Both the position numbers and the translations under genes were made by a program. 64,000 nt of DNA. Origin: Halobacterium salinarum DSM 3754. Lineage in GTDB: Archaea > Halobacteriota > Halobacteria > Halobacteriales > Halobacteriaceae. The notes below the pieces were generated by a model. The model saw only the letters and a program-made list of their open reading frames with translations, did not search any database and was not told where the DNA came from. Position 1 is the first letter of the stretch; every line of letters starts with the position of its first letter. Where the stretch lies: NCBI RefSeq assembly GCF_008124605.1, contig NZ_VRYN01000001.1:148772-212771 (forward strand). The letters run 5' to 3'. Positions 1 through 64,000 of this stretch are shown here, in pieces.

Positions 1-22
1 CGCCCGTCGTAGGGCATCGCGC

Positions 23-214
23 ATGAGGTTTGATTTCACACGCGCGGTCGGATTGCTCGCTGCGTTCGTGGCCGTCGGCATGATCGGGCTCTCGGCGGCG
101 GACGTCATGCCGGCGCGCGTGATGTTCATGATGGTGTTGCCGTCGATGATCGTGTTCGCGGCGATCTCGTTTCTCATCGGCATGAAACACGGCGAGCACC
201 GCATCACGGGGTGA
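23..214 (+). CDS. Small two-helix membrane protein, unknown function
   Basis: A 63-residue protein with two hydrophobic stretches, roughly residues 8-28 and 33-53, joined by a short turn, so it is probably an integral membrane hairpin. The C-terminus is charged (KHGEHR). No catalytic motif is visible. It resembles the small uncharacterised two-helix proteins common in haloarchaeal genomes. It ends 7 bases before the convergent radB stop. Function is not assigned. Confidence 0.7.
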   Translation: MRFDFTRAVGLLAAFVAVGMIGLSAADVMPARVMFMMVLPSMIVFAAISFLIGMKHGEHRITG

Positions 215-221
215 CGCGCCG

Positions 222-932
222 TCAGTAGTCGTCGGCACTGGCGGCGTCGATGCCCCCGTCAGTGATCTGGAACTGGGCGTGTTCGCCGTCGGGCTTGGCG
301 CGGTGTTTCTCCAGCGTCGCGCGCCGGGTGCCGCCGCGGAACCGGTCGAGCCGGAGGACGGTGCCCGTCCAGTGTGCGAGCGTGTGGCCGCCCAGCGGGC
401 GGGCGCGGTCGCTGTCGTTGTCGACGTCGGTGAACACCTGGTTCGTGACGACGACCGCGAGGTCGTGTTTGCGCGCCAGCGACAGCAGGTGTGTGATCTG
501 GTCGGCGACCTGGCGGAGCGCGTCGCCCGTGGTGTCGTCGCCGCCGCGGGCCAGCCGGTAGAACCCGGTCACGGAGTCCACCACGATGAGGTCCGCGCGG
601 TCGGCGAAGTCGGCGGTGTCGCGGACGGCTTGGGCCTGTTCGTCGAAGTCGTGGGCGTCGGAGACGATGACGTTCGCGGACGCCGCCTCGGGGTCGGTGG
701 CGCGCGCCTCCAGTAGCTGCTGGAAGCGCGCGAGCGAGAGGCCTTCGGTGTCGACGTAGACGGCGAGGCCGCCGGCGGCGGCGGTGGTCACGGCGGTTGT
801 GAGCGCGACGTTCGTCTTGCCGGCGGCGGGTGGCCCGTACAGCTGCGTGACGGTGCCGCGCTCGACACCGCCGCCGAGCAGCTCGTCGAGTGCGCCACAG
901 CCGGTCGGGAGGTGGGTGTCGTCCTCGCGCAC
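222..932 (-). CDS. radB: DNA repair and recombination protein RadB
   Basis: RecA/Rad51-superfamily ATPase of 236 residues. RadB is the short archaeal paralogue of RadA. It lacks the N-terminal helix-hairpin-helix domain and works as an accessory factor in homologous recombination. Walker A is GPPAAGKT at residues 33-40 and Walker B is LIVVDS at about 115-120. The protein opens directly with the core-fold motif LPTGCGALDELLGGG, which fits the RadB length. The gene stands alone and converges with the small membrane protein on its right side. Confidence 0.93.
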   Translation of the reverse strand: MREDDTHLPTGCGALDELLGGGVERGTVTQLYGPPAAGKTNVALTTAVTTAAAGGLAVYVDTEGLSLARFQQLLEARATDPEAASANVIVSDAHDFDEQAQAVRDTADFADRADLIVVDSVTGFYRLARGGDDTTGDALRQVADQITHLLSLARKHDLAVVVTNQVFTDVDNDSDRARPLGGHTLAHWTGTVLRLDRFRGGTRRATLEKHRAKPDGEHAQFQITDGGIDAASADDY

Positions 933-1032
933 GGGATGTCGTTGGCGCGCCGCTGGGTAAACACCCGTGGTCGATGCCCGGCGGGCGCGAGAACGAGAGG
1001 CGTGTTGGCGCGGTCAGCGGCCCGGAGGCCGG

Positions 1033-1800
1033 TTAGACGGCGTCCTGGGGCGGGCTGACAGTGGCGTCGAGGAGCTCGGTGAAACGCGGGCCCGCGAGCG
1101 ACCGGTCGCGGGCGATCTCCGTGTCACTGGGGACGGCGGCCGGCGTGAGGTCGGTCGTGTCGACGCCGAGGGCAGACAGCACGCGTTCGTGGAGTTCGTA
1201 GACGCTGAGCCGCGGCCCGGGGGCGTGGAAGACGCCGGTGTGGTCGGTCTCCGCGAGCTCCGTGATGGCGTCGGCAACGTCGGTGACGTGGACCGGGCTC
1301 CGATAGACGTCGTCGTGGCGTTGACAGGCGCCGCCGTCGAGGGCATCCCGGGCGGCGGCGAGCTGGGGGGTGAGCGGGTCGGTCGCGTAGCAGCTGCTGA
1401 CCCGGAGGACGACGCCGTTGTCGGTGTCGTGGCGGTCGACGTGGTCTTCGAACACTTGGATGCGGCGGCCGGTGTCGTCGCAGGGCGTGCGAACGTCGTC
1501 GGGGCGGTAGTCGCCGTCGGTGCCGTCGAACACCGCGCCGGTGGACGCGTAGACGAGGCGGCGGTCCGCGCAGGCGTCGACGAGCGCGCTGACGGCGTCG
1601 ACGTACGCCGGGATCGGCACGTCGGCGGTGTGGACCGGTGCGGTGACGATGACGGTGTCTGGGTCGTGGGCGGCGATGTGGGCAGCGGGGTCGTCGGCGA
1701 ACACGTCGAATTCGGTCGGGTGTGAGGTGGCCGTGACGCCGGCGCGTGCGGCGAGGGCGGCGTCAAGCGGGCCTGTGTCGCCGACGACGAGCGCGTCCAT
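1033..1800 (-). CDS. NAD-dependent epimerase/RmlD-like protein with eroded active-site motifs
   Basis: Extended SDR-type fold of 255 residues. It has an N-terminal beta-strand and nucleotide loop (VVGDTGPL, residues 5-12), the strand LVYASTGAVFDG (82-93) typical of dTDP-4-dehydrorhamnose reductases, and the later segment YRSPVHVTDVADAI found in sugar-nucleotide epimerases. The usual glycine loop GxxGxxG is reduced. Where YxxxK should lie the sequence is IQVFEDHV (114-121), so the catalytic Tyr and Lys are missing. It may bind a nucleotide sugar without classical SDR chemistry, or have moved to another role. The family call is sound. The reaction is not known. Confidence 0.75.
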   Translation of the reverse strand: MDALVVGDTGPLDAALAARAGVTATSHPTEFDVFADDPAAHIAAHDPDTVIVTAPVHTADVPIPAYVDAVSALVDACADRRLVYASTGAVFDGTDGDYRPDDVRTPCDDTGRRIQVFEDHVDRHDTDNGVVLRVSSCYATDPLTPQLAAARDALDGGACQRHDDVYRSPVHVTDVADAITELAETDHTGVFHAPGPRLSVYELHERVLSALGVDTTDLTPAAVPSDTEIARDRSLAGPRFTELLDATVSPPQDAV

Positions 1801-1886
1801 ACCTCACGTCCACAACTGCAACTGTAAAAAGTTCTCTCTCAGGCCCGGGTGGCGGCGGTGGAATCCGGTACATCTTTCACCCATCG

Positions 1887-1894
1887 CTTAATAG
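1887..1894 (+). promoter_or_regulatory. Probable TATA box upstream of cdcH
   Basis: The AT-rich motif CTTAATAG is followed by AGTTATT in a GC-rich intergenic region. It is the best TATA-like element before cdcH and would give a 5' leader of roughly 65-70 bases. Confidence 0.4.
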
Positions 1895-1981
1895 TTATTC
1901 ACACGGACGAGTGCGTGGCGGTTGACAGAAAGTACTTCTGTTGGGCCGCCGCACTCGAAACCAACCCCGGAGTCTCCAACC

Positions 1982-4210
1982 ATGAACGAAGTCCAACTGG
2001 AGGTCGCGAAAGCCTACCCCAACGATTCGGGACGGGGGATCGCGCGCCTCGATCCAGACACGCTGTTGCATCTCAAACTCAGCCCGGGAGACATCATCGA
2101 AATCGAGGGGGCCGAAACCACGGCCGCGAAGGTCTGGCGAGCCGACCGCCAAGACTGGAACACGGACACCATCCGGATCGACGGGTTCACGCGCCAGAAC
2201 GCCGAGGTCGGCATCGGGGAGCGCGTGAAGATCCGGAAAGCCGACGCGGAAAAAGCGGACACGCTCGTCCTCGCACCCCCCGAGGAAGCGAGCGTGCAGT
2301 TCGGCAGTGACGCCGCCGGCATGGTCAAACGCCAGATCCTCAAGCGGCCGGTCGTCGCCCGCGACATCGTTCCCGTGATGTCCTCGACGAACCACCCGTT
2401 CATGCGATCCCCAGGCCAGGCGATCCCATTGATCGCCGTCGAAACGGAGCCTGAGGGCGTCTGCCTGGTGACCGAGGACACCGACGTCGAGCTGCGCGAG
2501 GAGCCGATCAGCGGCTTCGAGCGCACCGGCGGCGGCATCACGTACGAGGACATCGGCGGCCTCGAAAACGAGATTCAGCGCGTCCGGGAGATGGTCGAAC
2601 TCCCGATGAAACACCCCCAGATCTTCCAGAAGCTCGGCATCGAACCGCCACAGGGGGTGTTGCTGCACGGGCCGCCGGGCACCGGGAAGACCCTGCTGGC
2701 GAAAGCCGTCGCCAACGAGACGTCGGCGAGTTTCTTCTCGATCGCCGGTCCCGAGATCATCTCGAAGTATTACGGCGAATCCGAGCAGCAGCTCCGGGAG
2801 ATCTTCGAGGACGCCAAAGACGACTCGCCGTCGATCATCTTCATCGACGAGCTGGACTCCATCGCGCCCAAGCGCGAGGACGTCACCGGCGAGGTCGAGC
2901 GCCGTGTGGTCGCCCAGCTGTTGACGATGATGGACGGCCTGGAGGGCCGCGGGCAGGTCATCGTCATCGCGGCGACCAACCGCGTCGACGCCGTCGACCC
3001 CGCGCTGCGGCGGCCGGGGCGTTTCGACCGCGAGATCGAGATCGGCGTCCCCGACGAGATCGGGCGCGAGGAGATCCTGAAGATCCACACCCGGGGGATG
3101 CCGCTGTCCGACGACGTGAACCTCTCGACGCTGGCCGACGACACCCACGGGTTCGTCGGCGCGGACATCGAGAGCCTCAGCAAGGAGGCCGCGATGCGGG
3201 CGCTGCGCCGGTACCTCCCGGAGATCGATCTCGACGAGGAGGACATCCCGCCGAGCCTGATCGACCGCATGATCGTCAAGCGCGAGGACTTCAAGGGCGC
3301 GCTCAGCGAGGTGGAGCCGTCCGCGATGCGGGAGGTCCTCGTGGAGCTGCCGAAGATCACGTGGGACGACGTCGGCGGGCTCACGGAGGCGAAAAACAAC
3401 GTCAAGGAGTCCGTTGAGTGGCCGCTGAACCAGCCCGAGAAGTTCACGCGGATGGGCGTCGAGCCGCCCGCCGGCGTGTTGCTGTACGGGCCGCCGGGCA
3501 CCGGGAAGACGCTGATGGCGAAGGCCGTCGCCAACGAGACGAACGCCAACTTCATCTCGGTGCGGGGGCCACAGCTGCTGTCGAAGTGGGTCGGCGAAAG
3601 CGAGAAGGCGATCCGCCAGACGTTCCGGAAGGCCCGCCAGGTCGCGCCGACCGTGATCTTCTTCGACGAGCTGGACAGCCTCGCGCCCGGCCGCGGGCAG
3701 ACCGGCGGGAACAACGTCAGCGAGCGCGTCGTCAACCAGCTGTTGACCGAGCTGGACGGCCTCGAGGAGATGGAGGAAGTGATGGTGATCGCGGCGACCA
3801 ACCGCCCGGACATCATCGACCCGGCGTTGATCCGCAGCGGGCGCTTCGACCGCCTCGTACAGGTCGGCCAGCCGGGGATCGAGGGCCGCGAGCAGATCCT
3901 GAAGATCCACACCCAGGACACGCCGCTGGCGGCGGACGTCTCGCTTCGGGAGCTCGCCGAGCGCGCGGACGGCTACGTGGGCAGCGACCTCGCGAACATC
4001 GCCCGGGAGGCAGCCATCGAGGCGCTCCGGGACGACGAGGACGCCGACGACGTCGGCATGGCGCATTTCCGGGCGGCCATGGAGAACGTCCGGCCGACGA
4101 TCACCGACGACCTCATGGAGTATTACGACCAGGTCGAAGACCAGTTCAAGGGCAGCCAGGGCCCCAACGTGAACAGCCGCCAGGGCAGCGAGCACATCGG
4201 CTTCCAGTAG
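1982..4210 (+). CDS. cdcH: AAA+ ATPase CdcH (archaeal Cdc48/p97/VAT homologue)
   Basis: Double-ring AAA+ unfoldase of 742 residues that remodels or unfolds proteins, probably feeding the proteasome. The N-terminal double-psi barrel domain (about 1-185) is followed by D1 (Walker A GPPGTGKT at 230-237, Walker B IIFIDE at 285-290) and D2 (Walker A at 503-510, Walker B VIFFDE at 558-563). Both modules carry AATNR and GRFDR arginine-finger segments. The ATG at 1982 was chosen because [19 protein letters not shown] matches the family N-terminus, and the resulting 742 residues fit CdcH. Earlier in-frame codons would lie in the leader. The short tail ends in GSEHIGFQ. Confidence 0.97.
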
Positions 4211-4214
4211 CCGA

Positions 4215-4237
4215 CACGGCGGCGTGTTTCCGCCGTG
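4215..4237 (+). terminator. Perfect 8-bp hairpin just after cdcH
   Basis: The inverted repeat CACGGCGG / CCGCCGTG has a 7-base loop (CGTGTTT) and begins 5 bases after the cdcH stop. It lies between cdcH and the convergent S8e gene. It could mark a processed 3' end or help termination, although archaeal termination usually relies on T-tracts and none follows here. Confidence 0.4.
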
Positions 4238-4293
4238 CGGTCGCGACAGGCTGCGCTGGGCGATGCGAATACGGCACCCCCTGAGAAGACCAG

Positions 4294-4668
4294 CTACTCG
4301 TCGACGCGGGTGGCGTTCACTTGGCCGTCCTGGCCGGGGCGGGAGGTGACGCGGGCCGTGCCGGCGTCCGTTTCGATGATTGCGCCCTTCGTGATGATGT
4401 TTCGGCGGGCGTAGTTGGGGTTGGCGTCGTTGGCGCTGACGTCCTCGATGGTGGCGCGTTCGGCGCCGGAGTCGGTGGCGACGTTCACGACGTTCGTGGA
4501 GAGCACGCGCACTTTCTCGGCGTCGCCGCGCACGTCGACGGTTCGGAACCGGGGTTCGCCGACGGTCGTTTCGGTGGGTTCGCGGCCGAGTTCGCTTTTC
4601 GACTTCTTCGAGCGCGGTCGGAGTCGCGCGCCCGTCTTCGAGCGCTTCGAACGGCCTTGGTATTGCAT
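4294..4668 (-). CDS. rps8e: 30S ribosomal protein S8e
   Basis: Archaeal/eukaryotic small-subunit protein of 124 residues. It begins MQYQGRSKRSKTGARLRP, the basic N-terminus of S8e, and contains NPNYARRNIITKGAIIET, the hallmark of the C-terminal half. The ATG at 4668 was taken rather than the in-frame upstream ATG because it gives the family start MQYQGRS. It is convergent with cdcH and outside the main ribosomal operon. Confidence 0.96.
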   Translation of the reverse strand: MQYQGRSKRSKTGARLRPRSKKSKSELGREPTETTVGEPRFRTVDVRGDAEKVRVLSTNVVNVATDSGAERATIEDVSANDANPNYARRNIITKGAIIETDAGTARVTSRPGQDGQVNATRVDE

Positions 4669-4754
4669 ACCCGAGACCAACACCAGGACGCACTTGAAAG
4701 GCTCGGTTAGGCGACAACGCAGGGTTTAGGCGCGTGCCGGCGCTACGCGCAGCC

Positions 4755-5210
4755 ATGAGTCTCCGGGTTGCGACGGCCGCGCCGTTCAAGCAGAAGGGAC
4801 GGACGCAGGTCGCCGAGCAGGCGTTCGTGGTGGCGTTGTCCCTTGACCGGGAGTGGATGAGTGCCGATCAGGCCAAGCGCCTGTTGGACATGGCGGACGC
4901 GGAGGGGCTCGTCGAGCGGGTCGCGGACGGGGACGTGGCCGCGACGTTCGATCCCGGCGCTGTCGAGATCCCCGAGGGGTTCGTGCCGGACGCGTCGTTG
5001 TTCCAGGAGCGGTCGGGTTTCGAGCGCGCGCTGGACGCGCTGGTTGCGGCGGGGTTCGACCGCCAGGAGACGGTGGCGGCGGTCAACGACCTCCAGCAGG
5101 CGGTGGGCGTGACCGCGGACGCGGCGGCAGTGGTGTACGCGCGCCAGCAGGGCGTTGCGGCGTCGGGTGCGGCGGAGGCGGCACAGGAGGGCGTGCTGGA
5201 TGGTCGCTGA
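4755..5210 (+). CDS. DUF2240 family protein
   Basis: A 151-residue haloarchaeal DUF2240 protein. The N-terminal part (MSLRVATAAPFKQKGRTQV, then a helix with SADQAKRLLDMADAEGLV) looks like a winged-helix fold. The C-terminal third is helical and Ala/Gln-rich. No enzymatic motif is visible, so nucleic-acid binding is a guess from the predicted fold. The next gene starts inside this one (11-base overlap), so the two are probably co-translated. Confidence 0.8.
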   Translation: MSLRVATAAPFKQKGRTQVAEQAFVVALSLDREWMSADQAKRLLDMADAEGLVERVADGDVAATFDPGAVEIPEGFVPDASLFQERSGFERALDALVAAGFDRQETVAAVNDLQQAVGVTADAAAVVYARQQGVAASGAAEAAQEGVLDGR

Positions 5211-5583
5211 CCGGATCACGGACGGGACGCGCATCGCGGAGCTGTTGGCGAGCGAGGTGACGGGCCACGAGCGTGCGCCCTACGACCGGACGAGCGTCGT
5301 GGACGCCGCGCCGGACGTGGAGCCGACGGCCGACGGCGCGCGCGCCTACGACGTGGCCCACGACGGGACGGTGGTGGCGCGCGTGTTCGTGCAGCCCGAG
5401 CGGATCCGGGTGGCGGTGTTCAGCGGGCTGGACGCCGCCGACGCGGCCGCCGAGGACGCCGGGCTGCGGGCGCGGCCGGTCGCGAGCGACCCCGCGCGCC
5501 TCGTGGTGTTCGTCGCGTCCGGGGCGGCGACCAAGCGCGCGCTGGACGTGCTCGGTGCGGCGGTCGCGGCCCGCGAGGACTGA
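5200..5583 (+). CDS. Conserved haloarchaeal protein, unknown function
   Basis: A 127-residue soluble alpha/beta protein beginning MVADRITDGTRIAELLASE. It starts 11 bases inside the end of the DUF2240 gene. Charged strands such as VARVFVQPERIRVAVF alternate with Ala-rich helices. No motif or family is recognised. The overlap implies a shared transcript with DUF2240. Confidence 0.7.
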   Translation: MVADRITDGTRIAELLASEVTGHERAPYDRTSVVDAAPDVEPTADGARAYDVAHDGTVVARVFVQPERIRVAVFSGLDAADAAAEDAGLRARPVASDPARLVVFVASGAATKRALDVLGAAVAARED

Positions 5584-5678
5584 GTGTCGGCTGGCGGGCA
5601 CGCGGTGCAGGACGAACGCTGTGGTTTCGGTCCGTGCGGAAGCGAATCGCTTTTGCGGGTTTGCCGGCACGCGAACGT

Positions 5679-6482
5679 ATGAGCTTCGTCGAGGAACTCG
5701 GGGCCCGCATCGAGGCGGCTGACTCGGTGGTGAGCGTGGGTCTCGATCCGGACATGGAGCGGCTTCCGGAGGACGTACAGGACGCGGAGCTGCCGCGGTG
5801 GGCGTTCAACCGCCGCATCATCGACGCGACCCACGAGCACGCCGCGGTGTTCAAGCCGAACGCGGCGTTCTACGAGGACAGCGACGGGTGGCGCGCGCTC
5901 CGGGAGACGGTGGCGTACGCCCACGGCAAGGGCGTGCCCGTGTTGTTGGACGCGAAGCGCGCGGACATCGGGAACACGGCCCGCCAGTACGCCGAGATCC
6001 TGGCGCACGTCGACGCCATCACCGTCAACCCGTACCTCGGGGAGGACGCCCTGCAGCCGTTCCTCACGCAGGACGAGGCGGGCGTGTTCGTGTTGTGTCG
6101 CACCTCCAACGAGGGCGGGATGGATTTCCAGCATCTCGAACTCGCGGCCTACGACCGCCGGCTCTACGAGCACGTCGCCGAGCGGGCGGCCGAGTGGAAC
6201 GCCCAGTACGGGGATGTCGGGCTGGTGGTGGGCGCAACCGCGCCCGACGAGCTCCAGGCCATCCGGGAGCGCGTGCCGGAGCTGCCGTTCCTGGTGCCGG
6301 GCGTGGGCGCGCAGGGCGGCGACGCCGAGGCCGCCGTGGAGTACGGGCTCAACGACGACGGCGTCGGGCTGGTGAACTCGACGCGCGGCGTCATCTTCGC
6401 GGGCGAACACGGCTCAGCGTGGGCGGCGGCGGCCGGCGACGCGGCGCGGACGCTGCGCGAGCGCCTGAACCGCCACCGGTAG
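5679..6482 (+). CDS. pyrF: Orotidine 5'-phosphate decarboxylase (type 2)
   Basis: Catalyses the last step of UMP synthesis, OMP to UMP plus CO2. The 267-residue TIM barrel contains the catalytic signature LLDAKRADIGNT at 89-100 (Lys and Asp of the D-K-x-D network), the early strand VVSVGLDPDMERLP, and a late phosphate-binding segment LVPGVGAQGGD. Length and motif fit the long type-2 subfamily. The ATG at 5679 starts the typical MSFVEELGARI. A TATA-like GCTTTTGCGG lies about 30 bases upstream, consistent with a leaderless transcript. Confidence 0.96.
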   Translation: MSFVEELGARIEAADSVVSVGLDPDMERLPEDVQDAELPRWAFNRRIIDATHEHAAVFKPNAAFYEDSDGWRALRETVAYAHGKGVPVLLDAKRADIGNTARQYAEILAHVDAITVNPYLGEDALQPFLTQDEAGVFVLCRTSNEGGMDFQHLELAAYDRRLYEHVAERAAEWNAQYGDVGLVVGATAPDELQAIRERVPELPFLVPGVGAQGGDAEAAVEYGLNDDGVGLVNSTRGVIFAGEHGSAWAAAAGDAARTLRERLNRHR

Positions 6483-6644
6483 TCAGCGGCGGCCCGGAGC
6501 CGGGTGGTCGCCCGCGTCGGGAGCGCAGTCAGTGCAGACGCCGCGTGCGTCGTGGTGGGTGTCACAGACGACGCTCCCGCAGCGGTCACAGACCCGCTGT
6601 GCACCCGGGGCGCGACAGATCGAGCAGACGCCGGTCACGCTCAT
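6483..6644 (-). CDS. Zinc-finger microprotein
   Basis: A 53-residue protein with a dense Cys/His pattern: C7-x2-C10, C19-x2-C22, C27-x2-H30-H31, C37-x2-C40. This suits two zinc ions, possibly in a cross-brace (HIT or B-box-like) arrangement. The ATG at 6644 gives the compact protein; longer in-frame starts only add basic sequence without pattern. Its stop abuts that of pyrF (convergent). Haloarchaea encode many such one-domain zinc proteins, some affecting motility and biofilm, but nothing here says which role this one has. Confidence 0.75.
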   Translation of the reverse strand: MSVTGVCSICRAPGAQRVCDRCGSVVCDTHHDARGVCTDCAPDAGDHPAPGRR

Positions 6645-6720
6645 ACCGGGTGTACGGGCCGGGCGGGCGTAACCGTGGGGGAGGCAAACACCCTTGATGG
6701 TGGACTGCGTACGACCCGGT

Positions 6721-7206
6721 GTGCGACCCAATCGGAGTCTCGTGTGGGGGCTGGCGGTCGTGTTCGGCGTGTGCAGCGTCGTTTTCGGTGTGCTCGCAGT
6801 GCTGTACAGCCCGGTTGCGTTGTCCGTTGCGGTGCCGTTCGGCGGGGTTGCAGGGCTGTTCTACTACCACGCCTCCGGGCGGCTTCGGCGGCGGACGTTC
6901 CGCCGGCAGGCGGGGCGGGCGCGGTCGGCGCGGCGTGGCCGGACCGCGGGCACCGGGCCACGCGGGGGGCGGTCCCGGGACCGCCAGCAGTCACGCGGGA
7001 ACCGGGAGTTCACCGACGGCGTCGCCGACGACCAGCCGCGGCGCTCCGATTACCGGGTGTTGGACCTGGAGCCGGGCGCGGACGAGGAGGCCGTGACTGC
7101 GGCCTACCGGGAGAAGGCACAGGAGTTGCATCCGGACCGGGGCGGGGACACTGAGGCGTTCGCGCGCGTGAACGAGGCCTACGAGCGGCTCCAGGGGGAC
7201 GCGTAG
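6721..7206 (+). CDS. Membrane-anchored J-domain (DnaJ-like) protein
   Basis: About 161 residues. Two hydrophobic segments near the N-terminus (about 8-28 and 31-48) are followed by an Arg/Gly-rich linker. A C-terminal J domain (about 107-160) starts DYRVLDLEPGADEEAVTAAY and carries the HPD signature in ELHPDRGGD. It probably recruits DnaK to the membrane face. The GTG at 6721 gives MRPNRSLVWG and sits at leaderless distance from an upstream AT-rich element. An ATG at 6697 is the alternative and would add 8 residues. Divergent from the zinc microprotein. Confidence 0.82.
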   Translation: MRPNRSLVWGLAVVFGVCSVVFGVLAVLYSPVALSVAVPFGGVAGLFYYHASGRLRRRTFRRQAGRARSARRGRTAGTGPRGGRSRDRQQSRGNREFTDGVADDQPRRSDYRVLDLEPGADEEAVTAAYREKAQELHPDRGGDTEAFARVNEAYERLQGDA

Positions 7207-7235
7207 GTTTACCGTCCCGGGAGTGTAGGGGGAGT

Positions 7236-7847
7236 GTGCGCGCGATCTATTTCGATCTCGATCGGACGCTGATTCACACCGAGCCGTCGGTCACCGCTGC
7301 CCTGGAGGACGCCTTCGAGCGGGTGGCCGGTGAGAGTCCACGGGCGTGGCTGGAGGCGTACGGCGACGGGTTCGTCGAGCGGTTCCAGGCGTGTGCGCCC
7401 GCGCCGTACCGGGGCGGCGTCGAGCACGTGCGTGCGGAGACGGAGTTCGAGTGCGGTGTCGAGGAGACGGTGGGCGCGTTGCTGGACGCCGAGGTGGCGG
7501 CGACCGAGCCGACACCGGACGCGGCGGCAACGCTCGAACGCGTGGCGGCGGCCCATCCGGTCGGCGTGTTGACCAACGGTGTGCCGGAGTGGCAGCGCGC
7601 AAAGCTCGCCGCCGCGGGGCTGGCGGGCCACGTCGACGCGGTCGTGACGGCGTACGAGGCGGGCGCACACAAGCCCGCGCCGGAGCCGTTCGCACTGGCC
7701 GAGCGCCGCCTGCCGGCCGACGGGTACGCGCTCATCGGGGATTCCGACGCGGACGTCGACGGGGCGGCGAGCGCGGGGTGGCGTGGCGTGCGATACGACG
7801 GCGGGACGCTCGCCGACGCCGTCGACCGGATCGACTGGCCGCAGTGA
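7236..7847 (+). CDS. HAD-superfamily hydrolase
   Basis: A 203-residue HAD family I phosphatase-like enzyme. Motif I is DLDRT at 7-11 (nucleophile D7, acid D9), motif II is the Thr in GVLTNG, motif III is the Lys in GAHKPAP, and motif IV is IGDSDADVDG. The insert between motifs I and II is a helical C1 cap. The substrate cannot be read from the sequence. Starts at GTG with a TATA-like GGTTTACC about 25-30 bases upstream. Confidence 0.88.
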   Translation: MRAIYFDLDRTLIHTEPSVTAALEDAFERVAGESPRAWLEAYGDGFVERFQACAPAPYRGGVEHVRAETEFECGVEETVGALLDAEVAATEPTPDAAATLERVAAAHPVGVLTNGVPEWQRAKLAAAGLAGHVDAVVTAYEAGAHKPAPEPFALAERRLPADGYALIGDSDADVDGAASAGWRGVRYDGGTLADAVDRIDWPQ

Positions 7848-7921
7848 GAGGGGTGCGTGTGGCGTCCGGACGGGGTGTCACTCGGAGAAAGCTTTTGGTC
7901 GGTAACGCCTAACCCCAGGGC

Positions 7922-9544
7922 ATGGGACGCGACCGCGCCCGACTGGCCGCCGCACTGGAGCGCGGCGAACAGGAGGGCGGCAGCGTCGAGTTCAAAGAGC
8001 GGTTCAGTCGTGACATCCACCTCGCCGAGGGGCGCTTGGAGAGTCTCACAGCACAGCTCCGCCACCGCATTCTGTCGGGGGACGGGGAGGCCGAATACGT
8101 GCTCGGGGTGACCGACGACGGCGGGCTGGCGGGCGTCAGTCAGGCGACGTTCGCCGAGACCATGGACGTGTTGAGTCTGCTCGCCGACGAGGCGGGCGCA
8201 CACATCGCGGACGTACAGACGTGGGGCATCGACAGCGTCGGTGACGCGCCCGCCGGCACCGACGGGATCGTGGGCGTCGCGACGGTGCAGGACGGCGACG
8301 GGCTTGCGGCCGGCGACGACCACATCATCGTCGGCACCGCCGGCCACGTCGACCACGGGAAGTCGACGCTCGTGGGCAGCCTCGTGACCGGTGACGCCGA
8401 CGACGGCGACGGTGCCACGCGCGGGTTCCTGGACGTCCAGCCCCACGAGGTCGAGCGCGGGCTGTCGGCGGATCTCTCCTACGGGGTCTACGGGTTCGAC
8501 GGCGACGGCCCGCTGCGGGTGCGCAACCCCGACCGGAAAGACGAGCGCGCGGCGGTCGTGGAGGCCGCCGACCGCGTGGTGTCGTTCGTCGACACCGTCG
8601 GCCACGAGCCGTGGCTGTCGACGACCATCCGCGGGCTGGTCGGCCAGAAACTCGACTACGGGCTGTTGACGGTGGCCGCCGACGACGGTCCCACGAAGAC
8701 CACGCGCGAACACATGGGCGTGCTGTTGGCGACCGAGCTGCCGACCATCGTCGCGGTGACGAAGACGGATCTCGTGGACGACGACCGGGTTGCGGCCGTC
8801 GAGCGCGAGGTCGAGGCGTTGCTCCGGCGCACCGAGCGCGCGCCGCTGCCGGTCGCCCGCCACGGCGTCGACGCCGCCGTCGACGAGCTCGGGGACGGCG
8901 TGGTGCCGATCGTCCGGACCAGCGCGGTGACCGGGGACGGACTCGCGGTCCTCGATGAGCTGTTCGCGCGGCTCCCGAAGACCACGGCGGCAAGCGGGCC
9001 GTTCCGGATGTACGTCGACCGCACGTACAGCGTGACCGGCGTGGGCGCTGTCGCGTCCGGCACGGTGAAATCGGGGACCGTCGAGGACGGGGAGACGCTC
9101 CTGTTGGGGCCGTTTCCGAACGGCAGCTTCCGGACCGTTGAGGTGCGGTCGATCGAGATGCATTACCACCGCGTGGACAGCGCGCAGGCCGGCCGGATCG
9201 TCGGGATCGCGTTGAAGGGCGTCAGCGAGGAGGCGATCGAGCGCGGGATGGTGTTGCTGCCGGGGGACGCCGACCCCACGCCGGTCCGGGCGTTCGACGC
9301 CGAGGTGATGGTGTTGAACCACCCCACGCGCATCGACGCCGGCTACGAGCCCGTGGTGCACCTCGAAACCATCGGGGAGGCCGCGCGGTTCACGCCCGCG
9401 GACGGCCAGCTGCTGCCCGGGGATGCCGGCCACACCCGCGTCCGGTTCAAGTTCCGGCCGTATCTCGTGGAGGAAGGCCAGCGGTTCGTCTTCCGTGAGG
9501 GGTCCAGCAAGGGCGTGGGCACGGTCACCGATGTCGTGGAGTGA
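7922..9544 (+). CDS. GTPBP1-family translational GTPase-like protein
   Basis: A 540-residue GTP-binding protein of the archaeal GTPBP1/EF-Tu-like group. A roughly 130-residue N-terminal domain precedes the G domain, which has G1 GHVDHGKS (141-148), G3 DTVGHE (224-229) and G4 TKTD (280-283). Two beta-barrel domains follow, as in EF-Tu. The eukaryotic relatives take part in RNA turnover and ribosome rescue. The archaeal role is unproven. It stands alone, 75 bases after the HAD gene. Confidence 0.9.
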   Translation: MGRDRARLAAALERGEQEGGSVEFKERFSRDIHLAEGRLESLTAQLRHRILSGDGEAEYVLGVTDDGGLAGVSQATFAETMDVLSLLADEAGAHIADVQTWGIDSVGDAPAGTDGIVGVATVQDGDGLAAGDDHIIVGTAGHVDHGKSTLVGSLVTGDADDGDGATRGFLDVQPHEVERGLSADLSYGVYGFDGDGPLRVRNPDRKDERAAVVEAADRVVSFVDTVGHEPWLSTTIRGLVGQKLDYGLLTVAADDGPTKTTREHMGVLLATELPTIVAVTKTDLVDDDRVAAVEREVEALLRRTERAPLPVARHGVDAAVDELGDGVVPIVRTSAVTGDGLAVLDELFARLPKTTAASGPFRMYVDRTYSVTGVGAVASGTVKSGTVEDGETLLLGPFPNGSFRTVEVRSIEMHYHRVDSAQAGRIVGIALKGVSEEAIERGMVLLPGDADPTPVRAFDAEVMVLNHPTRIDAGYEPVVHLETIGEAARFTPADGQLLPGDAGHTRVRFKFRPYLVEEGQRFVFREGSSKGVGTVTDVVE

Positions 9545-9578
9545 CGGGGTTTTCCTGCCTCCGGCGTCCAGGCCGCGT

Positions 9579-9947
9579 ATGAGCAGCCGAAACACCTTGG
9601 AGTTCGCGGTCGGCGTGGTGGTGGCGGGCGTGGTCGCGGGGGCGCTGTCGGTGCGCTTGCGGACGGCGTCCGCGCTCGTGCTCGGGCTCGCCGCGGCCAT
9701 GCCGTCGCTCGCACGAACGAGCACGCACCTCGACCGAGCGGCCTACGAGGCGGGCGCGTCGAGCCGCCGCCAGATCATCGACGGCGCGCTGGCGGCCACC
9801 AGCACAGCCGTCGCCGGGGTCGCGAGCGGGTACGCCGCGCTCGCGGTGGCGGACAGCGCCGCGGTGACGATCGCGGCCGCGGCCACCGCCGGCGTGTTCG
9901 CCGGGCAGGCCGTGTTCTACGCGCGAACCCGCCAGTACGTGGCGTAG
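9579..9947 (+). CDS. Small membrane protein, unknown function
   Basis: 122 residues with about four hydrophobic helices (approx. 8-22, 28-42, 65-85, 91-112) separated by short polar turns, ending in YARTRQYVA. The ATG at 9579 was chosen because the upstream frame is Ser/Arg-rich shadow of the GTPase gene. No family is recognised. Its stop is 5 bases from the convergent neighbour. Confidence 0.72.
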   Translation: MSSRNTLEFAVGVVVAGVVAGALSVRLRTASALVLGLAAAMPSLARTSTHLDRAAYEAGASSRRQIIDGALAATSTAVAGVASGYAALAVADSAAVTIAAAATAGVFAGQAVFYARTRQYVA

Positions 9948-9952
9948 CGCGC

Positions 9953-10444
9953 TCACGCCCGCCGATAACAGGGGGTGTCGTCGACACGAACCGCCTGCCC
10001 GAACAGCGCCGCCCAGTCGAGGCGGCGGCGCACGCGACCGGTCCAGAACGCCTGCCAGTTGTCGCGTTTCGCGCGCTCCCAGGGCGGGACCTGCTCGCGC
10101 ACGGCGTCGAAAACGTCGCGTGGCTGTGCCGGCGTGTCGTCGAGCGCGTCCACGACGTCGCCGCCGAGGAAGACGTTCTCGCGGAACCCGGCGGCGAGCG
10201 CCTCGCGGTCGTCGACGCCGACGTCGCCGCGGCGGGCGTATCCGGCGTCGTCGTCGACGAGCACGCCGACCGCGGACAGGAACACCAGCCACGCGGACGC
10301 CGTGCCGCGGTCCTCGACGCCGGCGCGCTCGATGAGGCGGCGACAGCAGTCGTCCTCGGGTTTGGGCACGAGCGGGGTGGCGTCGCGGACGTCCCCCACA
10401 GCCGCCAGCGAGGACGGTGCCGGCGGAACAGGCTTTCGCTGCAT
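9953..10444 (-). CDS. Conserved haloarchaeal protein, unknown function
   Basis: 163 residues, helical and acidic, rich in Asp and Arg. A central segment (ASAWLVFLSAVGVLVDDDAGY) could be a buried helix. The C-terminal WERAKRDNWQAFWTGRVRRRLDW is Trp-rich and amphipathic. No motif identifies a function. The start MQRKPVPPAP at 10444 removes a basic shadow extension. Divergent from crtB. Confidence 0.68.
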   Translation of the reverse strand: MQRKPVPPAPSSLAAVGDVRDATPLVPKPEDDCCRRLIERAGVEDRGTASAWLVFLSAVGVLVDDDAGYARRGDVGVDDREALAAGFRENVFLGGDVVDALDDTPAQPRDVFDAVREQVPPWERAKRDNWQAFWTGRVRRRLDWAALFGQAVRVDDTPCYRRA

Positions 10445-10592
10445 GCGCGGATGTCGGTGTTGCGTTGCCTTCAGTCGTTTGGAGGCGGACGACCGGGCAG
10501 CTTGCACCGTGTTTTTTCTTCTCTCAACGCATACGCACGTGCAATGACGACGGGGCGCGCCAGCAGCCCGCGTGCCGCGGGGAGTCCGCTAC

Positions 10593-11561
10593 ATGGTCGA
10601 GAAAACACACATCACGACGAGTAAGGCGATACAGCGCCGCACCGGGAAGACGTTCCACCTCGCGACGCGGTTGCTTCCCACGCGGGTGCGCCACGCCACG
10701 TACGTCCTCTACGCGTTCTTCCGCGTGGCCGACGACGTGGTCGACACGACCGCGGATCGCGATCCGGGCGTGCAACGCGAGGAGCTGGAGGGGATCCGGG
10801 CGGCCGCACTGGGGGCCCGCGACCCCGAGTCGGTCGCCGCCGACACCGAGGTGCTGGCTGCGTTCCGGGAGCTGGCCACCCGCCACGGCATCAGCGACGA
10901 GGACATCCACACGTTCATCGACGCGATGCAGGCCGACCTGGAGAAGACGCGCTACGAGTCACACGCCGAACTCGAGGAGTACATGCGGGGGTCGGCCGTC
11001 GCGGTCGGCTACATGATGATGGACGTCATGGAGGTCGCGGAGCCGGAGACGGCGGCTCCCCACGCCGCGGCGCTCGCGGAGGCGTTCCAGCTGTCGAACT
11101 TCCTGCGGGATGTCGCCGAGGACGTCCACGAGTACGACCGCGTCTATCTCCCCGCGGAGTCGCGGGCCGACCACGGCGTGACCGTCGAGCAGCTCCGCGC
11201 ACGCACGGTGGATGCGGGGTTCCGGGAGGCGATGCGGGAAGAGCTGGCGTACACCGAGCGCAAATACCGGACGGGCGTCGCCGGCATCGAATACCTCCCC
11301 GAGGACTGCCAGTTCGCGGTGTTGGTGTCGGCCGTGTTGTACGCCGACCACCACCGGGCCATCCGGGAGCGGGACTGCGACGTGCTCACTGCGACGCCGT
11401 CGCTGTCGACGCCGCGGAAGCTCTGGCTGGTGGCGAAAACGCGGGCGTTGTGGGCGTTGAACTCCAGCCCGGAGGCGGTGTTCTATCGGGCGACGGGACT
11501 GGCGGAAACCGGCGATAGCCGCCGCCGCCACGGCGATCCGCAGCCGACGCCGTCACGGTAG
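10593..11561 (+). CDS. crtB: Phytoene synthase
   Basis: Condenses two geranylgeranyl diphosphates to phytoene, the first committed step to C40 carotenoids. The 322-residue squalene/phytoene synthase fold carries both Asp-rich Mg-binding motifs: DDVVD at 47-51 and DVAED at 173-177, the latter followed by the substrate-site segment YDRVYLPAE. The ATG at 10593 (MVEKTHITTSKAI) is the natural family start. It converges on cruF with only 7 bases between stops, so the crtI-lyeJ-cruF operon and crtB form one pathway block. Confidence 0.96.
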   Translation: MVEKTHITTSKAIQRRTGKTFHLATRLLPTRVRHATYVLYAFFRVADDVVDTTADRDPGVQREELEGIRAAALGARDPESVAADTEVLAAFRELATRHGISDEDIHTFIDAMQADLEKTRYESHAELEEYMRGSAVAVGYMMMDVMEVAEPETAAPHAAALAEAFQLSNFLRDVAEDVHEYDRVYLPAESRADHGVTVEQLRARTVDAGFREAMREELAYTERKYRTGVAGIEYLPEDCQFAVLVSAVLYADHHRAIRERDCDVLTATPSLSTPRKLWLVAKTRALWALNSSPEAVFYRATGLAETGDSRRRHGDPQPTPSR

Positions 11562-11568
11562 CGCGGGG

Positions 11569-12408
11569 CTACTGCCGCGTGCCGGGGCCGCGATCACGCA
11601 GCACGGCGAAGTCGAAGCGGTCGGTTTGCAGCAAGCCGACGCCCAGAGCGGCCGCGGCGGCCGCGGGGAGGAGGTTGCCGAACGCGAGGTTCACCGTCCC
11701 CCAGAGGATGACGAAGCTCACGAGGTCGTCGAGGAGGTACTCGCAGTCCGCGACCCGCGCCTGGATGCCCGCCCGCGAGAACCCCCAGTCGAGCAGGCTC
11801 ACGGAGACGACCGCCGACAGCACCCAGCCCGCGTAGTTCGACAGCGGCACGCCGTAGTACGGGCCGCCGGCGAAGTACCGCCAGAACCCGAGGCCGACGG
11901 CCGCCGGGTCGAGGACGACGTCCATCCAGACGACGGTGGCGGCGACGGCGGCCAGCCGCAGCAGCCGGTTGCGGGCGCGCGGCCCCAACAGCAACACGAC
12001 GAGCAGGTAGCTGTTGACGACCAGTGGGAAGAAAAACACCGGCAGCCCCAGTGGCACCTTCCCGGCGAGCATCGGCCCGAGTTCGATGCGGTACGCGAAC
12101 TCCCCGTACGGCCAGCCGGCGGTGACGCCGAGCAGTTCGATGCCGAAGGCGTAGGCGGTGAGCACCGCCACCGCGACGGCGGCGCGCCGGTCAACGAGCG
12201 GGGCCAGCCCGGCGACCAACGGCAGCCGCATCACGACGGTGCCGAACAGGATGAAGTAGGGGTTGAACGAGAGCGCGGGCGGCAGCCACCCCCAGGCGGA
12301 GGCGAGCAGCGTCACCGCGCCGACAACGGGGAACACCACGGCGATCTCGAAGCGGTAGGCGGCGACCAGTTCGTGGAGGCGGGCCTCGACGCGGGCGCGA
12401 TCAGCCAT
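11569..12408 (-). CDS. cruF: Bisanhydrobacterioruberin hydratase CruF
   Basis: Polytopic membrane enzyme of 279 residues and about seven hydrophobic helices. It adds water across the terminal double bonds in the last step to C50 bacterioruberin. Family features include GVTAGWPYGEFAYRIELGP, VDVVLDPAA-like polar residues within a helix (WMDVVLDPAAVGLGFW) and PYYGVPLSNYAGW. It is the last gene of crtI-lyeJ-cruF, and its start overlaps the lyeJ end by 8 bases. Confidence 0.9.
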   Translation of the reverse strand: MADRARVEARLHELVAAYRFEIAVVFPVVGAVTLLASAWGWLPPALSFNPYFILFGTVVMRLPLVAGLAPLVDRRAAVAVAVLTAYAFGIELLGVTAGWPYGEFAYRIELGPMLAGKVPLGLPVFFFPLVVNSYLLVVLLLGPRARNRLLRLAAVAATVVWMDVVLDPAAVGLGFWRYFAGGPYYGVPLSNYAGWVLSAVVSVSLLDWGFSRAGIQARVADCEYLLDDLVSFVILWGTVNLAFGNLLPAAAAAALGVGLLQTDRFDFAVLRDRGPGTRQ

Positions 12409-13228
12409 GCACGACCCCCCAGAGTCCGCCCAGCGTGAACACCATGCCGACGAGCGTGTTCACCGCGGGATACCACCAGTACGCGCGCCCGACGGCCACC
12501 TGGAGGCGGCGAATCCCGAACACCAACACCGGGTACGCCAGCAACAACAGCCCGAACCGGACGTCGACGAGCGCGAAGACGGCGGCCGACAGCAGCCAGA
12601 TGCCCGCGCAGTACGCCAGCGCGCGGTCCGCGCCCAGCGCGGTCGCAGTGGTCTGGATGCCGGCGGCGCGGTCCGGCTCGATGTCGGGGATGGCCGAGAA
12701 CGTGTGCATCCCCATCGCCCACAGCCAGCCGCCCGCGACCGCCAGCAGCGGCGGGTGGGTGCCGGAGACGCCGGCGTAGGCGGCCGCGGCCGGCAGCACG
12801 TAGAGGCCGTTTGACAGCGAGTCCAACACCGGCGTGGTTTTGAACCGCAGCGGGGGTGCGCTGTACTCCGTCGCCAACACGAACCACGCAGCCAGGTACG
12901 GCCACGCCTCGGCCGGCAGCGGGGCGGCGACGAACCCCAGGAACACCCCGCAGACGGCGACGATGACCGCGACTGCGGCCCCGCCCCGGTAGCGCGACTC
13001 CCGGCCGTCCTTTTTCGGGTTCGTCTCGTCGACGTCGCGGTCGAAGACGTCGTTGATGCCGTAGAGGTAGATGTTCGCGGGCAACAGGAAGTAGCTGAAC
13101 AGCACCACCGCGGGCGCGCTGAACAGCTCCCCGACGGTGGTCGCGCCGTAGGACACGCCGACCAAGACGGGGCCGGCGAGGTACAGCCAGAACCGCGGCC
13201 GGGACAACACGAACAGATACCGGAACAT
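12401..13228 (-). CDS. lyeJ: Lycopene elongase/1,2-hydratase (UbiA-type prenyltransferase)
   Basis: Adds C5 isoprenyl units to lycopene on the way from C40 to C50 carotenoids. The 275-residue UbiA-superfamily membrane protein has the first Asp-rich motif NDVFDRDVDETNPKKD at 59-74 and a second at IPDIEPDRAAGIQT, with about eight or nine hydrophobic helices. It lies 6 bases downstream of crtI and overlaps cruF by 8 bases. In Halobacterium salinarum this enzyme is inhibited by bacterio-opsin to divert lycopene to retinal, but that control is not visible here. Confidence 0.93.
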   Translation of the reverse strand: MFRYLFVLSRPRFWLYLAGPVLVGVSYGATTVGELFSAPAVVLFSYFLLPANIYLYGINDVFDRDVDETNPKKDGRESRYRGGAAVAVIVAVCGVFLGFVAAPLPAEAWPYLAAWFVLATEYSAPPLRFKTTPVLDSLSNGLYVLPAAAAYAGVSGTHPPLLAVAGGWLWAMGMHTFSAIPDIEPDRAAGIQTTATALGADRALAYCAGIWLLSAAVFALVDVRFGLLLLAYPVLVFGIRRLQVAVGRAYWWYPAVNTLVGMVFTLGGLWGVVHG

Positions 13229-13234
13229 GGTGTG

Positions 13235-14773
13235 TCAGCGCGCGTCGGCGAGCACGTTGTTGGCGGTCACTTCGCCGCTGATCAGACACATCGGGACGCC
13301 GATACCGGGGGTCGTGTTCGCGCCCGTGAAGTAGAGGCCGTCAAGGGCGGTCGACCGGTGTGGCGGGCGGAACAGCGCGGTCTGTCGCAGCGTGTGCGCC
13401 AGCCCGAGCGCGGTGCCCTGGTGGCTGTTGTACCGGTCGGCGAACTCCGAAACCGAGAACCGCTCCTCGACGACGATGCGGTCCCGCAGATCGACGCCCG
13501 TGTTCTCGGCGATGTCGTCGAGCACGAGGTCGCGGTAGGACTCACGGACGGCCGGGGTGTCGTCCAGCCCCGGGGCGACGGGAACGAGCGCGAAGAGGTT
13601 GCTGTGCCCGTCGGGCGCAACGGTGTCGTCGGTCTTCGAGGGCACGCAGAGGTAGTACGCGGGGTCGTCGGGCCACGCGGGGTCGTCGAAGATCTGCGCG
13701 AAATGCGTGTCCCAGTCGGACGGCAACACGAGGGTGTGGTGGGCGAGTGGCTCCACGTCGCCCTCGACGCCGAGGTACAGCAGGAACGCCGACGGCGCGT
13801 ACGTCCGGGCGTCCCAGTAGTCGGCGTCGTACTGGCGCTTTTGCGCGGGGAGCAACGCCTGTTCGGTGTGGGCGTAGTCGGCGTCGGAGACGACGACGTC
13901 CGCGAGCACGGCGTCACCGGGTTCGGTGTCCAGCTTGAAGCCCCCCCGGCGGCCCTTGATCGCCGACACCGGGTGGCCGGTGCGGAACTCGACGCCGAGT
14001 TCGCGCGCGAGGGCCGTGATCCCGTCGACGACACCCCCCATGCCGCCCTCCGGATAGTAGACGCCGAGCCCGAAGTCCACGTGGCTCATGAGGTTGTAGA
14101 GCGCCGGCGTGGTGTCCGGGGAGCCGCCGAGGAACACCAGCGTGTACTGCATCACCTGCTGGAGCTTCGGGTGGTCGAAGTACTGCTCGACGTGGTCCTG
14201 CATCGACCCCAGCAGCGTGAGGCCGCGGGCGTACTCCGCGAGCTTCGGGTCCATCCAGTCCCGGACCCGGGGGCGGTCGGTCTTCACGAAGTGCTCCATG
14301 CCGACCTCGTAGTTCTCCTTGGCCTGCGCGAGGTAGTCGTCGAGCACGTCCCCAGCGCCCGGCTCGTAGGCGTCGAACACCTGCTTGACCTGCTCGCGGT
14401 CGGGCGTCACGTCGATGGTGTCGCCGTCGGTGTCCACGTTCAGGCCGGGGGCGTCCCGGCCCGGCCGCCGCCCCTCGTTGTCCTTGAAGAAGATGCGGTA
14501 GTGGGGGTCGAGGCGCGTCAACCCGTAGTAGTCGCTGGGGTGGCTGTCGAACGACGCGAAGAACTCCTCGAAGACGTCCGGCATCAGATACCACGACGGC
14601 CCCATGTCGAACCGGAACCCGTCGCGTTCCAGGGTGCTCGCACGGCCGCCGATCTGGTCGGTTTTCTCCACGACGGTCACGTCCGCGCCGGCGTCGGCGA
14701 GATAGCAGGCCGTCGAGAGCCCCCCGAAGCCGGCACCGATGACCGCCACCGATGTCCCCGCGAGTTCGTCCAT
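13235..14773 (-). CDS. crtI: Phytoene desaturase
   Basis: FAD-dependent CrtI-type desaturase of 512 residues, converting phytoene towards lycopene. It has the N-terminal dinucleotide-binding motif VIGAGFGGLS (11-20), the CrtI signature GFRFDMGPSWYLMPDVFEE, and the C-terminal FAD motif ANTTPGIGVPMCLISGE. The ATG at 14773 begins MDELAGTSVAVIG; the longer open frame upstream belongs to shadow sequence over mch. First gene of the crtI-lyeJ-cruF operon. Confidence 0.95.
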   Translation of the reverse strand: MDELAGTSVAVIGAGFGGLSTACYLADAGADVTVVEKTDQIGGRASTLERDGFRFDMGPSWYLMPDVFEEFFASFDSHPSDYYGLTRLDPHYRIFFKDNEGRRPGRDAPGLNVDTDGDTIDVTPDREQVKQVFDAYEPGAGDVLDDYLAQAKENYEVGMEHFVKTDRPRVRDWMDPKLAEYARGLTLLGSMQDHVEQYFDHPKLQQVMQYTLVFLGGSPDTTPALYNLMSHVDFGLGVYYPEGGMGGVVDGITALARELGVEFRTGHPVSAIKGRRGGFKLDTEPGDAVLADVVVSDADYAHTEQALLPAQKRQYDADYWDARTYAPSAFLLYLGVEGDVEPLAHHTLVLPSDWDTHFAQIFDDPAWPDDPAYYLCVPSKTDDTVAPDGHSNLFALVPVAPGLDDTPAVRESYRDLVLDDIAENTGVDLRDRIVVEERFSVSEFADRYNSHQGTALGLAHTLRQTALFRPPHRSTALDGLYFTGANTTPGIGVPMCLISGEVTANNVLADAR

Positions 14774-14819
14774 GGCAGTGCCGTGGGCCGGACGCCAGAT
14801 AAAACGCCGCCTTCCGGCG

Positions 14820-15755
14820 TTACGACAGCCCGAACCCGTCGGCGAGCACGTCCTCGCGAACGGTGCCGAACGCGTGGGTGGGGCCGCCGACGACGTCGAC
14901 GGTGAGCTGGGCGGGACCGAACACGCCGTTGTCCACGTCGCCCGCATCCCAGTCGTCGGTGCCGACGACCTCCGCGAACGGGTCGTCGTAGCGGGCCGCC
15001 GCCGAGGACACCACCGCGTCGAAGGCGTCGAAGTCCTCCGCGACCGTGAGGTGGACTCGGCCCCCGTGGGCGAGGGCGTCGTTGGTGCGGCCGATGGCCG
15101 TCTGTTCGTCGCCGGCGACCGGTGCGACCGGTGCACAGCCCGACGCCGAGAGGACGTCCGTGGGGTCGTAGCCGAGCTCGTAGAGGCGGAACACCGCCAA
15201 CTCGACGGTGCGGGCGGCGGCGGAGACGCTGCCGGCGACGCTGGCCGTGCGGTACGTCGGCAGGAAGACGCTCTCCTCGGTGACGCCCGCCCGGGCGGCG
15301 ACCTCACTGGCGGCGGCCGTCGTCGGGAGGCCGGTGCTCTCCAGGGTCAACACCGCGAACTCGAAGGCGTCGACGTAGTCGATGGCTTGGAACTCGCCCT
15401 CGGTGGCGACGAGCGCGCGGGCCGGCCCGCTGCCCAGCGCCTCGTAGTCATCGACGGCGAGCTCCCAGCCGGCTTTCTGCGCGCCGAGCATCGCCACGGC
15501 GGGCTGGTCGCAGGCGACCTCGACGTGGGGGAACGTCGCGTCGCCGACGGTGTCGACGCGCGTTTGCACAGTCGCCAGCCCCGCGGTCTGCAGCTCCGCC
15601 AACAGCAGCCCGGCCTCCAGGCCGCCGTCGTGCTCCACGCCGAAGTCGATGACCGTCGTGCCGGTGTCCAGCTCGAAGGCACCGATGTCGAGTTCCTCGG
15701 TGAACTCCAAGGCCTCGTCGGCGAGTTCCAGGGCCATCCGGTTGAGACTCTCCAT
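14820..15755 (-). CDS. mch: Methenyltetrahydromethanopterin cyclohydrolase homologue
   Basis: A 311-residue Mch, which interconverts methenyl- and formyl-tetrahydropterin in methanogens. The sequence runs MESLNRMALELADEALEF, VIDFGVEHDGGLEAG and SGCAPVAPVAGDEQTAIGRTNDALAHGG, all typical of the family. Haloarchaea do not make methane, so the substrate is more likely a folate derivative in C1 metabolism; that is inference. It sits 46 bases upstream of crtI on the same strand. Confidence 0.93.
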   Translation of the reverse strand: MESLNRMALELADEALEFTEELDIGAFELDTGTTVIDFGVEHDGGLEAGLLLAELQTAGLATVQTRVDTVGDATFPHVEVACDQPAVAMLGAQKAGWELAVDDYEALGSGPARALVATEGEFQAIDYVDAFEFAVLTLESTGLPTTAAASEVAARAGVTEESVFLPTYRTASVAGSVSAAARTVELAVFRLYELGYDPTDVLSASGCAPVAPVAGDEQTAIGRTNDALAHGGRVHLTVAEDFDAFDAVVSSAAARYDDPFAEVVGTDDWDAGDVDNGVFGPAQLTVDVVGGPTHAFGTVREDVLADGFGLS

Positions 15756-15814
15756 ACCGCGGGGTTTGGCGTCCCGATACAAGAGGGTTCGCAGTAGCGG
15801 CCGGCGCGCGGTGG

Positions 15815-17068
15815 TCACTCGCCGGGCGGCGGCTGGTAGTCCGCGCGGACCGGCGGCCGGAGCACCCACAGCAGCGCCGCCCCGACCAGGAACACGCCGC
15901 CGAGGATGGCGACGGCGTCCACGGCCGAGAACGCGTCGGCGAGCACGCCGCTGGCGAACCGGAACGGCGCACCGACGACCTGCCGCAGCATCGCCACCGC
16001 GGACAGCAGCGTTGCGCGCCCGACGGACGCGACGTTGTCGTTGAGGTAGCGGTTCTGGATGGGGCGCAGCAGCGACCCCCCGCCTTTCAGCGCGAAGAAC
16101 ATGGGGAACACGACCCAGGGAACCAGGCCCGCGAGGACGTACGTCGCGGCGATGGCGGCCGGGACGACGATGAGGGAGGTCCGGACGCCCAACAACCCTT
16201 CGAGGTCGCCGGCGTAATCGCTCGTGACCGCCGAGAGCAGCCGGAACGCGCCGTAGAGGCCGCCAACGAACAGAACGGCGGGCTGCGGGAGGGGGAGTGA
16301 CTGCAGCAGCGGGAGGAACGTCGCCTCGATGGCGTCGCGGGCGATGGGCTGAATCCACATGTCCATCGTCCAGATGGTGCCGCTGATGAGCGAGACGTAG
16401 ACGACGAACCACCGCAGCCGGGGGGTGGTCAGCTGGTCGGTGATGACCGGGAGCGCGTCGGCGACGGACATGCGGTCCTGTTCGACGGCGGCGCTGTCGT
16501 CGTAGGCCTCGTTCTGCGGGAGGCGGAGCACGAACGCGGCCGCGAGCGCGGCGGTCACGATGCCCGCAACGAACGGATACGAGCGGTCCACCGTGTACAG
16601 AACGGCCCCGAGAACGACGCCGACAGCGCCGACGTAGAGTCCGATGGCGCGCCCGCGCCCGCTGATGCGCGTGAACTCGTCGGCGCTGTCGTGCTCCTGG
16701 AGGGTGTCGTAGAGCCACGCGCTGGCGGAGCCGGAGATGAACGTGCCGCCGAACGAGAGCGTGACGAAGGTGAACGTGAACCCGATGAGGTCCGTGGCGA
16801 CGAGGTAGCTGGCGTTCGACACGAGGAGGATGGCGGCACCGACCGCGAGGCTGTTCCGGCGGCCGATGCGGTCGCCGACGTAGCCCGTGGGGACCTCGGA
16901 CGCGACGACGACGATCGACTGGATCGAGGCGATGAGTCCGATCTGGGTGTACGACAGCCCGTTGAACAGCAAGAAGAACGTGTAGATGGCGTAATGGAAG
17001 CCGGGGCGGGCGGTGGCTCTGTAGAGGTAATACCGGCGGATGACCTGTGACTTCGAGAGGCGACTCAT
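15815..17068 (-). CDS. MFS transporter
   Basis: 417-residue membrane protein with 12 predicted helices. The loop 2-3 signature is clear: GYVGDRIGRRNSLAVG, the MFS consensus G-x3-D-R-x-G-R-R. Most similar in layout to drug or metabolite exporters, but no substrate can be read. Last host gene before the tRNA-Gly-bounded element; its start is about 100 bases from the element boundary. Confidence 0.88.
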   Translation of the reverse strand: MSRLSKSQVIRRYYLYRATARPGFHYAIYTFFLLFNGLSYTQIGLIASIQSIVVVASEVPTGYVGDRIGRRNSLAVGAAILLVSNASYLVATDLIGFTFTFVTLSFGGTFISGSASAWLYDTLQEHDSADEFTRISGRGRAIGLYVGAVGVVLGAVLYTVDRSYPFVAGIVTAALAAAFVLRLPQNEAYDDSAAVEQDRMSVADALPVITDQLTTPRLRWFVVYVSLISGTIWTMDMWIQPIARDAIEATFLPLLQSLPLPQPAVLFVGGLYGAFRLLSAVTSDYAGDLEGLLGVRTSLIVVPAAIAATYVLAGLVPWVVFPMFFALKGGGSLLRPIQNRYLNDNVASVGRATLLSAVAMLRQVVGAPFRFASGVLADAFSAVDAVAILGGVFLVGAALLWVLRPPVRADYQPPPGE

Positions 17069-17171
17069 GTCAGCGGGACAGCTATCGGTTCCCGTCGGCG
17101 TTCAAGTATGCTTCGAGACCGAGCGAGCGCACAGCCGACGGCAGGCTATCGGACACAACGACGGTGAGAAA

Positions 17172-17229
17172 TGCGCTGGCTGGGATTTGAACCCAGGTTG
17201 TGACCATGGCAAGGTCACGTGATACCACT
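17172..17229 (-). repeat. Distal attachment-site copy (tRNA-Gly 3' portion)
   Basis: 58 bases match positions 24733-24790, differing at two sites. The differences form one T-stem base pair (G-C in the intact tRNA, T-A here), so pairing is kept. Read on the minus strand and extended to 17242, the sequence almost makes a 71-base tRNA: the acceptor pairs 6 of 7, but the D-stem is broken. It is therefore an attachment scar rather than a working tRNA gene. Confidence 0.9.
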
Positions 17230-17231
17230 CC

Positions 17232-17243
17232 GGCGCAAGCGCC
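17232..17243. repeat. GC dyad inside the left element end
   Basis: GGCGC-AA-GCGCC lies 2 bases inside the distal attachment copy and runs into AGCGCCTGAA (17238-17247). The same 10 bases recur within a similar dyad at the other end (24713-24731). This could be an integrase or accessory-protein binding site. Confidence 0.5.
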
Positions 17244-17400
17244 TGAAAGCGGCATCCTTTGCCGAGTAAGCCAGTTTTCGTCGTCTAATCTACGATAGAG
17301 CCACATCCTCTTATAACCACCTATACGTCGGTTCTTACAAGCGCTAAGAAATCGTATGACATGGCTACAACTTTGTCTTGGAATCCACTACCAGAACTCT

Positions 17401-17778
17401 CTAAATAACGTGTGAGAGACTCCTTACAATACCCATTATACAAAGTACGACCCCGACGCCGAGGAGAAGTCCAGTGATAATGCGGAGTCGGTTCGTACTT
17501 TCACGCTTTCCAAGTAGCTGTGTGAATCCATCTATACCACCCGGAATCAGGAGAATTCCGCCCAGAATAAGAGACGGTTCAGGATTGAGTGGAAGGGACC
17601 ATACCAACGTAACCAGGACGGTAAGAATTCCACTTGTGTACATACCAGTACATCGGGCACACAGTCCGAAGTATCGCCCACGATAGCTCAGTGACCTATC
17701 TGGTCGGGAATGACAGAGCGGATATGGTCGAAGGAACTTATTTGAGAGGCGAAAAACGCTGTCGAGAACTTCAGCCAT
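17401..17778 (-). CDS. DUF2085-type membrane protein
   Basis: 125 residues. The N-terminal half has CHSRPDRSLSYRGRYFGLCARCTGMY, a Cys/His pattern typical of the small DUF2085 membrane proteins. It is followed by three hydrophobic segments and the polar turn GGIDGFTQLLGKRESTNRLR. No activity is known for the family; the conserved cysteines may bind metal. The ATG at 17778 shares one base with the preceding stop (TGATG), so it is translationally coupled. Last gene of the zinc-ribbon operon. Confidence 0.75.
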   Translation of the reverse strand: MAEVLDSVFRLSNKFLRPYPLCHSRPDRSLSYRGRYFGLCARCTGMYTSGILTVLVTLVWSLPLNPEPSLILGGILLIPGGIDGFTQLLGKRESTNRLRIITGLLLGVGVVLCIMGIVRSLSHVI

Positions 17779-18203
17779 CAATCTCCGAGTTCCGTCCCAC
17801 AATCTATGCAGTAGTTATTCGTCTGCTCGTTTTGCCAGCCGCAAGACGAACATATCCTTTTGCGCGAGGAGTTGACGGTTTGTGTATTAGTACTTGATTT
17901 AGAAGCTGAGTCCAGATTATTCAGCCACTCTAACCCAGATTCAGTGAGAATCGCCCAGAGAGGTACTGAAACAAGCCCGCCAAACACCATAAACGAAAGC
18001 CAATTGCTGTAAGGGACAAACAGCATACTGGCAATACCACCAGCGAAGAACGCACCAATCACAATAACCCAAGCAGATACAGTGTTTATCTTCTCATGGA
18101 GAGGACCGTCATCATCATAGCTCGTTTCAATTTTCTCCCCAGTCTCATCCTCCTCTGATGTGATGTCTCCTCCGTCTTTCTTGGAGTTGTTTCTATCACT
18201 CAT
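17778..18203 (-). CDS. Two-helix membrane protein with C-terminal zinc ribbon
   Basis: 141 residues. An acidic N-terminus (about 1-37) is followed by two transmembrane helices (about 43-63 and 68-88) and a linker. It ends in a zinc ribbon, CSSCGWQNEQTNNYCIDCG, with spacing C-x2-C-x10-C-x2-C. The ribbon is closely similar to those of the two upstream proteins. It overlaps the upstream gene by 8 bases and the downstream one by one base. AT-rich codon choice marks it as foreign to this chromosome. Function unknown. Confidence 0.78.
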   Translation of the reverse strand: MSDRNNSKKDGGDITSEEDETGEKIETSYDDDGPLHEKINTVSAWVIVIGAFFAGGIASMLFVPYSNWLSFMVFGGLVSVPLWAILTESGLEWLNNLDSASKSSTNTQTVNSSRKRICSSCGWQNEQTNNYCIDCGTELGD

Positions 18204-18699
18204 TAGATGGTTTCAATTCCTTACCACAGTCGTTACAAAAATTATTTGATTGGAGGTTCTGCCAACCACAATTTTGGCAGATAGCGTTCCGCTTTGATGA
18301 CTTTGAACCACTCTCCTGTTGTTGGCCTGCCACTCCGCCAGATTGCTGTTTAAATTCCTTCATAAACTGAAGGCCAGGTTTGGTCATATGTGCAGAAGCA
18401 ACCAGAGTTATAATAACTCCAAATATAACTGCCCCAATAGTACTGAAACCAGCAAGACCAAAAACACCTGCACCAATAAGTGCAGAAATCAAACCGCTAC
18501 CAAGAATAAATGCATATCTTTTGTAATCCTCCATTTCTTGTATATCCTCCTCCATCTTCTCCCATTTCGAATTATAATATTTTTCTCGGACTTCCTCTAT
18601 TGCGTCTGCCGTCTCCGAGATTCCTCTGTCTGAGTTCCTAATGCGCTCAGCTTCTTCCTCAAACTTTTCTCTGCGGTCTTTATTGGTGTTCTCAGTCAT
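18196..18699 (-). CDS. Coiled-coil membrane protein with C-terminal zinc ribbon
   Basis: 167 residues. A charged helical N-terminus (about 1-58, likely coiled coil: EKFEEEAERIRNSDRG) leads to two transmembrane helices (about 64-108), a polar linker and a zinc ribbon CQNCGWQNLQSNNFCNDCG near the C-terminus. The ATG at 18699 (MTENTNKDRREKF) overlaps the upstream stop region by 8 bases. Same architecture as the next gene downstream, suggesting duplication and divergence within the operon. Confidence 0.78.
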   Translation of the reverse strand: MTENTNKDRREKFEEEAERIRNSDRGISETADAIEEVREKYYNSKWEKMEEDIQEMEDYKRYAFILGSGLISALIGAGVFGLAGFSTIGAVIFGVIITLVASAHMTKPGLQFMKEFKQQSGGVAGQQQESGSKSSKRNAICQNCGWQNLQSNNFCNDCGKELKPSNE

Positions 18700-18928
18700 C
18701 AGATTCCCCAGAGTCAGGCTTAAATGAGAAACCGCAGTCTCCACAGTGGTTTGCCTCCGAAGGATTCTGCATACCACAGTCCGGACAGATTCGTTTCGGC
18801 TTGGAACTACTGTTGTCAGAAACCGTAATCTGTTGTTGCTGTTGCTGCTTAGAGCCACAGCACCCGACCACCCCGACGCCGAGGAGTGCTAATAGGGCTG
18901 TTGTAGCTCCTGTAATCTCAATAAACAT
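18692..18928 (-). CDS. Small membrane-anchored zinc-ribbon protein
   Basis: 78 residues. One N-terminal hydrophobic helix (about 6-24) ends in GVVGCCGS, which could be a membrane anchor or a lipidated cysteine. A Gln run and Ser-rich linker follow, then a zinc ribbon CPDCGMQNPSEANHCGDCG. First gene of the four-gene operon, with a TATA-like motif 33 bases upstream. Function unknown. Confidence 0.75.
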   Translation of the reverse strand: MFIEITGATTALLALLGVGVVGCCGSKQQQQQQITVSDNSSSKPKRICPDCGMQNPSEANHCGDCGFSFKPDSGESDD

Positions 18929-18960
18929 GACGTAGAGTGTGTCAACTCTCTCAGGAGTAT

Positions 18961-18968
18961 GGATAAAG
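18961..18968 (-). promoter_or_regulatory. TATA-like box for the zinc-ribbon operon
   Basis: The minus-strand motif CTTTATCC is centred about 36 bases before the ATG at 18928, leaving a leader of roughly 10 bases. It is the only AT-rich promoter-like site between this operon and the gene ending at 19042. Confidence 0.4.
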
Positions 18969-19041
18969 TCTACGATGGCGTTTCAGTTATCGAAATCGTG
19001 AAGACTACTCCCGAAAGAATGTCTGACAGATTGGGTTATCG

Positions 19042-19158
19042 TCAGGGCGTCATGTTTTGTTCGGCCTCCTGTTCATAGACGCGGTCGGGGTCTGGTTCCT
19101 TCTCTGGGTCTTCGTCGCCAATATCGCCGAGGTGTGCGGGGTCGCGTTCGAGCGCCAT
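19042..19158 (-). CDS. Very acidic 38-residue microprotein
   Basis: An open frame of 38 codons, MALERDPAHLGDIGDEDP at the start and EAEQNMTP at the end, whose ATG overlaps the stop of the upstream SWIM-type gene (TAATG). The composition (about one third Asp/Glu) is that of a haloarchaeal protein rather than random sequence, and the overlap gives it a way to be translated. No homologue is recognised. Confidence 0.5.
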   Translation of the reverse strand: MALERDPAHLGDIGDEDPEKEPDPDRVYEQEAEQNMTP

Positions 19159-19655
19159 TACTGTCCCTCCATGTACTCGAAACAATCGAAGCACGGTAGG
19201 CTATCGCCGTTCGAGCCATCACACCAGTCGTTATCGCACTCTCCCCGTTTCGACGCATCGAGTGGCGGAGAATCATCGTCGGATTCGGCGACAATACCAC
19301 CGTCTGCTGCGGCACGAACAGGATTGGTTGAGGTATGCGTGCCGAGCTGGGGGTCGATGGCGTCGGCGTTCGTCCACTCGGGAATGAGCGTTTCACCAGT
19401 CGCGTAACGTACACGGCGTTCGTGCTTACACGAGTCGTCGGCGGCGAGGTTATGGCGGGCGTCCGGACAGTCACACGCGCCCTCACGAGCGTCTACGAGG
19501 TACTCCGAACCGCTTTCGGATACGACGAGGTAGAGGTCGTCTGCGTCGTTGACTCTCCCTGTGTCGGGGAGAACGGTCATTTTCTCGGTGAGCGCGCGGA
19601 TTGCACGCTTCGGTAGGTCGGTGGGATTTTCACCCGTCAGATTGTAGGCTGTCAT
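19158..19655 (-). CDS. SWIM-type zinc-finger protein of the element
   Basis: 165 residues. A SWIM-like cluster C61-x-C63-x12-C76-x-H78 lies in GACDCPDARHNLAADDSCKH, after a strand typical of SWIM domains (YLVVSESGSEYLVDA). A second cysteine set (C140, C145, C155, C158) lies at the C-terminus. SWIM domains bind nucleic acid or protein, and such proteins are frequent in haloarchaeal plasmids and proviruses. The start MTAYNLTGENPTDLP at 19655 is preferred to the longer frame. Two hairpins lie directly upstream. Confidence 0.72.
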   Translation of the reverse strand: MTAYNLTGENPTDLPKRAIRALTEKMTVLPDTGRVNDADDLYLVVSESGSEYLVDAREGACDCPDARHNLAADDSCKHERRVRYATGETLIPEWTNADAIDPQLGTHTSTNPVRAAADGGIVAESDDDSPPLDASKRGECDNDWCDGSNGDSLPCFDCFEYMEGQ

Positions 19656-19656
19656 G

Positions 19657-19697
19657 CTTCTGAGTCCCAGAAGCGCGGTCGTGTGTACCAGCACACG
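19657..19697 (-). promoter_or_regulatory. Two adjacent inverted repeats before the SWIM gene
   Basis: CTTCTG-AGTCC-CAGAAG (19657-19673) and CGTGTG-TACCAG-CACACG (19680-19697) are perfect 6-bp dyads directly before the SWIM-gene start. They could be protein-binding operators or hairpins in the transcript leader. Confidence 0.4.
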
Positions 19698-19771
19698 GCC
19701 ATTTCTGCGATGGCGTGCCGCGCTTCCTACTCACAAGTATATGCGCCATGCACTTAATACTTCCCGTATAT

Positions 19772-19783
19772 GGGAACGTTCCC
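19772..19783. promoter_or_regulatory. Perfect palindrome GGGAACGTTCCC in the divergent promoter region
   Basis: A 12-bp perfect palindrome flanked by AT-rich TTCCCGTATAT and TAATACGG, lying between the divergently transcribed SWIM gene and the gene at 19827. The position suits an operator for an element-encoded repressor. Confidence 0.45.
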
Positions 19784-19826
19784 TAATACGGACACCACTA
19801 AGTGTCGCACGCACGTAGGTTGGCGT

Positions 19827-20057
19827 ATGGCGAGACGCGCCCTGCTAACCGACCGAGAGCGTGAACTCATCGAGGGCGGAGACGACGTTGATGAAGACCT
19901 CCGCTATCAAGCCATCTCCCGAGTTCGACGGAAGATTAACGAAGAACTCACGACCGATGTCGAAGTCCTACAGGAGCAGCACCCACAGTTGCTTGAAGAA
20001 CTCCGAGAAGTAGTGTGTAGCCAGCCAAGTGAACAACCCGAGGATTCGAACGCATAG
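19827..20057 (+). CDS. Small haloarchaeal protein of the provirus/plasmid type
   Basis: 76 residues starting MARRALLTDRERELIEGG, helical and charged, with the segment RYQAISRVRRKINEELTTDV and a C-terminal helix QHPQLLEELREVVC. Proteins of this kind are common in haloarchaeal genomes and mobile elements, with no assigned function. The arrangement of basic helices would allow DNA binding; that is inference. Divergent from the SWIM gene. Confidence 0.7.
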   Translation: MARRALLTDRERELIEGGDDVDEDLRYQAISRVRRKINEELTTDVEVLQEQHPQLLEELREVVCSQPSEQPEDSNA

Positions 20058-20312
20058 AGGTGCAGCGGGCTACAACACCCTCTATGCATTTAAACACCCG
20101 GCCAGAACATTAGACGGCGCACGCGAGCGTATGATAAGTGGCTTCGTCTGCGAAATTTCTCACTGAGAGCTGCGTTTCTACCACGTGGTATCGCGGTGAA
20201 TCAACCGATAAGCAGACTTACGGTATCCTCGCCGTATGCCCTGCAATCCCAGTGAAATAAAGCAGAGACCGTTCCTGGTAGCTCGATAAAATGAACTGCG
20301 AACAGCTACTCC

Positions 20313-20651
20313 TTACGACCGGTCATCAACCGACCGCATCGCGTGGCTCTCCGAGCGAGTATCCCCTACCGACTGATTGTGTTTCCCATCGTGGTGAATC
20401 GGGATGTTCGGCTTGGACTTGTAGTTCGGTTTCGAGACAGGCGCTTGGTGCTTGAGGAGAGCCTGATAGTGACCGCCCTCATTACGCTTTACGACGAACT
20501 TGATTTCGTCACCCTTGCTGATGTCCGTGTCGTCGTCGATAATGACGATTACCTGAGCGTCCCACTCGTCGTCGGTAATCTTCGGGTTTCCCGCGTTACT
20601 GAAGTCGTTTACCCGACGTTCATACGTCGAACCGAGTGAGGGTTCTGACAC
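20313..20651 (-). CDS. Hypothetical protein of the element
   Basis: 112 residues from a GTG start. The middle part, DEWDAQVIVIIDDDTDISKGDEIKFVVKRNEGG, reads as a run of beta strands with a KGDEI turn, like a small OB/TRAM-type barrel, but the resemblance is weak. The C-terminal third is polar and His-rich. GTG at 20651 was chosen because a TATA-like box (20675-20683) lies 25-30 bases upstream, as in leaderless haloarchaeal genes. Confidence 0.5.
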   Translation of the reverse strand: MSEPSLGSTYERRVNDFSNAGNPKITDDEWDAQVIVIIDDDTDISKGDEIKFVVKRNEGGHYQALLKHQAPVSKPNYKSKPNIPIHHDGKHNQSVGDTRSESHAMRSVDDRS

Positions 20652-20674
20652 GAATAGAACAAGAGAGAGTAAGC

Positions 20675-20683
20675 ACTTAAACC
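20675..20683 (-). promoter_or_regulatory. TATA-like box for the gene ending at 20313
   Basis: Minus-strand GTTTAAGTG, about 28 bases before the GTG start at 20651, the distance expected for a leaderless transcript. Confidence 0.4.
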
Positions 20684-20753
20684 CCAAACCTCACGGCAAT
20701 CTGAAATCCTGGGTAGAGGTACACTTAACTGATTCCTCTTAGACCACTGATTG

Positions 20754-20984
20754 ATGGGAGATAAACGGCATGTGGATGACACTGATTCTCCGATGGCAAA
20801 TATCCACAACCGTCGCGATGGAGAACTACTCTCAAAAGAGGAAGCGGAGAAATCCGTAGAGGATGACTCCTCCGAGACCCACCGTCAGCGTGAACCGACT
20901 GAGGATGAAGAGGAATTAGATGAAGAGGAGAAGAAGGAGAAGATTGCAGCAAAGTATGCAAAACGATATTCTAAGCACTGGTAG
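20754..20984 (+). CDS. Highly charged small protein of the element
   Basis: 76 residues, MGDKRHVDDTDSPMANIHNR at the start and a long Glu/Lys stretch (EDEEELDEEEKKEKIAAKY) forming a probable coiled coil or disordered acidic helix. No motif. The ATG at 20754 follows an AT-rich upstream region. Function unknown; its charge bias is compatible with a real halophile protein. Confidence 0.5.
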   Translation: MGDKRHVDDTDSPMANIHNRRDGELLSKEEAEKSVEDDSSETHRQREPTEDEEELDEEEKKEKIAAKYAKRYSKHW

Positions 20985-21543
20985 GACGAGCAATTACGGG
21001 ATTCTTCGGATAGCTAAACTCTCGGCTTGAGGGATATAATGGCGTCTCATCGTCCCTTCAAGTGCCATCGGTAAGTCCGATTCCCGTAGTCATCAACAGA
21101 CACCTATTCGGCGGTTTTACAATCCAGCTGAGACGCCCTAATCACCAGCCAGGAATACAGCGAGACCCAGAGCATGGGGACTCCTAATAGCGTCCCTCAG
21201 CCACCTCACGGGGTTACACACCATACCGCCGGGGAATCATCACATAACATTTGAGCGGCGTGACCGGCCTACTGTTGGCGCGTGCGGACTGTGACAATCG
21301 ACGTAGGATGTTGGACGCTGGAACCCCCGAATTCGTTTATAAGTAATATCGACAATCGCCATAGTTACCCCGACGCCGTGTTGCGTTCTCGCAACATAAC
21401 TTAGTGGTCGGTGGCCGGTTGTTGTTGTGTGGGACGGGGAGCAAGGAGTGTAATCATTCATCGAGGTAGGGTAGAGTAGTCATGTTCTTCGGGGATGGTG
21501 AACGCACTCTATGTACTCGTTCACGAGAGTTGAAACGCGGGTG
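20985..21543. other. 559-base gene-poor stretch inside the element
   Basis: No convincing coding frame. On the plus strand a TATA-like GTTTATAAGT (21335-21344) is followed about 35 bases later by a perfect hairpin TGTTGCG-TTCT-CGCAACA (21379-21396). Further on are G/T-rich stretches (GGTCGGTGGCCGGTTGTTGTTG). It could hold a non-coding RNA, the 3' antisense of the primase gene, or part of a replication origin. Confidence 0.4.
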
Positions 21544-23196
21544 TCACGTGGGTTTGGGAGGAACGTCCACGTCGTCATACTTTTCGAAATCGGGGTTCTC
21601 GACAATCCCTTTCAGATTCCTCCACGTGACCTCTGGCTTGAACGTTGAGCCGAACTGCTCCTCGAACCACTCCCACGTTGGTTGCCAGCCATTCTGAAGG
21701 AAGCGGCACGCAAGACTCACCTTCTCCCCGCGCGAGAGCGTGTGAATGTCTCCCTGTTCGGCTTTCCACTGAAGGGCTTCCACGTCATTACCCTGATTCT
21801 CACGAGCGGGCCAAATCGTCCCAATTTCGTTGCTGTACTCGCCAGACCTCGATGCAGTTGTCTCCCTCGAGCTGGACGTGGCGGAACCAGACGCGCCAAT
21901 ATCGTATCCCTGCTCGGCGAGATAGTTCAGCGCCATATCTCGCCCGTCCTCATCGCGTCTGAGTGCGTGGCCGACCTCGGTGGCTTCCCGCGAGGAGACG
22001 CTGAATATTCGGGAACTCCCGCTTTTCCCACCGATAATGACGACCTTCTCCCCCGGTGAGTAGTCCCACTTTCGGTAGTCCATCTTCGACAACTGGAGCG
22101 GCGCGTGAACGTCGTGTTTCGTGAATCCGCCGTTGCATCCGATAGCACCGTAGAAGTACGCCGGCACCATCGTCGCCGCACCACGCTTATCTCGCCGTGC
22201 AAACGCTCCGTCTTTCACGCGAAGCGCCGCGACACTCCGCGGGTTTCCCGAGGCGAGAGCATACGGGGAGAACTCTTGAGTGTTGTACATCGACCACTCT
22301 GGAACGTCAGCAGGGTCTTCGGGATGCTCATCAACGCGCTCGATAAGGGGAGTCTCGATTTCGTCTTCCGACTCGTCAGGCTTGAACTCCAAGAGCGTCT
22401 TATCGGAGGCGTGTTCCTGAAGCAGATTCTTCGAGGCGTCCATGTCAGGGCCGCTTGTACCGGCGGTTAGGCGTGCCTGACCGAATACATCCCACAGTAC
22501 ATCCGCATACGTTGCAGGCGTGCTTGGGGTCGCTCCGTTCGCCTCACGGAAGATGCGGGTTCTGTCCCATTCCGTTTCAATTTCGACCTTCGGGATGCCG
22601 GTCTTCGCGTGTTCGACGCCCGGAATTCGGAATATGCGCTTCTCTGAGTACAGACCCAAATCGAGGTTTGCACCAGTCTCCCTGCAGTACGACTTAGCCA
22701 GTTCCTTCAGCCGCTCCCTGTCGGCTTCACCGGACACGAACCGAGGAACGTGAACGTGGATGGAGCGTCTGCCCGAGAAGTACAACGTACACGTGTCAAA
22801 CGGAACGTCGAGGTAGTCCTCCACGAACTCTCGGAACCACGAGAGAAGCGTTTCAGGCCCCTCCTCATGGTACACGTCGGATTCGATGTGAATGGGGTAG
22901 AGGACACGGTCGTCAGCCTGACATTCATCCTGTATCTCTGTGGCCTTCATCTTGTAGCCGCCACCCACTCGGTAGGGATTTTCCATATCGCGTTGGTACT
23001 CGTACTGTTCTCTCGGGATTTTGTAGATAGGACTGACAGTCTCCGCACCATCGGGAATCGGCTCGGAAATCATCTGGAGTCTGGGCGCTCGATGTGGTCC
23101 CTTCCCGTCCGGGAATCCGTACTGAACGCACAGCAAGTCGTTGTTATTCGATGTTGTCGCTGTGCTGGTCGAAGACGTAGATGTATCTGTATTCAT
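21544..23196 (-). CDS. Primase-like replication protein (archaeo-eukaryotic primase fold)
   Basis: 550 residues. Residues about 95-205 resemble the catalytic part of AEP/PrimPol-type primases of plasmids and viruses: FSGRRSIHVHV (140-150) as the S-x-H motif, and DLGLYSEKRIFRIPG (179-193) followed by HAKTG as motif III. Motif I appears as IHIESD (102-107), where the first acidic residue is His. After a variable middle, the C-terminal part (about 440-550) is Trp-rich and helical, perhaps a primase C-terminal or DNA-binding domain. No helicase motif is seen. It probably starts replication of the excised element. About 270 bases downstream of the integrase, same strand. Confidence 0.7.
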   Translation of the reverse strand: MNTDTSTSSTSTATTSNNNDLLCVQYGFPDGKGPHRAPRLQMISEPIPDGAETVSPIYKIPREQYEYQRDMENPYRVGGGYKMKATEIQDECQADDRVLYPIHIESDVYHEEGPETLLSWFREFVEDYLDVPFDTCTLYFSGRRSIHVHVPRFVSGEADRERLKELAKSYCRETGANLDLGLYSEKRIFRIPGVEHAKTGIPKVEIETEWDRTRIFREANGATPSTPATYADVLWDVFGQARLTAGTSGPDMDASKNLLQEHASDKTLLEFKPDESEDEIETPLIERVDEHPEDPADVPEWSMYNTQEFSPYALASGNPRSVAALRVKDGAFARRDKRGAATMVPAYFYGAIGCNGGFTKHDVHAPLQLSKMDYRKWDYSPGEKVVIIGGKSGSSRIFSVSSREATEVGHALRRDEDGRDMALNYLAEQGYDIGASGSATSSSRETTASRSGEYSNEIGTIWPARENQGNDVEALQWKAEQGDIHTLSRGEKVSLACRFLQNGWQPTWEWFEEQFGSTFKPEVTWRNLKGIVENPDFEKYDDVDVPPKPT

Positions 23197-23463
23197 AGGT
23201 CAGAGGATAGCGAAGGCTCTCAGCGGAAAGTCAAATCTCGCCCTCCATGCGTTTAGTCAGCCGAGAGAAACGCGATGGTCACGACTGCTCAATTGTGGAG
23301 TCCCGCGAGAATCTGCCTTCACCGTATAGAGGGGTCCCAAGCGGAAATAGATGCCGATGTTCGCGTGATGGCGTCGAGGTCGGCCAAGAAGAATTAAAGA
23401 GATGCAGGGTGGTTCTCGGTGGTCAAACCCTGGGGGCCACAAGTCGAAACCCGCGTTAAACCG

Positions 23464-24597
23464 CTACCACTTCGAGTTGATTTTGTTGTGCCGGCTCTCC
23501 GTTCCCGAATGGGCGTACCCCAGCGTCGTCTCCACCTTCTTGTGGCGCAGCTGCTCCTGTGCGTCGTGGATGTTTTCCTCGTCAGCCCAAACCGTAGCAC
23601 ACCCATGCCGAATGGAATAGAATGAAAGGTCGCGACCAGCAGGCTGAATCCCTGCCGCGTCTATGAGTTGATTCAGCAGGTAGTTCAGCGAGGACGAACC
23701 GTAGGCGTTCCCTTTCTCGTTGAGCCATAACTCGTTGCGACCGTCATACTTCTCGTACCGGGAACGTTCATCGCTCCACCTCCGTAAGGCACGAACGCTC
23801 TTGTTCGACAGAACGCACTTCCAGTTGTCTTCGTTCTTGCTGGACTCCTCTTTCGGAATGTCAAGCGTCGAGTCCTTGAAGTTCACCCAACTGGTTTTCG
23901 CACGCCCAACCTCAATAGGTCGGAGTCCACAGTCCAGAGAAACAGAAACGAGAGAAGGTATCTTCATCGAGTTTGCTTGTCCAAAGTCCTCTGGCCCAAC
24001 GTCTTCCTTCGACTTTTCGAGACGCTGTGCGAGGTGCGCCTTCAGTTCGTCGCGCTCCTCGGGAGAACACGAGTGGTAGTGTTTCACGGTTCCGTGCGCG
24101 AGTGCGGCCTCGTAGAGTGGGCGGAACTCCTCTTTCTTGAAGTAGTCCCGGTTGGTAACAGACGGTTCGTTTAGGTCGATGTTGCACTCCCACTCTATGT
24201 GCTTCCCCTTCTCGTGGTTGTAGTACGCGAAGATTCGCTTGATGGTCTTCACGAAATTGTTGAGGTTCGCATCGGTGTACTCGCTGTACCGACCGAGTTC
24301 CTTCATCAGTTCGTCGGCATCCTCCTCAGTGAGTTCCGTCGTATATTCATGCTGGTTCCACAGCCAGCGCATGATTTGGTCGATTTTGTAGTTGGAGTTA
24401 CGGAGCGTTTCCTCTGAGTATCCGCGTAGCCGGTCGGGGTCCTTTCCCTCGAAGTAGAGCCACTCCAGAAGGTCGCACTTCCAAACTTCGTAATCATTCT
24501 GCGCGCGTGCGTGTTGATTAGAAAGCCGCTCTATGGTTTCGTCTGCGAGGATGGGAAAGTCGAAGTCAATATCCCGTGCTTCCTCCTCGAAGTTCAT
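23464..24597 (-). CDS. Tyrosine recombinase/integrase
   Basis: 377 residues. An N-terminal SAM-like DNA-binding part (about 20-130) is followed by the catalytic domain with R226 (DCGLRPIE), a Lys near 260, Y327-x-x-R330 (FYSIRHG; Tyr replaces the usual His), R351-H352 and nucleophile Y361 (TTLGYAH). Start MNFEEEARDID at 24597; the frame continues upstream through the tRNA but that part is not protein. It lies immediately 3' of tRNA-Gly and should catalyse integration and excision at the 58-bp repeats. Confidence 0.93.
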   Translation of the reverse strand: MNFEEEARDIDFDFPILADETIERLSNQHARAQNDYEVWKCDLLEWLYFEGKDPDRLRGYSEETLRNSNYKIDQIMRWLWNQHEYTTELTEEDADELMKELGRYSEYTDANLNNFVKTIKRIFAYYNHEKGKHIEWECNIDLNEPSVTNRDYFKKEEFRPLYEAALAHGTVKHYHSCSPEERDELKAHLAQRLEKSKEDVGPEDFGQANSMKIPSLVSVSLDCGLRPIEVGRAKTSWVNFKDSTLDIPKEESSKNEDNWKCVLSNKSVRALRRWSDERSRYEKYDGRNELWLNEKGNAYGSSSLNYLLNQLIDAAGIQPAGRDLSFYSIRHGCATVWADEENIHDAQEQLRHKKVETTLGYAHSGTESRHNKINSKW

Positions 24598-24712
24598 GCG
24601 TGGGCCTCCTGTCGCGTAATTACGGCTACTGGACGGTCGGAACGATTGAGTGGAATCGGGATAGTCATGGTCGTCTCTGTTTGGTTTTGGAGACGACGAA
24701 AACGGGTGCGAG

Positions 24713-24728
24713 AGGCGCTTTAGCGCCT
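24713..24728. repeat. GC dyad inside the right element end
   Basis: AGGCGCT-TT-AGCGCCT, a 7-bp perfect inverted repeat beginning 4 bases from the tRNA 3' end. Its AGCGCCTGAA (24722-24731) recurs at the left end (17238-17247). Probable recombination accessory site. Confidence 0.5.
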
Positions 24729-24732
24729 GAAG

Positions 24733-24803
24733 TGCGCTGGCGGGGATTTGAACCCCGGTTGTGACCATGGCAAGGTCACGTGATACCACTACACTACCAG
24801 CGC
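24733..24803 (-). tRNA. tRNA-Gly (anticodon GCC)
   Basis: 71 bases without encoded CCA. The acceptor GCGCTGG pairs with CCAGCGC, discriminator A. The anticodon stem TGACC/GGTCA closes loop TTGCCAT with GCC at 34-36. The T-arm is CGGGG-TTCAAAT-CCCCG. A TATA box lies 30 bases upstream. It is the integration target; its 3' part (24733-24790) is shared with the distal repeat and was probably supplied by the element. Confidence 0.96.
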
Positions 24804-24830
24804 CCTTCGCATTCTGAACAACGACGCGGG

Positions 24831-24840
24831 TGTATATAAA
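24831..24840 (-). promoter_or_regulatory. TATA box of tRNA-Gly
   Basis: Minus-strand TTTATATACA centred about 32 bases upstream of the tRNA 5' end at 24803, the expected archaeal BRE/TATA spacing. Confidence 0.7.
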
Positions 24841-24987
24841 TCCGTTCTTTGACGGACGCTATGAGTACGGTAGTCAGTCCCACGGATCGCGGATGCGACT
24901 GCCGCGGACGGATCAGCACGCGAACCGAAACGATCCGGGGCGTGAGTGCGTGCGACGGCGACACACGGCCGGTTCGGAAACGCCACC

Positions 24988-24996
24988 CTTTTTAGG
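24988..24996 (+). promoter_or_regulatory. TATA-like box of the ribosomal protein operon
   Basis: CTTTTTAGG about 25 bases before a probable start of transcription near 25018. This makes the ATG at 25051, not the in-frame ATG at 25012, the likely first start codon. Confidence 0.5.
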
Positions 24997-25050
24997 GAGT
25001 GATCTGTACGTATGCTACAGTCTCGTGACGAGACACGGACGCGACACGGC

Positions 25051-25902
25051 ATGACACGGAGCGTACTCGTGCCGTCGTCCCTCGTCCGGGAAGCCGAGGA
25101 CAAACGCGAGGCAACTCGCAAGCTCGGTTACGTCGCCCGCGCGGCGGCGGTGTTCCGGATCGACCGCGTCGTTGTCTTCCCCGACGAAGACGGCGAGCGG
25201 CAGTGGGGCGGCGGGTTCGTCGAAACGGTGTTGCGGTACGCCGCAACGCCACCATACCTCCGAAAGGAGGCCTTCGATACGCGCGACGAACTGGCGTACG
25301 CCGGTGTCCTGCCCCCGCTCCGTCTCTCGTCATGGACCGGCTCAGACTCGAGCGGGTCTGGGTCGTTACGACAGGGAATCGTGACCCAGGTCGGATCTGA
25401 AGGGCGCGTTCGGGTCAATTGCGGCATGCAACACCCGATCTCCCTCCACGAACCACCAGGAATGGCGGTCTCGGAAGGAGAGCGCGTGACCATCAGGGTC
25501 TCTTCGCGACGACCGGTCCGTGCGAAACTGGTCGACGACCCCCTCCCGGGGTTTTCGGTCGAACGCACGGGTCTCGGTGACGCTTTAGACCGTTCCGACG
25601 CGGGCGTTCGCATTGCGACCTCCCGGCACGGGGAGCCGCTTTCGGTGGCTTCCCTCGGTGGGTACCGCGAACGCATCGCCAGGGACGGCGTGACCGTTGC
25701 GTTCGGAGCACCGGAACGTGGGCTGCCGCCCATGCTTGGTGTTTCGGCGGACGCGGTCAACGAGTCGGTCACCGACTCATCCGCAGACGCCCCCGCGCGA
25801 TTCGACGCCTGGCTCAACACCATCCCCGATCAGGGGAGCGAGGTCGTGCGCACCGAAGAAGCGGTGCTCGCGACACTCGGCTCCCTGACGCTCACGGAGT
25901 GA
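25051..25902 (+). CDS. SPOUT-superfamily RNA methyltransferase (COG2106 type)
   Basis: 283 residues. N-terminal SPOUT half-knot (TRSVLVPSSLVREAEDKREA, YVARAAAVFRIDRVVVFPDE), an inserted OB-like barrel (about 100-165, GIVTQVGSEGRVRVNCG), and the C-terminal knot with VAFGAPERGLPPMLG, which binds S-adenosylmethionine. The archaeal family is regularly found next to rpl3; relatives methylate rRNA. Four bases separate it from L3, so it leads the ribosomal operon. Start MTRSVLVPS at 25051. Confidence 0.88.
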   Translation: MTRSVLVPSSLVREAEDKREATRKLGYVARAAAVFRIDRVVVFPDEDGERQWGGGFVETVLRYAATPPYLRKEAFDTRDELAYAGVLPPLRLSSWTGSDSSGSGSLRQGIVTQVGSEGRVRVNCGMQHPISLHEPPGMAVSEGERVTIRVSSRRPVRAKLVDDPLPGFSVERTGLGDALDRSDAGVRIATSRHGEPLSVASLGGYRERIARDGVTVAFGAPERGLPPMLGVSADAVNESVTDSSADAPARFDAWLNTIPDQGSEVVRTEEAVLATLGSLTLTE

Positions 25903-25906
25903 TACG

Positions 25907-26914
25907 ATGCCACAGCCAAACCGACCACGCAAAGGCTCGATGGGGTTCAGTCCCCGCAAGCGCGCGGAGAGCGAAGTACCGCGCTTCAACTCGTGGCCCG
26001 CCGACGACGGTGAAGTCGGCCTCCAGGGCTTCGCTGGCTACAAGGCCGGCATGACCCACGTCGTCCTCGTTGACGACAAGGCCAACGCACCGACCGAGGG
26101 CATGGAGACGACCGTCCCCGTGACGGTCGTCGAAACGCCGCCCATGCGGGCGGCGGCCGTCCGCCTCTACGAGGACACGCCGTACGGCAAGAAGCCGCTA
26201 ACGGAAGTCTGGGCGGACGACACCCACGAGTCGCTCGACCGCACGCTCTCTGTCCCCGACGAGGGCGGAGATACAGACGAACTGATCGAGGCGCTCGACA
26301 CCGAGGAAATCGCCGACATCCGTGTCATCACGCACACGGTCCCCGGCGACACCGCAGGCGTCCCGAAGAAAAACCCGGACGTGATGGAGACTCGCGTCGG
26401 CGGCGGCACGCTCGCCGACCGACTGGAGTTCGCTGCCGACCTCATCGAGGACGGCGGCGTCCACGCGTTCGGCGATGTGTTCCGCGCCGGCGAGTTCACC
26501 GACGCCGCGGGCATCACCAAAGGCAAGGGCACCCAGGGCCCCGTCAAGCGCTGGGGCGTCCAGAAGCGAAAGGGCAAGCACGCCCGCCAGGGCTGGCGGC
26601 GCCGCATCGGTAACCTCGGCCCGTGGAACCCCTCTCGGGTTCGCTCGACGGTTCCACAGCAGGGCCAGACCGGCTACCACCAGCGCACCGAACTGAACAA
26701 ACGCCTCATCGACATCAACGATGGGGACGAGCCGACGCCGGACGGCGGCTTCCCGAACTACGGCGAAGTCGACGGCCCGTACACGCTCGTGAAAGGCTCG
26801 GTGCCCGGCCCGGAGCAGCGCCTCGTGCGCTTCCGGCCGGCCGTCCGGCCGAACGAATCGCCGCGCCTCGATCCGGAGGTGCGGTACGTGAGCACCGCAT
26901 CCAACCAGGGATAA
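25907..26914 (+). CDS. rpl3: 50S ribosomal protein L3
   Basis: Archaeal uL3, 335 residues, starting MPQPNRPRKGSMGFSPRKRA. The basic central loop around KGTQGPVKRWGVQKRKGKHA reaches the peptidyl-transferase region of 23S rRNA, and HARQGWRRRIGNLGPWNPSR is a strong family signature. Acts early in large-subunit assembly. First ribosomal protein of the operon, 4 bases after the methyltransferase gene. Confidence 0.98.
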   Translation: MPQPNRPRKGSMGFSPRKRAESEVPRFNSWPADDGEVGLQGFAGYKAGMTHVVLVDDKANAPTEGMETTVPVTVVETPPMRAAAVRLYEDTPYGKKPLTEVWADDTHESLDRTLSVPDEGGDTDELIEALDTEEIADIRVITHTVPGDTAGVPKKNPDVMETRVGGGTLADRLEFAADLIEDGGVHAFGDVFRAGEFTDAAGITKGKGTQGPVKRWGVQKRKGKHARQGWRRRIGNLGPWNPSRVRSTVPQQGQTGYHQRTELNKRLIDINDGDEPTPDGGFPNYGEVDGPYTLVKGSVPGPEQRLVRFRPAVRPNESPRLDPEVRYVSTASNQG

Positions 26915-26917
26915 TTT

Positions 26918-27670
26918 ATGCAGGTAACCGTACGCGACCTGGACGGCGACGACGCTGGCACGCTTGACCTGCCGCGGGTCTTCGAGGAACCGGTCCGCCC
27001 GGACCTCGTGAAGCGAGCCGTGCTCGCCGCTCAGGCCAATCGGACACAGGAGTACGGCGCGGACGAGTACGCCGGCCTGCGCACCACCGCCGAGTCACAG
27101 GGGAGTGGCCGTGGAATGGCCCACGTGCCGAAAGCAAACGGGCAGGGTGCCCGTGTGCCCCAGACTGTCGGCGGCCGGAAAGCGCACCCGCCGAAAGCCG
27201 AGAAAGACCACGGTCTCGACGTCAACGACAAGGAGCGCAAGGCCGCCGTTCGGGCCGCTGTCGCGGCGACCACGGACAGCGAGCTGGTGGCCGACCGCGG
27301 CCACAACTTCGACGACGACGTCGAGTTTCCCCTCGTTGTCAGCGACGACTTCGAGGATCTCGTGAAAACCCAGGACGTCGTTTCCCTCCTGGAGGCGCTT
27401 GGCGTCCACGCGGACATCGAGCGCGCAGACGAGGGCCGCACCGTTCGTGCCGGCCAGGGGACGCTGCGCGGCCGCAAATACCAGGAGCCGACGTCGATCC
27501 TGTTCGTCACGGCCAGCGAGAGCGGGCCGTCGACGGCCGCCCGCAACCTCGCGGGCGTCGACGTGGCGACCGGTCGTGAAGTGAACGCCGAGGACCTCGC
27601 GCCGGGCGCGGAGCCGGGCCGACTGACGGTGTGGACCGAAAGCGCCGTCGAGGAGGTGGCACAGCGATGA
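26918..27670 (+). CDS. rpl4: 50S ribosomal protein L4 (L1e)
   Basis: uL4, 250 residues. The long extended loop ([20 protein letters not shown], then GGRKAHPPK) lines the peptide exit tunnel. The globular part ends in [20 protein letters not shown]. Starts 3 bases after L3; its stop overlaps the L23 start (ATGA). Confidence 0.98.
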
Positions 27671-27921
27671 GTTCGATCATCGACTACCCACTGGTGACCG
27701 AGAAGGCGATGGACGAGATGGACTTCCAGAACAAGCTCCAGTTCATCGTCGACATCGACGCGGCGAAACCCGAGATCCGGGATGTCGTCGAGTCGGAGTA
27801 CGACGTCACGGTCGTCGACGTGAACACACAGATCACGCCCGAAGCCGAGAAGAAGGCAACGGTGAAACTCTCCGCGGAGGACGACGCCCAAGACGTCGCC
27901 TCCCGCATCGGGGTGTTCTGA
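27667..27921 (+). CDS. rpl23: 50S ribosomal protein L23
   Basis: uL23, 84 residues, from [19 protein letters not shown]. Sits at the tunnel exit, where SRP docks. Short archaeal form. ATGA overlap with L4 supports the ATG at 27667. Confidence 0.97.
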
Positions 27922-27923
27922 GA

Positions 27924-28646
27924 ATGGGACGCAGGATCCAAGGGCAGCGACGCGGGCGCGGGACGTCGACGTTCCGTGCGCCGTCGCACCGATACAAGGC
28001 CGAACTGTCGCACAAGCGAACCGAGGACACGGACGTGCTGGCCGGCGAGGTCATCGACGTGGAACACGACCCGGCGCGCAGCGCGCCGGTCGCCCGCGTC
28101 GCCTTCGAGGACGACGACCAGCGCCTCGTGCTCGCCAGCGAGGGCGTCGGTGTCGGCGACACCATCGAGATCGGGATCTCCGCCACGATCGAGGAGGGCA
28201 ACACCCTCCCGCTGGCGGAGATCCCCGAGGGAGTGCCGGTCTGCAACGTCGAAAGTCATCCGGGCGACGGCGGCAAGTTCGCCCGCGCGGGCGGCGTCAA
28301 CGCCGACCTGGTGACCCACGAGCGTGACGCCACGATCGTGGAGCTGCCGTCCGGCGAGACGAAGCGCCTCTCCCCGGACTGCCGCGCAACCATCGGCGTG
28401 GTGGCGGGCGGTGGCCGGACCGAGAAGCCGTTCGTGAAGGCTGGCAACAAGCACCACAAGATGAAGGCGCGCGGGACGAAGTGGCCCCGCGTGCGTGGTG
28501 TTGCGATGAACGCCGTCGACCACCCGTTCGGTGGCGGTGGCCGCCAGCACCCGGGCCGACCGAAGTCGGTCTCCCGGGACGCAGCACCCGGCCGCAAGGT
28601 CGGAGACATCGCCTCCAAGCGGACGGGCCGCGGGGGCAACGAGTAA
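27924..28646 (+). CDS. rpl2: 50S ribosomal protein L2
   Basis: uL2, 240 residues, needed for subunit joining and peptidyl-transferase structure. N-terminal [20 protein letters not shown] is the archaeal form, and the C-terminal [18 protein letters not shown] is the conserved loop near the active centre. Two bases after L23. Confidence 0.98.
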
Positions 28647-28649
28647 ACC

Positions 28650-29072
28650 ATGAGTACGGAATACCGAACCGGCCGTGAGGGGGAGTTCACCTACCGCGGC
28701 CACGACCTCGACGAGCTGCAGGAGATGAGCCTGGAGGACGTCGCGGAACTGCTTCCCGCACGCCAGCGGCGAACCATCACCCGTGGCCTCTCCGAGGAGC
28801 ACCACAAGGTGCTCGCGGAGGCACGCGAGTCGGGCACCGAGGAAACGGCGAACAACCCGATCCGAACGCACCTGCGTGATATGCCGGTGCTGCCGGAGTT
28901 CGTCGGCCTGACGTTCGCTGTGTACACCGGCCAGGAGTTCGAGCGTGTCGAGGTCCAGCCCGAGATGATCGGGCATTACCTCGGCGAGTTCCAGCTCACG
29001 CGGTCGTCGGTCGAACACGGGCAGGCGGGCATCGGCGCGACCCGCTCCTCGAAGTTCGTGCCGCTCAAATAA
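28650..29072 (+). CDS. rps19: 30S ribosomal protein S19
   Basis: uS19, 140 residues, in the head of the small subunit near the A-site t[23 protein letters not shown] and [20 protein letters not shown] are family signatures. A helical N-terminal extension (about 1-45) is typical of archaeal and eukaryotic forms. Confidence 0.97.
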
Positions 29073-29075
29073 ACC

Positions 29076-29546
29076 ATGGGAATCAGCTACAGCGTGGACG
29101 TGGACTCGGAGGCGTCGGCGAAAGCCATGCTCCGAGAGCGCTCCATCAGTCTGAAGCACAGCAAGGCCATCGCCCGCGAGATCAGCGGGGAAACGGTCGC
29201 CGACGCGAAAGAGTACCTCCAGGCGGTCATCGACGAGGAGCGATCCGTGCCGTTCAAGCAGCACAACAGCGGCGTCGGTCACCGGAACGACATCGACGGC
29301 TGGGACGCCGGGCGCTACCCGGAGAAGGCCTCGAAGGACTTCCTGAAGCTGCTGTCGAACGTATCGAACAACGCCGACCAGCAGGGGTTCGACGCCGACG
29401 AGATGGTGATCGAGCACGTCGCCCCGCACAAGGTCGGTGAGAGCCAGGGCCGCAAACCCCGTGCGATGGGGCGCGCGACCACGTGGAACGCGACGCTCTG
29501 TGACGTCGAGATCGTCGTGACCGAGACCGAGGAGGTGACCGCCTGA
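29076..29546 (+). CDS. rpl22: 50S ribosomal protein L22
   Basis: uL22, 156 residues. Its beta-hairpin (about 105-135, around RKPRAMGRATTWNA) forms the tunnel constriction with L4. Three bases after S19; its stop shares a base with the S3 start. Confidence 0.97.
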   Translation: MGISYSVDVDSEASAKAMLRERSISLKHSKAIAREISGETVADAKEYLQAVIDEERSVPFKQHNSGVGHRNDIDGWDAGRYPEKASKDFLKLLSNVSNNADQQGFDADEMVIEHVAPHKVGESQGRKPRAMGRATTWNATLCDVEIVVTETEEVTA

Positions 29547-30454
29547 TGGCGGACGAACTCGAATTCATCGAACAAGGACTTCAGCGCAGTCAGATCGACG
29601 AGTTCTTCGCTGAGGAGCTGGCACGCGCCGGCTACGGCGGGATGGAACTCGCGCCGACGCCGATGGGCATGCAGATCGTCCTGAAGGCCGAGAAGCCCGG
29701 GATGGTCATCGGGAAAGGCGGGAAGAACATCCGGAAGATCACCACACAGCTCGAGGAGCGATTCGACCTCGAAGACCCACAGATCGACGTGCAGGAGGTC
29801 GAGGAGCCCGACCTGAACGCGCAGATCGTCGCCGACCGGCTGGCGAACGCGCTCGAACGTGGCTGGTACTTCCGGAAGGCCGGCCACACCACGATCGACC
29901 GCATCATGGAGTCCGGCGCGCTCGGCGCGGAGATCGTGCTGAGCGGGAAGGTCACCGGGAACCGCGGTCGCGTCGAGAAGTTCAACCGCGGCTACATCAA
30001 GCACAACGGCGAGCCCGCCGAGGAGATCGTCGACCACGGCAAAGGCGTTGCCGTGATGAAGCTCGGCACCATCGGCGTGAACGTGAAGATCATCCCGCCG
30101 AACGCCGAACTCCCCGACGACTTCGAGATCCAGGAGGACGCGGACATCGAAGACCTCGTCGTGGACGAGGCCGAGGCCGGCGAGGACCTCGAAGAGCTGC
30201 TTGAGGGCGAGGACGCGGACGCCGAGGACGCCGACGCCGATGCGGCGGCCGAACCGGAGTCCGAGCCCGCCGACTTCGAGGACGAGGAGGTCATCGAGAC
30301 CGACGACGACGTCGAAGAGGAACTCGACGAGCTCGCCGACGCGGTCGAAGGCGAGGACGAGGACGACGAGTTCAGTGACGTCGACGACGAGGCCGCCGAC
30401 ACCGCCGAGGACCTCCTCGATGAGATGGACGACGAGGACGGAGGTGCCGAATAA
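29546..30454 (+). CDS. rps3: 30S ribosomal protein S3 with acidic C-terminal tail
   Basis: uS3, 302 residues, at the mRNA entry channel. A KH domain has [12 protein letters not shown] (54-65) and a conserved body runs to about 190. The last hundred residues are almost wholly Asp/Glu/Ala, a haloarchaeal extension absent from bacterial S3 and probably flexible. TGATG overlap with L22 and TAATG overlap with L29. Confidence 0.97.
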
Positions 30455-30669
30455 TGGCGATCCTCTACACGAGCGAGATCCGTGACATGACGCCGGCGGA
30501 GCGTGAGGCCGAACTCGAGGAGCTCCGGACCGAGCTCTTGAACTCGAAAGCCGTGAAAGCGGCCGGTGGCGCGCCGGACAATCCGGGCCGCATCAGCGAG
30601 CTGCGGAAGACCATCGCCCGCATCAAGACGGTGCAGCGAGAGGAAGGCGACCTCGCGGACGACGAATAA
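30454..30669 (+). CDS. rpl29: 50S ribosomal protein L29
   Basis: uL29, 71 residues, a helical hairpin near the tunnel exit: [20 protein letters not shown] then [18 protein letters not shown]. Overlaps the S3 stop. Confidence 0.97.
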
Positions 30670-30677
30670 CGACAGAT

Positions 30678-31049
30678 ATGACGACCATCACACCCGAATC
30701 GCTGCCGCGACACGAGCTGCTGGGCCTGCACGCGCGGGTCGCTGCGGACACCGATCAGTCGCGGGTGGGGATCGCCGGACGCGTCGTCGACGAGACGATG
30801 CAGACGGTGGTACTCCGGACTGCGTCGGGTGTGGCACAAGTCCCCAAGAAGGGGGCGACATTCGAGTTCCGTCTCACAGATGAAGCTGCGGCCCCGGACA
30901 ACGGGGTCGGGACCGCGTTCAAACCTGCAGGTGGCGAGACACGCCAAACCACTGGCGAGAGCGTGGCCTACGTTACGGTGGATGGAGGACGATTGCTCTC
31001 ACGACCCGAGCGGCGCTCCGAAAACGGAGTTGATTCGAAATGGCGATAG
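30678..31049 (+). CDS. rnp1: Ribonuclease P protein component 1 (Rpp29/Pop4)
   Basis: Protein subunit of archaeal RNase P, which trims tRNA 5' leaders. 123 residues with the Sm-like barrel core: [18 protein letters not shown], then [15 protein letters not shown]. The usual archaeal place is between L29 and S17. Overlaps the S17 start by 10 bases, so translation is probably linked. Confidence 0.93.
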
Positions 31050-31369
31050 GACTGAACGTAACAGAACCGGAGGGCACGTGCTCCGACGAGGACTGTCCGT
31101 TCCACGGGAATCTTTCCGTGCGCGGGCAGGTCTTGGAGGGTGAAGTGGCGTCCACAGACATGGAGAAAACCGTTGTCGTCGAACGCGAGTACGACGTGTT
31201 CGTGCCGAAGTACGACCGCTACATGAAGCGGCGGTCGCGCGTTCCGGCACACGCACCAGAGTGCTTCGACATCAGTGTCGGCGACACGGTGAGCATCGCA
31301 GAAACCCGACCGCTTTCGAAGACCAAATCCCACGTGGTCGTCGAGATCACGGACGGAGGTGACGCCTGA
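31040..31369 (+). CDS. rps17: 30S ribosomal protein S17
   Basis: uS17, 109 residues. OB-fold rRNA-binding core ([34 protein letters not shown]). The N-terminal [10 protein letters not shown] adds a Cys/His site typical of the archaeal form. Its last base is the first of the L14 ATG. Confidence 0.97.
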
Positions 31370-31767
31370 TGGAAGCCATCAAGGCGGACATCACCCAGGG
31401 ATTGGAGAAGGGCTCGCTGATCACGTGCGCCGACAACACTGGCGCACGCGAGCTCAAAATCACGAGCGTGATGGGGTATCAAGGACGAAAGAACCGCCAC
31501 CCGAAGGCTGGACTGGGCGACACGATCACCGTCTCAGTCACCAAAGGGACCCCGGAGATGCGTCGGCAGGTGCTTGAGGCCGTTGTCGTGCGCCAGCGCA
31601 AGCCCATTCGACGCCCGGACGGGACTCGCGTGAAATTCGAGGACAACGCCGCGGTCATCATCGACGACCTCGGCGAGCCTCGCGGGACCGAGATCAAGGG
31701 CCCGATTTCGCGTGAGGTGGCCGAACGGTACGGGACCATCGCGAGTACCGCGACGATGATCGTATAG
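31369..31767 (+). CDS. rpl14: 50S ribosomal protein L14
   Basis: uL14, 132 residues, at the subunit interface. [15 protein letters not shown] is the family signature and [18 protein letters not shown] the C-terminus. Overlaps the S17 stop. Confidence 0.98.
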
Positions 31768-31771
31768 AACC

Positions 31772-32128
31772 ATGAGCGAGCAACCACACAAACAGCGAAC
31801 TCGCACGAAGCGCGCGTCGCTGCACGAGAAGCAAGACCAAGTGCGGGCAACGCTGTCCGAGGAGCTCCGCGAGGAGTACGGCCAGCGCAACGTCCGCGTG
31901 AACGTCGGCGACACCGTCGAGGTCATGCGTGGCGACGACGCCGGTGAGGACGGCGAAGTCACCGACGTCGACCTGCGGGACGCCGAGGTCTTCGTTGAGG
32001 GTGTCACGGTGGAGGCCGCCGACGGCGAGGAGACGCCGCGGCCGGTGGAGTCGAGTAACCTCCGCGTGACCGACCTCGATCTCGATGACGACATGCGCGT
32101 CGAGCGACTGGAAGGTGACAACGAATGA
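31772..32128 (+). CDS. rpl24: 50S ribosomal protein L24
   Basis: uL24, 118 residues. A basic N-terminus ([20 protein letters not shown]) precedes the KOW motif [20 protein letters not shown], and an acidic tail follows. Overlaps S4e by 4 bases (ATGA). Confidence 0.97.
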
Positions 32129-32826
32129 CGAATCACCAGAAGCGACTTTCGGTACCGAAATCCTGGCCCGTCGAGCGGAAGACGGAGACGTTCACCGCGA
32201 AGGCCGGGGCCGGCCCGCACGGCGAATCCGGCGTGCCACTGGTCGTTGTGCTTCGGGACGTCCTGGAGTACGTCGACGACACGAGCGAGGCGCAGTACGC
32301 CATCAACACGGACGGCGTGCTCGTCAACGGCGACTCGGTCGGCGACGTCAACCGTCCGATCGGGATGTTCGACATCCTGGCGTTCCCGGACCGCGACGAG
32401 TACTACCGCGTGTTCCCCGACGAGGGCGGTCGACTCGGCCTCACGGAGATCGACGCGGACGCGGCCGGCAGCAAGCTGAACAAAGTCACTGACAAGACGA
32501 CCGTGTCGGGCGGTCGCACACAGTTGAACTTCCACGACGGCTCGAACCTCGCCCTCGATGAGGACGCGTACGCGGGCGGGGACTCGGTCGTCGTCGACAC
32601 CGACACCAACGAGATCGTCGCGCACTTCCAGTACGAGGAGGGCGCGCTGGTCACCGCGGTTGCCGGCCAGCACGCCGGCGACATCGGTGAGATCGCCGAG
32701 ATCAACGTGCAGCCGGGCAGCGCGAGCAACACCGTCCGGGTGGACGACGAGAACGGCGGCTTCGAGACGATCGCGGAGTACGTCGTCGTCATCGACGAGA
32801 ACTTCGTGGAGGAGGATGACGAATGA
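32125..32826 (+). CDS. rps4e: 30S ribosomal protein S4e
   Basis: eS4, 233 residues, archaeal/eukaryotic only. Begins [19 protein letters not shown], carries an S4-like RNA-binding segment ([20 protein letters not shown]), and a C-terminal KOW region ([13 protein letters not shown]). ATGA overlaps at both ends. Confidence 0.97.
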
Positions 32827-33350
32827 GCGAGACTGACAGCACTGACTTCCACGAGATGCGGGAGCCCCGCATCGAGAAGGTCGTCGTCCACATGGGCGTC
32901 GGCCAGGGTGGGGTCGAGCTCCAGAACGCCGAGACGATCCTCGAAGCGATCACCGGCCAGCAGACGGTTCGTACGAAGGCCAAAAGCCCGGAGCCCGAGT
33001 TCGGGCTGCGGCAGGGCGACCCGATCGGCGCGAAGGTCACGCTGCGCGACGACACCGCAGTGGATTTCCTGGAGCGCGCGCTGCCGGCCGCTGATCTCGA
33101 CCGCCGGCAGTTCGACAACACGGGGAACGTGAGCTTCGGCATCGAAGAGCACACCGACTTCCCCAGCCAGGAGTACGACCCGAACATCGGAATCTACGGG
33201 ATGGACGTGACGGTGAACCTCACGCGTCCCGGCTACCGGGTTGCGAAGCGCGACCAGGGTACGCGACAGATTCCGTCGAATCACCGACTCAACTCCGAGG
33301 ACGCGGTGTCGTTCCTCGTATCCAACTTCGACGTGGAGGTCAACGAATGA
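32823..33350 (+). CDS. rpl5: 50S ribosomal protein L5
   Basis: uL5, 175 residues, binds 5S rRNA in the central protuberance. [18 protein letters not shown] and [18 protein letters not shown] are diagnostic. ATGA overlap with S14. Confidence 0.97.
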
Positions 33351-33505
33351 GCGAGACGGACGGCGAAGCCGAAGAGACGGGTCAGACACACGAGTGCCGA
33401 CGCTGTGGCCGCGAACAGGGCCTCGTCGGCAAGTACGACATCTGGCTGTGTCGACAGTGCTTCCGAGAGATCGCCCGTTCGATGGGCTTCAAGAAGTACA
33501 GCTAA
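33347..33505 (+). CDS. rps14: 30S ribosomal protein S14 (zinc-binding)
   Basis: uS14, only 52 residues. Zinc site C-x2-C...C-x2-C in HECRRCGRE and WLCRQCFRE, then the C-terminus SMGFKKYS. Acidic N-terminal extension [15 protein letters not shown]. The ATG overlaps the L5 stop, and S8 starts 3 bases after its stop. Confidence 0.96.
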
Positions 33506-33507
33506 CA

Positions 33508-33900
33508 ATGACGGCAAACGATCCACTGTCCGACGCACTCTCCGGCATCGATAACGCCGAGAGCGTCGGCCATCTCACACACACGGTAGCGCCCGCCTCG
33601 AACATGGTTGGCTCCGTCCTCGAGGTCTTCTACGACCGCGGGTACATCGACGGCTTCGAGTTCGTCGACAACGGGAAAGCCGGCCGATTCGAGGTCGAAC
33701 TGAAAGGTGCCATCAACGAGTGCGGTCCGGTGAACCCACGCTACTCCGTGGGGGCGGACGGCTTCGAGCAGTGGGAGAAGCGATACCTCCCGGCTCGGGA
33801 CTACGGCTCGCTCGTTGTGACGACCAGCCACGGCATCATGAGCCACTACGAGGCCCGCGAGGCCGGCATCGGTGGCCAGGTCATCGCGTACGTATACTGA
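33508..33900 (+). CDS. rps8: 30S ribosomal protein S8
   Basis: uS8, 130 residues, binds the central domain of 16S rRNA. Begins MTANDPLSDALSGIDNAE and has the C-terminal signature TTSHGIMSHYEAREAGIGG. ATG at 33508 follows S14 directly. Confidence 0.98.
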   Translation: MTANDPLSDALSGIDNAESVGHLTHTVAPASNMVGSVLEVFYDRGYIDGFEFVDNGKAGRFEVELKGAINECGPVNPRYSVGADGFEQWEKRYLPARDYGSLVVTTSHGIMSHYEAREAGIGGQVIAYVY

Positions 33901-33903
33901 ACC

Positions 33904-34440
33904 ATGGCACGAGTCGAAATCGAAATTCCGGATGACGTGACGGCCGAGGTCGACCACCTCGATCTCACCGTTGAAGGCCCCGAGGGGTCCGTAACACGGC
34001 GCCTCTGGTATCCTGACGTTGACGTGTCCGTCGAGGACGACGCTGTCGTCGTCGCCAGCGAGGTCGACGACGCGAAGACGGACTCGACGGTCGGGACCTT
34101 CGAGAGCCACGTGGCGAACATGTTCCACGGGGTTAGCGAGGGCTGGGAGTACAAGCTCGAAGTGCATTACTCTCACTTCCCGATGCAGGTCGACGTGGAG
34201 GGCGAGGAAGTCGTGATTCAGAACTTCCTCGGCGAGAAGGCAGCCCGTCGCACACAGATCCGTGGTGACACGGACGTGGTCGTGGACGACGAGGAGGTCA
34301 CGCTCAGCGGCCCGAGTATCGAGGACGTCGGCCAGACGGCGGCCGACATCGAACAGCTAACGCGGGTCACCGACAAGGACACGCGCGTCTTCCAGGACGG
34401 CGTCTACATCGTCGAGAAGCCCGCGAAAGGAGGTGCCTGA
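33904..34440 (+). CDS. rpl6: 50S ribosomal protein L6
   Basis: uL6, 178 residues, near the factor-binding site. Two repeated beta-sheet domains, with YKLEVHYSHFPMQVDVEGEE at the joint and SIEDVGQTAADIEQLTRV in the second. Confidence 0.98.
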   Translation: MARVEIEIPDDVTAEVDHLDLTVEGPEGSVTRRLWYPDVDVSVEDDAVVVASEVDDAKTDSTVGTFESHVANMFHGVSEGWEYKLEVHYSHFPMQVDVEGEEVVIQNFLGEKAARRTQIRGDTDVVVDDEEVTLSGPSIEDVGQTAADIEQLTRVTDKDTRVFQDGVYIVEKPAKGGA

Positions 34441-34443
34441 TAG

Positions 34444-35163
34444 ATGAGCGACGAGAACGACACACCCGAAGAACTCGCCGATATCTCCGGCGTCGGGCCG
34501 TCGAAGGCCGAGGCGCTTGCGGAGGCCGGCTTCGAGTCAGTCGCGGACGTGCAGGCGGCCGACCAGAGCGAGCTCGCCGAGGCCGACGGAATCGGGAACG
34601 CGCTCGCAGCGCGCATCAAGGCCGACGTTGGTGGCCTGGAAGTCGAGGCCGACACCGACGCCGAAGTCGAGGAAGTCGGCGGCGACGACGAGGCGGACAC
34701 CGACGCGGACGTGGAGACCGAGCTGCGGGCCCGCGGGCTGACCGAGAAGACCCCGGACCTCAGCGAGGACGAGCAGCGACTGCTCCAGAAGCGGCGCAGC
34801 GTCAACACGCCGCAGTTCAACCGCCAGGACTACCACAAGAAAAAGCGCACCCCGACGTCGTGGCGGCGACCGAAGGGCACGCTGTCCAAGCAGCGCCGCG
34901 GCATCAAGGGGAAAGGCGACACCGTCGAAGCCGGGTTCCGAACGCCGACGGCGGTTCGCGGCAAACACCCCAGCGGGTTCGAGGAAGTGCGCGTGCACAA
35001 CACCGACGACCTCGCGGGCGTGGACCCCGACACCGAGGCGGCGCGGATCGCCTCGAAGGTCGGTGCTCGCAAGCGCGAGCGAATCGAAGAGCACGCCGAA
35101 TCACAGGGCATTCGTGTCCTGAACCCGACGTACGTCGAAGTGGAGGTCGAGGACAATGAGTGA
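34444..35163 (+). CDS. rpl32e: 50S ribosomal protein L32e with helix-hairpin-helix extension
   Basis: eL32, 239 residues. The core starts near residue 110 ([26 protein letters not shown]). The N-terminal third is a helix-hairpin-helix domain ([20 protein letters not shown], 11-30) and an acidic linker, an extension seen in haloarchaea. Three bases after L6; overlaps L19e by 8 bases. Confidence 0.96.
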
Positions 35164-35605
35164 TCTGAGCGCACAGAAACGCCTCGCGGCTGACGTGCTG
35201 GATGTCGGCGAGAACCGCGTGTGGTTCGACCCTGACGCCCAGTCCGAGATCGCCGACGCGATCACGCGCGAGGACATCCGTGAGCTGGTCGCGGACGGCA
35301 CCATCGACGCCGAGGACACCCAGGGCAACTCTCGGGGTCGCGCGCGAGAGCGCGACGCCAAGGAGTCCTACGGGCACAAGAAGGGCGCTGGCTCCCGGAA
35401 GGGGAAAGCCGGCGCGCGGCAGAACGAGAAGCGCGAGTACGTCGCTGGCATCCGTGCCCAGCGACAGCAGCTCCGGGAGCTGCGCGACGACGGGACGCTG
35501 TCCCCCGCGCAGTACCGCGAGATGTACAACATGGCAAACGGCGGCGAGTTCGATAGCGTTCGGCGCTTGACGAACTACGTCGAAGAGAACTACGGTGATA
35601 GCTAA
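35156..35605 (+). CDS. rpl19e: 50S ribosomal protein L19e
   Basis: eL19, 149 residues, forms an inter-subunit bridge through its long C-terminal helix. [20 protein letters not shown] and the basic stretch [20 protein letters not shown] are diagnostic. The stop shares a base with the L18 start. Confidence 0.97.
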
Positions 35606-36156
35606 TGGCGACAGGACCTAGATACAAGGTGCCGATGCGGCGCCGCCGCGAGGTCCGGACGGACTACCATCAGAGGTTGCGCCTCCTGAAGTCGGGGAAA
35701 CCCCGGCTTGTCGCTCGCAAGAGCAACAAGCACGTCACGGCGCAGCTGGTCACGACCGGCCCGGACGGCGACGAGACAGTTGCAAGCGCACATTCCAGTG
35801 ACCTCGACGCGTACGGCTGGGCGGCTCCCACGGGGAACCTGCCGGCAGCGTACCTGACGGGGCTGCTCGCTGGACAGCGCGCGGTGGACGCGGGCGTCGA
35901 GGAGGCGGTCCTCGACATCGGCCTGAACACGGCCACCCCGGGTTCGAAGGTGTTCGCCATCCAGGAGGGCGCGATCGATGCCGGCCTGGACGTTCCGCAC
36001 AACGACTCCGTGCTGGCGGACTGGAGTCGCACCCGCGGCGAGCATATCGCGGAGTACGCTGAGAGTCTCGACGAGCCGCTGTACAGCGGTGACTTCGACG
36101 CAACGGCGCTTCCCGCGCATTTCGACGAAACACGGGAAGCCATCATGGAGGACTAA
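35605..36156 (+). CDS. rpl18: 50S ribosomal protein L18
   Basis: uL18, 183 residues, binds 5S rRNA with L5. Begins [20 protein letters not shown], contains RLRLLKSGKPRLVARKSNKH and ends with the archaeal C-terminal extension. Confidence 0.97.
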   Translation: MATGPRYKVPMRRRREVRTDYHQRLRLLKSGKPRLVARKSNKHVTAQLVTTGPDGDETVASAHSSDLDAYGWAAPTGNLPAAYLTGLLAGQRAVDAGVEEAVLDIGLNTATPGSKVFAIQEGAIDAGLDVPHNDSVLADWSRTRGEHIAEYAESLDEPLYSGDFDATALPAHFDETREAIMED

Positions 36157-36159
36157 CAC

Positions 36160-36798
36160 ATGAGCTACAACGACACCTGGCAACCGAAGACCCGCCTCGG
36201 CGGCCTCGTGCAGGACGGGGAGGTCGAGGACATGTCGGAGGCCCTCGACACCGGGCTGCCCCTGAAGGAGCCAGAGATCGTCGACCAGCTCCTGCCGGGG
36301 TTGGACGACGAAGTGCTGGACATCAATATGGTGCAGCGGATGACCGACTCCGGTCGCCGCGTGAAGTTCCGATGCGTCGTTGCGATCGGGAACCGCGACG
36401 GCTACGTCGGCTACGCGGAGGGCCGCGACGATCAGGTCGGCGGCGCCATCCAGAAAGCGATCGAGGTAGCGAAGCTGAACATCATCGACGTCTCCCGCGG
36501 CTGTGGGTCCTGGGAGTGTGGCTGTGGGCGTCCCCACACCGTCGCACTCAAGTCCACCGGCAAGGCGGGCAGCGTCGACGTGGAGCTGATGCCGGCACCC
36601 CGCGGCCTCGGGCTCGCGGGCGGTGAAACGGTCCAGCACGTGCTCGAGCTCGCTGGCATCGACGACGTGTGGACGCGGTCCTCGGGGAAGACGCGCACGA
36701 CGGTGAACTTCGCGAAGGCGACGTTCAACGCGCTGCGTGAGACCTCCGAAGCGCGTGTGCCACAGCACGCACGCGAGGAACGCGAGGTGATCGAGTGA
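36160..36798 (+). CDS. rps5: 30S ribosomal protein S5
   Basis: uS5, 212 residues, at the decoding-site back side. dsRBD-like half ([37 protein letters not shown]), with the archaeal Cys-rich insert [14 protein letters not shown], then the second fold. The stop overlaps the L30 start (TGATG). Confidence 0.98.
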
Positions 36799-37262
36799 TG
36801 CAGGCACTCGTTCAGGTTCGCGGTCCGGTAGACATGAGCCGCGACATCCAGGACACCCTGGAGATGCTGAACATCCACAGCGTGAACCACTGCGCGCTGG
36901 TCCCCGAGACCGACACGTACTCGGGGATGGTTGCGAAGGTGAACGACTACGTGGCGTTCGGCGAGCCGAGCGAGGCCGTGTTGACGGACCTCATCGAGAG
37001 TCGCGGCGAGCCCGCCAGCGGGGCGGGCGACGTCGACGACGCGTGGGTCGCCGAGCACACCGAGTACGACGATGTCGCCGACCTGGCGGGCGCGCTGCTC
37101 GCCGAGGAGACGACGCTTTCGGACGCCGGCCTCGCGCCGGTGATTCGGCTGCATCCGCCACGGGGCGGCCACGACGGCATCAAGACGCCCGCCAGCGACG
37201 GTGGGCAACTCGGGAAACACACGACCGAGGAGATCGATCACCTCCTCACCGACATGCGATAG
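36798..37262 (+). CDS. rpl30: 50S ribosomal protein L30
   Basis: uL30, 154 residues, the long archaeal form. QVRGPVDMSRDIQDTLEMLN at the N-terminus and RLHPPRGGHDGIKTPASDGG near the C-terminus. ATG at 36798 overlaps the S5 stop; the GTG one codon earlier is less likely. Confidence 0.97.
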   Translation: MQALVQVRGPVDMSRDIQDTLEMLNIHSVNHCALVPETDTYSGMVAKVNDYVAFGEPSEAVLTDLIESRGEPASGAGDVDDAWVAEHTEYDDVADLAGALLAEETTLSDAGLAPVIRLHPPRGGHDGIKTPASDGGQLGKHTTEEIDHLLTDMR

Positions 37263-37267
37263 AAACC

Positions 37268-37729
37268 ATGACCGACAAGAAACGACGACAACGCGGCTCC
37301 CGCACGCACGGCGGCGGTACGCACAAGAACCGCCGCGGCGCCGGTAACCGTGGCGGCCGTGGCCGCGCGGGCCGCAAGAAACACGAGCAGCACAACTACG
37401 AGGACGTCGGCAAGAGCGGGTTCAAACGACCGGAGAAAACCGACCGCGACGTGGCGGTGCTCTCCGTGCAGGAACTCGACGAAGACATCCCCGTACTCAG
37501 CGAGTCCGGCGTCGCCGAAGAAACCGAGTTCGGCTACCGTGTCGACGCACGGGACGTCGTTGACGACGGCTGGGACGCCGACGTGGTGAAGGTGCTCGGT
37601 GGCGGCCAGCTCTACGAGCAGCTCGAAGTGACCGCGGACGCGTTCAGCGACGCGGCCGTCGAACTCATCGAAGGCGAGGGCGGCGACGCCGTCGTCTCCG
37701 AGCGCGCAAGCGAGGACGACGAGGAGTAA
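37268..37729 (+). CDS. rpl15: 50S ribosomal protein L15
   Basis: uL15, 153 residues. Basic N-terminal RGSRTHGGGTHKNRRGAGNR threads into 23S rRNA; the C-terminal domain is acidic. ATG at 37268; earlier in-frame sequence is shadow of L30. Confidence 0.97.
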   Translation: MTDKKRRQRGSRTHGGGTHKNRRGAGNRGGRGRAGRKKHEQHNYEDVGKSGFKRPEKTDRDVAVLSVQELDEDIPVLSESGVAEETEFGYRVDARDVVDDGWDADVVKVLGGGQLYEQLEVTADAFSDAAVELIEGEGGDAVVSERASEDDEE

Positions 37730-37732
37730 CCC

Positions 37733-39208
37733 ATGGGCTGGAAGGAGGCTGCTGCACCGGTTCTCACGCGGATGCCCGCGGTCGAACGCCCGGAGGGACA
37801 CGTGCCGTTCCGGCGGAAGATGTACTGGACAGGCGGCGTGCTTGTGCTGTATTTCTTCCTGACGAACGTTCCCCTGTGGGGAATCCAGACTGCCGGCAAC
37901 GACTTCTTCGGACAGTTCCGGAGCCTGCTCGCTGGCGGTCAGGGTACCGTACTCCAGCTCGGCATTGGGCCCATCGTCACGGCGAGTATCGTGTTGCAGT
38001 TGCTTGGCGGCGCGAACCTGCTTGGCCTGGACACGGACAACGATCCCCGTGACCAGGCGATCTATCAGGGCCTCCAGAAGTTCCTCGTGGGCGTGATGGT
38101 CGTCCTGACAGGGGCACCGATGGTGTTCCTGGGGAACTTCCTGCAGCCGAGCCAGCAGCTCGCGCAGTCGATGCCGGGCGGCGCGTTCGGCGTCGAAGTC
38201 CTGATATTCGCCCAGATCGCGGCCGGCGGCATCCTCCTCCTGTTCATGGACGAGGTGATCTCGAAGTGGGGCGTCGGCTCCGGGATCGGGCTGTTCATCG
38301 TTGCCGGTGTGAGCCAGAGCCTCGTCGGCGGGCTGGTCTTCTGGGAAGGCGGTGTTGGAAGCCAGGGGCTGCTCCCGACGTGGTTCGACATCATCGTCGG
38401 CAACGTCTCGAACATGCCGCCGCTGCTGTCCGGCAGCGGGATCGAGTTCCTGTTGATGCAGGCGGGCATCCTGGGACTGCTAACGACGTTGTTCATCTAC
38501 GTCGTGGTCGTGTACGCCGAGAGCGTGCGCGTCGAGATCCCGCTGAGCCACGCGCGTGTGAAAGGCGCGCGTGGTCGCTTCCCGGTAAAGCTCATTTACG
38601 CCAGCGTCCTGCCGATGATCCTGGTGCGCGCGTTGCAGGCGAACATCCAGTTCCTCGGCCAGATCCTGAACTCGACGTTGGCGTCGATGCCGACGTGGCT
38701 GGGCGTCTATGGCGGGAACGGCCAAGTCACGGGTGGGCTGTTCTACTACCTCGCGCCCATCTACAGTCCGAACGCGTGGATGTGGTGGACGAGCGGCGCG
38801 ACCGCCGCGAGGTGGCAGGTCCTGATCCGGATCGCGATCGACCTGTCGTTCATGATCATCGGCGGCGCCATCTTCGCGATCTTCTGGGTCGAGACCGCGG
38901 ACATGGGGCCGGACGCGACCGCCCGCCAGATCCAGAACTCGGGGATGCAGATCCCGGGGTTCCGGAAGAACCAGGGCGTCATCGAGAAGGTGATGGAGCG
39001 GTACATTCCGCAGGTCACCGTGATCGGTGGGGCGCTTGTCGGGCTGCTCGCCGTGATGGCGAACATGCTCGGGACGATCGGAAACGTCTCCGGAACCGGG
39101 CTGCTGCTGACGATCTCGATCACCTACAAGCTCTACGAGGAGATCGCCGAAGAGCAGATGATGGAGATGCATCCGATGATGCGCGAGATGTTCGGCGGCG
39201 GCGATTAA
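37733..39208 (+). CDS. secY: Preprotein translocase subunit SecY
   Basis: Central subunit of the Sec translocon, 491 residues, ten transmembrane helices. The archaeal N-terminus MGWKEAAAPVLTRMPAVERP and the plug region after helix 1 (NDFFGQFRSLLAG) are present, as is the cytoplasmic loop VRVEIPLSHARVKGARGRFP that contacts the ribosome. Last gene of the ribosomal operon, 3 bases after L15; followed by a T-rich stretch. Confidence 0.97.
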   Translation: MGWKEAAAPVLTRMPAVERPEGHVPFRRKMYWTGGVLVLYFFLTNVPLWGIQTAGNDFFGQFRSLLAGGQGTVLQLGIGPIVTASIVLQLLGGANLLGLDTDNDPRDQAIYQGLQKFLVGVMVVLTGAPMVFLGNFLQPSQQLAQSMPGGAFGVEVLIFAQIAAGGILLLFMDEVISKWGVGSGIGLFIVAGVSQSLVGGLVFWEGGVGSQGLLPTWFDIIVGNVSNMPPLLSGSGIEFLLMQAGILGLLTTLFIYVVVVYAESVRVEIPLSHARVKGARGRFPVKLIYASVLPMILVRALQANIQFLGQILNSTLASMPTWLGVYGGNGQVTGGLFYYLAPIYSPNAWMWWTSGATAARWQVLIRIAIDLSFMIIGGAIFAIFWVETADMGPDATARQIQNSGMQIPGFRKNQGVIEKVMERYIPQVTVIGGALVGLLAVMANMLGTIGNVSGTGLLLTISITYKLYEEIAEEQMMEMHPMMREMFGGGD

Positions 39209-39224
39209 CGCCGTTCCACGACCC

Positions 39225-39235
39225 GTTTTTCTTCG
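39225..39235 (+). terminator. T-tract after secY
   Basis: GTTTTTCTT in an otherwise GC-rich spacer, 17 bases past the secY stop, fits a T-rich archaeal terminator of the ribosomal operon. Confidence 0.5.
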
Positions 39236-39264
39236 GCGGCGTTGGATCCGAACGCTTATCCTGT

Positions 39265-39280
39265 TTTAGGCTAGCCTAAA
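39265..39280. promoter_or_regulatory. Perfect 16-bp palindrome TTTAGGCTAGCCTAAA (iron-regulator-type box)
   Basis: The half-sites TTAGG...CCTAA match the recognition pattern of DtxR-family metal regulators (SirR/Idr in Halobacterium). The palindrome ends 3 bases before the ATG of the substrate-binding protein, so bound repressor would cover the transcription start. A TATA-like GCTTATCC lies at 39254-39261. Confidence 0.75.
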
Positions 39281-39283
39281 CCC

Positions 39284-40447
39284 ATGGCCGGGGAAGCAAC
39301 CAGACGCCGCTGCTTGGGGCACGTCGCGGCTGGAGCCGCACTTCTGGCCGGCTGCACCAGCCACAGCGACACCAGCACGTCAACCGAACCGCCCGCGAGC
39401 CACCACGCGGCAGTGGCTCCGGTCGGGGATCTCACCCTCACTGGGGTGCCCGACCGCGCGTTCGTGGTGTTCCCACAGTACGCCGACATGGCCGTGGCGC
39501 TCGGCCACGGCGATGCCGTCAACGCCATCTACGTCCCCGAGATGAGCGGCCCCACGATGAACGCCTACTACGACCGGCTTGACGGCGTTGACTTCGACTA
39601 CGGTGGGCTCCCCGATCCGCTCACCGACGGCTTCACGCCCGAGGAGTGTTACGCCCTCGACAGCGACGTGCATTTCGTCGACCCGGCGTACGTCAGCACA
39701 CAGGACGCCTGGGACGCGCGCGACATCGAAACCATTGCGTCCGACGTCGGCCCCTGGTTCGGGAACTTCTACAGCGGGACGCGTGCCGACCCACCACAGG
39801 GCTACCGAGACGGATACGACTACTACACGCTGTGGGAGTTGTTCGGGCGGGTCGCGGACGTGTTCCAGGAGCGCGCCAGGTTCGAGGCGTTACGTCGCGT
39901 CCACGAGACCCTCGTGGCGACCATCGCCGACCGCCTCCCGCCGAAGCGGGACCGGCCGACGGCCGTGCGTGTGACCTACGACGAGGGGTCGTTTTACACC
40001 TACCACCTCAACGAGCCGGGGTATTGGCTGGCGGACACCCGGCCGCTGGGCGCGCGGGACGCGTTCGCCGACGCGGACTGGGCGAGCCTCTGGGGGACCG
40101 TTGGCTACGAGACGATGCTGGACGCCGATCCGGACGTGATCCTGCATCTCTGGGGGGCGACGCCGAACTACGAGATGGACGCCGTCCGCAGCCGCCTCCG
40201 GGGTGACGCGGTCGGCGGGCGGCTGTCCGCCGTAGCGAACAACCGCGTGTACGCGTCGGGCATGCGGTATCAGGGCCCGATCATGAACCTCTTCCAACTG
40301 GAGATGACCGCCAAACAGCTGTATCCGGATGTCTTCGGTGCGTGGCCGGGGTTCGAGGACGGCGGATCGTATCCCGCGCTGCCGGCGTCCGAGCGGCTGT
40401 TCGACCGCAGCCGGGTCGCCGCCATCGTCACTGGAGACGCCCAGTAG
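39284..40447 (+). CDS. Iron-siderophore/cobalamin-type ABC substrate-binding lipoprotein
   Basis: 387 residues. A twin-arginine-like start (RRRC, 7-10) leads to a lipobox LLAGC with Cys24 as lipid anchor, the usual haloarchaeal Tat-lipoprotein signal. The mature part has the class III binding-protein layout (VFPQYADMAVALGHGDAVNA early, then DADPDVILHLW, and VYASGMRYQGPIMNLFQLEM near the end). No permease or ATPase gene is adjacent. The palindromic box at its start suggests iron control. Sits between secY and a trkH remnant. Confidence 0.88.
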   Translation: MAGEATRRRCLGHVAAGAALLAGCTSHSDTSTSTEPPASHHAAVAPVGDLTLTGVPDRAFVVFPQYADMAVALGHGDAVNAIYVPEMSGPTMNAYYDRLDGVDFDYGGLPDPLTDGFTPEECYALDSDVHFVDPAYVSTQDAWDARDIETIASDVGPWFGNFYSGTRADPPQGYRDGYDYYTLWELFGRVADVFQERARFEALRRVHETLVATIADRLPPKRDRPTAVRVTYDEGSFYTYHLNEPGYWLADTRPLGARDAFADADWASLWGTVGYETMLDADPDVILHLWGATPNYEMDAVRSRLRGDAVGGRLSAVANNRVYASGMRYQGPIMNLFQLEMTAKQLYPDVFGAWPGFEDGGSYPALPASERLFDRSRVAAIVTGDAQ

Positions 40448-40453
40448 CCGGGC

Positions 40454-40648
40454 GTGGGTCCCGCGGGGACGAACTTCGCGCTCGTCTGGCAGGCGCTCAC
40501 CGGAGACGACGAGTTCAGGGTTTACGCGGGCGTCGTGGGCGTGTTCACGAGCGTCTCGAAGCTGGTGCTGGTGGGGTTAATGTGGGTGGGGCGGTTGGAG
40601 ATCCTGCCCGTGCTCGTGTTGTTCACGGGGTCGTACTGGCGGGATTAG
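40454..40648 (+). pseudogene. Remnant of a trkH potassium transporter (C-terminal end only)
   Basis: 64 codons from a GTG: VGPAGTNFALVW, then VFTSVSKLVLVGLMWVGRLEIL, then PVLVLFTGSYWRD. This is the end of a TrkH/KtrB protein (last pore segment and final helix with the GRLE motif). The rest of the gene is absent. The fragment is in the same frame as, and 6 bases past, the stop of the lipoprotein gene, and runs tail to tail into the intact trkH with a 4-base overlap. It looks like the scar of a deletion. Confidence 0.75.
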
Positions 40649-42321
40649 GGGTCGAGGCCGGAGATCGCGGCGCGCGCGAACACCAACACGGGAATGATCT
40701 CCAAGCGCCCGATCCACATGTTGAACAGGAACATGGCTTCTGCGATCGGTGACATGTCCGGGCCGGTGATGCCCGAGGACAGCCCGACGTTACCCTGGGC
40801 GCTGGCGACCTCGAACAGGGCGTCCGCGTAGCTGAACGACGGCCCCGCGAGGTTCACCAACACGAGGCTGGTGGCGAACAGCAACACCACCCACAGCAGC
40901 GCCACGATGGCGGCTTCGCTGAACTCCTGTTCCATGGCGTCCCGATCGAGCGTGCGGCCGTCGATGCGCGCCGTGACGACCGCGTTCGACGGCAGGAACA
41001 CCCGGGAGAACTGCCAGATGAACCCGCGAACGGCGGTGTACGCGCGGATGATCTTGATGCCGCCGACCGTCGAGCCAGCGGCACCGCCGATCGTCATCGC
41101 GCCGACAACGAGGATCTTCCCGCCGGCGATCCAGTTGCCGATGGGAGCCGACTGAAAGCCCGTGCAGGTGAGTGCGCTCACCCACTGGAAGGTCGCATCG
41201 CGGGCGGCGTCGGCCTGTGCGGGGGACAACACCGGAACGTCACCGATCGCGGGCGTCCACTGCGTGACAGCGTCGGGCGTCACGGGCACGGCGGCAACGT
41301 TCTGTGCGGCGAGCACGACGACGCCGCCGCCGAGGAGCACGAACAGCCACCGCGTCTGGAGGTCCCCGCGGAGCACACCGTGGTCGCGGTCGGCGAGCAG
41401 CCGGTAATGGATGGGGAACGCGATCGCGCCGGCGACCATGATGGGCAGCAGTGCCGCCTCGATCACGGGGGCGTCGTAGGTCGCAATGGAGTTGTCGGTG
41501 ACGCTGAACCCGCCGGTTGTGAGCCCGGTCATGGTGTGGTTGAGCGCCTGCCAGGCGGCGTCCCACACCGGAAGCGCCGCGCCGTAGTCGCTGGCGCGGA
41601 TCGCGACGAACAGCACGGCCACGCCCACGACGGTGTATCCGACGACGAGCTTCCAGACAGTGCGGACGGTGGACACCACGCTGGGGTGGATCTTCTTCTC
41701 GCGGGCTTCGCTGCGGTAGAGCGCGTAGCTGCCGGATCCGGGCCGCGCGAGGATGGAGACGGTGAGCACGACGACGCCGACGCCGCCCACCCACTGGGTG
41801 AGCGACCGCCACCACTGGATGCTGCGGGGCAGGGAGGGCTCGTGGATCGCCATCGTGAGCCCGCTGCCGGTCCACCCGCTCATGCTCTCGAAGAGCGCGT
41901 GCAGCGGCTGGCGGAAGTACGCCAGACTCGACAGGGTGGTGGTGTTGCCGACGCTGACGGCCGTCCAGGTGGCATCGGTGGGCACGAACCGCGCCATGGC
42001 TGCTGGCGGCGTCAGCCACGCGGTAAAGAGGAACGGGAGCGCGCCGACGACCGCGATCGCGAACCAGCCGCCGGCCGCGATCACCATGCCGTGTTTCATC
42101 TTGGGAGCGGGGGCGTCCGCGAACCGGCGGCGCGCGAGCCCGCCAACGGTCGCGCTCAGGCCGCCTGCAAGCAGGAACCCGAGGGCGGCGTACCACTCCT
42201 GGAAGCCGGCGGCGACGAGCACGCTCGCGGACATCAGGCCCGCGGCGATGAGAACGAGGCCGCCGACGTCTCTGGCGATGGTGGCGAGGTCGCGTCTGCG
42301 GTTGGCGTTCGCGCGTGACAT
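40645..42321 (-). CDS. trkH: TrkH-family potassium uptake protein
   Basis: Membrane subunit of Trk/Ktr potassium uptake, 558 residues, four M1-P-M2 units. The selectivity-filter segments are seen as SMSGWTGSGLTM, MTGLTTGGFSV, ALTCTGFQSA and SAQGNVGLSSG, each with the key Gly. Ends MWIGRLEIIPVLVFARA. Halophiles keep molar potassium inside, so this is a core osmotic function. No TrkA gene is adjacent. Confidence 0.93.
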   Translation of the reverse strand: MSRANANRRRDLATIARDVGGLVLIAAGLMSASVLVAAGFQEWYAALGFLLAGGLSATVGGLARRRFADAPAPKMKHGMVIAAGGWFAIAVVGALPFLFTAWLTPPAAMARFVPTDATWTAVSVGNTTTLSSLAYFRQPLHALFESMSGWTGSGLTMAIHEPSLPRSIQWWRSLTQWVGGVGVVVLTVSILARPGSGSYALYRSEAREKKIHPSVVSTVRTVWKLVVGYTVVGVAVLFVAIRASDYGAALPVWDAAWQALNHTMTGLTTGGFSVTDNSIATYDAPVIEAALLPIMVAGAIAFPIHYRLLADRDHGVLRGDLQTRWLFVLLGGGVVVLAAQNVAAVPVTPDAVTQWTPAIGDVPVLSPAQADAARDATFQWVSALTCTGFQSAPIGNWIAGGKILVVGAMTIGGAAGSTVGGIKIIRAYTAVRGFIWQFSRVFLPSNAVVTARIDGRTLDRDAMEQEFSEAAIVALLWVVLLFATSLVLVNLAGPSFSYADALFEVASAQGNVGLSSGITGPDMSPIAEAMFLFNMWIGRLEIIPVLVFARAAISGLDP

Positions 42322-42423
42322 GCGTTGTGGGATGGCACCGCGGTGCGGATCGTGGCGTATGTCGACAGCGGGGATGGAAAAGTGCCCCGCTTGCGGTAGC
42401 GGCGGGCGTTGGCGGGGTGTGGC

Positions 42424-42834
42424 TCAGATTTCGACGGCCCAGAGCTCGAAGTCGGCGGGCAGTCCGTAGACCGCTTGGAAGACGGTGTCGACGAACTGCC
42501 CGACGCGATCGTCGTCGGCGCGCGCGTCGATGCGGACGTTCGTGCCGGGTGATTCCTCGGCGGTGTCGGGCTCCACGGTGGTTCGGTCGGCGATGGTGAA
42601 CGCGCCGTACCGGCTGAGCGTCGTGTGCAGCGCCTCCAGTTCGCCGTCCGTGCAGTCGAGGTTCAGCGTGCCGTCGGCGAACTGCACCCACGGCGGGAGG
42701 GATTCGGGGGTGTCGCTGGCGTCGGCCGCGGCTTCGAGGGTGCAAAACTGGCTGTCGCGGTCGCGGTGTGCGGCAACCGTGTCGGCGACGAGTTCGATGC
42801 GGGCGGCTTCGGTGTCGGCGTCGAATCGAGTCAT
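42424..42834 (-). CDS. Conserved haloarchaeal protein, unknown function
   Basis: 136 residues, soluble and acidic. Starts MTRFDADTEAARIELVADTV and has LPPWVQFADGTLNLDCTDGE and a C-terminal VFQAVYGLPADFELWAVEI. No motif of known activity. The ATG at 42834 removes a shadow extension that runs into adk. Lies between trkH and the divergent adk. Confidence 0.68.
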   Translation of the reverse strand: MTRFDADTEAARIELVADTVAAHRDRDSQFCTLEAAADASDTPESLPPWVQFADGTLNLDCTDGELEALHTTLSRYGAFTIADRTTVEPDTAEESPGTNVRIDARADDDRVGQFVDTVFQAVYGLPADFELWAVEI

Positions 42835-42922
42835 GGTGGTGTTTGCGGGCGCACCCACAAAGCAGGCGGGGTGTGGCAACCGGGAACGACACGCCCTTAA
42901 TCGGGGCCGGTGAAAGAACGCT

Positions 42923-43573
42923 ATGAGCCATCCGAACGTACTGCTGTTGGGTGCACCGGGCGCTGGAAAAGGCACGCAGAGCCGTCGACTGGTCGACGAG
43001 TTCGGCGTCGAACACGTGACCACCGGGGACGCGCTGCGCGCGAACAAGACGAAGGACATCACCCACCTCGACGTGGAGTACGACACCCCGGGCGCGTACA
43101 TGGACGCCGGCGAACTCGTGCCCGACGCGGTCGTCAACGAGATCGTCAAGACCGCCTTGGACGACGCCGACGGGTACGTCCTCGACGGCTACCCGCGCAA
43201 CGAGAGCCAGACGGAGTATCTGGACTCGATCACGGATCTGGACGTGGTGTTGTACCTCGACGTCGACGAGGACGAGCTCGTGGGCCGGCTGACGGGGCGA
43301 CGGGTCTGTGAGGACTGCGGGGCGACGTTCCACGTGTCGTTCAACCAGCCCGAGACCGAGGGCGTGTGTGACGCGTGTGGCGGCAGCCTCTACCAGCGCG
43401 AGGACGACACCGAGGAGACGGCCCGCGAGCGCATCACGGTCTACGAGGAGAACACGGCACCGGTCGTGGAGTACTTCCGCGAACAGGGCGTGCTGGCGGA
43501 GGTCGACGGTGAACGGACACCCGACGAGGTCTGGACTGACGTGGCGGCCGCCGTCGACGAGCGCACGGCGTAG
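42923..43573 (+). CDS. adk: Adenylate kinase (zinc-LID type)
   Basis: Interconverts ATP + AMP and 2 ADP. 216 residues of the long bacterial-like type: P-loop GAPGAGKGT (10-18), LDGYPRN, and a LID domain with zinc ligands C130-x2-C133 and C150-x2-C153. In archaea adk commonly follows secY; here about 3.7 kb separates them. Confidence 0.96.
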
Positions 43574-43636
43574 CGTCGGCGCCTGGGCCGGCGTTCCGTA
43601 AGCGATTCAAGCCGCCGTCGCTAACACGGCCACACG

Positions 43637-44509
43637 ATGGCACGAACCGCGGAGAAAGTACAGTCGTTGGTTCGCGAGGACCCCGAGATGGCGACGATCC
43701 TCGAAGACCTCCTGGACCATGACGGCGACCTCCAGTGGCAGGACGTCAGCGACGACGTTTCGAGCGGCCAGTGGGGGCGCCTCCTGGAGAAAGACATCCT
43801 CGTCGAGGGCGACACGGGGTTCGAGGTCGGTGACCCCGACGGCGTCGAGGAGGGGCTTGCACCCGACGACGACGGCGACGACGACAGCCCCGAGGGCACG
43901 TCGTGGTCGACGTACGACAAGCTCGCGGGCGTCGGGGCCGTCGGCGCGATGATCGGGTACAGTTACTCGCCGATCAAGAACGCGATCGGCGGCACGATCA
44001 ACGTCGTGTTGGGGCCCCTGGACTCGATCATGCCCTTCTACGTCGTGATCCTGGTGTTGGCGGTGCTGACTGGGTTGTACACGACGATCCTCCAGGCGAA
44101 CCTCACGGACATGGAGAAGATGTCGAAATACCAGGAGCAAGCCCAGGAGCTCCAGGACAAGATGTCCGCGGCGAAAGAGCGCGGCGACGACGCCGCGGTC
44201 GAACGCCTCCGCGAGGAGCAGATGGAGGCGTTCGGCGATCAGGCCAGCATGATGAAAGAGCAGTTCCGCCCGATGGTGTGGATCATGCTGCTGACGATCC
44301 CGGTGTTCCTCTGGATGTACTGGAAGCTGGGCACGGGCACGATCCCGCAAAGCGAGCTCAACATGGTGTTGCCGTTGCTGGGTGAGATCGATCTCAACGG
44401 CGGCCGCGTGCTCGTGTTCCCGGCGTGGATCCTCTGGTATATGATGTGCTCGTTCAGCTTCTCGAACATCATCCGGAAGGCGCTGAACATCCAGACGACG
44501 CCCACGTAG
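43637..44509 (+). CDS. DUF106 membrane insertase-like protein (EMC3/TMCO1 family)
   Basis: 290 residues. An acidic cytosolic N-terminus (about 1-90) is followed by a YidC/Oxa1-superfamily core: a helix near 130-150, a positively charged helical coiled-coil hairpin ([20 protein letters not shown]), then two more helices. Archaeal DUF106 proteins bind ribosomes and probably help insert membrane proteins. Its place between adk and cmk near secY is the normal archaeal order. Confidence 0.9.
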
Positions 44510-44564
44510 CGCGCCGGCAGCCGCGGTTCAAAACCTCTTTGTCCCGGCCACCCCCAGGTCGGAT

Positions 44565-45143
44565 ATGTTGGTCACAATCTCCGGACCGCCGGGGAGCGGG
44601 AAAAGCACCGTCGCGTCGACGCTCGCCGATCACCTCAGTTACGAACACATCTCCGGTGGTGACATCTTTCGCGGACTCGCGGAGGACCGGGACCTGACGC
44701 TCGCGGAGTTCAACGAGCTCGCCGAGGAGGACCCCCAGATCGATAAGGACCTGGACCGCCGCCTCCGGGAGACCGCCCGCGGGCGCGACGACATCGTCCT
44801 GGAGTCCCGGCTGGCCGGCTGGATGGCCGGCGAGTACGCCGACATCAAGATCTGGCTGGACGCCCCGATGAGCGTGCGGGCGCGCCGCATCGCCGAGCGC
44901 GAGGACAAGACGCCGGCGGCGGCCCGCGCCGAGACGGAGGCCCGCGAGGAGTCCGAGACCCAGCGCTACGAGGAGTATTACGCCATCGACTTCGACGACA
45001 TCACCATCTACGACCTGTCGGTGAACACCGCCCGCTGGGGGCCCGACGCCGTCACGGACATCGTTTTGGACGCCGTCGACGCCTACCAGGCCGAGCGCGA
45101 CGAAGGCCCAACACCCATTGAGAACGTCCGCTATCAGTTCTAA
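44565..45143 (+). CDS. cmk: Cytidylate kinase (archaeal type)
   Basis: Phosphorylates CMP/dCMP. 192 residues, P-loop GPPGSGKS (7-14), substrate segment [20 protein letters not shown], and the lid [10 protein letters not shown]. One base separates it from cbf5, so the two are co-expressed. Confidence 0.94.
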
Positions 45144-45144
45144 C

Positions 45145-46050
45145 ATGGGGATTCGACCGCCACCCGGCGAGCGCAGCCCGGCGGCAGTGCTGTCGTTTGG
45201 CGTCGTGAACCTGGACAAGCCACCGGGGCCGTCGGCCCACCAGGTGTCGGCGTGGATTCGAGACCTCGTGGGCGTGGAGAAGGCCGCACACGCCGGCACG
45301 CTCGATCCGAAGGTCACGGGCTGTCTGCCCGTGTTGACCGGGACCGCGACCCGGATCGCACCCGCGCTCCTGGAGGGGTTCAAGGAGTACGTCGCCGTCC
45401 TGGAGCTGCACGACGACCCGCCGCGCATCCTCCCGGACGTGATCGAGGCGTTCACCGGCGAGATCTACCAGAAGCCGCCGAAGAAATCCGCGGTCGCGCG
45501 CCGCCTGCGCACCCGCACGGTCTACGACCTCGACGTGCTCGACGTGGACGGCCGCCAGGTCCTGCTCCGGATCCGGTGTGAGTCGGGCACGTACATCCGG
45601 AAGCTCTGCCACGACATCGGCCGCGCGCTCGGCACGAACGCCCACATGGGGCATCTGCGCCGCAGCGCCACCACGCCGTTCGACGACACCGACCTCGTCA
45701 CGCTGCACGACCTCGCGGACGCGGTGGCGTGGCTGCGCGACACCGACGACACCGAGCCGCCGGACGCACCCGCGGACGCGCTGCGCGCAGCGGTCCAGCC
45801 CGCCGAGCGCGCGCTCACGCACCTGCCGCGGCTCACCATCGCCGACTCGGCAGCCCACGAGGTCGCCACGGGTGCGCCGGTGTACGCGCCGGGCGTCATC
45901 GACACCACGGCCCTGCCGACACCGCCGGCGGATGGGGCGCTGGTGGCGTGTTACACCGCAGGCGGGACGGCGGTCTGCCTCGGTCGGCTGGTCGGCGATC
46001 CGGACGCGGACGCCGGCGTGGTCGTTGCCCTCGAACGCGTGCTCGTGTAG
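45145..46050 (+). CDS. cbf5: tRNA/rRNA pseudouridine synthase Cbf5 (TruB family)
   Basis: Catalytic subunit of H/ACA guide RNPs, also makes pseudouridine 55 in tRNA. 301 residues. Catalytic Asp54 in AGTLDPKVTGCLPV, substrate-loop residues CESGTYIRKLCHDIG, and a C-terminal PUA domain (about 215-301). ATG at 45145 directly follows cmk. Confidence 0.95.
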   Translation: MGIRPPPGERSPAAVLSFGVVNLDKPPGPSAHQVSAWIRDLVGVEKAAHAGTLDPKVTGCLPVLTGTATRIAPALLEGFKEYVAVLELHDDPPRILPDVIEAFTGEIYQKPPKKSAVARRLRTRTVYDLDVLDVDGRQVLLRIRCESGTYIRKLCHDIGRALGTNAHMGHLRRSATTPFDDTDLVTLHDLADAVAWLRDTDDTEPPDAPADALRAAVQPAERALTHLPRLTIADSAAHEVATGAPVYAPGVIDTTALPTPPADGALVACYTAGGTAVCLGRLVGDPDADAGVVVALERVLV

Positions 46051-46070
46051 CCCGCCGCCGAAACGAAGGT

Positions 46071-46078
46071 CTTAATGG
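46071..46078 (+). promoter_or_regulatory. TATA box of tRNA-Pro
   Basis: CTTAATGG centred about 29 bases upstream of the tRNA start at 46103. Confidence 0.6.
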
Positions 46079-46102
46079 TGGACCGCGCCTCCACCCAGAT
46101 AC

Positions 46103-46173
46103 GGGACCGTGGGGTAGCGGTATCCTCGGCGCATGGGGTGCGTCGGACTCGAGTTCGAATCTCGACGGTCCCA
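46103..46173 (+). tRNA. tRNA-Pro (anticodon GGG)
   Basis: 71 bases. Acceptor GGGACCG pairs with CGGTCCC, discriminator A, no encoded CCA. The anticodon stem GGCGC/GCGTC closes loop ATGGGGT with GGG at 34-36. The T-arm is CTCGAG-type with loop TTCGAAT. Downstream sequence drops in GC for about 2.4 kb. Confidence 0.93.
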
Positions 46174-46283
46174 CTCAAAATAAGGTCGGATTCCGGTACC
46201 GGCGTTCTTACCGGGTCCGCAGTTCAGTTTTCGCGTAGCTACGACGGTACACAAGTCGCGTCTTTATCAACGCGGTGGTCGGC

Positions 46284-46403
46284 GTGAGCGCCCCCACCGC
46301 AGACACCTCATATCTCGGAGAGGTCTGTGAATACTGCGGGTTCCACATCGACCACGAAGACAAACGCTACCCCGCCCTCGACAACGGGAGGTGCCAGCCC
46401 TGA
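46284..46403 (+). CDS. Possible 39-residue zinc-finger microprotein
   Basis: Open frame from GTG with C15-x2-C18-x2-H21-x2-H24 and C37 (VCEYCGFHIDHED ... GRCQP). A TATA-like CTTTATCA at 46262-46269 lies about 20 bases upstream, near the leaderless distance. Haloarchaea have many such small zinc proteins, but this could be a fragment. Confidence 0.42.
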   Translation: MSAPTADTSYLGEVCEYCGFHIDHEDKRYPALDNGRCQP

Positions 46404-46656
46404 CGACGGGCTGTCTCGTCTTAATCCCGCTCAATCAGTGAGAGAGAGGTTTTACGCTGGAATTCTACTGTCCTCAAAATCTTACGCTGTTCTCGAATAG
46501 TTCGCCACCACAAGAGAACTTTCTCCAACGAGTTCGTATCTCACAGAACGATCTACTTGATCGAATAGTTCTGTGTCCCTTCCTGCGCCTCGGAAGCAGT
46601 CAACAAAGCCGCGACCCTCAAACCCAGAGGGTAACGCTTCGCACAAACGGCGACCA
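46404..46656. other. 253-base spacer without a clear gene
   Basis: Lower GC than the chromosome. Contains an 11-base direct repeat TCGAATAGTTC (46493-46503 and 46561-46571) and two near copies of TTACGCTG. A 67-codon minus-strand frame overlaps the end of the pentapeptide gene but shows no motif. Confidence 0.4.
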
Positions 46657-48411
46657 TCATCGTGTCGCTCGTCGCCCGAACACAAACACTAGCAGGGCGA
46701 GGAGAACCACGCCAGCAGAGGTCTCGGAAATGGCGAGAATCTGTCCGATTTGGCTCGCTGGCCGAAAGTCGCCGTACCCGAGCGTCGTGAACGTCATGGT
46801 CGAGAAGTACATCGCGTCGAAGAGCGAAACCGGTGGCAACGACTCAGTCGGGGCTTGAGCTGTAAGGTCCGGCTGAATTAAGTCGAACCAGTAGTAGAGG
46901 CCGCCAAAAGAAAGCACGATAAGCGCAACCGTGGCGAGAACACGGTACGGGCTCTCCCCGTAGCGGGTGACGACATTCGACAGCCATGAAAGTGCCCACG
47001 AGACGGGTTGCCGACTGTTCCCCTCGCCTTCGCCGCTTGAGAGGCGCTTTCGCTCCATGTCCTTGCGCCACGTGAAACAGGTGCTTGCGAGCGACGAGGC
47101 GGCGTTATCTTCGGCAAGCGATTCGAGCTTCTGGTACACCGTGGCGGCACGGGTGACATTGCTGATTTCGTCCTCGTCCGCTTCACAGTGTGGTTCGGTA
47201 CGCGGGTCGTAGATGACGGTCTGTGGCTCAGCAAAATCCACCTTCGGTAGCCTGTTGAGATATCCGACCACTCGTCGGTGAGATACCCACCTGTTACCTC
47301 GTTCGACGAACGTGGTGGCGTGGCTGATGTGGGCGTCCCCGAATATTGCCCCATGGAGGCGGGCGTCCCTGAAGTCCGCTCCGTAGAGCTGGGTACGGGT
47401 GAGGACAGCATTTTCGAGGTCCGCACCACTGAGATCTGCGTCCCGGAGATCCGCGCCCTCAAGCTCGGTGTTCCTCAGATAGCTGTTCGAGAGATTAGCG
47501 TCCTGAAAAACCGCCTCATCAAGTTCGACACCCATGAAATTCACCATGTCGTCGAATCTCGTGCTATTTAGGCTGGCGCTGTTGAAGGTCACTCCGCCGT
47601 TGAAGGCCGCATTCCGGAATGCCGCCCAGCCGTCGAAGGTCGCACTCTCGAAGAGCGCTTCGTCTCTGAAATTCACGCCATTGAAATCCGCACCGTCGTC
47701 GAAGGTCGCATCCCCGAAGATCGCCGTATCGTCGAAAGTCGCGGATTCGAAGATCGCCCTATCGTCAAAGGTCGCATCCCCGAAGAACGCCTTGTCGTCG
47801 AAGGTCGCACCCCCGAAAGACGCCGTATCGTCGAAGGTCGCATGCCAGAAAGACGCCGTATCGTCGAAGGTCGCATTTCCGAAGCTCACCACGCTCCGAA
47901 ACACCACCTCTCGAAACTGGACACGGTCTCGAAAAGAGACGCCGTGTACGTCACAATCACCCTCAACCACGGCCCCAGCCGCGTCAAGCTGCGCGTCTAC
48001 CCCCCGGATATCCCACTTCATCTCTTCAATCCGGGCGTGTCGCAGATCGATGGCCGCACCGTCTCCAATCTGTTCCCGGTCCAGATTGAGATTCTCGAAC
48101 GTCGCGTCGATGAACCGCGCCGGTCGTCGTCCCTTACCCTCAACTACCTCGCGCTCACCCTGAACGATGGCGATGAACTCCTCAACGGGGTTGATTCCAT
48201 TCGGCCGTTTCTCTTTTCGGAGATGAAAGATGCACCTATCTTCTCCGTCGTGTTCCTCAACGGCCTCGTGAGGGCAGCGCCACACCGTCTGGCCGTCGAC
48301 CTCCTCCAAAATCTCGGCGTCATACTCTGGGTCGACCTGGCACTCTGCATTGTGTTCGCTCTCCCACGTTTCCGGATTGAGTGTGTAGCTGCACCGGCTC
48401 GCTTCTTTCAT
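46657..48411 (-). CDS. Pentapeptide-repeat protein fused to a potassium-channel pore
   Basis: 584 residues in three parts. The N-terminal Cys/His cluster (C7, C24, C46-x-H48, H54, C60-x2-H63) may bind zinc. About 160-375 is a pentapeptide-repeat solenoid of A(T/N)F-D-D type units (repeats such as ATFDDTASF) changing to classic ADLRDADLSGADLEN. A linker and one helix (about 480-505) lead to a pore loop with the filter TTLGYGDF (542-549) and the last helix. The 2TM pore should be a tetrameric potassium channel; the solenoid may be a cytoplasmic gate or sensor. Lower GC than its surroundings suggests transfer. Confidence 0.88.
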   Translation of the reverse strand: MKEASRCSYTLNPETWESEHNAECQVDPEYDAEILEEVDGQTVWRCPHEAVEEHDGEDRCIFHLRKEKRPNGINPVEEFIAIVQGEREVVEGKGRRPARFIDATFENLNLDREQIGDGAAIDLRHARIEEMKWDIRGVDAQLDAAGAVVEGDCDVHGVSFRDRVQFREVVFRSVVSFGNATFDDTASFWHATFDDTASFGGATFDDKAFFGDATFDDRAIFESATFDDTAIFGDATFDDGADFNGVNFRDEALFESATFDGWAAFRNAAFNGGVTFNSASLNSTRFDDMVNFMGVELDEAVFQDANLSNSYLRNTELEGADLRDADLSGADLENAVLTRTQLYGADFRDARLHGAIFGDAHISHATTFVERGNRWVSHRRVVGYLNRLPKVDFAEPQTVIYDPRTEPHCEADEDEISNVTRAATVYQKLESLAEDNAASSLASTCFTWRKDMERKRLSSGEGEGNSRQPVSWALSWLSNVVTRYGESPYRVLATVALIVLSFGGLYYWFDLIQPDLTAQAPTESLPPVSLFDAMYFSTMTFTTLGYGDFRPASQIGQILAISETSAGVVLLALLVFVFGRRATR

Positions 48412-48616
48412 CCAACTGCCGGATCGTTGTAGCAGTGCTCCATAACGATGTTCCCTCAGGACAAGTGGATATATCCTCAGAAGCGCCTATCTGAATTCTA
48501 GTTGAAGCGAAGAGATTTTGCGACCGCTTCGCGTACCGAGTGTGTCCTCTGTCTGTATCAATTCGGCCGTTTCAGCTTCAAGGAGTCGTCTGAATGAAGA
48601 AATAGCGCTAGGGGCG

Positions 48617-50227
48617 TCAGTCGTCGGCTTCCAGTTCCGGGTTCGTCGTGGCGGGTCGTGACGTGTCGACGTCCAGTTCGTAGTCGTCGCTGTCGACGGT
48701 GAAGCCAGTGAGGACGTCCTGGAGGGTGTCCGCGCGATCAACGAGGCGCGTGACGCCGTCGGTGACATCCGACAGCGACGCGGTCTGCTGTTGGGCGGCG
48801 GCGGAGACGCTGGCGGCCTCGGAGCTGTTCTGCTCGCTGATGTCCTCGATCTCCTCGATCATCGAAACGGTGGTGTCGGCGGACGCCGCCTGTGCGTCGG
48901 TCGCGTCGTCGATCTGTTGGACGGCTTCGTTGACATCGGTGACGTGGTCGCCGATCTCTTCGAGCGCGGTCAGCGCGTTTTCGACGGTTTCGGTGCCCGA
49001 GGAGACGGTGGCGGCCATCTGCTCGGAGTCGTCGACGACCGACTGCGTGGACGACAGGAGGTTGTCCACGAGCGTCTCGATCTCGTCGGTTGCCTCGTTG
49101 GTCTCCTCGGCGAGTTCCTTGACCTCCGCGGCGACGACGGCGAACCCGTCGCCGTCCTGGTCGGCGCGCGCCGCTTCGATGCTGGCGTTCAGCGCCAGCA
49201 GGTGGGTTTGGTCGGTGATGTCGTTGATGAGATCGACCACGCGGCGGATCTCCTGGGCTTCGGCGGCAAGCGCGTTGGCCTCCGAGACGACGGCCTCGGT
49301 CTCGGATTGGATGTCGGTCATCTGTGTGACCGCCGCGGCGGCGTCGTCGCTGCCCTGGCGGCCGCGGTCGGCGGCTTGGTCGGAGACGTCGGCGACCTGG
49401 CTGGCCGAGGCGGCGACTTCTTCGACGGCGCCGGACAGCGATTGGAGTTCGTCCGTTGCGTCCGCGAGGCGGGTGTGTTCGCGGTCGGTGCCGGCCGAGA
49501 TCTCCTGGACGGATTCGGCGACCTGTTCGCTTGCGGCTTCGATTTCGTCGACGCTGGCGTGTATGTCGCGGCTGTTGTCGGCGACGTCGCCGGCGAACTC
49601 GCGGGTGCGCGCAACCATCTCCTCGAAGGCGGCGATCATCTCGTTGAACGCCTGCCCGACTTCGGTCATCGCGTCGCTGTCGCTGCTGGAGTTCGCGCGC
49701 ACCGTGAGGTCGCCGCTGGCTGCTTTCTCCATGACCGAACTGTATTCGGAGGCTTTCTTCGAGAGCTGTGCGTCGCGTTCGGCGGCGCGCTCTTGGAGCT
49801 TGGCGGCCAGCGTCTCGGCTTCCTCGCGGGCGTCTTGGGCTTCGGCTTTGGCTTCCTGTGCCTGCGCGCGTTGCTCGTCGGCGCGGCGTTTGGCTTGTTC
49901 GGCGTCCTTGCGGCGGCGGTGGGCGCGTGCGTTTGACGTTTTCAGGTCTTCAACGATCGAGATCGTGCCGGTGGACGAGATGGCGACGACGCCGATGAGT
50001 ACGGCCAGCAGGGACGTGCTGAACGCGTCCATGACGGGGCCGGCGACGCCGATCCATTCGAGCGCGACGACCCCCGTCCAGAGGAAGCCGAGCCCGCAGA
50101 TGTACGTGTAGTTCACCCAGAAGCCCGCGATGTCAGTGGTGTCGCGGTAGGTCTGGATGCCGACGCCGATGGCGGCGACGTAGGCGGCGACGGCGATGAC
50201 GTCGAACAGCACGATGAGGTGGTTCAT
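48617..50227 (-). CDS. Halobacterial transducer (methyl-accepting chemotaxis-type) with membrane-embedded sensor part
   Basis: 536 residues. Three hydrophobic helices (about 3-25, 38-60, 65-88) with no sizeable extracellular domain. A charged coiled coil (about 100-155), one HAMP-like segment (about 160-215) and the cytoplasmic signalling domain follow, whose hairpin tip is ITDQTHLLALNASIEAARA (337-355). It should signal to CheA/CheW. With no ligand domain it probably senses through a membrane partner or a membrane property; the 4-base overlap with the preceding membrane-protein gene supports a partner. Confidence 0.92.
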   Translation of the reverse strand: MNHLIVLFDVIAVAAYVAAIGVGIQTYRDTTDIAGFWVNYTYICGLGFLWTGVVALEWIGVAGPVMDAFSTSLLAVLIGVVAISSTGTISIVEDLKTSNARAHRRRKDAEQAKRRADEQRAQAQEAKAEAQDAREEAETLAAKLQERAAERDAQLSKKASEYSSVMEKAASGDLTVRANSSSDSDAMTEVGQAFNEMIAAFEEMVARTREFAGDVADNSRDIHASVDEIEAASEQVAESVQEISAGTDREHTRLADATDELQSLSGAVEEVAASASQVADVSDQAADRGRQGSDDAAAAVTQMTDIQSETEAVVSEANALAAEAQEIRRVVDLINDITDQTHLLALNASIEAARADQDGDGFAVVAAEVKELAEETNEATDEIETLVDNLLSSTQSVVDDSEQMAATVSSGTETVENALTALEEIGDHVTDVNEAVQQIDDATDAQAASADTTVSMIEEIEDISEQNSSEAASVSAAAQQQTASLSDVTDGVTRLVDRADTLQDVLTGFTVDSDDYELDVDTSRPATTNPELEADD

Positions 50228-50559
50228 TGGTCGTCACCCTCGGCGGCCGGGGCGGCGTCGCCGGTGGCTGCGTCGTCGGACTGGGGGTCGAGGATGGTCT
50301 GGCGGCGGTAGTAGCCCGCGACGAGGAACGCGATCCCGGAGCCCATGAGTCCGAGGGCGTGTTCGGTGCCGTTGAGCACGTCCCCGAGCACGATGTTTTC
50401 GAGGTTGGTTGCGAGCGTCGCAACGGCCAGCAGGCCGTATCCGACGACGAACCACCGTGATTCGGTCCGGTATCGCGCCACAACGGGAACGAGTCCGATG
50501 AGTGCGATGAGTGGGAGCACAGCCTTCGGCGGATCAAGCACCTCCAGGATGCCCATCAT
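50224..50559 (-). CDS. Small membrane protein paired with the transducer
   Basis: 111 residues with three hydrophobic helices (about 11-30, 36-56, 66-85) and a polar acidic tail. The segment GLVPVVARYRTESRWFVVGY matches the start of the partial gene at 63870. Overlaps the transducer start by 4 bases (ATGA), so the two are translated together and probably act together. No known family is recognised. Confidence 0.75.
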   Translation of the reverse strand: MMGILEVLDPPKAVLPLIALIGLVPVVARYRTESRWFVVGYGLLAVATLATNLENIVLGDVLNGTEHALGLMGSGIAFLVAGYYRRQTILDPQSDDAATGDAAPAAEGDDQ

Positions 50560-50710
50560 GAACGCAGTATTATGTGATGTGAGTGAATAGTGTGTCGGCC
50601 GTACACATCAGGCAATACAATCGCTCTGACAGGCGCTCGTGGTGGAAAAATGGGCTGGTGCGTCGGAGCCCACCCAACAGTTATCACGGTGCCAGGCGTG
50701 GCGCAAGGAG

Positions 50711-51496
50711 ATGGCAGCCATCGCGGGACTGTACGTGTATCCGATCAAAGGCCTCGACAGCGAGCACCGATCGACCGCAACACTGCGAACCCACGGGCAG
50801 CTACACCACGACCGGACGTTCACGCTGGTGGACTCCGACACGGGGTCGATCGTGACCGCGAAACGCCGCCCCGCGTTGCACGCGTTCCGCACCGACTACG
50901 AGCCCGAAACGGGAACACTGACTGTGACGGACCCCGACGGGCAGCGGGCGTCGTTCTCGCTTGGCGACGACGAGGGGCTGTCGGCGGCCGGCGACTGGTT
51001 CGACAGCCGGCTGGCAGTCTCAGTGTCGATGCGCAGCGATCCCACTGGGTTCGTGGATCGGTCAGACATGGGGCCGGCAGTGGTCAGCACGGCCACACTG
51101 GAAGCCATCGCGGACTGGTTCGACTCGATGACCGTGGCCGGCGCGCGGCGACGGCTGCGGGCGAACATCGAGATCGAGGGCGTCCCGGCGTTCTGGGAGG
51201 ACCGGTTCGTGGGCGATGGTGCGCCGGCGTTCGAGGTGGGCGGTGTTCGCTTCGAGGGCGTGACCCCGTGTAATCGGTGCGTGGTTCCATCGCGGGACCC
51301 GGACACGGGTGAGCAGCTGCCCGAGTTCCGGAAAACGTTCTGTGCGAACCGCGAGCGGACGTTCCCCGAGTGGGCCGACGGCGACGCGTTCGACCACGAG
51401 TACGCTGCGATGATCCTGGCGCGGGCCCCCGACATCTCGGGGGGAGAGACGCTCGCAGTCGGTGACGGCGTTGCCGTCCTCGACGAGGCGGCGTGA
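50711..51496 (+). CDS. MOSC-domain protein (YcbX/mARC-like)
   Basis: 261 residues: N-terminal MOSC beta barrel (GLYVYPIKGLDSEHRSTATL) and MOSC domain with VTPCNRCVVPSRDPDTG, whose first cysteine is the usual molybdenum-cofactor ligand position. Relatives reduce N-hydroxylated bases using molybdenum cofactor. No C-terminal ferredoxin domain, so electrons would come from another protein. ATG at 50711. Confidence 0.87.
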   Translation: MAAIAGLYVYPIKGLDSEHRSTATLRTHGQLHHDRTFTLVDSDTGSIVTAKRRPALHAFRTDYEPETGTLTVTDPDGQRASFSLGDDEGLSAAGDWFDSRLAVSVSMRSDPTGFVDRSDMGPAVVSTATLEAIADWFDSMTVAGARRRLRANIEIEGVPAFWEDRFVGDGAPAFEVGGVRFEGVTPCNRCVVPSRDPDTGEQLPEFRKTFCANRERTFPEWADGDAFDHEYAAMILARAPDISGGETLAVGDGVAVLDEAA

Positions 51497-51552
51497 GCGC
51501 GCCGGGAGCGGCGACCGAAACCGGCTTGCGTGCCCCGCAAGCACCCTCCGGC

Positions 51553-52524
51553 ATGGACGCGACCGTCGCCGTCGTGCATTACCCGGAAGGGGCCGGCCAC
51601 GCCACGCGGATGCTGGCGATCGCCCGCGAACTCCAGTCCCGGGGGGCGACCGTGGAGGTGGCGGGCGGCGGGCCGGGCGAGCGCTTCGCGGCGTTGCTCG
51701 GCTACGAGGAGTTCGTGCCGACGGCCGTGGACTTCATCGGCGATTACCAGGGCGCGGACGGCTCGCTGGCGGACGTGCTCACGGGAAGCGTGCCGGATGC
51801 CGTCCGTCGGGTGCGTGATGTCGCCCGGTGGCTGGGGCGGGTGGACGCCGACTGCGTGGTCACCGACGACATGTTCGCGTCGGTGGCGGCGCTGCTGGCG
51901 CGTGTCCCCCAGTACGTCTGCACGCACAACACGCCGGGTTACTACGACGACCGCGCGGAGCGCGCGGGGGCCGCGCTTCTGACCCGCCAGCAGGTCACCG
52001 CCAGCCGCACGTTCTTCTATCCGGCGGTCTGGCCGGCGCAAGCCGGTGATCCGCGCGGTGTCGAGCGCGTGCCGCCGCTGGCGTTGGACGTCCCCCTGGA
52101 CGGTGCTGTGCCGGACGTCGACGTGTTGGTCTCACCGAGCACCTACTCCGACGATCTCGGCGCGGTCGCCGGGCGGCTGCGCGAGCGGGGGCGCAGCGTG
52201 ACCGTCGTGGGCGGCGACGACTGGACGACCGTTCGGTCGATGCTGCCGGTGTTGCGCGAGGCGAGCGTTGTCGTCTGTCCGGGCTATTCGACGGTGATGG
52301 AGGCCGCCGTGGCGGGCACGCCGTGTGTGGTGTACCCGTTCACCAGCGAGCAACGCGGCGTCGCGGAGTTCCTCGCCGCGGGCGATGGGTTCGCCGTCGC
52401 CACGACGCCCGACGAGGCCGTGGCTGCGGTCGCCCAGCCGCCGGCGGCGCCGTCGTTCCCCAACGGCGCGCCCGTGGTTGCGGATCGGGTCATGGGAGAC
52501 CGTGCGGCGTGGCAAAAGACGTAA
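51553..52524 (+). CDS. Glycosyltransferase family 28-like protein
   Basis: 323 residues, GT-B fold. The N-terminal Rossmann half starts VVHYPEGAGHATRMLAIARE (GHATR like the MurG/UGT glycine loop) and the C-terminal donor half has VVCPGYSTVMEAAVAGTPCV with YPFTSEQ, typical of UDP-sugar binding. Acceptor unknown. ATG at 51553, 26 bases before the next gene on the same strand. Confidence 0.82.
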   Translation: MDATVAVVHYPEGAGHATRMLAIARELQSRGATVEVAGGGPGERFAALLGYEEFVPTAVDFIGDYQGADGSLADVLTGSVPDAVRRVRDVARWLGRVDADCVVTDDMFASVAALLARVPQYVCTHNTPGYYDDRAERAGAALLTRQQVTASRTFFYPAVWPAQAGDPRGVERVPPLALDVPLDGAVPDVDVLVSPSTYSDDLGAVAGRLRERGRSVTVVGGDDWTTVRSMLPVLREASVVVCPGYSTVMEAAVAGTPCVVYPFTSEQRGVAEFLAAGDGFAVATTPDEAVAAVAQPPAAPSFPNGAPVVADRVMGDRAAWQKT

Positions 52525-52549
52525 GCGCAGACCGTGCGAGGGGCGTGGT

Positions 52550-53389
52550 ATGGCGACGATACCGTTCGGGATCTCGCGGCTGGACAGCCGCATCGGGGGT
52601 GGGGCACCGGAGGGCAGTGTCGTGTTGCTGTCCGGGGAGGCCGGCGCGGGGGCGCGGGAGTTCCTGTACACGGCGGCGATGATGAACGCGGTTGCGACCG
52701 CGGACCCCGAGCTGTTCGACCTGCATTACGGCAGCCCTCACGGGAGCGCTCGACAGCCCGAGGAGATCCATTACGTGTCGTTCACCGCGAACGAGGCGGA
52801 GTTACAGCGCGAGATCGCGTTCACGATGGACGAGGAGATCGTGGCGGCTGGCGCGGACGCCGTGACGTTCGCCGACCTGTCACCGGAGTACTTCCAGTTG
52901 AGCCCGGTGCCGCGGTCGTGGTACGCCGACAAACACCAGACCGTGCGCGATCTCGGGAACACCGGCGAGGACACGCGGGACGTACTGGAGCGGTTCGCCG
53001 ACTACCTCGACGAACACGCCAGCGGCAGCCTCGTGGTGGTGGATTCGTTGAACGACCTGATCGGGCGGCGGTCCTCTGACATGGCGTTCTCCGACGTGGT
53101 GATGACGCTGAAGGGACTGCGGAAGGCCGCGCGGGACTGGAGCGGCCTGATCCTGTTGCATCTGACGCGGGATGCGGTGCGCAGCGAGGAGTTCGGGAGC
53201 CTGATGTCGTCGGTGGACGGCACGGTGCAGTTCGCGTGGGAGAGCGGCGGCAACGAGCGGGTTCGAACGATGTTCGTGCGGGAGTTCCGTGGCGTCCTCG
53301 GGCGGCTCGAAGAGGACGACATCGTGCAGTTCGAGACCGAGATCCGTGACAGCGGCTTCGACATCAGCGACGTGCGGAAGATCAGGTAG
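52550..53389 (+). CDS. RecA-like (KaiC-type) HTR-like protein with degenerate Walker A
   Basis: 279 residues. RecA fold with IPFGISRLDSRIGGGAPEGS at the front, but the P-loop reads GEAGAGARE (29-37), with Ala-Arg where Lys-Thr/Ser should be. Walker B is SLVVVDSLNDLIG. Resembles the haloarchaeal proteins annotated as HTR-like. It probably binds nucleotide weakly or not at all. ATG at 52550. Confidence 0.8.
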   Translation: MATIPFGISRLDSRIGGGAPEGSVVLLSGEAGAGAREFLYTAAMMNAVATADPELFDLHYGSPHGSARQPEEIHYVSFTANEAELQREIAFTMDEEIVAAGADAVTFADLSPEYFQLSPVPRSWYADKHQTVRDLGNTGEDTRDVLERFADYLDEHASGSLVVVDSLNDLIGRRSSDMAFSDVVMTLKGLRKAARDWSGLILLHLTRDAVRSEEFGSLMSSVDGTVQFAWESGGNERVRTMFVREFRGVLGRLEEDDIVQFETEIRDSGFDISDVRKIR

Positions 53390-53433
53390 GCTGCCCCGAA
53401 CCGTTAAGACCACCGCACAGTAAGTTCGAACGA

Positions 53434-54411
53434 ATGCCCGACGGCACGTCGGATGGCGTCGAGAGCGTGACTCTGGAGGGGCCGGCCGCCGCCTGGTTGG
53501 CCGCGCGCGCCGAGGAGCTGGGCCACGAGGAGGACGCGTTTCTGAAACGCGTGGTGGCCGCCTATCGGAGCGTCGAAGACGGCGAGCTGGCAGCCGACGA
53601 GGGGGTCGGTGACCGGCTGACGGAGGTGACGAGCCGCGTCGATGAGCTGGAGGCGCAACTCGACGACCACGAGGCGACAGTCGACGAGTTGGTGGAGGAC
53701 ATCCGGGAGCGCGTGGTGCAGGTGAAACGCGAGACCGACGGGAAAGCCGACGCTGGCCACGGCCACCCCGAGTTGGCGGCCGACATCGAGGCGGCGCTGG
53801 CGGCCGCCGAGCACGCCGAGGGGACCGTGGACGCGGTGGCGGAGGACGTGACCGCGGTGACCGAGCGCGTCGACGCGGGCTTCGAGAACTTCGAGGCGGT
53901 GGCCGAGTCCCTAGACGAGGAGGCAGCGGGGCTCTCGGAGAAGGTGTCAACGCTCGCGCAGGCGGTGGTGTCGATGCGGGAGGCCGTGCGGAGCGTCGGC
54001 GCGGCCGAAGCCCGGCGGGCGCGGGTGGACGCCCTGAAGCGTGCGGCGAACGTCGCGGGCGTGCGGACGGCGGACTGCGAGGGATGTGAGCAGGCCGTGG
54101 ACGTCGCGCTGCTGACGGCCCCGGAGTGTCCGTTCTGTGGCGCGGCGTTCGCGGACGTATCACCGGACCCGGGCTGGTTCAGCAATCACACGCTGGAAAC
54201 CGGCGAGACGCCGGCGCTTGCGGCCGGCGGCCCGCAGGGCAACGGCGAGGGGGAGGACTCCGATCAGTCGTGGCTCGGGGCGGAGACGGAGACACTGGAG
54301 CGGATGGCGTCCGCGGGTGATTCCCGCGGGGACGGCGACGGGCCGATGGAGCCGTCCGAGGTGCTCGACGCCGACGCCGAGGACGCCGGCAACGACGGTG
54401 GTGGGGCGTGA
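53434..54411 (+). CDS. Coiled-coil protein with zinc-ribbon, unknown function
   Basis: 325 residues. An N-terminal helix-rich part (LEGPAAAWLAARAEELGHEE, perhaps ribbon-helix-helix-like) and long coiled coils (about 55-200) lead to a cysteine set C-x2-C (DCEGCEQ) and C-x2-C (PECPFCGAAF) that would bind zinc. The tail is acidic and disordered. Overlaps the next gene (GTGA). Confidence 0.75.
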   Translation: MPDGTSDGVESVTLEGPAAAWLAARAEELGHEEDAFLKRVVAAYRSVEDGELAADEGVGDRLTEVTSRVDELEAQLDDHEATVDELVEDIRERVVQVKRETDGKADAGHGHPELAADIEAALAAAEHAEGTVDAVAEDVTAVTERVDAGFENFEAVAESLDEEAAGLSEKVSTLAQAVVSMREAVRSVGAAEARRARVDALKRAANVAGVRTADCEGCEQAVDVALLTAPECPFCGAAFADVSPDPGWFSNHTLETGETPALAAGGPQGNGEGEDSDQSWLGAETETLERMASAGDSRGDGDGPMEPSEVLDADAEDAGNDGGGA

Positions 54412-54833
54412 GCGACGACGAGACCGACGAGCCGCTGGCCGACGTGCGCCGACGGATCGACGAGCGCCGCGACGACGACGACGACGGCGGAGCCGATGTC
54501 GCGGCGTTGTTCGAGGAGATGTCGGTCGCCGAGATCGACGAGGACGCGGTGTGGACGGCGCTCGCGACGGACGCCGACAGCGCGGCGGCGGCACCGTGGA
54601 GTGCAGCCGCGACCGACAGCGCGGCGGCCGACGACGGGGAGACGACCGTCGTGGAGTCGAGTCTCTGTCATGGCTGTCCGCACTTTGCCGCGCCGCCGGA
54701 GATGGGCTGCACCCACGAGGGCACGACGATCGCGGCGATGGTGGACGTGGATCATTTCCGGGTGGTTGACTGTCCGATCGTCGCCCGGCGGGCGGGAGAC
54801 GACCCGAGTGATTTTTCCGCCGACCACGAGTAA
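54408..54833 (+). CDS. Acidic protein with C-terminal cysteine cluster
   Basis: 141 residues from a GTG overlapping the preceding stop. The first two thirds are acidic and low in structure. The end has CHGCPHFAAPPEMGCTHEG and later DCPIVARR, four or five cysteines with His that could hold zinc or an iron-sulfur cluster. No family recognised. It ends 7 bases before tfs. Confidence 0.7.
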   Translation: MSDDETDEPLADVRRRIDERRDDDDDGGADVAALFEEMSVAEIDEDAVWTALATDADSAAAAPWSAAATDSAAADDGETTVVESSLCHGCPHFAAPPEMGCTHEGTTIAAMVDVDHFRVVDCPIVARRAGDDPSDFSADHE

Positions 54834-54840
54834 TCGGGGT

Positions 54841-55155
54841 ATGCAGTTCTGCGACGAGTGTGGCTCGATGATGCACAAACAGGACGGCGAGATGGTGTGT
54901 GCGTCCTGTGGCGCGAGCGCCGACAGCGAGGGCAGCGAGGGGTTCGTGGAGACCGCCAGCCAGGACACAAGCGATGTCATCGAGACCAGCGAGGACGCGG
55001 CCTCCGAGGGGAAGCCGACCGCCGAGGAGACCTGTCCGGAGTGTGGCCACGGCGAGGCGTGGTACACGATCAAGCAGACCGGAAGCGCCGACGAGCCGCC
55101 AACGCGATTTTTCAAGTGCCAGGACTGTGGCAACCGGTGGCGGGACTACAACTGA
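54841..55155 (+). CDS. tfs: Transcription factor S (TFS)
   Basis: Archaeal TFIIS/RPB9-like cleavage factor for RNA polymerase, 104 residues. Two zinc ribbons: C4, C7, C20, C23 and C65, C68, C93, C96. The C-terminal ribbon has the acidic tip pair in GSADEPPTRFF that drives transcript cleavage. ATG at 54841. Confidence 0.95.
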   Translation: MQFCDECGSMMHKQDGEMVCASCGASADSEGSEGFVETASQDTSDVIETSEDAASEGKPTAEETCPECGHGEAWYTIKQTGSADEPPTRFFKCQDCGNRWRDYN

Positions 55156-55196
55156 CCGACCCGGAAGACGCCCGCAGTTGTCGGATTGGGGTGTAG

Positions 55197-56057
55197 CTAC
55201 TGCAGGAGAACCCACGCCGCGGCGACCACGGCGGCACCGAGGCCGGTGGAGGCAACGGCGTGGAGGCGCAGGCGGTCGAGCAGGGCGTGGTCGTGGTCGT
55301 GGGCGGAGCGCGTGACCGCGTCGTGGACGTCGCTGCCGGTCTCGCAGTGCGGCAGGAAGTCCATCGCGACGTGCAGGAAGATGCCCGCGGCGAACCCGAA
55401 GACGACCGCCCGGAAGACCGGGGCAGTGGGGAACGAAACGACGGTGACGGCGAGCGCGGCGATGCCGACGCCGGCGGCGGGCAACAGCAGCATCGCCGGG
55501 GAGCGGTCGGTGCGGGCGAGGCGGCGGGCGGCGGCGTAGCCGGCGGGGCCTTTGTGCGAGACGATGGCGAGACCGAGGAGGGGGCCGAGGCCGGGCATGG
55601 CGGTGTAGACGACGCCGATGATGGAGCCGGCGGCCAGCGAGTGCGCGGAGAGTTCGGCGGTGGTGCGGTCCAGCGGGAGGTCGAGGTGCGAGAGCCGGTG
55701 GCCGATGGTGTGCGCGCCGAACCCGGTGAGGATGCCAGCCGCGACGCCGAACCCGCCCGGTTTGGCGGCGTAGCCGATGGCCTGCGGGAGGAGGAACGCG
55801 GCAGCGCTGGCGATCATTGCGCCGCTGGCGAGGCCGTACCCCCAGACGAGCCCACGGGGGTGGTCGGCGGTGGTGTGGCCGCCGAGCGCGGCGGCGCCGG
55901 CCATCGCGGTGAACGCCACCCAGGAGATGCCCACCAGTTTGGGGGCGTCTCCGGTGCGAGAGACGTACGCTGAGAGGGCGAGGAAGGCGATGGCGCTGGC
56001 TGCGCCGAGCCGGATCGTGCGGGCGCGTGCGCTCGACGTGGAGTGTGAAACCGACAT
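55197..56057 (-). CDS. ZIP-family divalent metal transporter
   Basis: 286 residues, about eight helices. Metal-site helices: AHSLAAGSIIGVVYTAMPG and IVSHKGPAGYAAAR (the ZIP H-S-x3-G and H-K-x-P-x-G motifs). A His-rich loop DHDHALLDRLRLH lies near the C-terminus. Imports zinc or iron in relatives. Start at 56057. Confidence 0.85.
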   Translation of the reverse strand: MSVSHSTSSARARTIRLGAASAIAFLALSAYVSRTGDAPKLVGISWVAFTAMAGAAALGGHTTADHPRGLVWGYGLASGAMIASAAAFLLPQAIGYAAKPGGFGVAAGILTGFGAHTIGHRLSHLDLPLDRTTAELSAHSLAAGSIIGVVYTAMPGLGPLLGLAIVSHKGPAGYAAARRLARTDRSPAMLLLPAAGVGIAALAVTVVSFPTAPVFRAVVFGFAAGIFLHVAMDFLPHCETGSDVHDAVTRSAHDHDHALLDRLRLHAVASTGLGAAVVAAAWVLLQ

Positions 56058-56138
56058 TCGATTATTAAATCTGTACCCAGTATTAACAACCTGTCGGTTG
56101 GCGACAGCGCCAAGCTGCCGGCGCACGAACCCGCTGGT

Positions 56139-56828
56139 ATGGACGTGCTATCCATGCGGTGGGCCGACGTCTTGGTGGCGAGCTGGCCGGTCGACCCCGA
56201 GGTCGTCGCCGACCGACTCCCCGACGGGGTCGACGTCGACACCCACGACGGCGACGCGTACCTCTCGGTGGTCCCGTTCGTGATGGAGAACATCCGTCCT
56301 CGCGGTCTCCCGTCGGGTGTCGGCCGCACCTTCGGGGAGCTGAACCTCCGCACGTACGTCACGGTGGACGGCCGCCCCGGCATCTACTTCTTCAACCTGG
56401 ACGCCACCGACGCCCTGGGGGTCCGGGTCGCCCGCCGGCTGTTCGGGCTGCCGTACTACACCGCGGACATGCGGATCGAACGCCGCGCGGGCGGCGCGCT
56501 CGCGGTTCGCAGCACCCGCACGCACGCCGGCCAGCCGTCGCTTGCCTTCGACGCGACGTACGAGCAAGCGGGCGCGTGCTCGCGCGCCACCCCCGGATCG
56601 CTGACCGCGTTCCTCCTGGAGCGGTATCGGTTTTTCGTCGCCAGCGAGGACGGCACCGTCTACCAGGGAGCGGTCGACCACGACCCCTGGCAGCTCGCCG
56701 ACGCCACCCTGGACGTCCGCCGGAACGACCTCTTCACCGCCAACGGGTTCGAGCAGCCCGCCGGCAGCCCCCACATCGCCTACAGTCCTGGCGTCGATGT
56801 CACCGCTGGCCTGCCCACGGTGGTCTGA
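56139..56828 (+). CDS. DUF2071 (YqjF-like) protein
   Basis: 229 residues with the DUF2071 pattern MRWADVLVASWPVDPEVVAD, LRTYVTVDGRPGIYFFNLDA and LFGLPYYTADM. Beta-rich acetoacetate-decarboxylase-like fold; activity unknown. Divergent from the ZIP gene across an AT-rich spacer, and its stop abuts that of the convergent SDR gene. Confidence 0.88.
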   Translation: MDVLSMRWADVLVASWPVDPEVVADRLPDGVDVDTHDGDAYLSVVPFVMENIRPRGLPSGVGRTFGELNLRTYVTVDGRPGIYFFNLDATDALGVRVARRLFGLPYYTADMRIERRAGGALAVRSTRTHAGQPSLAFDATYEQAGACSRATPGSLTAFLLERYRFFVASEDGTVYQGAVDHDPWQLADATLDVRRNDLFTANGFEQPAGSPHIAYSPGVDVTAGLPTVV

Positions 56829-57503
56829 TCACCGGGTCGCCTGCTTCCAGTCTTTCAGCCCGACCACGCCGCCGTCGAGGGTGTCGGGGACCGACGCCGC
56901 CCACGTGAACAACCCCCCGACGTCGGCCGGATCGCGGCCCCCCATCCCGTGGAGTTCGGTGTCGACCGCGCCGGGATCGACGCAGCCGACAGCCGGCTCG
57001 CAGTCGACCGCGAACTGCCTCGCAACCCCCTCCGCGGCGGCTTTCGACACGGCGTACGCGCCGAAGCCGGGTTTCGGGTCGGTGGCGACGCTGCCGGTTG
57101 GGACGAGCACGCGGCCGTCGCTGTCCATGTGCGGGAGCGCCTCGCGCACGGTCGCGAACACCCCGCGCACGTTCGTCCGGATGGTGTCGTCGAACGTGCT
57201 GTAGCCCGTTTCCCCGAGCGGCGTGTGTCCGGCGTCGCCGTGGTAGACGGCGGCGCACGGAACGACCACGTCGATGCCGGAGGAATCACCCGCCCGGGAG
57301 GCCGTCTCCATCAGTCGCTCGGCGTCGAACTCGTCGCGCGCGTCGGCCCGCAGCCACTCCGCGCCGATCTCCGCGGCGAGCGTTTCGATGGCGTCCCGGT
57401 TCCGGCCGCCGAGCACGACGGTGGCGCCGTCGTCGGCGAACGCGTGGGCTGCTTCGCTTCCGATACCGCCGGCCGCCCCAGTCACGACGACTGTCTCGCT
57501 CAT
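56829..57503 (-). CDS. Short-chain dehydrogenase/reductase
   Basis: 224-residue classical SDR. Cofactor loop TGAAGGIG (8-15), catalytic S138, Y150 and K154 in AYAVSK. The segment GRNRDAIETL after strand 2 suggests NADP preference. Substrate unknown. Confidence 0.9.
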   Translation of the reverse strand: MSETVVVTGAAGGIGSEAAHAFADDGATVVLGGRNRDAIETLAAEIGAEWLRADARDEFDAERLMETASRAGDSSGIDVVVPCAAVYHGDAGHTPLGETGYSTFDDTIRTNVRGVFATVREALPHMDSDGRVLVPTGSVATDPKPGFGAYAVSKAAAEGVARQFAVDCEPAVGCVDPGAVDTELHGMGGRDPADVGGLFTWAASVPDTLDGGVVGLKDWKQATR

Positions 57504-57624
57504 ACGCCACCGTGGAGCGCCGCCAGCGTAAAAGCGCCGGTGCCACAGCGGTGGGTCTGTCCCGGGTTCGCATACGGGCCGCAGGTAGCAATCCGTTTAG
57601 GCGAGAACCCCCTGCCGGTGATCA

Positions 57625-58815
57625 ATGAGCTATCGCGTCGGCCTGGTGGGCAAGCCCTCGGTGGGCAAGTCCACGTTTTTCAACGCAGCGACGAACAACG
57701 ACGTGCCGGAGGGCGCGTACCCGTTCACCACCATCGACCCCGCGGTCGGCGAAGCGTACGTTCGTGTAGAGTGTGCCGCTCCCGAGTTCGGTGAGGAGTG
57801 CACGCCGGCAACGGGGTTCTGCGAGGACGGCACGCGGTTCGTCCCGACGAAGCTCGTGGACGTCGCGGGCCTCATCCCGGGCGCTCACGAGGGCGCGGGT
57901 CTCGGCAACCAGTTCCTCACGGACCTCAACGAGGCGGACGTGCTCATCCACGTGGTCGATTTCTCCGGCACGACGGACATCGAGGGCGAGGCGACCGAGG
58001 GCCACGACCCCCGCGAGGACATCGACTTCCTCGAAACGGAGCTCGATCAGTGGTACCTCGACGTCCTAGAGAAGGGCATCGAGCGCTACGAGGGCCAGCA
58101 CATGGCGGACGCCACCCTCGAAGTCGAGTTGGCCGAGCAGATGAGCGCGTTCCGCACGAGCCCCGAGGAGGTCAAGCAGGTGCTGTTGGCCCTGGATCTG
58201 GCGTTCGACCCGGACACCTGGGACGACGCCGACCGCCTCGAACTCGCCCGCGAGATGCGCACCCGCACCAAGCCCATGGTGGTCGCGGCGAACAAGATGG
58301 ACACCCCGGAAGCCCAAGCCAACTGGGCGGCGATCACCGACGACGACGAGTACGACCACTTGGAGTTCGTGCCCGTGAGCGCGCACGCCGAGCAGGCGCT
58401 CACGCAGGCCGACCAGGGCGGCGTGGTCGACTACCGGTCGGGCGACGACGCGTTCACGATCGTCGGCGAGCCAAGCGACGACCAGCGCGCTGGCCTGGAG
58501 TCGATCCGGGAGTTCGTCACCGAGTACGGCGGCACCGGCGTGCAGTCCGCGATCGAGGCGGCGCTGTTCGACGCGCTCGGCGTCAAGCCCGTCTTCCCCG
58601 GGTCGGCGAACGGCCTGGGCACCGCCGACGGGCGCGTGCTGCCCGACGTGTTCTTGCTTGAACCCGACGCGACCGCCGAGGACTTCGCGTACGCCGTTCA
58701 CTCCGATGTCGGTGACGGCTTCCTGCACGCCGTTGACTGCCGGGCGAACCGCCAGATCGCCGCCGACCAGGACCTCGACTCGCGGGCGGTCATCGAGATC
58801 ATCTCGACGAACTGA
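57625..58815 (+). CDS. YchF/Obg-like GTPase (COG0012)
   Basis: 396 residues. P-loop GKPSVGKS (9-16), switch region [16 protein letters not shown]3 [16 protein letters not shown] as G4, and a C-terminal TGS-type domain. Ribosome-associated, probably in translation control. ATG at 57625. Confidence 0.92.
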
Positions 58816-58828
58816 CCGACGCCGGCGG

Positions 58829-59782
58829 CTACTGCGGGTCGACGGCGCGCTCGGAGTCGCCGACGGCGTACTCGTGGGCTGCGTCGAGCAGCGACCGGAT
58901 GCGATCGTGGTCGGGGTCCGCCGACGCCATCTGGGAGATGGCGTCCTCGATGTGGGTGGCCGCGCCGGCGAGTCGGTGGCGGCGCTCGTAGGCCGTGGTG
59001 ACGTCCGCAACCACGGTCAACACGGTGTCGGCGTCCGTGTCCGGGTCGTCGAACGGGAGCTTGTAGACTTCCTCGACGCGATCGTCGCCGATGACGCGGT
59101 CGTCGACGTGCTGTTCGGGGATGTGCAGCGCCTCGTCGTCGGCGATGACCTGTTCGTCCTCGCGGTGGAAGCGTTCCACGAGGTCCGGTGGGAGGAACTC
59201 GTCCTCGCGGTGCCCTTCGACGGCGTCGGGGTCCAGCCCGTAGTTCGACGCCCCCGAGTCGTTGACGAGGAGGTACTCGCCGTCGAGTGTCTTTTCGAGG
59301 ACGCACTGTGGCAGCGAGTCGATCACCCGCCGGAGCCGGCGCTCGGTGTGTGACATCGACTCGCGGTCGCGTCGCCGCTCGACGGCGGTCCGAACGCGGT
59401 TCGCGAGCACCCGGGCTGTGTCCCCGTCCGGCCGGGCACGCACGTGGGCCGTCGCCCCGGCGTCGATGGCCGATCCGGCAGCAACACTGCCGTCGGGGTC
59501 GTCGACCACCACCACGGGAACGTCGGCGTCCGCGAGCCGCGCCACCACGGAGACGATGTCAACGCCGTGGAGACCGGTTTCGGCGACGACACAGCCGGCG
59601 TCGTCGGAGACCGACATCGGGTCGGTCGTGGGTGTGACGGCGATCGGGACGTCGCCGGCAACGCGTTCGAGGCGGGCCGCGGTGCGCTCGCCGGCCCCGC
59701 CGCCGCTGCCGAGGACGTACGTCACGTTGATCGCGTCCGTCACAGCCTGTCGTTCGTCCAACTCGTCTGTGCGGGAATCCAT
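58829..59782 (-). CDS. PAS-domain sensor protein with receiver-like N-terminal domain
   Basis: 317 residues. The N-terminal half (about 15-130) looks like a receiver-type alpha/beta fold (VVVVDDPDGSVAAGSAIDAG) and the C-terminal half is a PAS domain (RRVIDSLPQCVLEKTLDGEY, VNDSGASNYGLDP) with helical tail. No histidine kinase or output domain. Probably a sensor or adaptor in a signalling chain. Start at 59782. Confidence 0.78.
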   Translation of the reverse strand: MDSRTDELDERQAVTDAINVTYVLGSGGGAGERTAARLERVAGDVPIAVTPTTDPMSVSDDAGCVVAETGLHGVDIVSVVARLADADVPVVVVDDPDGSVAAGSAIDAGATAHVRARPDGDTARVLANRVRTAVERRRDRESMSHTERRLRRVIDSLPQCVLEKTLDGEYLLVNDSGASNYGLDPDAVEGHREDEFLPPDLVERFHREDEQVIADDEALHIPEQHVDDRVIGDDRVEEVYKLPFDDPDTDADTVLTVVADVTTAYERRHRLAGAATHIEDAISQMASADPDHDRIRSLLDAAHEYAVGDSERAVDPQ

Positions 59783-59835
59783 GTCTCGGGCCACACCGAC
59801 GAGCCACAAATACGTTGGCCCCGACGCCGCGGTAC

Positions 59836-60267
59836 TCAGTCCTCGGTGACCGGGACGGTCAACACGGGTGTTTCGGTCGACTCGACGACATCCCGGGAGA
59901 CGCTGCCGAGCATGGACTGCTCGAAGTCGCCGCGCCGCGTCCCCATCACGACGAGGTCCGCGCCGTCCTCGGCGAGTACCGCGAGGATTTCATCCGCGGG
60001 GTCGCCGTCGCGGACGTACGTTTCGGTGTCAACCCCCGCCTCCGAGAGGCGGTCGGCGGCGTGTTCGACGGCGCGCTCGCCCTGCGTGCGGAGCTGCGCC
60101 GTGGCTTCGTCCTGCATGCCGTCGTCGAGCGTGAGGAACGCCCGATCGTCGAGGACGTACAGCACGTCAACGGTGGCGTCCCGGCGGCCGGCCACGTCGG
60201 CGGCGTGCTCAACAACGCGGTCCATCGAGTCACTGTCGTCCACCGGGAGCAGGATCCGGTCGTACAT
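59836..60267 (-). CDS. Universal stress protein (UspA family)
   Basis: 143 residues. MYDRILLPVDDSDSMDRVVE opens the domain and the ATP-binding G-x3-G-x7-GS pattern is GTRRGDFEQSMLGS (109-122). Single-domain. 53 bases before the PAS gene on the same strand. Confidence 0.93.
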   Translation of the reverse strand: MYDRILLPVDDSDSMDRVVEHAADVAGRRDATVDVLYVLDDRAFLTLDDGMQDEATAQLRTQGERAVEHAADRLSEAGVDTETYVRDGDPADEILAVLAEDGADLVVMGTRRGDFEQSMLGSVSRDVVESTETPVLTVPVTED

Positions 60268-60330
60268 GGCTGGCGCTACGGGGACACGCGGTAAAACCGC
60301 CGCGGAATCAGCGTGTGGCCGCGGCCCGGA

Positions 60331-61719
60331 TCACGCGTCCCCGTCCAGGGCCGCTTCGAAGACGCGCTGGGCGCGCTCGTAGGCGTGATCGCGGTCGACG
60401 ATCGGGTGGTGGTAGTCGGGCGCGAGGCGTTCGCGCTGGGAGTGGCGCAGCGTCGGCCAGTCCACGATGGTCTCGGGGTCGACGCCGCGCAGCTCGGGGA
60501 CGTACTCGGTGACGAACGCCGCATCGGAATCGTATTTCGCCATCTGGCTGACCGGATCGAAGATGCGGACGGCGACCGTGTCCGTGCCGGTGGAGGCGGT
60601 CCACTGCCAGTTCGCGGCGTTGTTCGCGGGGTCGTAATCCACCAGCCGGTCGGCGAAGTGGCGCTCGCCGCGCCGCCAGTCCACCAGGAGGTGTTTCGTG
60701 AGGAAGCTGGCGACCACCTGCCGGGGGCGGTTGTGGACGTACCCCTCCGCGCGGAGCTGGCGCATGCCGGCGTCCACCAGCGGGTAGCCGGTCTCCCCCC
60801 GGGTCCACGCCTCGAAGTGGTCGTCGCTGTTCTGCCACGCGATCGGGGCGTCGAAGCTGACGTAGTTTTCCGTCTGGAGGCGGGGGGTGTGGTACAGCAG
60901 GTGGTAGTTCTGCTCGCGCCAGGACAGCTCGTAGCGGTATTTCCCGATGTTCCGCGCCGCATTCCCGGTGGCGTCGTCGTAGGCGTCGGCGACGGCCGCC
61001 CACACCTCCCGGACGCCGATGTTGCCGGCGGCGAGATACGGCGACAGCCGGGAGACAGCGCTGGCGGGGGCGTCGACCGCCGCCGCGAGGTCGTCCCGGG
61101 TGTCGTTGTACGACGCGATGCCGTCGTCGAGGAACGCCGCGAGGCGGTCGGTGGCGGCCGCGTGCCCCGCATCCGGGAGCGGCGGCTCGGGGGCCGGGAC
61201 CGAGAGCGTGTGGTCGTCGTGGACGTCGGCCAGCGCGTCGGCGTCCGGCGCGGGCACCGGGTCGGGTTTCGGTGCCTGCTGCCAGTCGTCGTAGAACTGG
61301 CTGTGAGAGGGGTAGGCGTCGTCGAGGGTCGCGGGGTCGACGAGCGTGTGGTCGACGTGGCCCGCGGTGTCGACGCCTGCGGCGGCGAGCGCGTCCGCGA
61401 CCCGCGTGCGGCGGTTCCGCCGTGCGGCGTCGTAGTGGGCGGCGTGGAACACGGTGTCGGCGTCGAACTCGTCGGCCAGCGCCGGCAGCACGGATTCGGC
61501 GTCGCCCTCACGGACGAGGAGGTCGCTGCCGCGCTCGCGGTACGCCGCCCGCAGTGCGCGCACGCCGGCGGCGAGGAACGCGCGCTTGGGGCGGCCCACC
61601 TGGGAGAGCACGGTGTCGTCGAAGACGTAGACGGGCACGACGGTGTCGCCGTCGGTGGCGGCGTGGAGGCCGCGGTTGTCGGGAACGCGGAGGTCGCGTT
61701 GGTGCCAGTACAGGTGCAT
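60331..61719 (-). CDS. DNA photolyase/cryptochrome
   Basis: 462 residues. N-terminal photolyase domain (LYWHQRDLRVPDNRGLHA) and FAD-binding half: RLSPYLAAGNIGVREVW, GYPLVDAGMRQLRAEGYVHN, LLVDWRRGERHFADRLVDYD and NNAANWQWTASTG. Repairs cyclobutane dimers or acts as a light sensor; the Trp path cannot be judged here. Starts 2 bases after the stop of the upstream crtI-like gene, so both are probably one transcript. Confidence 0.92.
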   Translation of the reverse strand: MHLYWHQRDLRVPDNRGLHAATDGDTVVPVYVFDDTVLSQVGRPKRAFLAAGVRALRAAYRERGSDLLVREGDAESVLPALADEFDADTVFHAAHYDAARRNRRTRVADALAAAGVDTAGHVDHTLVDPATLDDAYPSHSQFYDDWQQAPKPDPVPAPDADALADVHDDHTLSVPAPEPPLPDAGHAAATDRLAAFLDDGIASYNDTRDDLAAAVDAPASAVSRLSPYLAAGNIGVREVWAAVADAYDDATGNAARNIGKYRYELSWREQNYHLLYHTPRLQTENYVSFDAPIAWQNSDDHFEAWTRGETGYPLVDAGMRQLRAEGYVHNRPRQVVASFLTKHLLVDWRRGERHFADRLVDYDPANNAANWQWTASTGTDTVAVRIFDPVSQMAKYDSDAAFVTEYVPELRGVDPETIVDWPTLRHSQRERLAPDYHHPIVDRDHAYERAQRVFEAALDGDA

Positions 61720-61721
61720 GG

Positions 61722-63278
61722 TCAGTCGGCCGTGGTCGGCGTGTCGAAGTTGAACTCCCCGGGGACGGCCAGCGGGTCGGTCGAGCCCGACGCCGCGGGA
61801 TCGTCGTCGATAACGGCTTTGGTGACGTGCTCGCCGCTGATGAGACACATGGGCATGCCGATCCCGGGGTTCGTGTACGCGCCGACGTAGTAGTGGCCGT
61901 CGGGGCCGTCGCGCTTTCCCGGGCGCAACGGCCCGGTTTGGAACAGCGTGTGCGCCAGGCCAAGCGCCGTCCCGCCGGGGTCGCCGAACTGCTCGCTGAA
62001 CTCCGAGACGCAGGCGGACTCCTCGACGACGATGCGGTCCCGGAGGTCGACGCCGGTCTGGGCCGCCAGCGTCCCCAGCAGGCGGTCGCGGTACTGCGCC
62101 CGGATCTCGGGGGTGTCGTCGAGGCCGGGCGCGATCGGGAGCAGGATGACCACCGCTTCGTGGCCGTCGGGCGCGACGGTGTCGTCGGTCTTCGACGCCA
62201 CCGAGAGGTAGAACGCCGGATCATCGGGCCACCCCGGGTCGTCGAAGAGCTGGGCGAAGTGGCCGTCCCAGTCCGGGGGCAACACCAGCGAGTGGTGCGC
62301 GAGTGGCTCCACGTCGCCCTCGACGCCGAGGTAGAACATGAGCGCCGACGGCGCGTACGTCTGGTCGTCCCAGTAGTCGGGGGCGTGGTCGCGGCCGCCG
62401 GTGTCGAGGAGTTCGCGCTCGGCGTACGCGGGGTTGGCGTTGTTCACCACGAGGTCCGTGGTTCGTGTGCCGTCGTCGGTGGCGAGCGTGAACTCGCCGC
62501 GGCGGCCGCTGATGGCGTTGACGCCGACTCCGGTTTCGATCGTTGCGCCCTGCTCGACGGCAAGCTCGGCGAGCGCGTCGACGACCCCGGCGATGCCGCC
62601 CTCGGGGTAGAAGACGTTGCCGTTGAGGTCGACGTGGCTCATGATGGAGTACAGTGCGGGCGTGTTGTGCGGTGCACCACCCAGGAACACCAGCGTGTAT
62701 TCGAGGAGCTGGCGGAGCTTGGGGTGGTCGAAGAACCGCGAGACGTAGTCGTCCATGTTCCCGAACAGCCGCAGCCGGGACGCCAGCGGGAGCATGTCGG
62801 TGCTCGCGTAATCCCGGAACGCCGTCCGGTCGGGGTAGACGACGCGGTTCATCGCGAGATCGTAGTTGGTGGCGGCGCGGTCGAGGTACGTCGCGAGCGC
62901 GTCGCCGGCGCCCTCTTCGTAGGACTCGAACAGCTCGTGGGCGTTGCGCCGGTTGGGTTCGATCGTCGCGCTGTCGCCGTCCGTCCAGAACACCCGGTAC
63001 TGGGGGTCGAGGCGGGTGAGCTCGTAGAAGTCGTGTGGGTCGTGGTCGAAGTGGTCGAAGAACCGCTCGAAGACGTCGGGCATCAGATACCAGGACGGCC
63101 CGGTGTCGAACCGGAACCCGTCGCGTTCGAGGACGCCGGCGCGGCCGCCGACGGTGTCGTGTTGTTCGAGTAGTGTGACGCTGGCACCGGCGCGGGCGAG
63201 GTAGGCCGCCGCGGCGAGCCCGCCGAAGCCGCCGCCCACGACAGTCACGTCACGCTCACCGGGTAGGCTCCCCTGCAT
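61722..63278 (-). CDS. Second CrtI-type carotenoid desaturase
   Basis: 518 residues with VVGGGFGGLA (13-22), FRFDTGPSWYLMPDVFE and TNPGIGMPMCLISGE, so the same family as crtI at 13235. It differs in a C-terminal extension rich in Asp/Ser. It could be a further desaturase (for example 3,4-desaturation in bacterioruberin formation) or a redundant phytoene desaturase. Start MQGSLPGERDVTVVGG at 63278. Confidence 0.9.
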   Translation of the reverse strand: MQGSLPGERDVTVVGGGFGGLAAAAYLARAGASVTLLEQHDTVGGRAGVLERDGFRFDTGPSWYLMPDVFERFFDHFDHDPHDFYELTRLDPQYRVFWTDGDSATIEPNRRNAHELFESYEEGAGDALATYLDRAATNYDLAMNRVVYPDRTAFRDYASTDMLPLASRLRLFGNMDDYVSRFFDHPKLRQLLEYTLVFLGGAPHNTPALYSIMSHVDLNGNVFYPEGGIAGVVDALAELAVEQGATIETGVGVNAISGRRGEFTLATDDGTRTTDLVVNNANPAYAERELLDTGGRDHAPDYWDDQTYAPSALMFYLGVEGDVEPLAHHSLVLPPDWDGHFAQLFDDPGWPDDPAFYLSVASKTDDTVAPDGHEAVVILLPIAPGLDDTPEIRAQYRDRLLGTLAAQTGVDLRDRIVVEESACVSEFSEQFGDPGGTALGLAHTLFQTGPLRPGKRDGPDGHYYVGAYTNPGIGMPMCLISGEHVTKAVIDDDPAASGSTDPLAVPGEFNFDTPTTAD

Positions 63279-63378
63279 GGAGTGGTGTTGGATCGCCGGC
63301 AACAAAAAGCCGGGTTGTGACTGATGGGGCATCGCGGGGGACCGCGCCCTTTTACTGTGGCGGGCGCGTAGGCAGCGT

Positions 63379-63663
63379 GTGAGCGATGAGTCAGGGCGGC
63401 GGAACCTCCGAATGCCCAACGACGACGAAGTGTTTGCGGTCGTCAAGCGACACGACGGCGGGAACCACGTGACGCTGCAGTGCGAGGACGGCAAAGAGCG
63501 GATGGGACGCATTCCCGGCCGCATGAAATACCGGACGTGGATCAACGAGGGCGACGTCGTGCTCGCCGAGCCGTGGGACTGGCAGGACGAGAAGGCGAAC
63601 GTCGAGTGGCGGTACTCCGACCAGGACGCCGATCAGCTCCGCGAAGAAGGCCACATCGAATAA
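63379..63663 (+). CDS. Translation initiation factor aIF1A
   Basis: 94 residues, OB fold: [40 protein letters not shown], and [20 protein letters not shown]. Acts in 30S initiation complex formation. GTG at 63379 taken as start because the preceding residues (SDESGRRN) fit the family N-terminus. Confidence 0.93.
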
Positions 63664-63869
63664 CCGCGCCCACAGCAGGCCGCGCCGCGACCGCTTCTCG
63701 CCCCGCATAGCTGTGCTTCTCGTCGCGCGATCGGAGAGTCCGCGCTGCGTGCCAGTCGATGCCACCTGATCCCGTGCACGCGTCCGGACGCAAAATCTTT
63801 CACTGGAACGTGTGTGAGAGAGTACCGTTCGGGTAACATTCCTACGTTCTCGGGAAGTAAGTGTGTGCA

Positions 63870-64000
63870 ATGGCAGCAATTGGGGCGTTCGGTGTTCTGG
63901 AAGTCGTGGGATTGATCGTGGCCGTGCTGGGGTTGTTCCCGGTGGTGAGCCAGTACAAGGAGAGCACGAAGCTGTTCACGGTCGGCTACCTCCTGCTCGT
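63870..64000 (+). CDS. Small membrane protein, partial at the window end
   Basis: 43 codons visible: MAAIGAFGVLEVVGLIVAVL, then GLFPVVSQYKESTKLFTVGY, then LLLV. The second segment matches GLVPVVARYRTESRWFVVGY of the transducer partner at 50224, so it is likely a paralogue. The rest lies outside. Confidence 0.7.
   Translation, partial: MAAIGAFGVLEVVGLIVAVLGLFPVVSQYKESTKLFTVGYLLL

What the first reader, a model, noticed from the sequence alone, without database searches (positions are those of the whole stretch)
17401..18928. AT-rich operon of four membrane proteins, three ending in near-identical zinc ribbons, carried by the element
Genes overlap by 8, 8 and 1 bases. Three have transmembrane helices and a C-terminal C-x2-C-G-x-Q-N-x5-N-x-C-x-D-C-G ribbon with identical spacing; the fourth is DUF2085-like. 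The base composition is unlike the host's. This looks like a membrane complex built by duplication, and as cargo of a mobile element it could be a defence, exclusion or metal-related system.
Basis: partly seen in the sequence, partly recalled or inferred. Interest (0 to 1): 0.8.

Follow-up and report, generated by a model that had tools for sequence, protein, structure and literature searches.

The report
Travelling zinc-ribbon membrane gene block
A compact block of four overlapping genes for small membrane proteins sits in a small integrated element of a salt-loving archaeon; related blocks occur in nine other, scattered haloarchaeal genomes, several of them beside an integrase, and the proteins are predicted to form a zinc-bearing complex on the inner face of the cell membrane that likely protects its carrier from rival invading DNA.

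Summary
Four genes overlapping by 8, 8 and 1 bases lie at 17401-18928. A has one membrane helix, B and C two each, and all three end in a C-x2-C-x10-C-x2-C ribbon; D is a clear DUF2085 protein. The block is 46% GC, the rest of its element 55%, the left flank 70%. The 7.6-kb element sits at tRNA-Gly(gcc); in 12 of 12 congeners this site holds only 0.6-3.1 kb. The block recurs: protein A (helix, Cys-Cys, glutamine run, ribbon) is found in 10 of about 532 haloarchaeal genomes, each time followed by one or two B/C-type genes (once broken) and a DUF2085 gene. In 6 of 10 an integrase of the same family lies within 0.4 kb. It was not found in the phage, plasmid and viral-contig collections searched. 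B and C are old paralogues, and A shares their tail. Host-chromosomal DUF2085 genes also neighbour a membrane zinc-ribbon (TM2) gene in 21 of 22 loci. My reading: a DUF2085 core with tethered ribbons forms a cytoplasm-facing membrane complex, carried as accessory cargo, most likely for exclusion or defence. Complex and function are inferred; the defence library gives no support for the four proteins.

The parts
18692..18928 (-). gene A: one membrane helix, Gly-Cys-Cys, six Gln, acidic linker, four-cysteine ribbon (78 aa)
18830..18847 (-). glutamine run of A (residues 28-33), mixed CAA/CAG codons
   Evidence: position from the sequence
18734..18787 (-). ribbon of A (residues 48-65)
18196..18699 (-). 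gene B: two membrane helices and C-terminal ribbon (167 aa)
18226..18279 (-). ribbon of B (residues 141-158)
17778..18203 (-). gene C: two membrane helices and C-terminal ribbon (141 aa), paralogue of B
17799..17852 (-). ribbon of C (residues 118-135)
17401..17778 (-). gene D: DUF2085 membrane protein (125 aa)
17650..17715 (-). conserved Cys-His ... Cys-x2-Cys stretch of D (residues 22-43), inferred metal site
17168..17243 (-). 88% copy of tRNA-Gly(gcc) with its surroundings, left attachment site
24732..24803 (-). tRNA-Gly(gcc), right attachment site
23464..24597 (-). tyrosine integrase of the element (377 aa)
21544..23196 (-). weakly primase-like protein (550 aa)
19158..19694 (-). element protein of PHROG 17897, function unknown; relative in the Halobellus locus
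19770..20057 (+). element protein of PHROG 26393, function unknown; relative in the Halobellus locus

Best explanation
The four overlapping genes are one recurring cargo block of haloarchaeal genomes, here inside an integrated element, and their products are predicted to form a membrane complex that likely acts as an exclusion or defence device against competing mobile DNA. Shown by sequence: A, B and C join hydrophobic helices to a C-terminal four-cysteine ribbon, D is a DUF2085 protein, the gene order is kept in other genomes, and the block often lies next to an integrase while most other neighbours differ. Predicted by the model: D has three membrane helices and, before the first, a hairpin flanked by conserved Cys/His residues. 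Inferred: these residues form a treble-clef-like metal site on the cytoplasmic side; A, B and C surround D and hold their ribbons in the cytoplasm, A on a glutamine-rich tether, where the ribbons bind incoming nucleic acid or a protein that handles it. Untested: that this blocks or aborts the establishment of a rival virus or plasmid, which would pay for carrying the block.
For: Order A, B/C, D kept in 10 of 10 genomes with A, out of about 532. Sporadic: 1 of 26, 5 of 170, 2 of 146, 0 of 125 and 1 of 28 genomes in five families plus G217 of another family. Same-family integrase within 0.4 kb in 6 of 10, with different tRNAs nearby. AT-rich in all ten, 42-51% GC. Protein-level conservation of Cys-Cys, Gln run and ribbon in 88 A rows and of Cys/His/Arg/Asn in 50 D rows. 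D model pLDDT 93.3. One Halobellus block lies about 2 kb from a candidate defence gene, DUF6884/PDC-M57A, E 1.7e-33.
Against: No credible PADLOC match for A-D (best is a ribbon-level Cas12 match to A at E 0.0097). Among 10 neighbouring proteins scanned only one is a strong PADLOC candidate, and among 10 proteins beside cassette-free integrases of the same family only weak PADLOC matches appear (best E 1.3e-6). No partner enzyme or nuclease belongs to the block. In Halorutilus the middle gene has an internal stop, so that copy is probably not complete. No complex was modelled. Some haloarchaeal CPXCG proteins bind no zinc (PMC11241148).
Confidence: 0.34

Rival explanations
1. Element-maintenance module: the membrane complex serves the element itself, by holding its circular form or its integrase or replication protein at the membrane, or by controlling integration and excision.
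For: The block lies within 0.4 kb of a same-family integrase in 6 of 10 loci, in the window across the attachment site; zinc ribbons often bind nucleic acids or proteins (PMC3581485, passage).
Against: No replication gene is shared by the loci. The block persists where the integrase is split (G483), reduced to a fragment of another family (Halorutilus) or not found nearby (G273, G408). Most integrases of this family lack it: of 30 loci fetched, three are cassette loci, and the script reading the other 27 flagged no ribbon gene downstream of the integrase.
Confidence: 0.24
2. Captured stress or envelope sensor: a mobile version of the haloarchaeal chromosomal DUF2085-TM2 pair that senses membrane or redox state and gives the host an advantage unrelated to other mobile DNA.
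For: Chromosomal DUF2085 neighbours a membrane zinc-ribbon ORF with a TM2 signature in 21 of 22 loci; cysteine-rich ribbons and the Cys-Cys of A could respond to redox or metal state (inference).
Against: The D proteins of the block are distant from the two chromosomal ones in the tree and fall with a methanogen DUF2085; B/C are not recognisable TM2 proteins (hhalign 59%, 13 ribbon columns); function of the chromosomal pair is unknown.
Confidence: 0.2
3. Metal-handling module: D with the ribbons binds or moves zinc or another metal.
Confidence: 0.1

Closest known systems
DUF2085 (PF09858), uncharacterised membrane family
   Same: D scores 92.1 bits against a cut-off of 25 and keeps the Cys-His ... 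Cys-x2-Cys pattern
   Different: the family has no assigned function; here it ends a cassette of ribbon proteins
Haloarchaeal chromosomal DUF2085 with a TM2 double-zinc-ribbon neighbour
   Same: DUF2085 next to a membrane-anchored zinc-ribbon protein
   Different: ribbons are N-terminal to a TM2 domain there (one protein tested), C-terminal to unrelated-looking helices here; its DUF2085 is a distant branch
Short zinc ribbons: Zn_Ribbon_1/DZR, ribosomal eL40, small haloarchaeal CPXCG proteins
   Same: four-cysteine ribbon
   Different: here fused to membrane helices, with a conserved glutamine run in A
Integrases of haloarchaeal tailed viruses (VOLN27B, HRTV group)
   Same: the element's integrase is 44-45% identical to the 15 best of 49 records
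   Different: no A or D was found in the phage collection

Membership tests
DUF2085 (PF09858) | match above Pfam's curated cut-off | tested here: met
   D 92.1 bits, cut-off 25
Zn_Ribbon_1 (PF13240) | B and C above the curated cut-off | tested here: met
   27.7 and 27.6 bits, cut-off 25
Zn_Ribbon_1 (PF13240) | A above the curated cut-off | tested here: not met
   18.1 bits, cut-off 25; the other zinc-ribbon families for A are below theirs too
Zinc-binding ribbon | bound zinc | not testable with these tools
   four-cysteine spacing present in A, B and C; no metal assay
TM2 domain protein (PF05154) | TM2 domain in B or C | tested here: not met
   no TM2 match in the Pfam scan at E up to 1; hhalign aligns only 13 ribbon columns
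Known anti-phage defence system (PADLOC-DB 2.0.0) | a model of the library matches A, B, C or D | tested here: not met
   no match better than E 0.0097 for A and 0.026 for B; none for C and D
Virus-borne module | copies in phage or viral records | tested here: inconclusive
   no match for D and A in 50,697 phage records and for B, A and D in viral contigs, where only a few exact peptide patterns were scanned
Transporter fold for D | structural match above background | tested here: inconclusive
Integrated mobile element | integrase, tRNA attachment pair, occupied versus empty site | tested here: met
Protein complex | A-D bind one another | not tested
   gene coupling only; co-folding was not available

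The most novel reading that the evidence does not exclude
DUF2085 is the membrane core of an undescribed archaeal exclusion or immune apparatus: a chromosomal form pairs it with a TM2 double-ribbon protein, and a transmissible form, spread by integrases, uses duplicated ribbon proteins on tethers that seize incoming nucleic acid at the inner membrane face.
Probability: 0.17. Interest if true: 0.82.

Novelty: new variant of a known kind. Interest (0 to 1): 0.5.

Why it matters
DUF2085 has no assigned function in Pfam's description, and the library searched names it in one paper. Here it is tied to membrane-anchored zinc ribbons in two settings, one of them a compact mobile block of about 1.0-1.5 kb. 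Three or four small genes can be moved as one piece into a laboratory haloarchaeon and scored for virus resistance, DNA uptake and element stability. If the inferred role holds, it would be a new kind of membrane-based conflict system in archaea.

Tried and rejected
Considered and dropped: (1) A as a lipoprotein, from its Val-Gly-Cys-Cys: the part before the helix has few charges, more acidic than basic (means 0.94 and 0.30 in 80 rows), unlike a signal peptide; not tested further. (2) Codon slippage as cause of the glutamine run: codons are mixed CAA/CAG in the ten loci, and 4-11 glutamines occur in the 80 of 88 rows that show the full pattern. (3) B/C as degenerate TM2 proteins. (4) Defence-island argument from neighbours: mostly empty. 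(5) D as a known transporter fold: background level. (6) Model of B: pLDDT 61.4, pTM 0.26, not used. (7) A shared promoter upstream of A: ten upstream stretches printed, none seen by eye, no motif search run. (8) Ends of the other elements: attachment repeats found for G078 (54 bp, tRNA-Leu) and, as a 22-bp tandem, at tRNA-Tyr in Halorutilus; not for the others tried. (9) Topology from charge: A's linker before the ribbon is acidic overall (means 3.35 acidic, 2.2 basic), so 'ribbons inside' rests on inference, not on a clear positive-inside signal.

Rows dropped before counts: the 88-row A alignment leaves out the window's own cluster P0053 and P0141-P0148 of 96 hits. The 50-row D alignment leaves out P0001 (own cluster), P0032 and P0039 of 52 hits. 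The 13-row middle alignment leaves out the fused and the broken copy and nine protein hits. The search for middle proteins scored only the 7,998 candidates sharing most words. In one search at most 14 candidates per genome were scored. In one search, 22 of 52 weaker DUF2085 matches had been fetched. In one search, 27 of 30 integrase loci were read; the three left out are the window's own and two other cassette loci. In some searches I chose 10 proteins each from the neighbourhoods.

Full report
What is there. Four minus-strand genes overlap by 8, 8 and 1 bases between 17401 and 18928. A (78 aa) is one membrane helix followed by Gly-Cys-Cys, six glutamines, an acidic linker and a four-cysteine ribbon. 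B (167 aa) and C (141 aa) have a charged N-terminal part, two helices and a ribbon. D (125 aa) is DUF2085, 92.1 bits against a cut-off of 25. The block is 45.9% GC, the rest of the element 54.6%, the left flank 70.3%.

The element. A tRNA-Gly(gcc) gene at 24732-24803 and an 88% copy at 17168-17243 bound about 7.6 kb with a tyrosine integrase (23464-24597; best phage match 45% identical) and a weakly primase-like gene (PHROG 16345, E 4.5e-9; Pfam below cut-off). The two host genes on either side are 7.9 kb apart here; in all 12 congeneric genomes they are 0.6-3.1 kb apart (distances computed from the listed places). Each of 7 of these loci scanned holds one tRNA-Gly(gcc), and both window flanks align to the site in the two relatives compared. 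So the insertion is real, and at this site specific to this genome among the 13.

Recurrence. Seven A proteins gave a profile. In 391 haloarchaeal genomes 7 had a match at E at most 1.8e-36; the nine next rows (9.1e-11 to 3.3e-6) lie, by position, in the B/C genes of the same seven loci, and background starts at 4.3e-6. Family-level searches at E up to 1e-12 gave 1 of 26, 5 of 170, 2 of 146, 0 of 125 and 1 of 28 genomes (they overlap with the first search). In total 10 genomes of about 532, the latter counted from the handle numbers. In all 10 the next genes in the same direction are one or two B/C-type genes (in Halobellus a fused pair) and a DUF2085 gene; in Halorutilus the middle gene has an internal stop. 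Of 8 genomes with a strong DUF2085 match (E at most 1.4e-22), 7 have A; the eighth, G179, has a bPH_3 protein nearby instead. A and the next gene overlap by 8 bases in 5 of 10 loci and by 11 in 2; in the other 3 there is a gap of 1, 2 or 45 bases. A protein search found 96 A-type proteins, most without an organism name.

Mobility of the block. Among the seven block loci first compared, the integrase is the only other gene shared by most (5 of 7). An integrase of this family lies within 0.4 kb of the block in 6 of 10: the window (across the attachment site), Halobellus, G280, G078, G201 and, split, G483. Halorutilus has a 45-residue fragment of another integrase family just after the block, and G428 an integrase of that other family 2.3 kb away; none was found in the 19 kb around the block in G273 and G408. 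Nearby tRNAs differ: Gly(gcc), Gly(tcc), Leu(gag), Leu(tag) twice, Tyr(gta). The block is 42-51% GC in all ten, the integrases beside it 53-56%. Phage records (A, D), plasmid records (A, B, D; one distant bacterial DUF2085) and viral contigs (A, B, D, by a few exact peptide patterns) gave no copy of the block.

Duplication. Profiles of A (88 rows) and of the middle proteins (13 rows) match at 98.1% probability over 41 columns that cover glutamine run, Lys-Arg and ribbon. In the tree of middle proteins C of the window groups with the second protein of G280 and the N-half of the Halobellus fusion (96/96), B with metagenomic proteins (93/94). So B and C split before these blocks diverged. Such ribbons are common (best solved relatives of A are ribosomal eL40 ribbons), so kinship of A with B/C rests on the shared tail as a whole.

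D. The model has mean pLDDT 93.3: helix 2-16, strands 29-32 and 35-40, helices 41-60, 66-88 and 96-124. C22 and H23 (at least 90% conserved) precede the hairpin, and invariant C40 and C43 open the first membrane helix; R28, R42, D83, S94, N96 and R99 are invariant in 50 rows. Ligand pairs on both sides of a hairpin, the second at a helix start, are the plan of a treble-clef site (recalled; geometry not measured). No solved relative was found by sequence (best E 0.25) and no fold above background.

Wider pattern. The two chromosomal haloarchaeal DUF2085 proteins in the tree form a distant branch, while those of the block fall with a methanogen protein. In 21 of 22 chromosomal loci a neighbouring ORF has zinc ribbons and a TM2 signature (by regular expression; Pfam confirmed TM2 in the one protein tested). 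None of 29 other archaeal and bacterial loci had a ribbon-TM2 ORF (one multi-heme cytochrome-like hit discounted). DUF2085 thus appears tied to membrane-anchored ribbons in two settings in haloarchaea.

Mechanism. Shown: hydrophobic helices plus ribbons, gene coupling, excess of third-position differences, mobility. Predicted: D's fold. Inferred: a complex with ribbons on the cytoplasmic side; the charge pattern of A supports this only weakly. Untested: binding of incoming nucleic acid or its handlers, and exclusion of competitors. I chose exclusion/defence because the block is sporadic, self-contained, kept beside a split integrase in G483 and of no evident use to replication. PADLOC does not support it for the four proteins; one strong candidate defence gene among ten neighbours and weak matches among ten cargo proteins of related integrases add little. 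Hence 0.34.

Literature. 'DUF2085' occurs in one held paper and 'PF09858' in one other (search listings only). The rows listed by searches show no description of this block; those lists were cut to their first rows where more papers matched. PMC11241148 (passages, among them part of the abstract) warns that haloarchaeal CPXCG proteins do not all bind zinc. PMC3581485 (passages) says the function of TM2 is unknown. PMC4158269 (passages) reports that small membrane proteins are enriched in archaeal dark-matter islands.

Noticed in passing
L040-L061 (chromosomal haloarchaeal DUF2085 loci): DUF2085 lies next to an ORF with zinc ribbons and a TM2 signature in 21 of 22 loci; in the one protein tested Pfam finds TM2 and a double ribbon. 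I saw no description of this pair in my paper searches.
   Followed up: partly
L002:7565-8000: The middle gene of the Halorutilus salinus block has an internal stop, with a ribbon still readable in frame after it; a 22-bp tandem repeat of the tRNA-Tyr end lies nearby.
   Followed up: no
L066 / L038 (G179): A DUF2085 gene without A, beside a bPH_3 protein and near tRNA-Lys, with an integrase related to that of L102 about 3 kb away.
   Followed up: no
L107-L133 and one search places: In at least eight genomes (G010, G022, G032, G051, G067, G090, G113, G115) two integrases of this family lie side by side in opposite directions, within about 1.1 kb.
   Followed up: no
window 46000-49000: A second region of lower GC (58-59%) next to tRNA-Pro at 46103-46174 holds a 584-aa ORF (46657-48411) with pentapeptide-like repeats and a C-terminal part that looks like a two-helix ion channel (by eye).
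   Followed up: no
window 19158-19694 and 19770-20057; L001:6111-6689 and 5778-6005: Two further proteins (PHROG 17897 and 26393, function unknown) are shared between the window's element and the Halobellus locus (31% and 62% identity).
   Followed up: no
protein P0003: A DUF2085 protein named Halobacterium salinarum is 69% identical to D; its neighbours were not seen, so whether that model species has the block is open.
   Followed up: no
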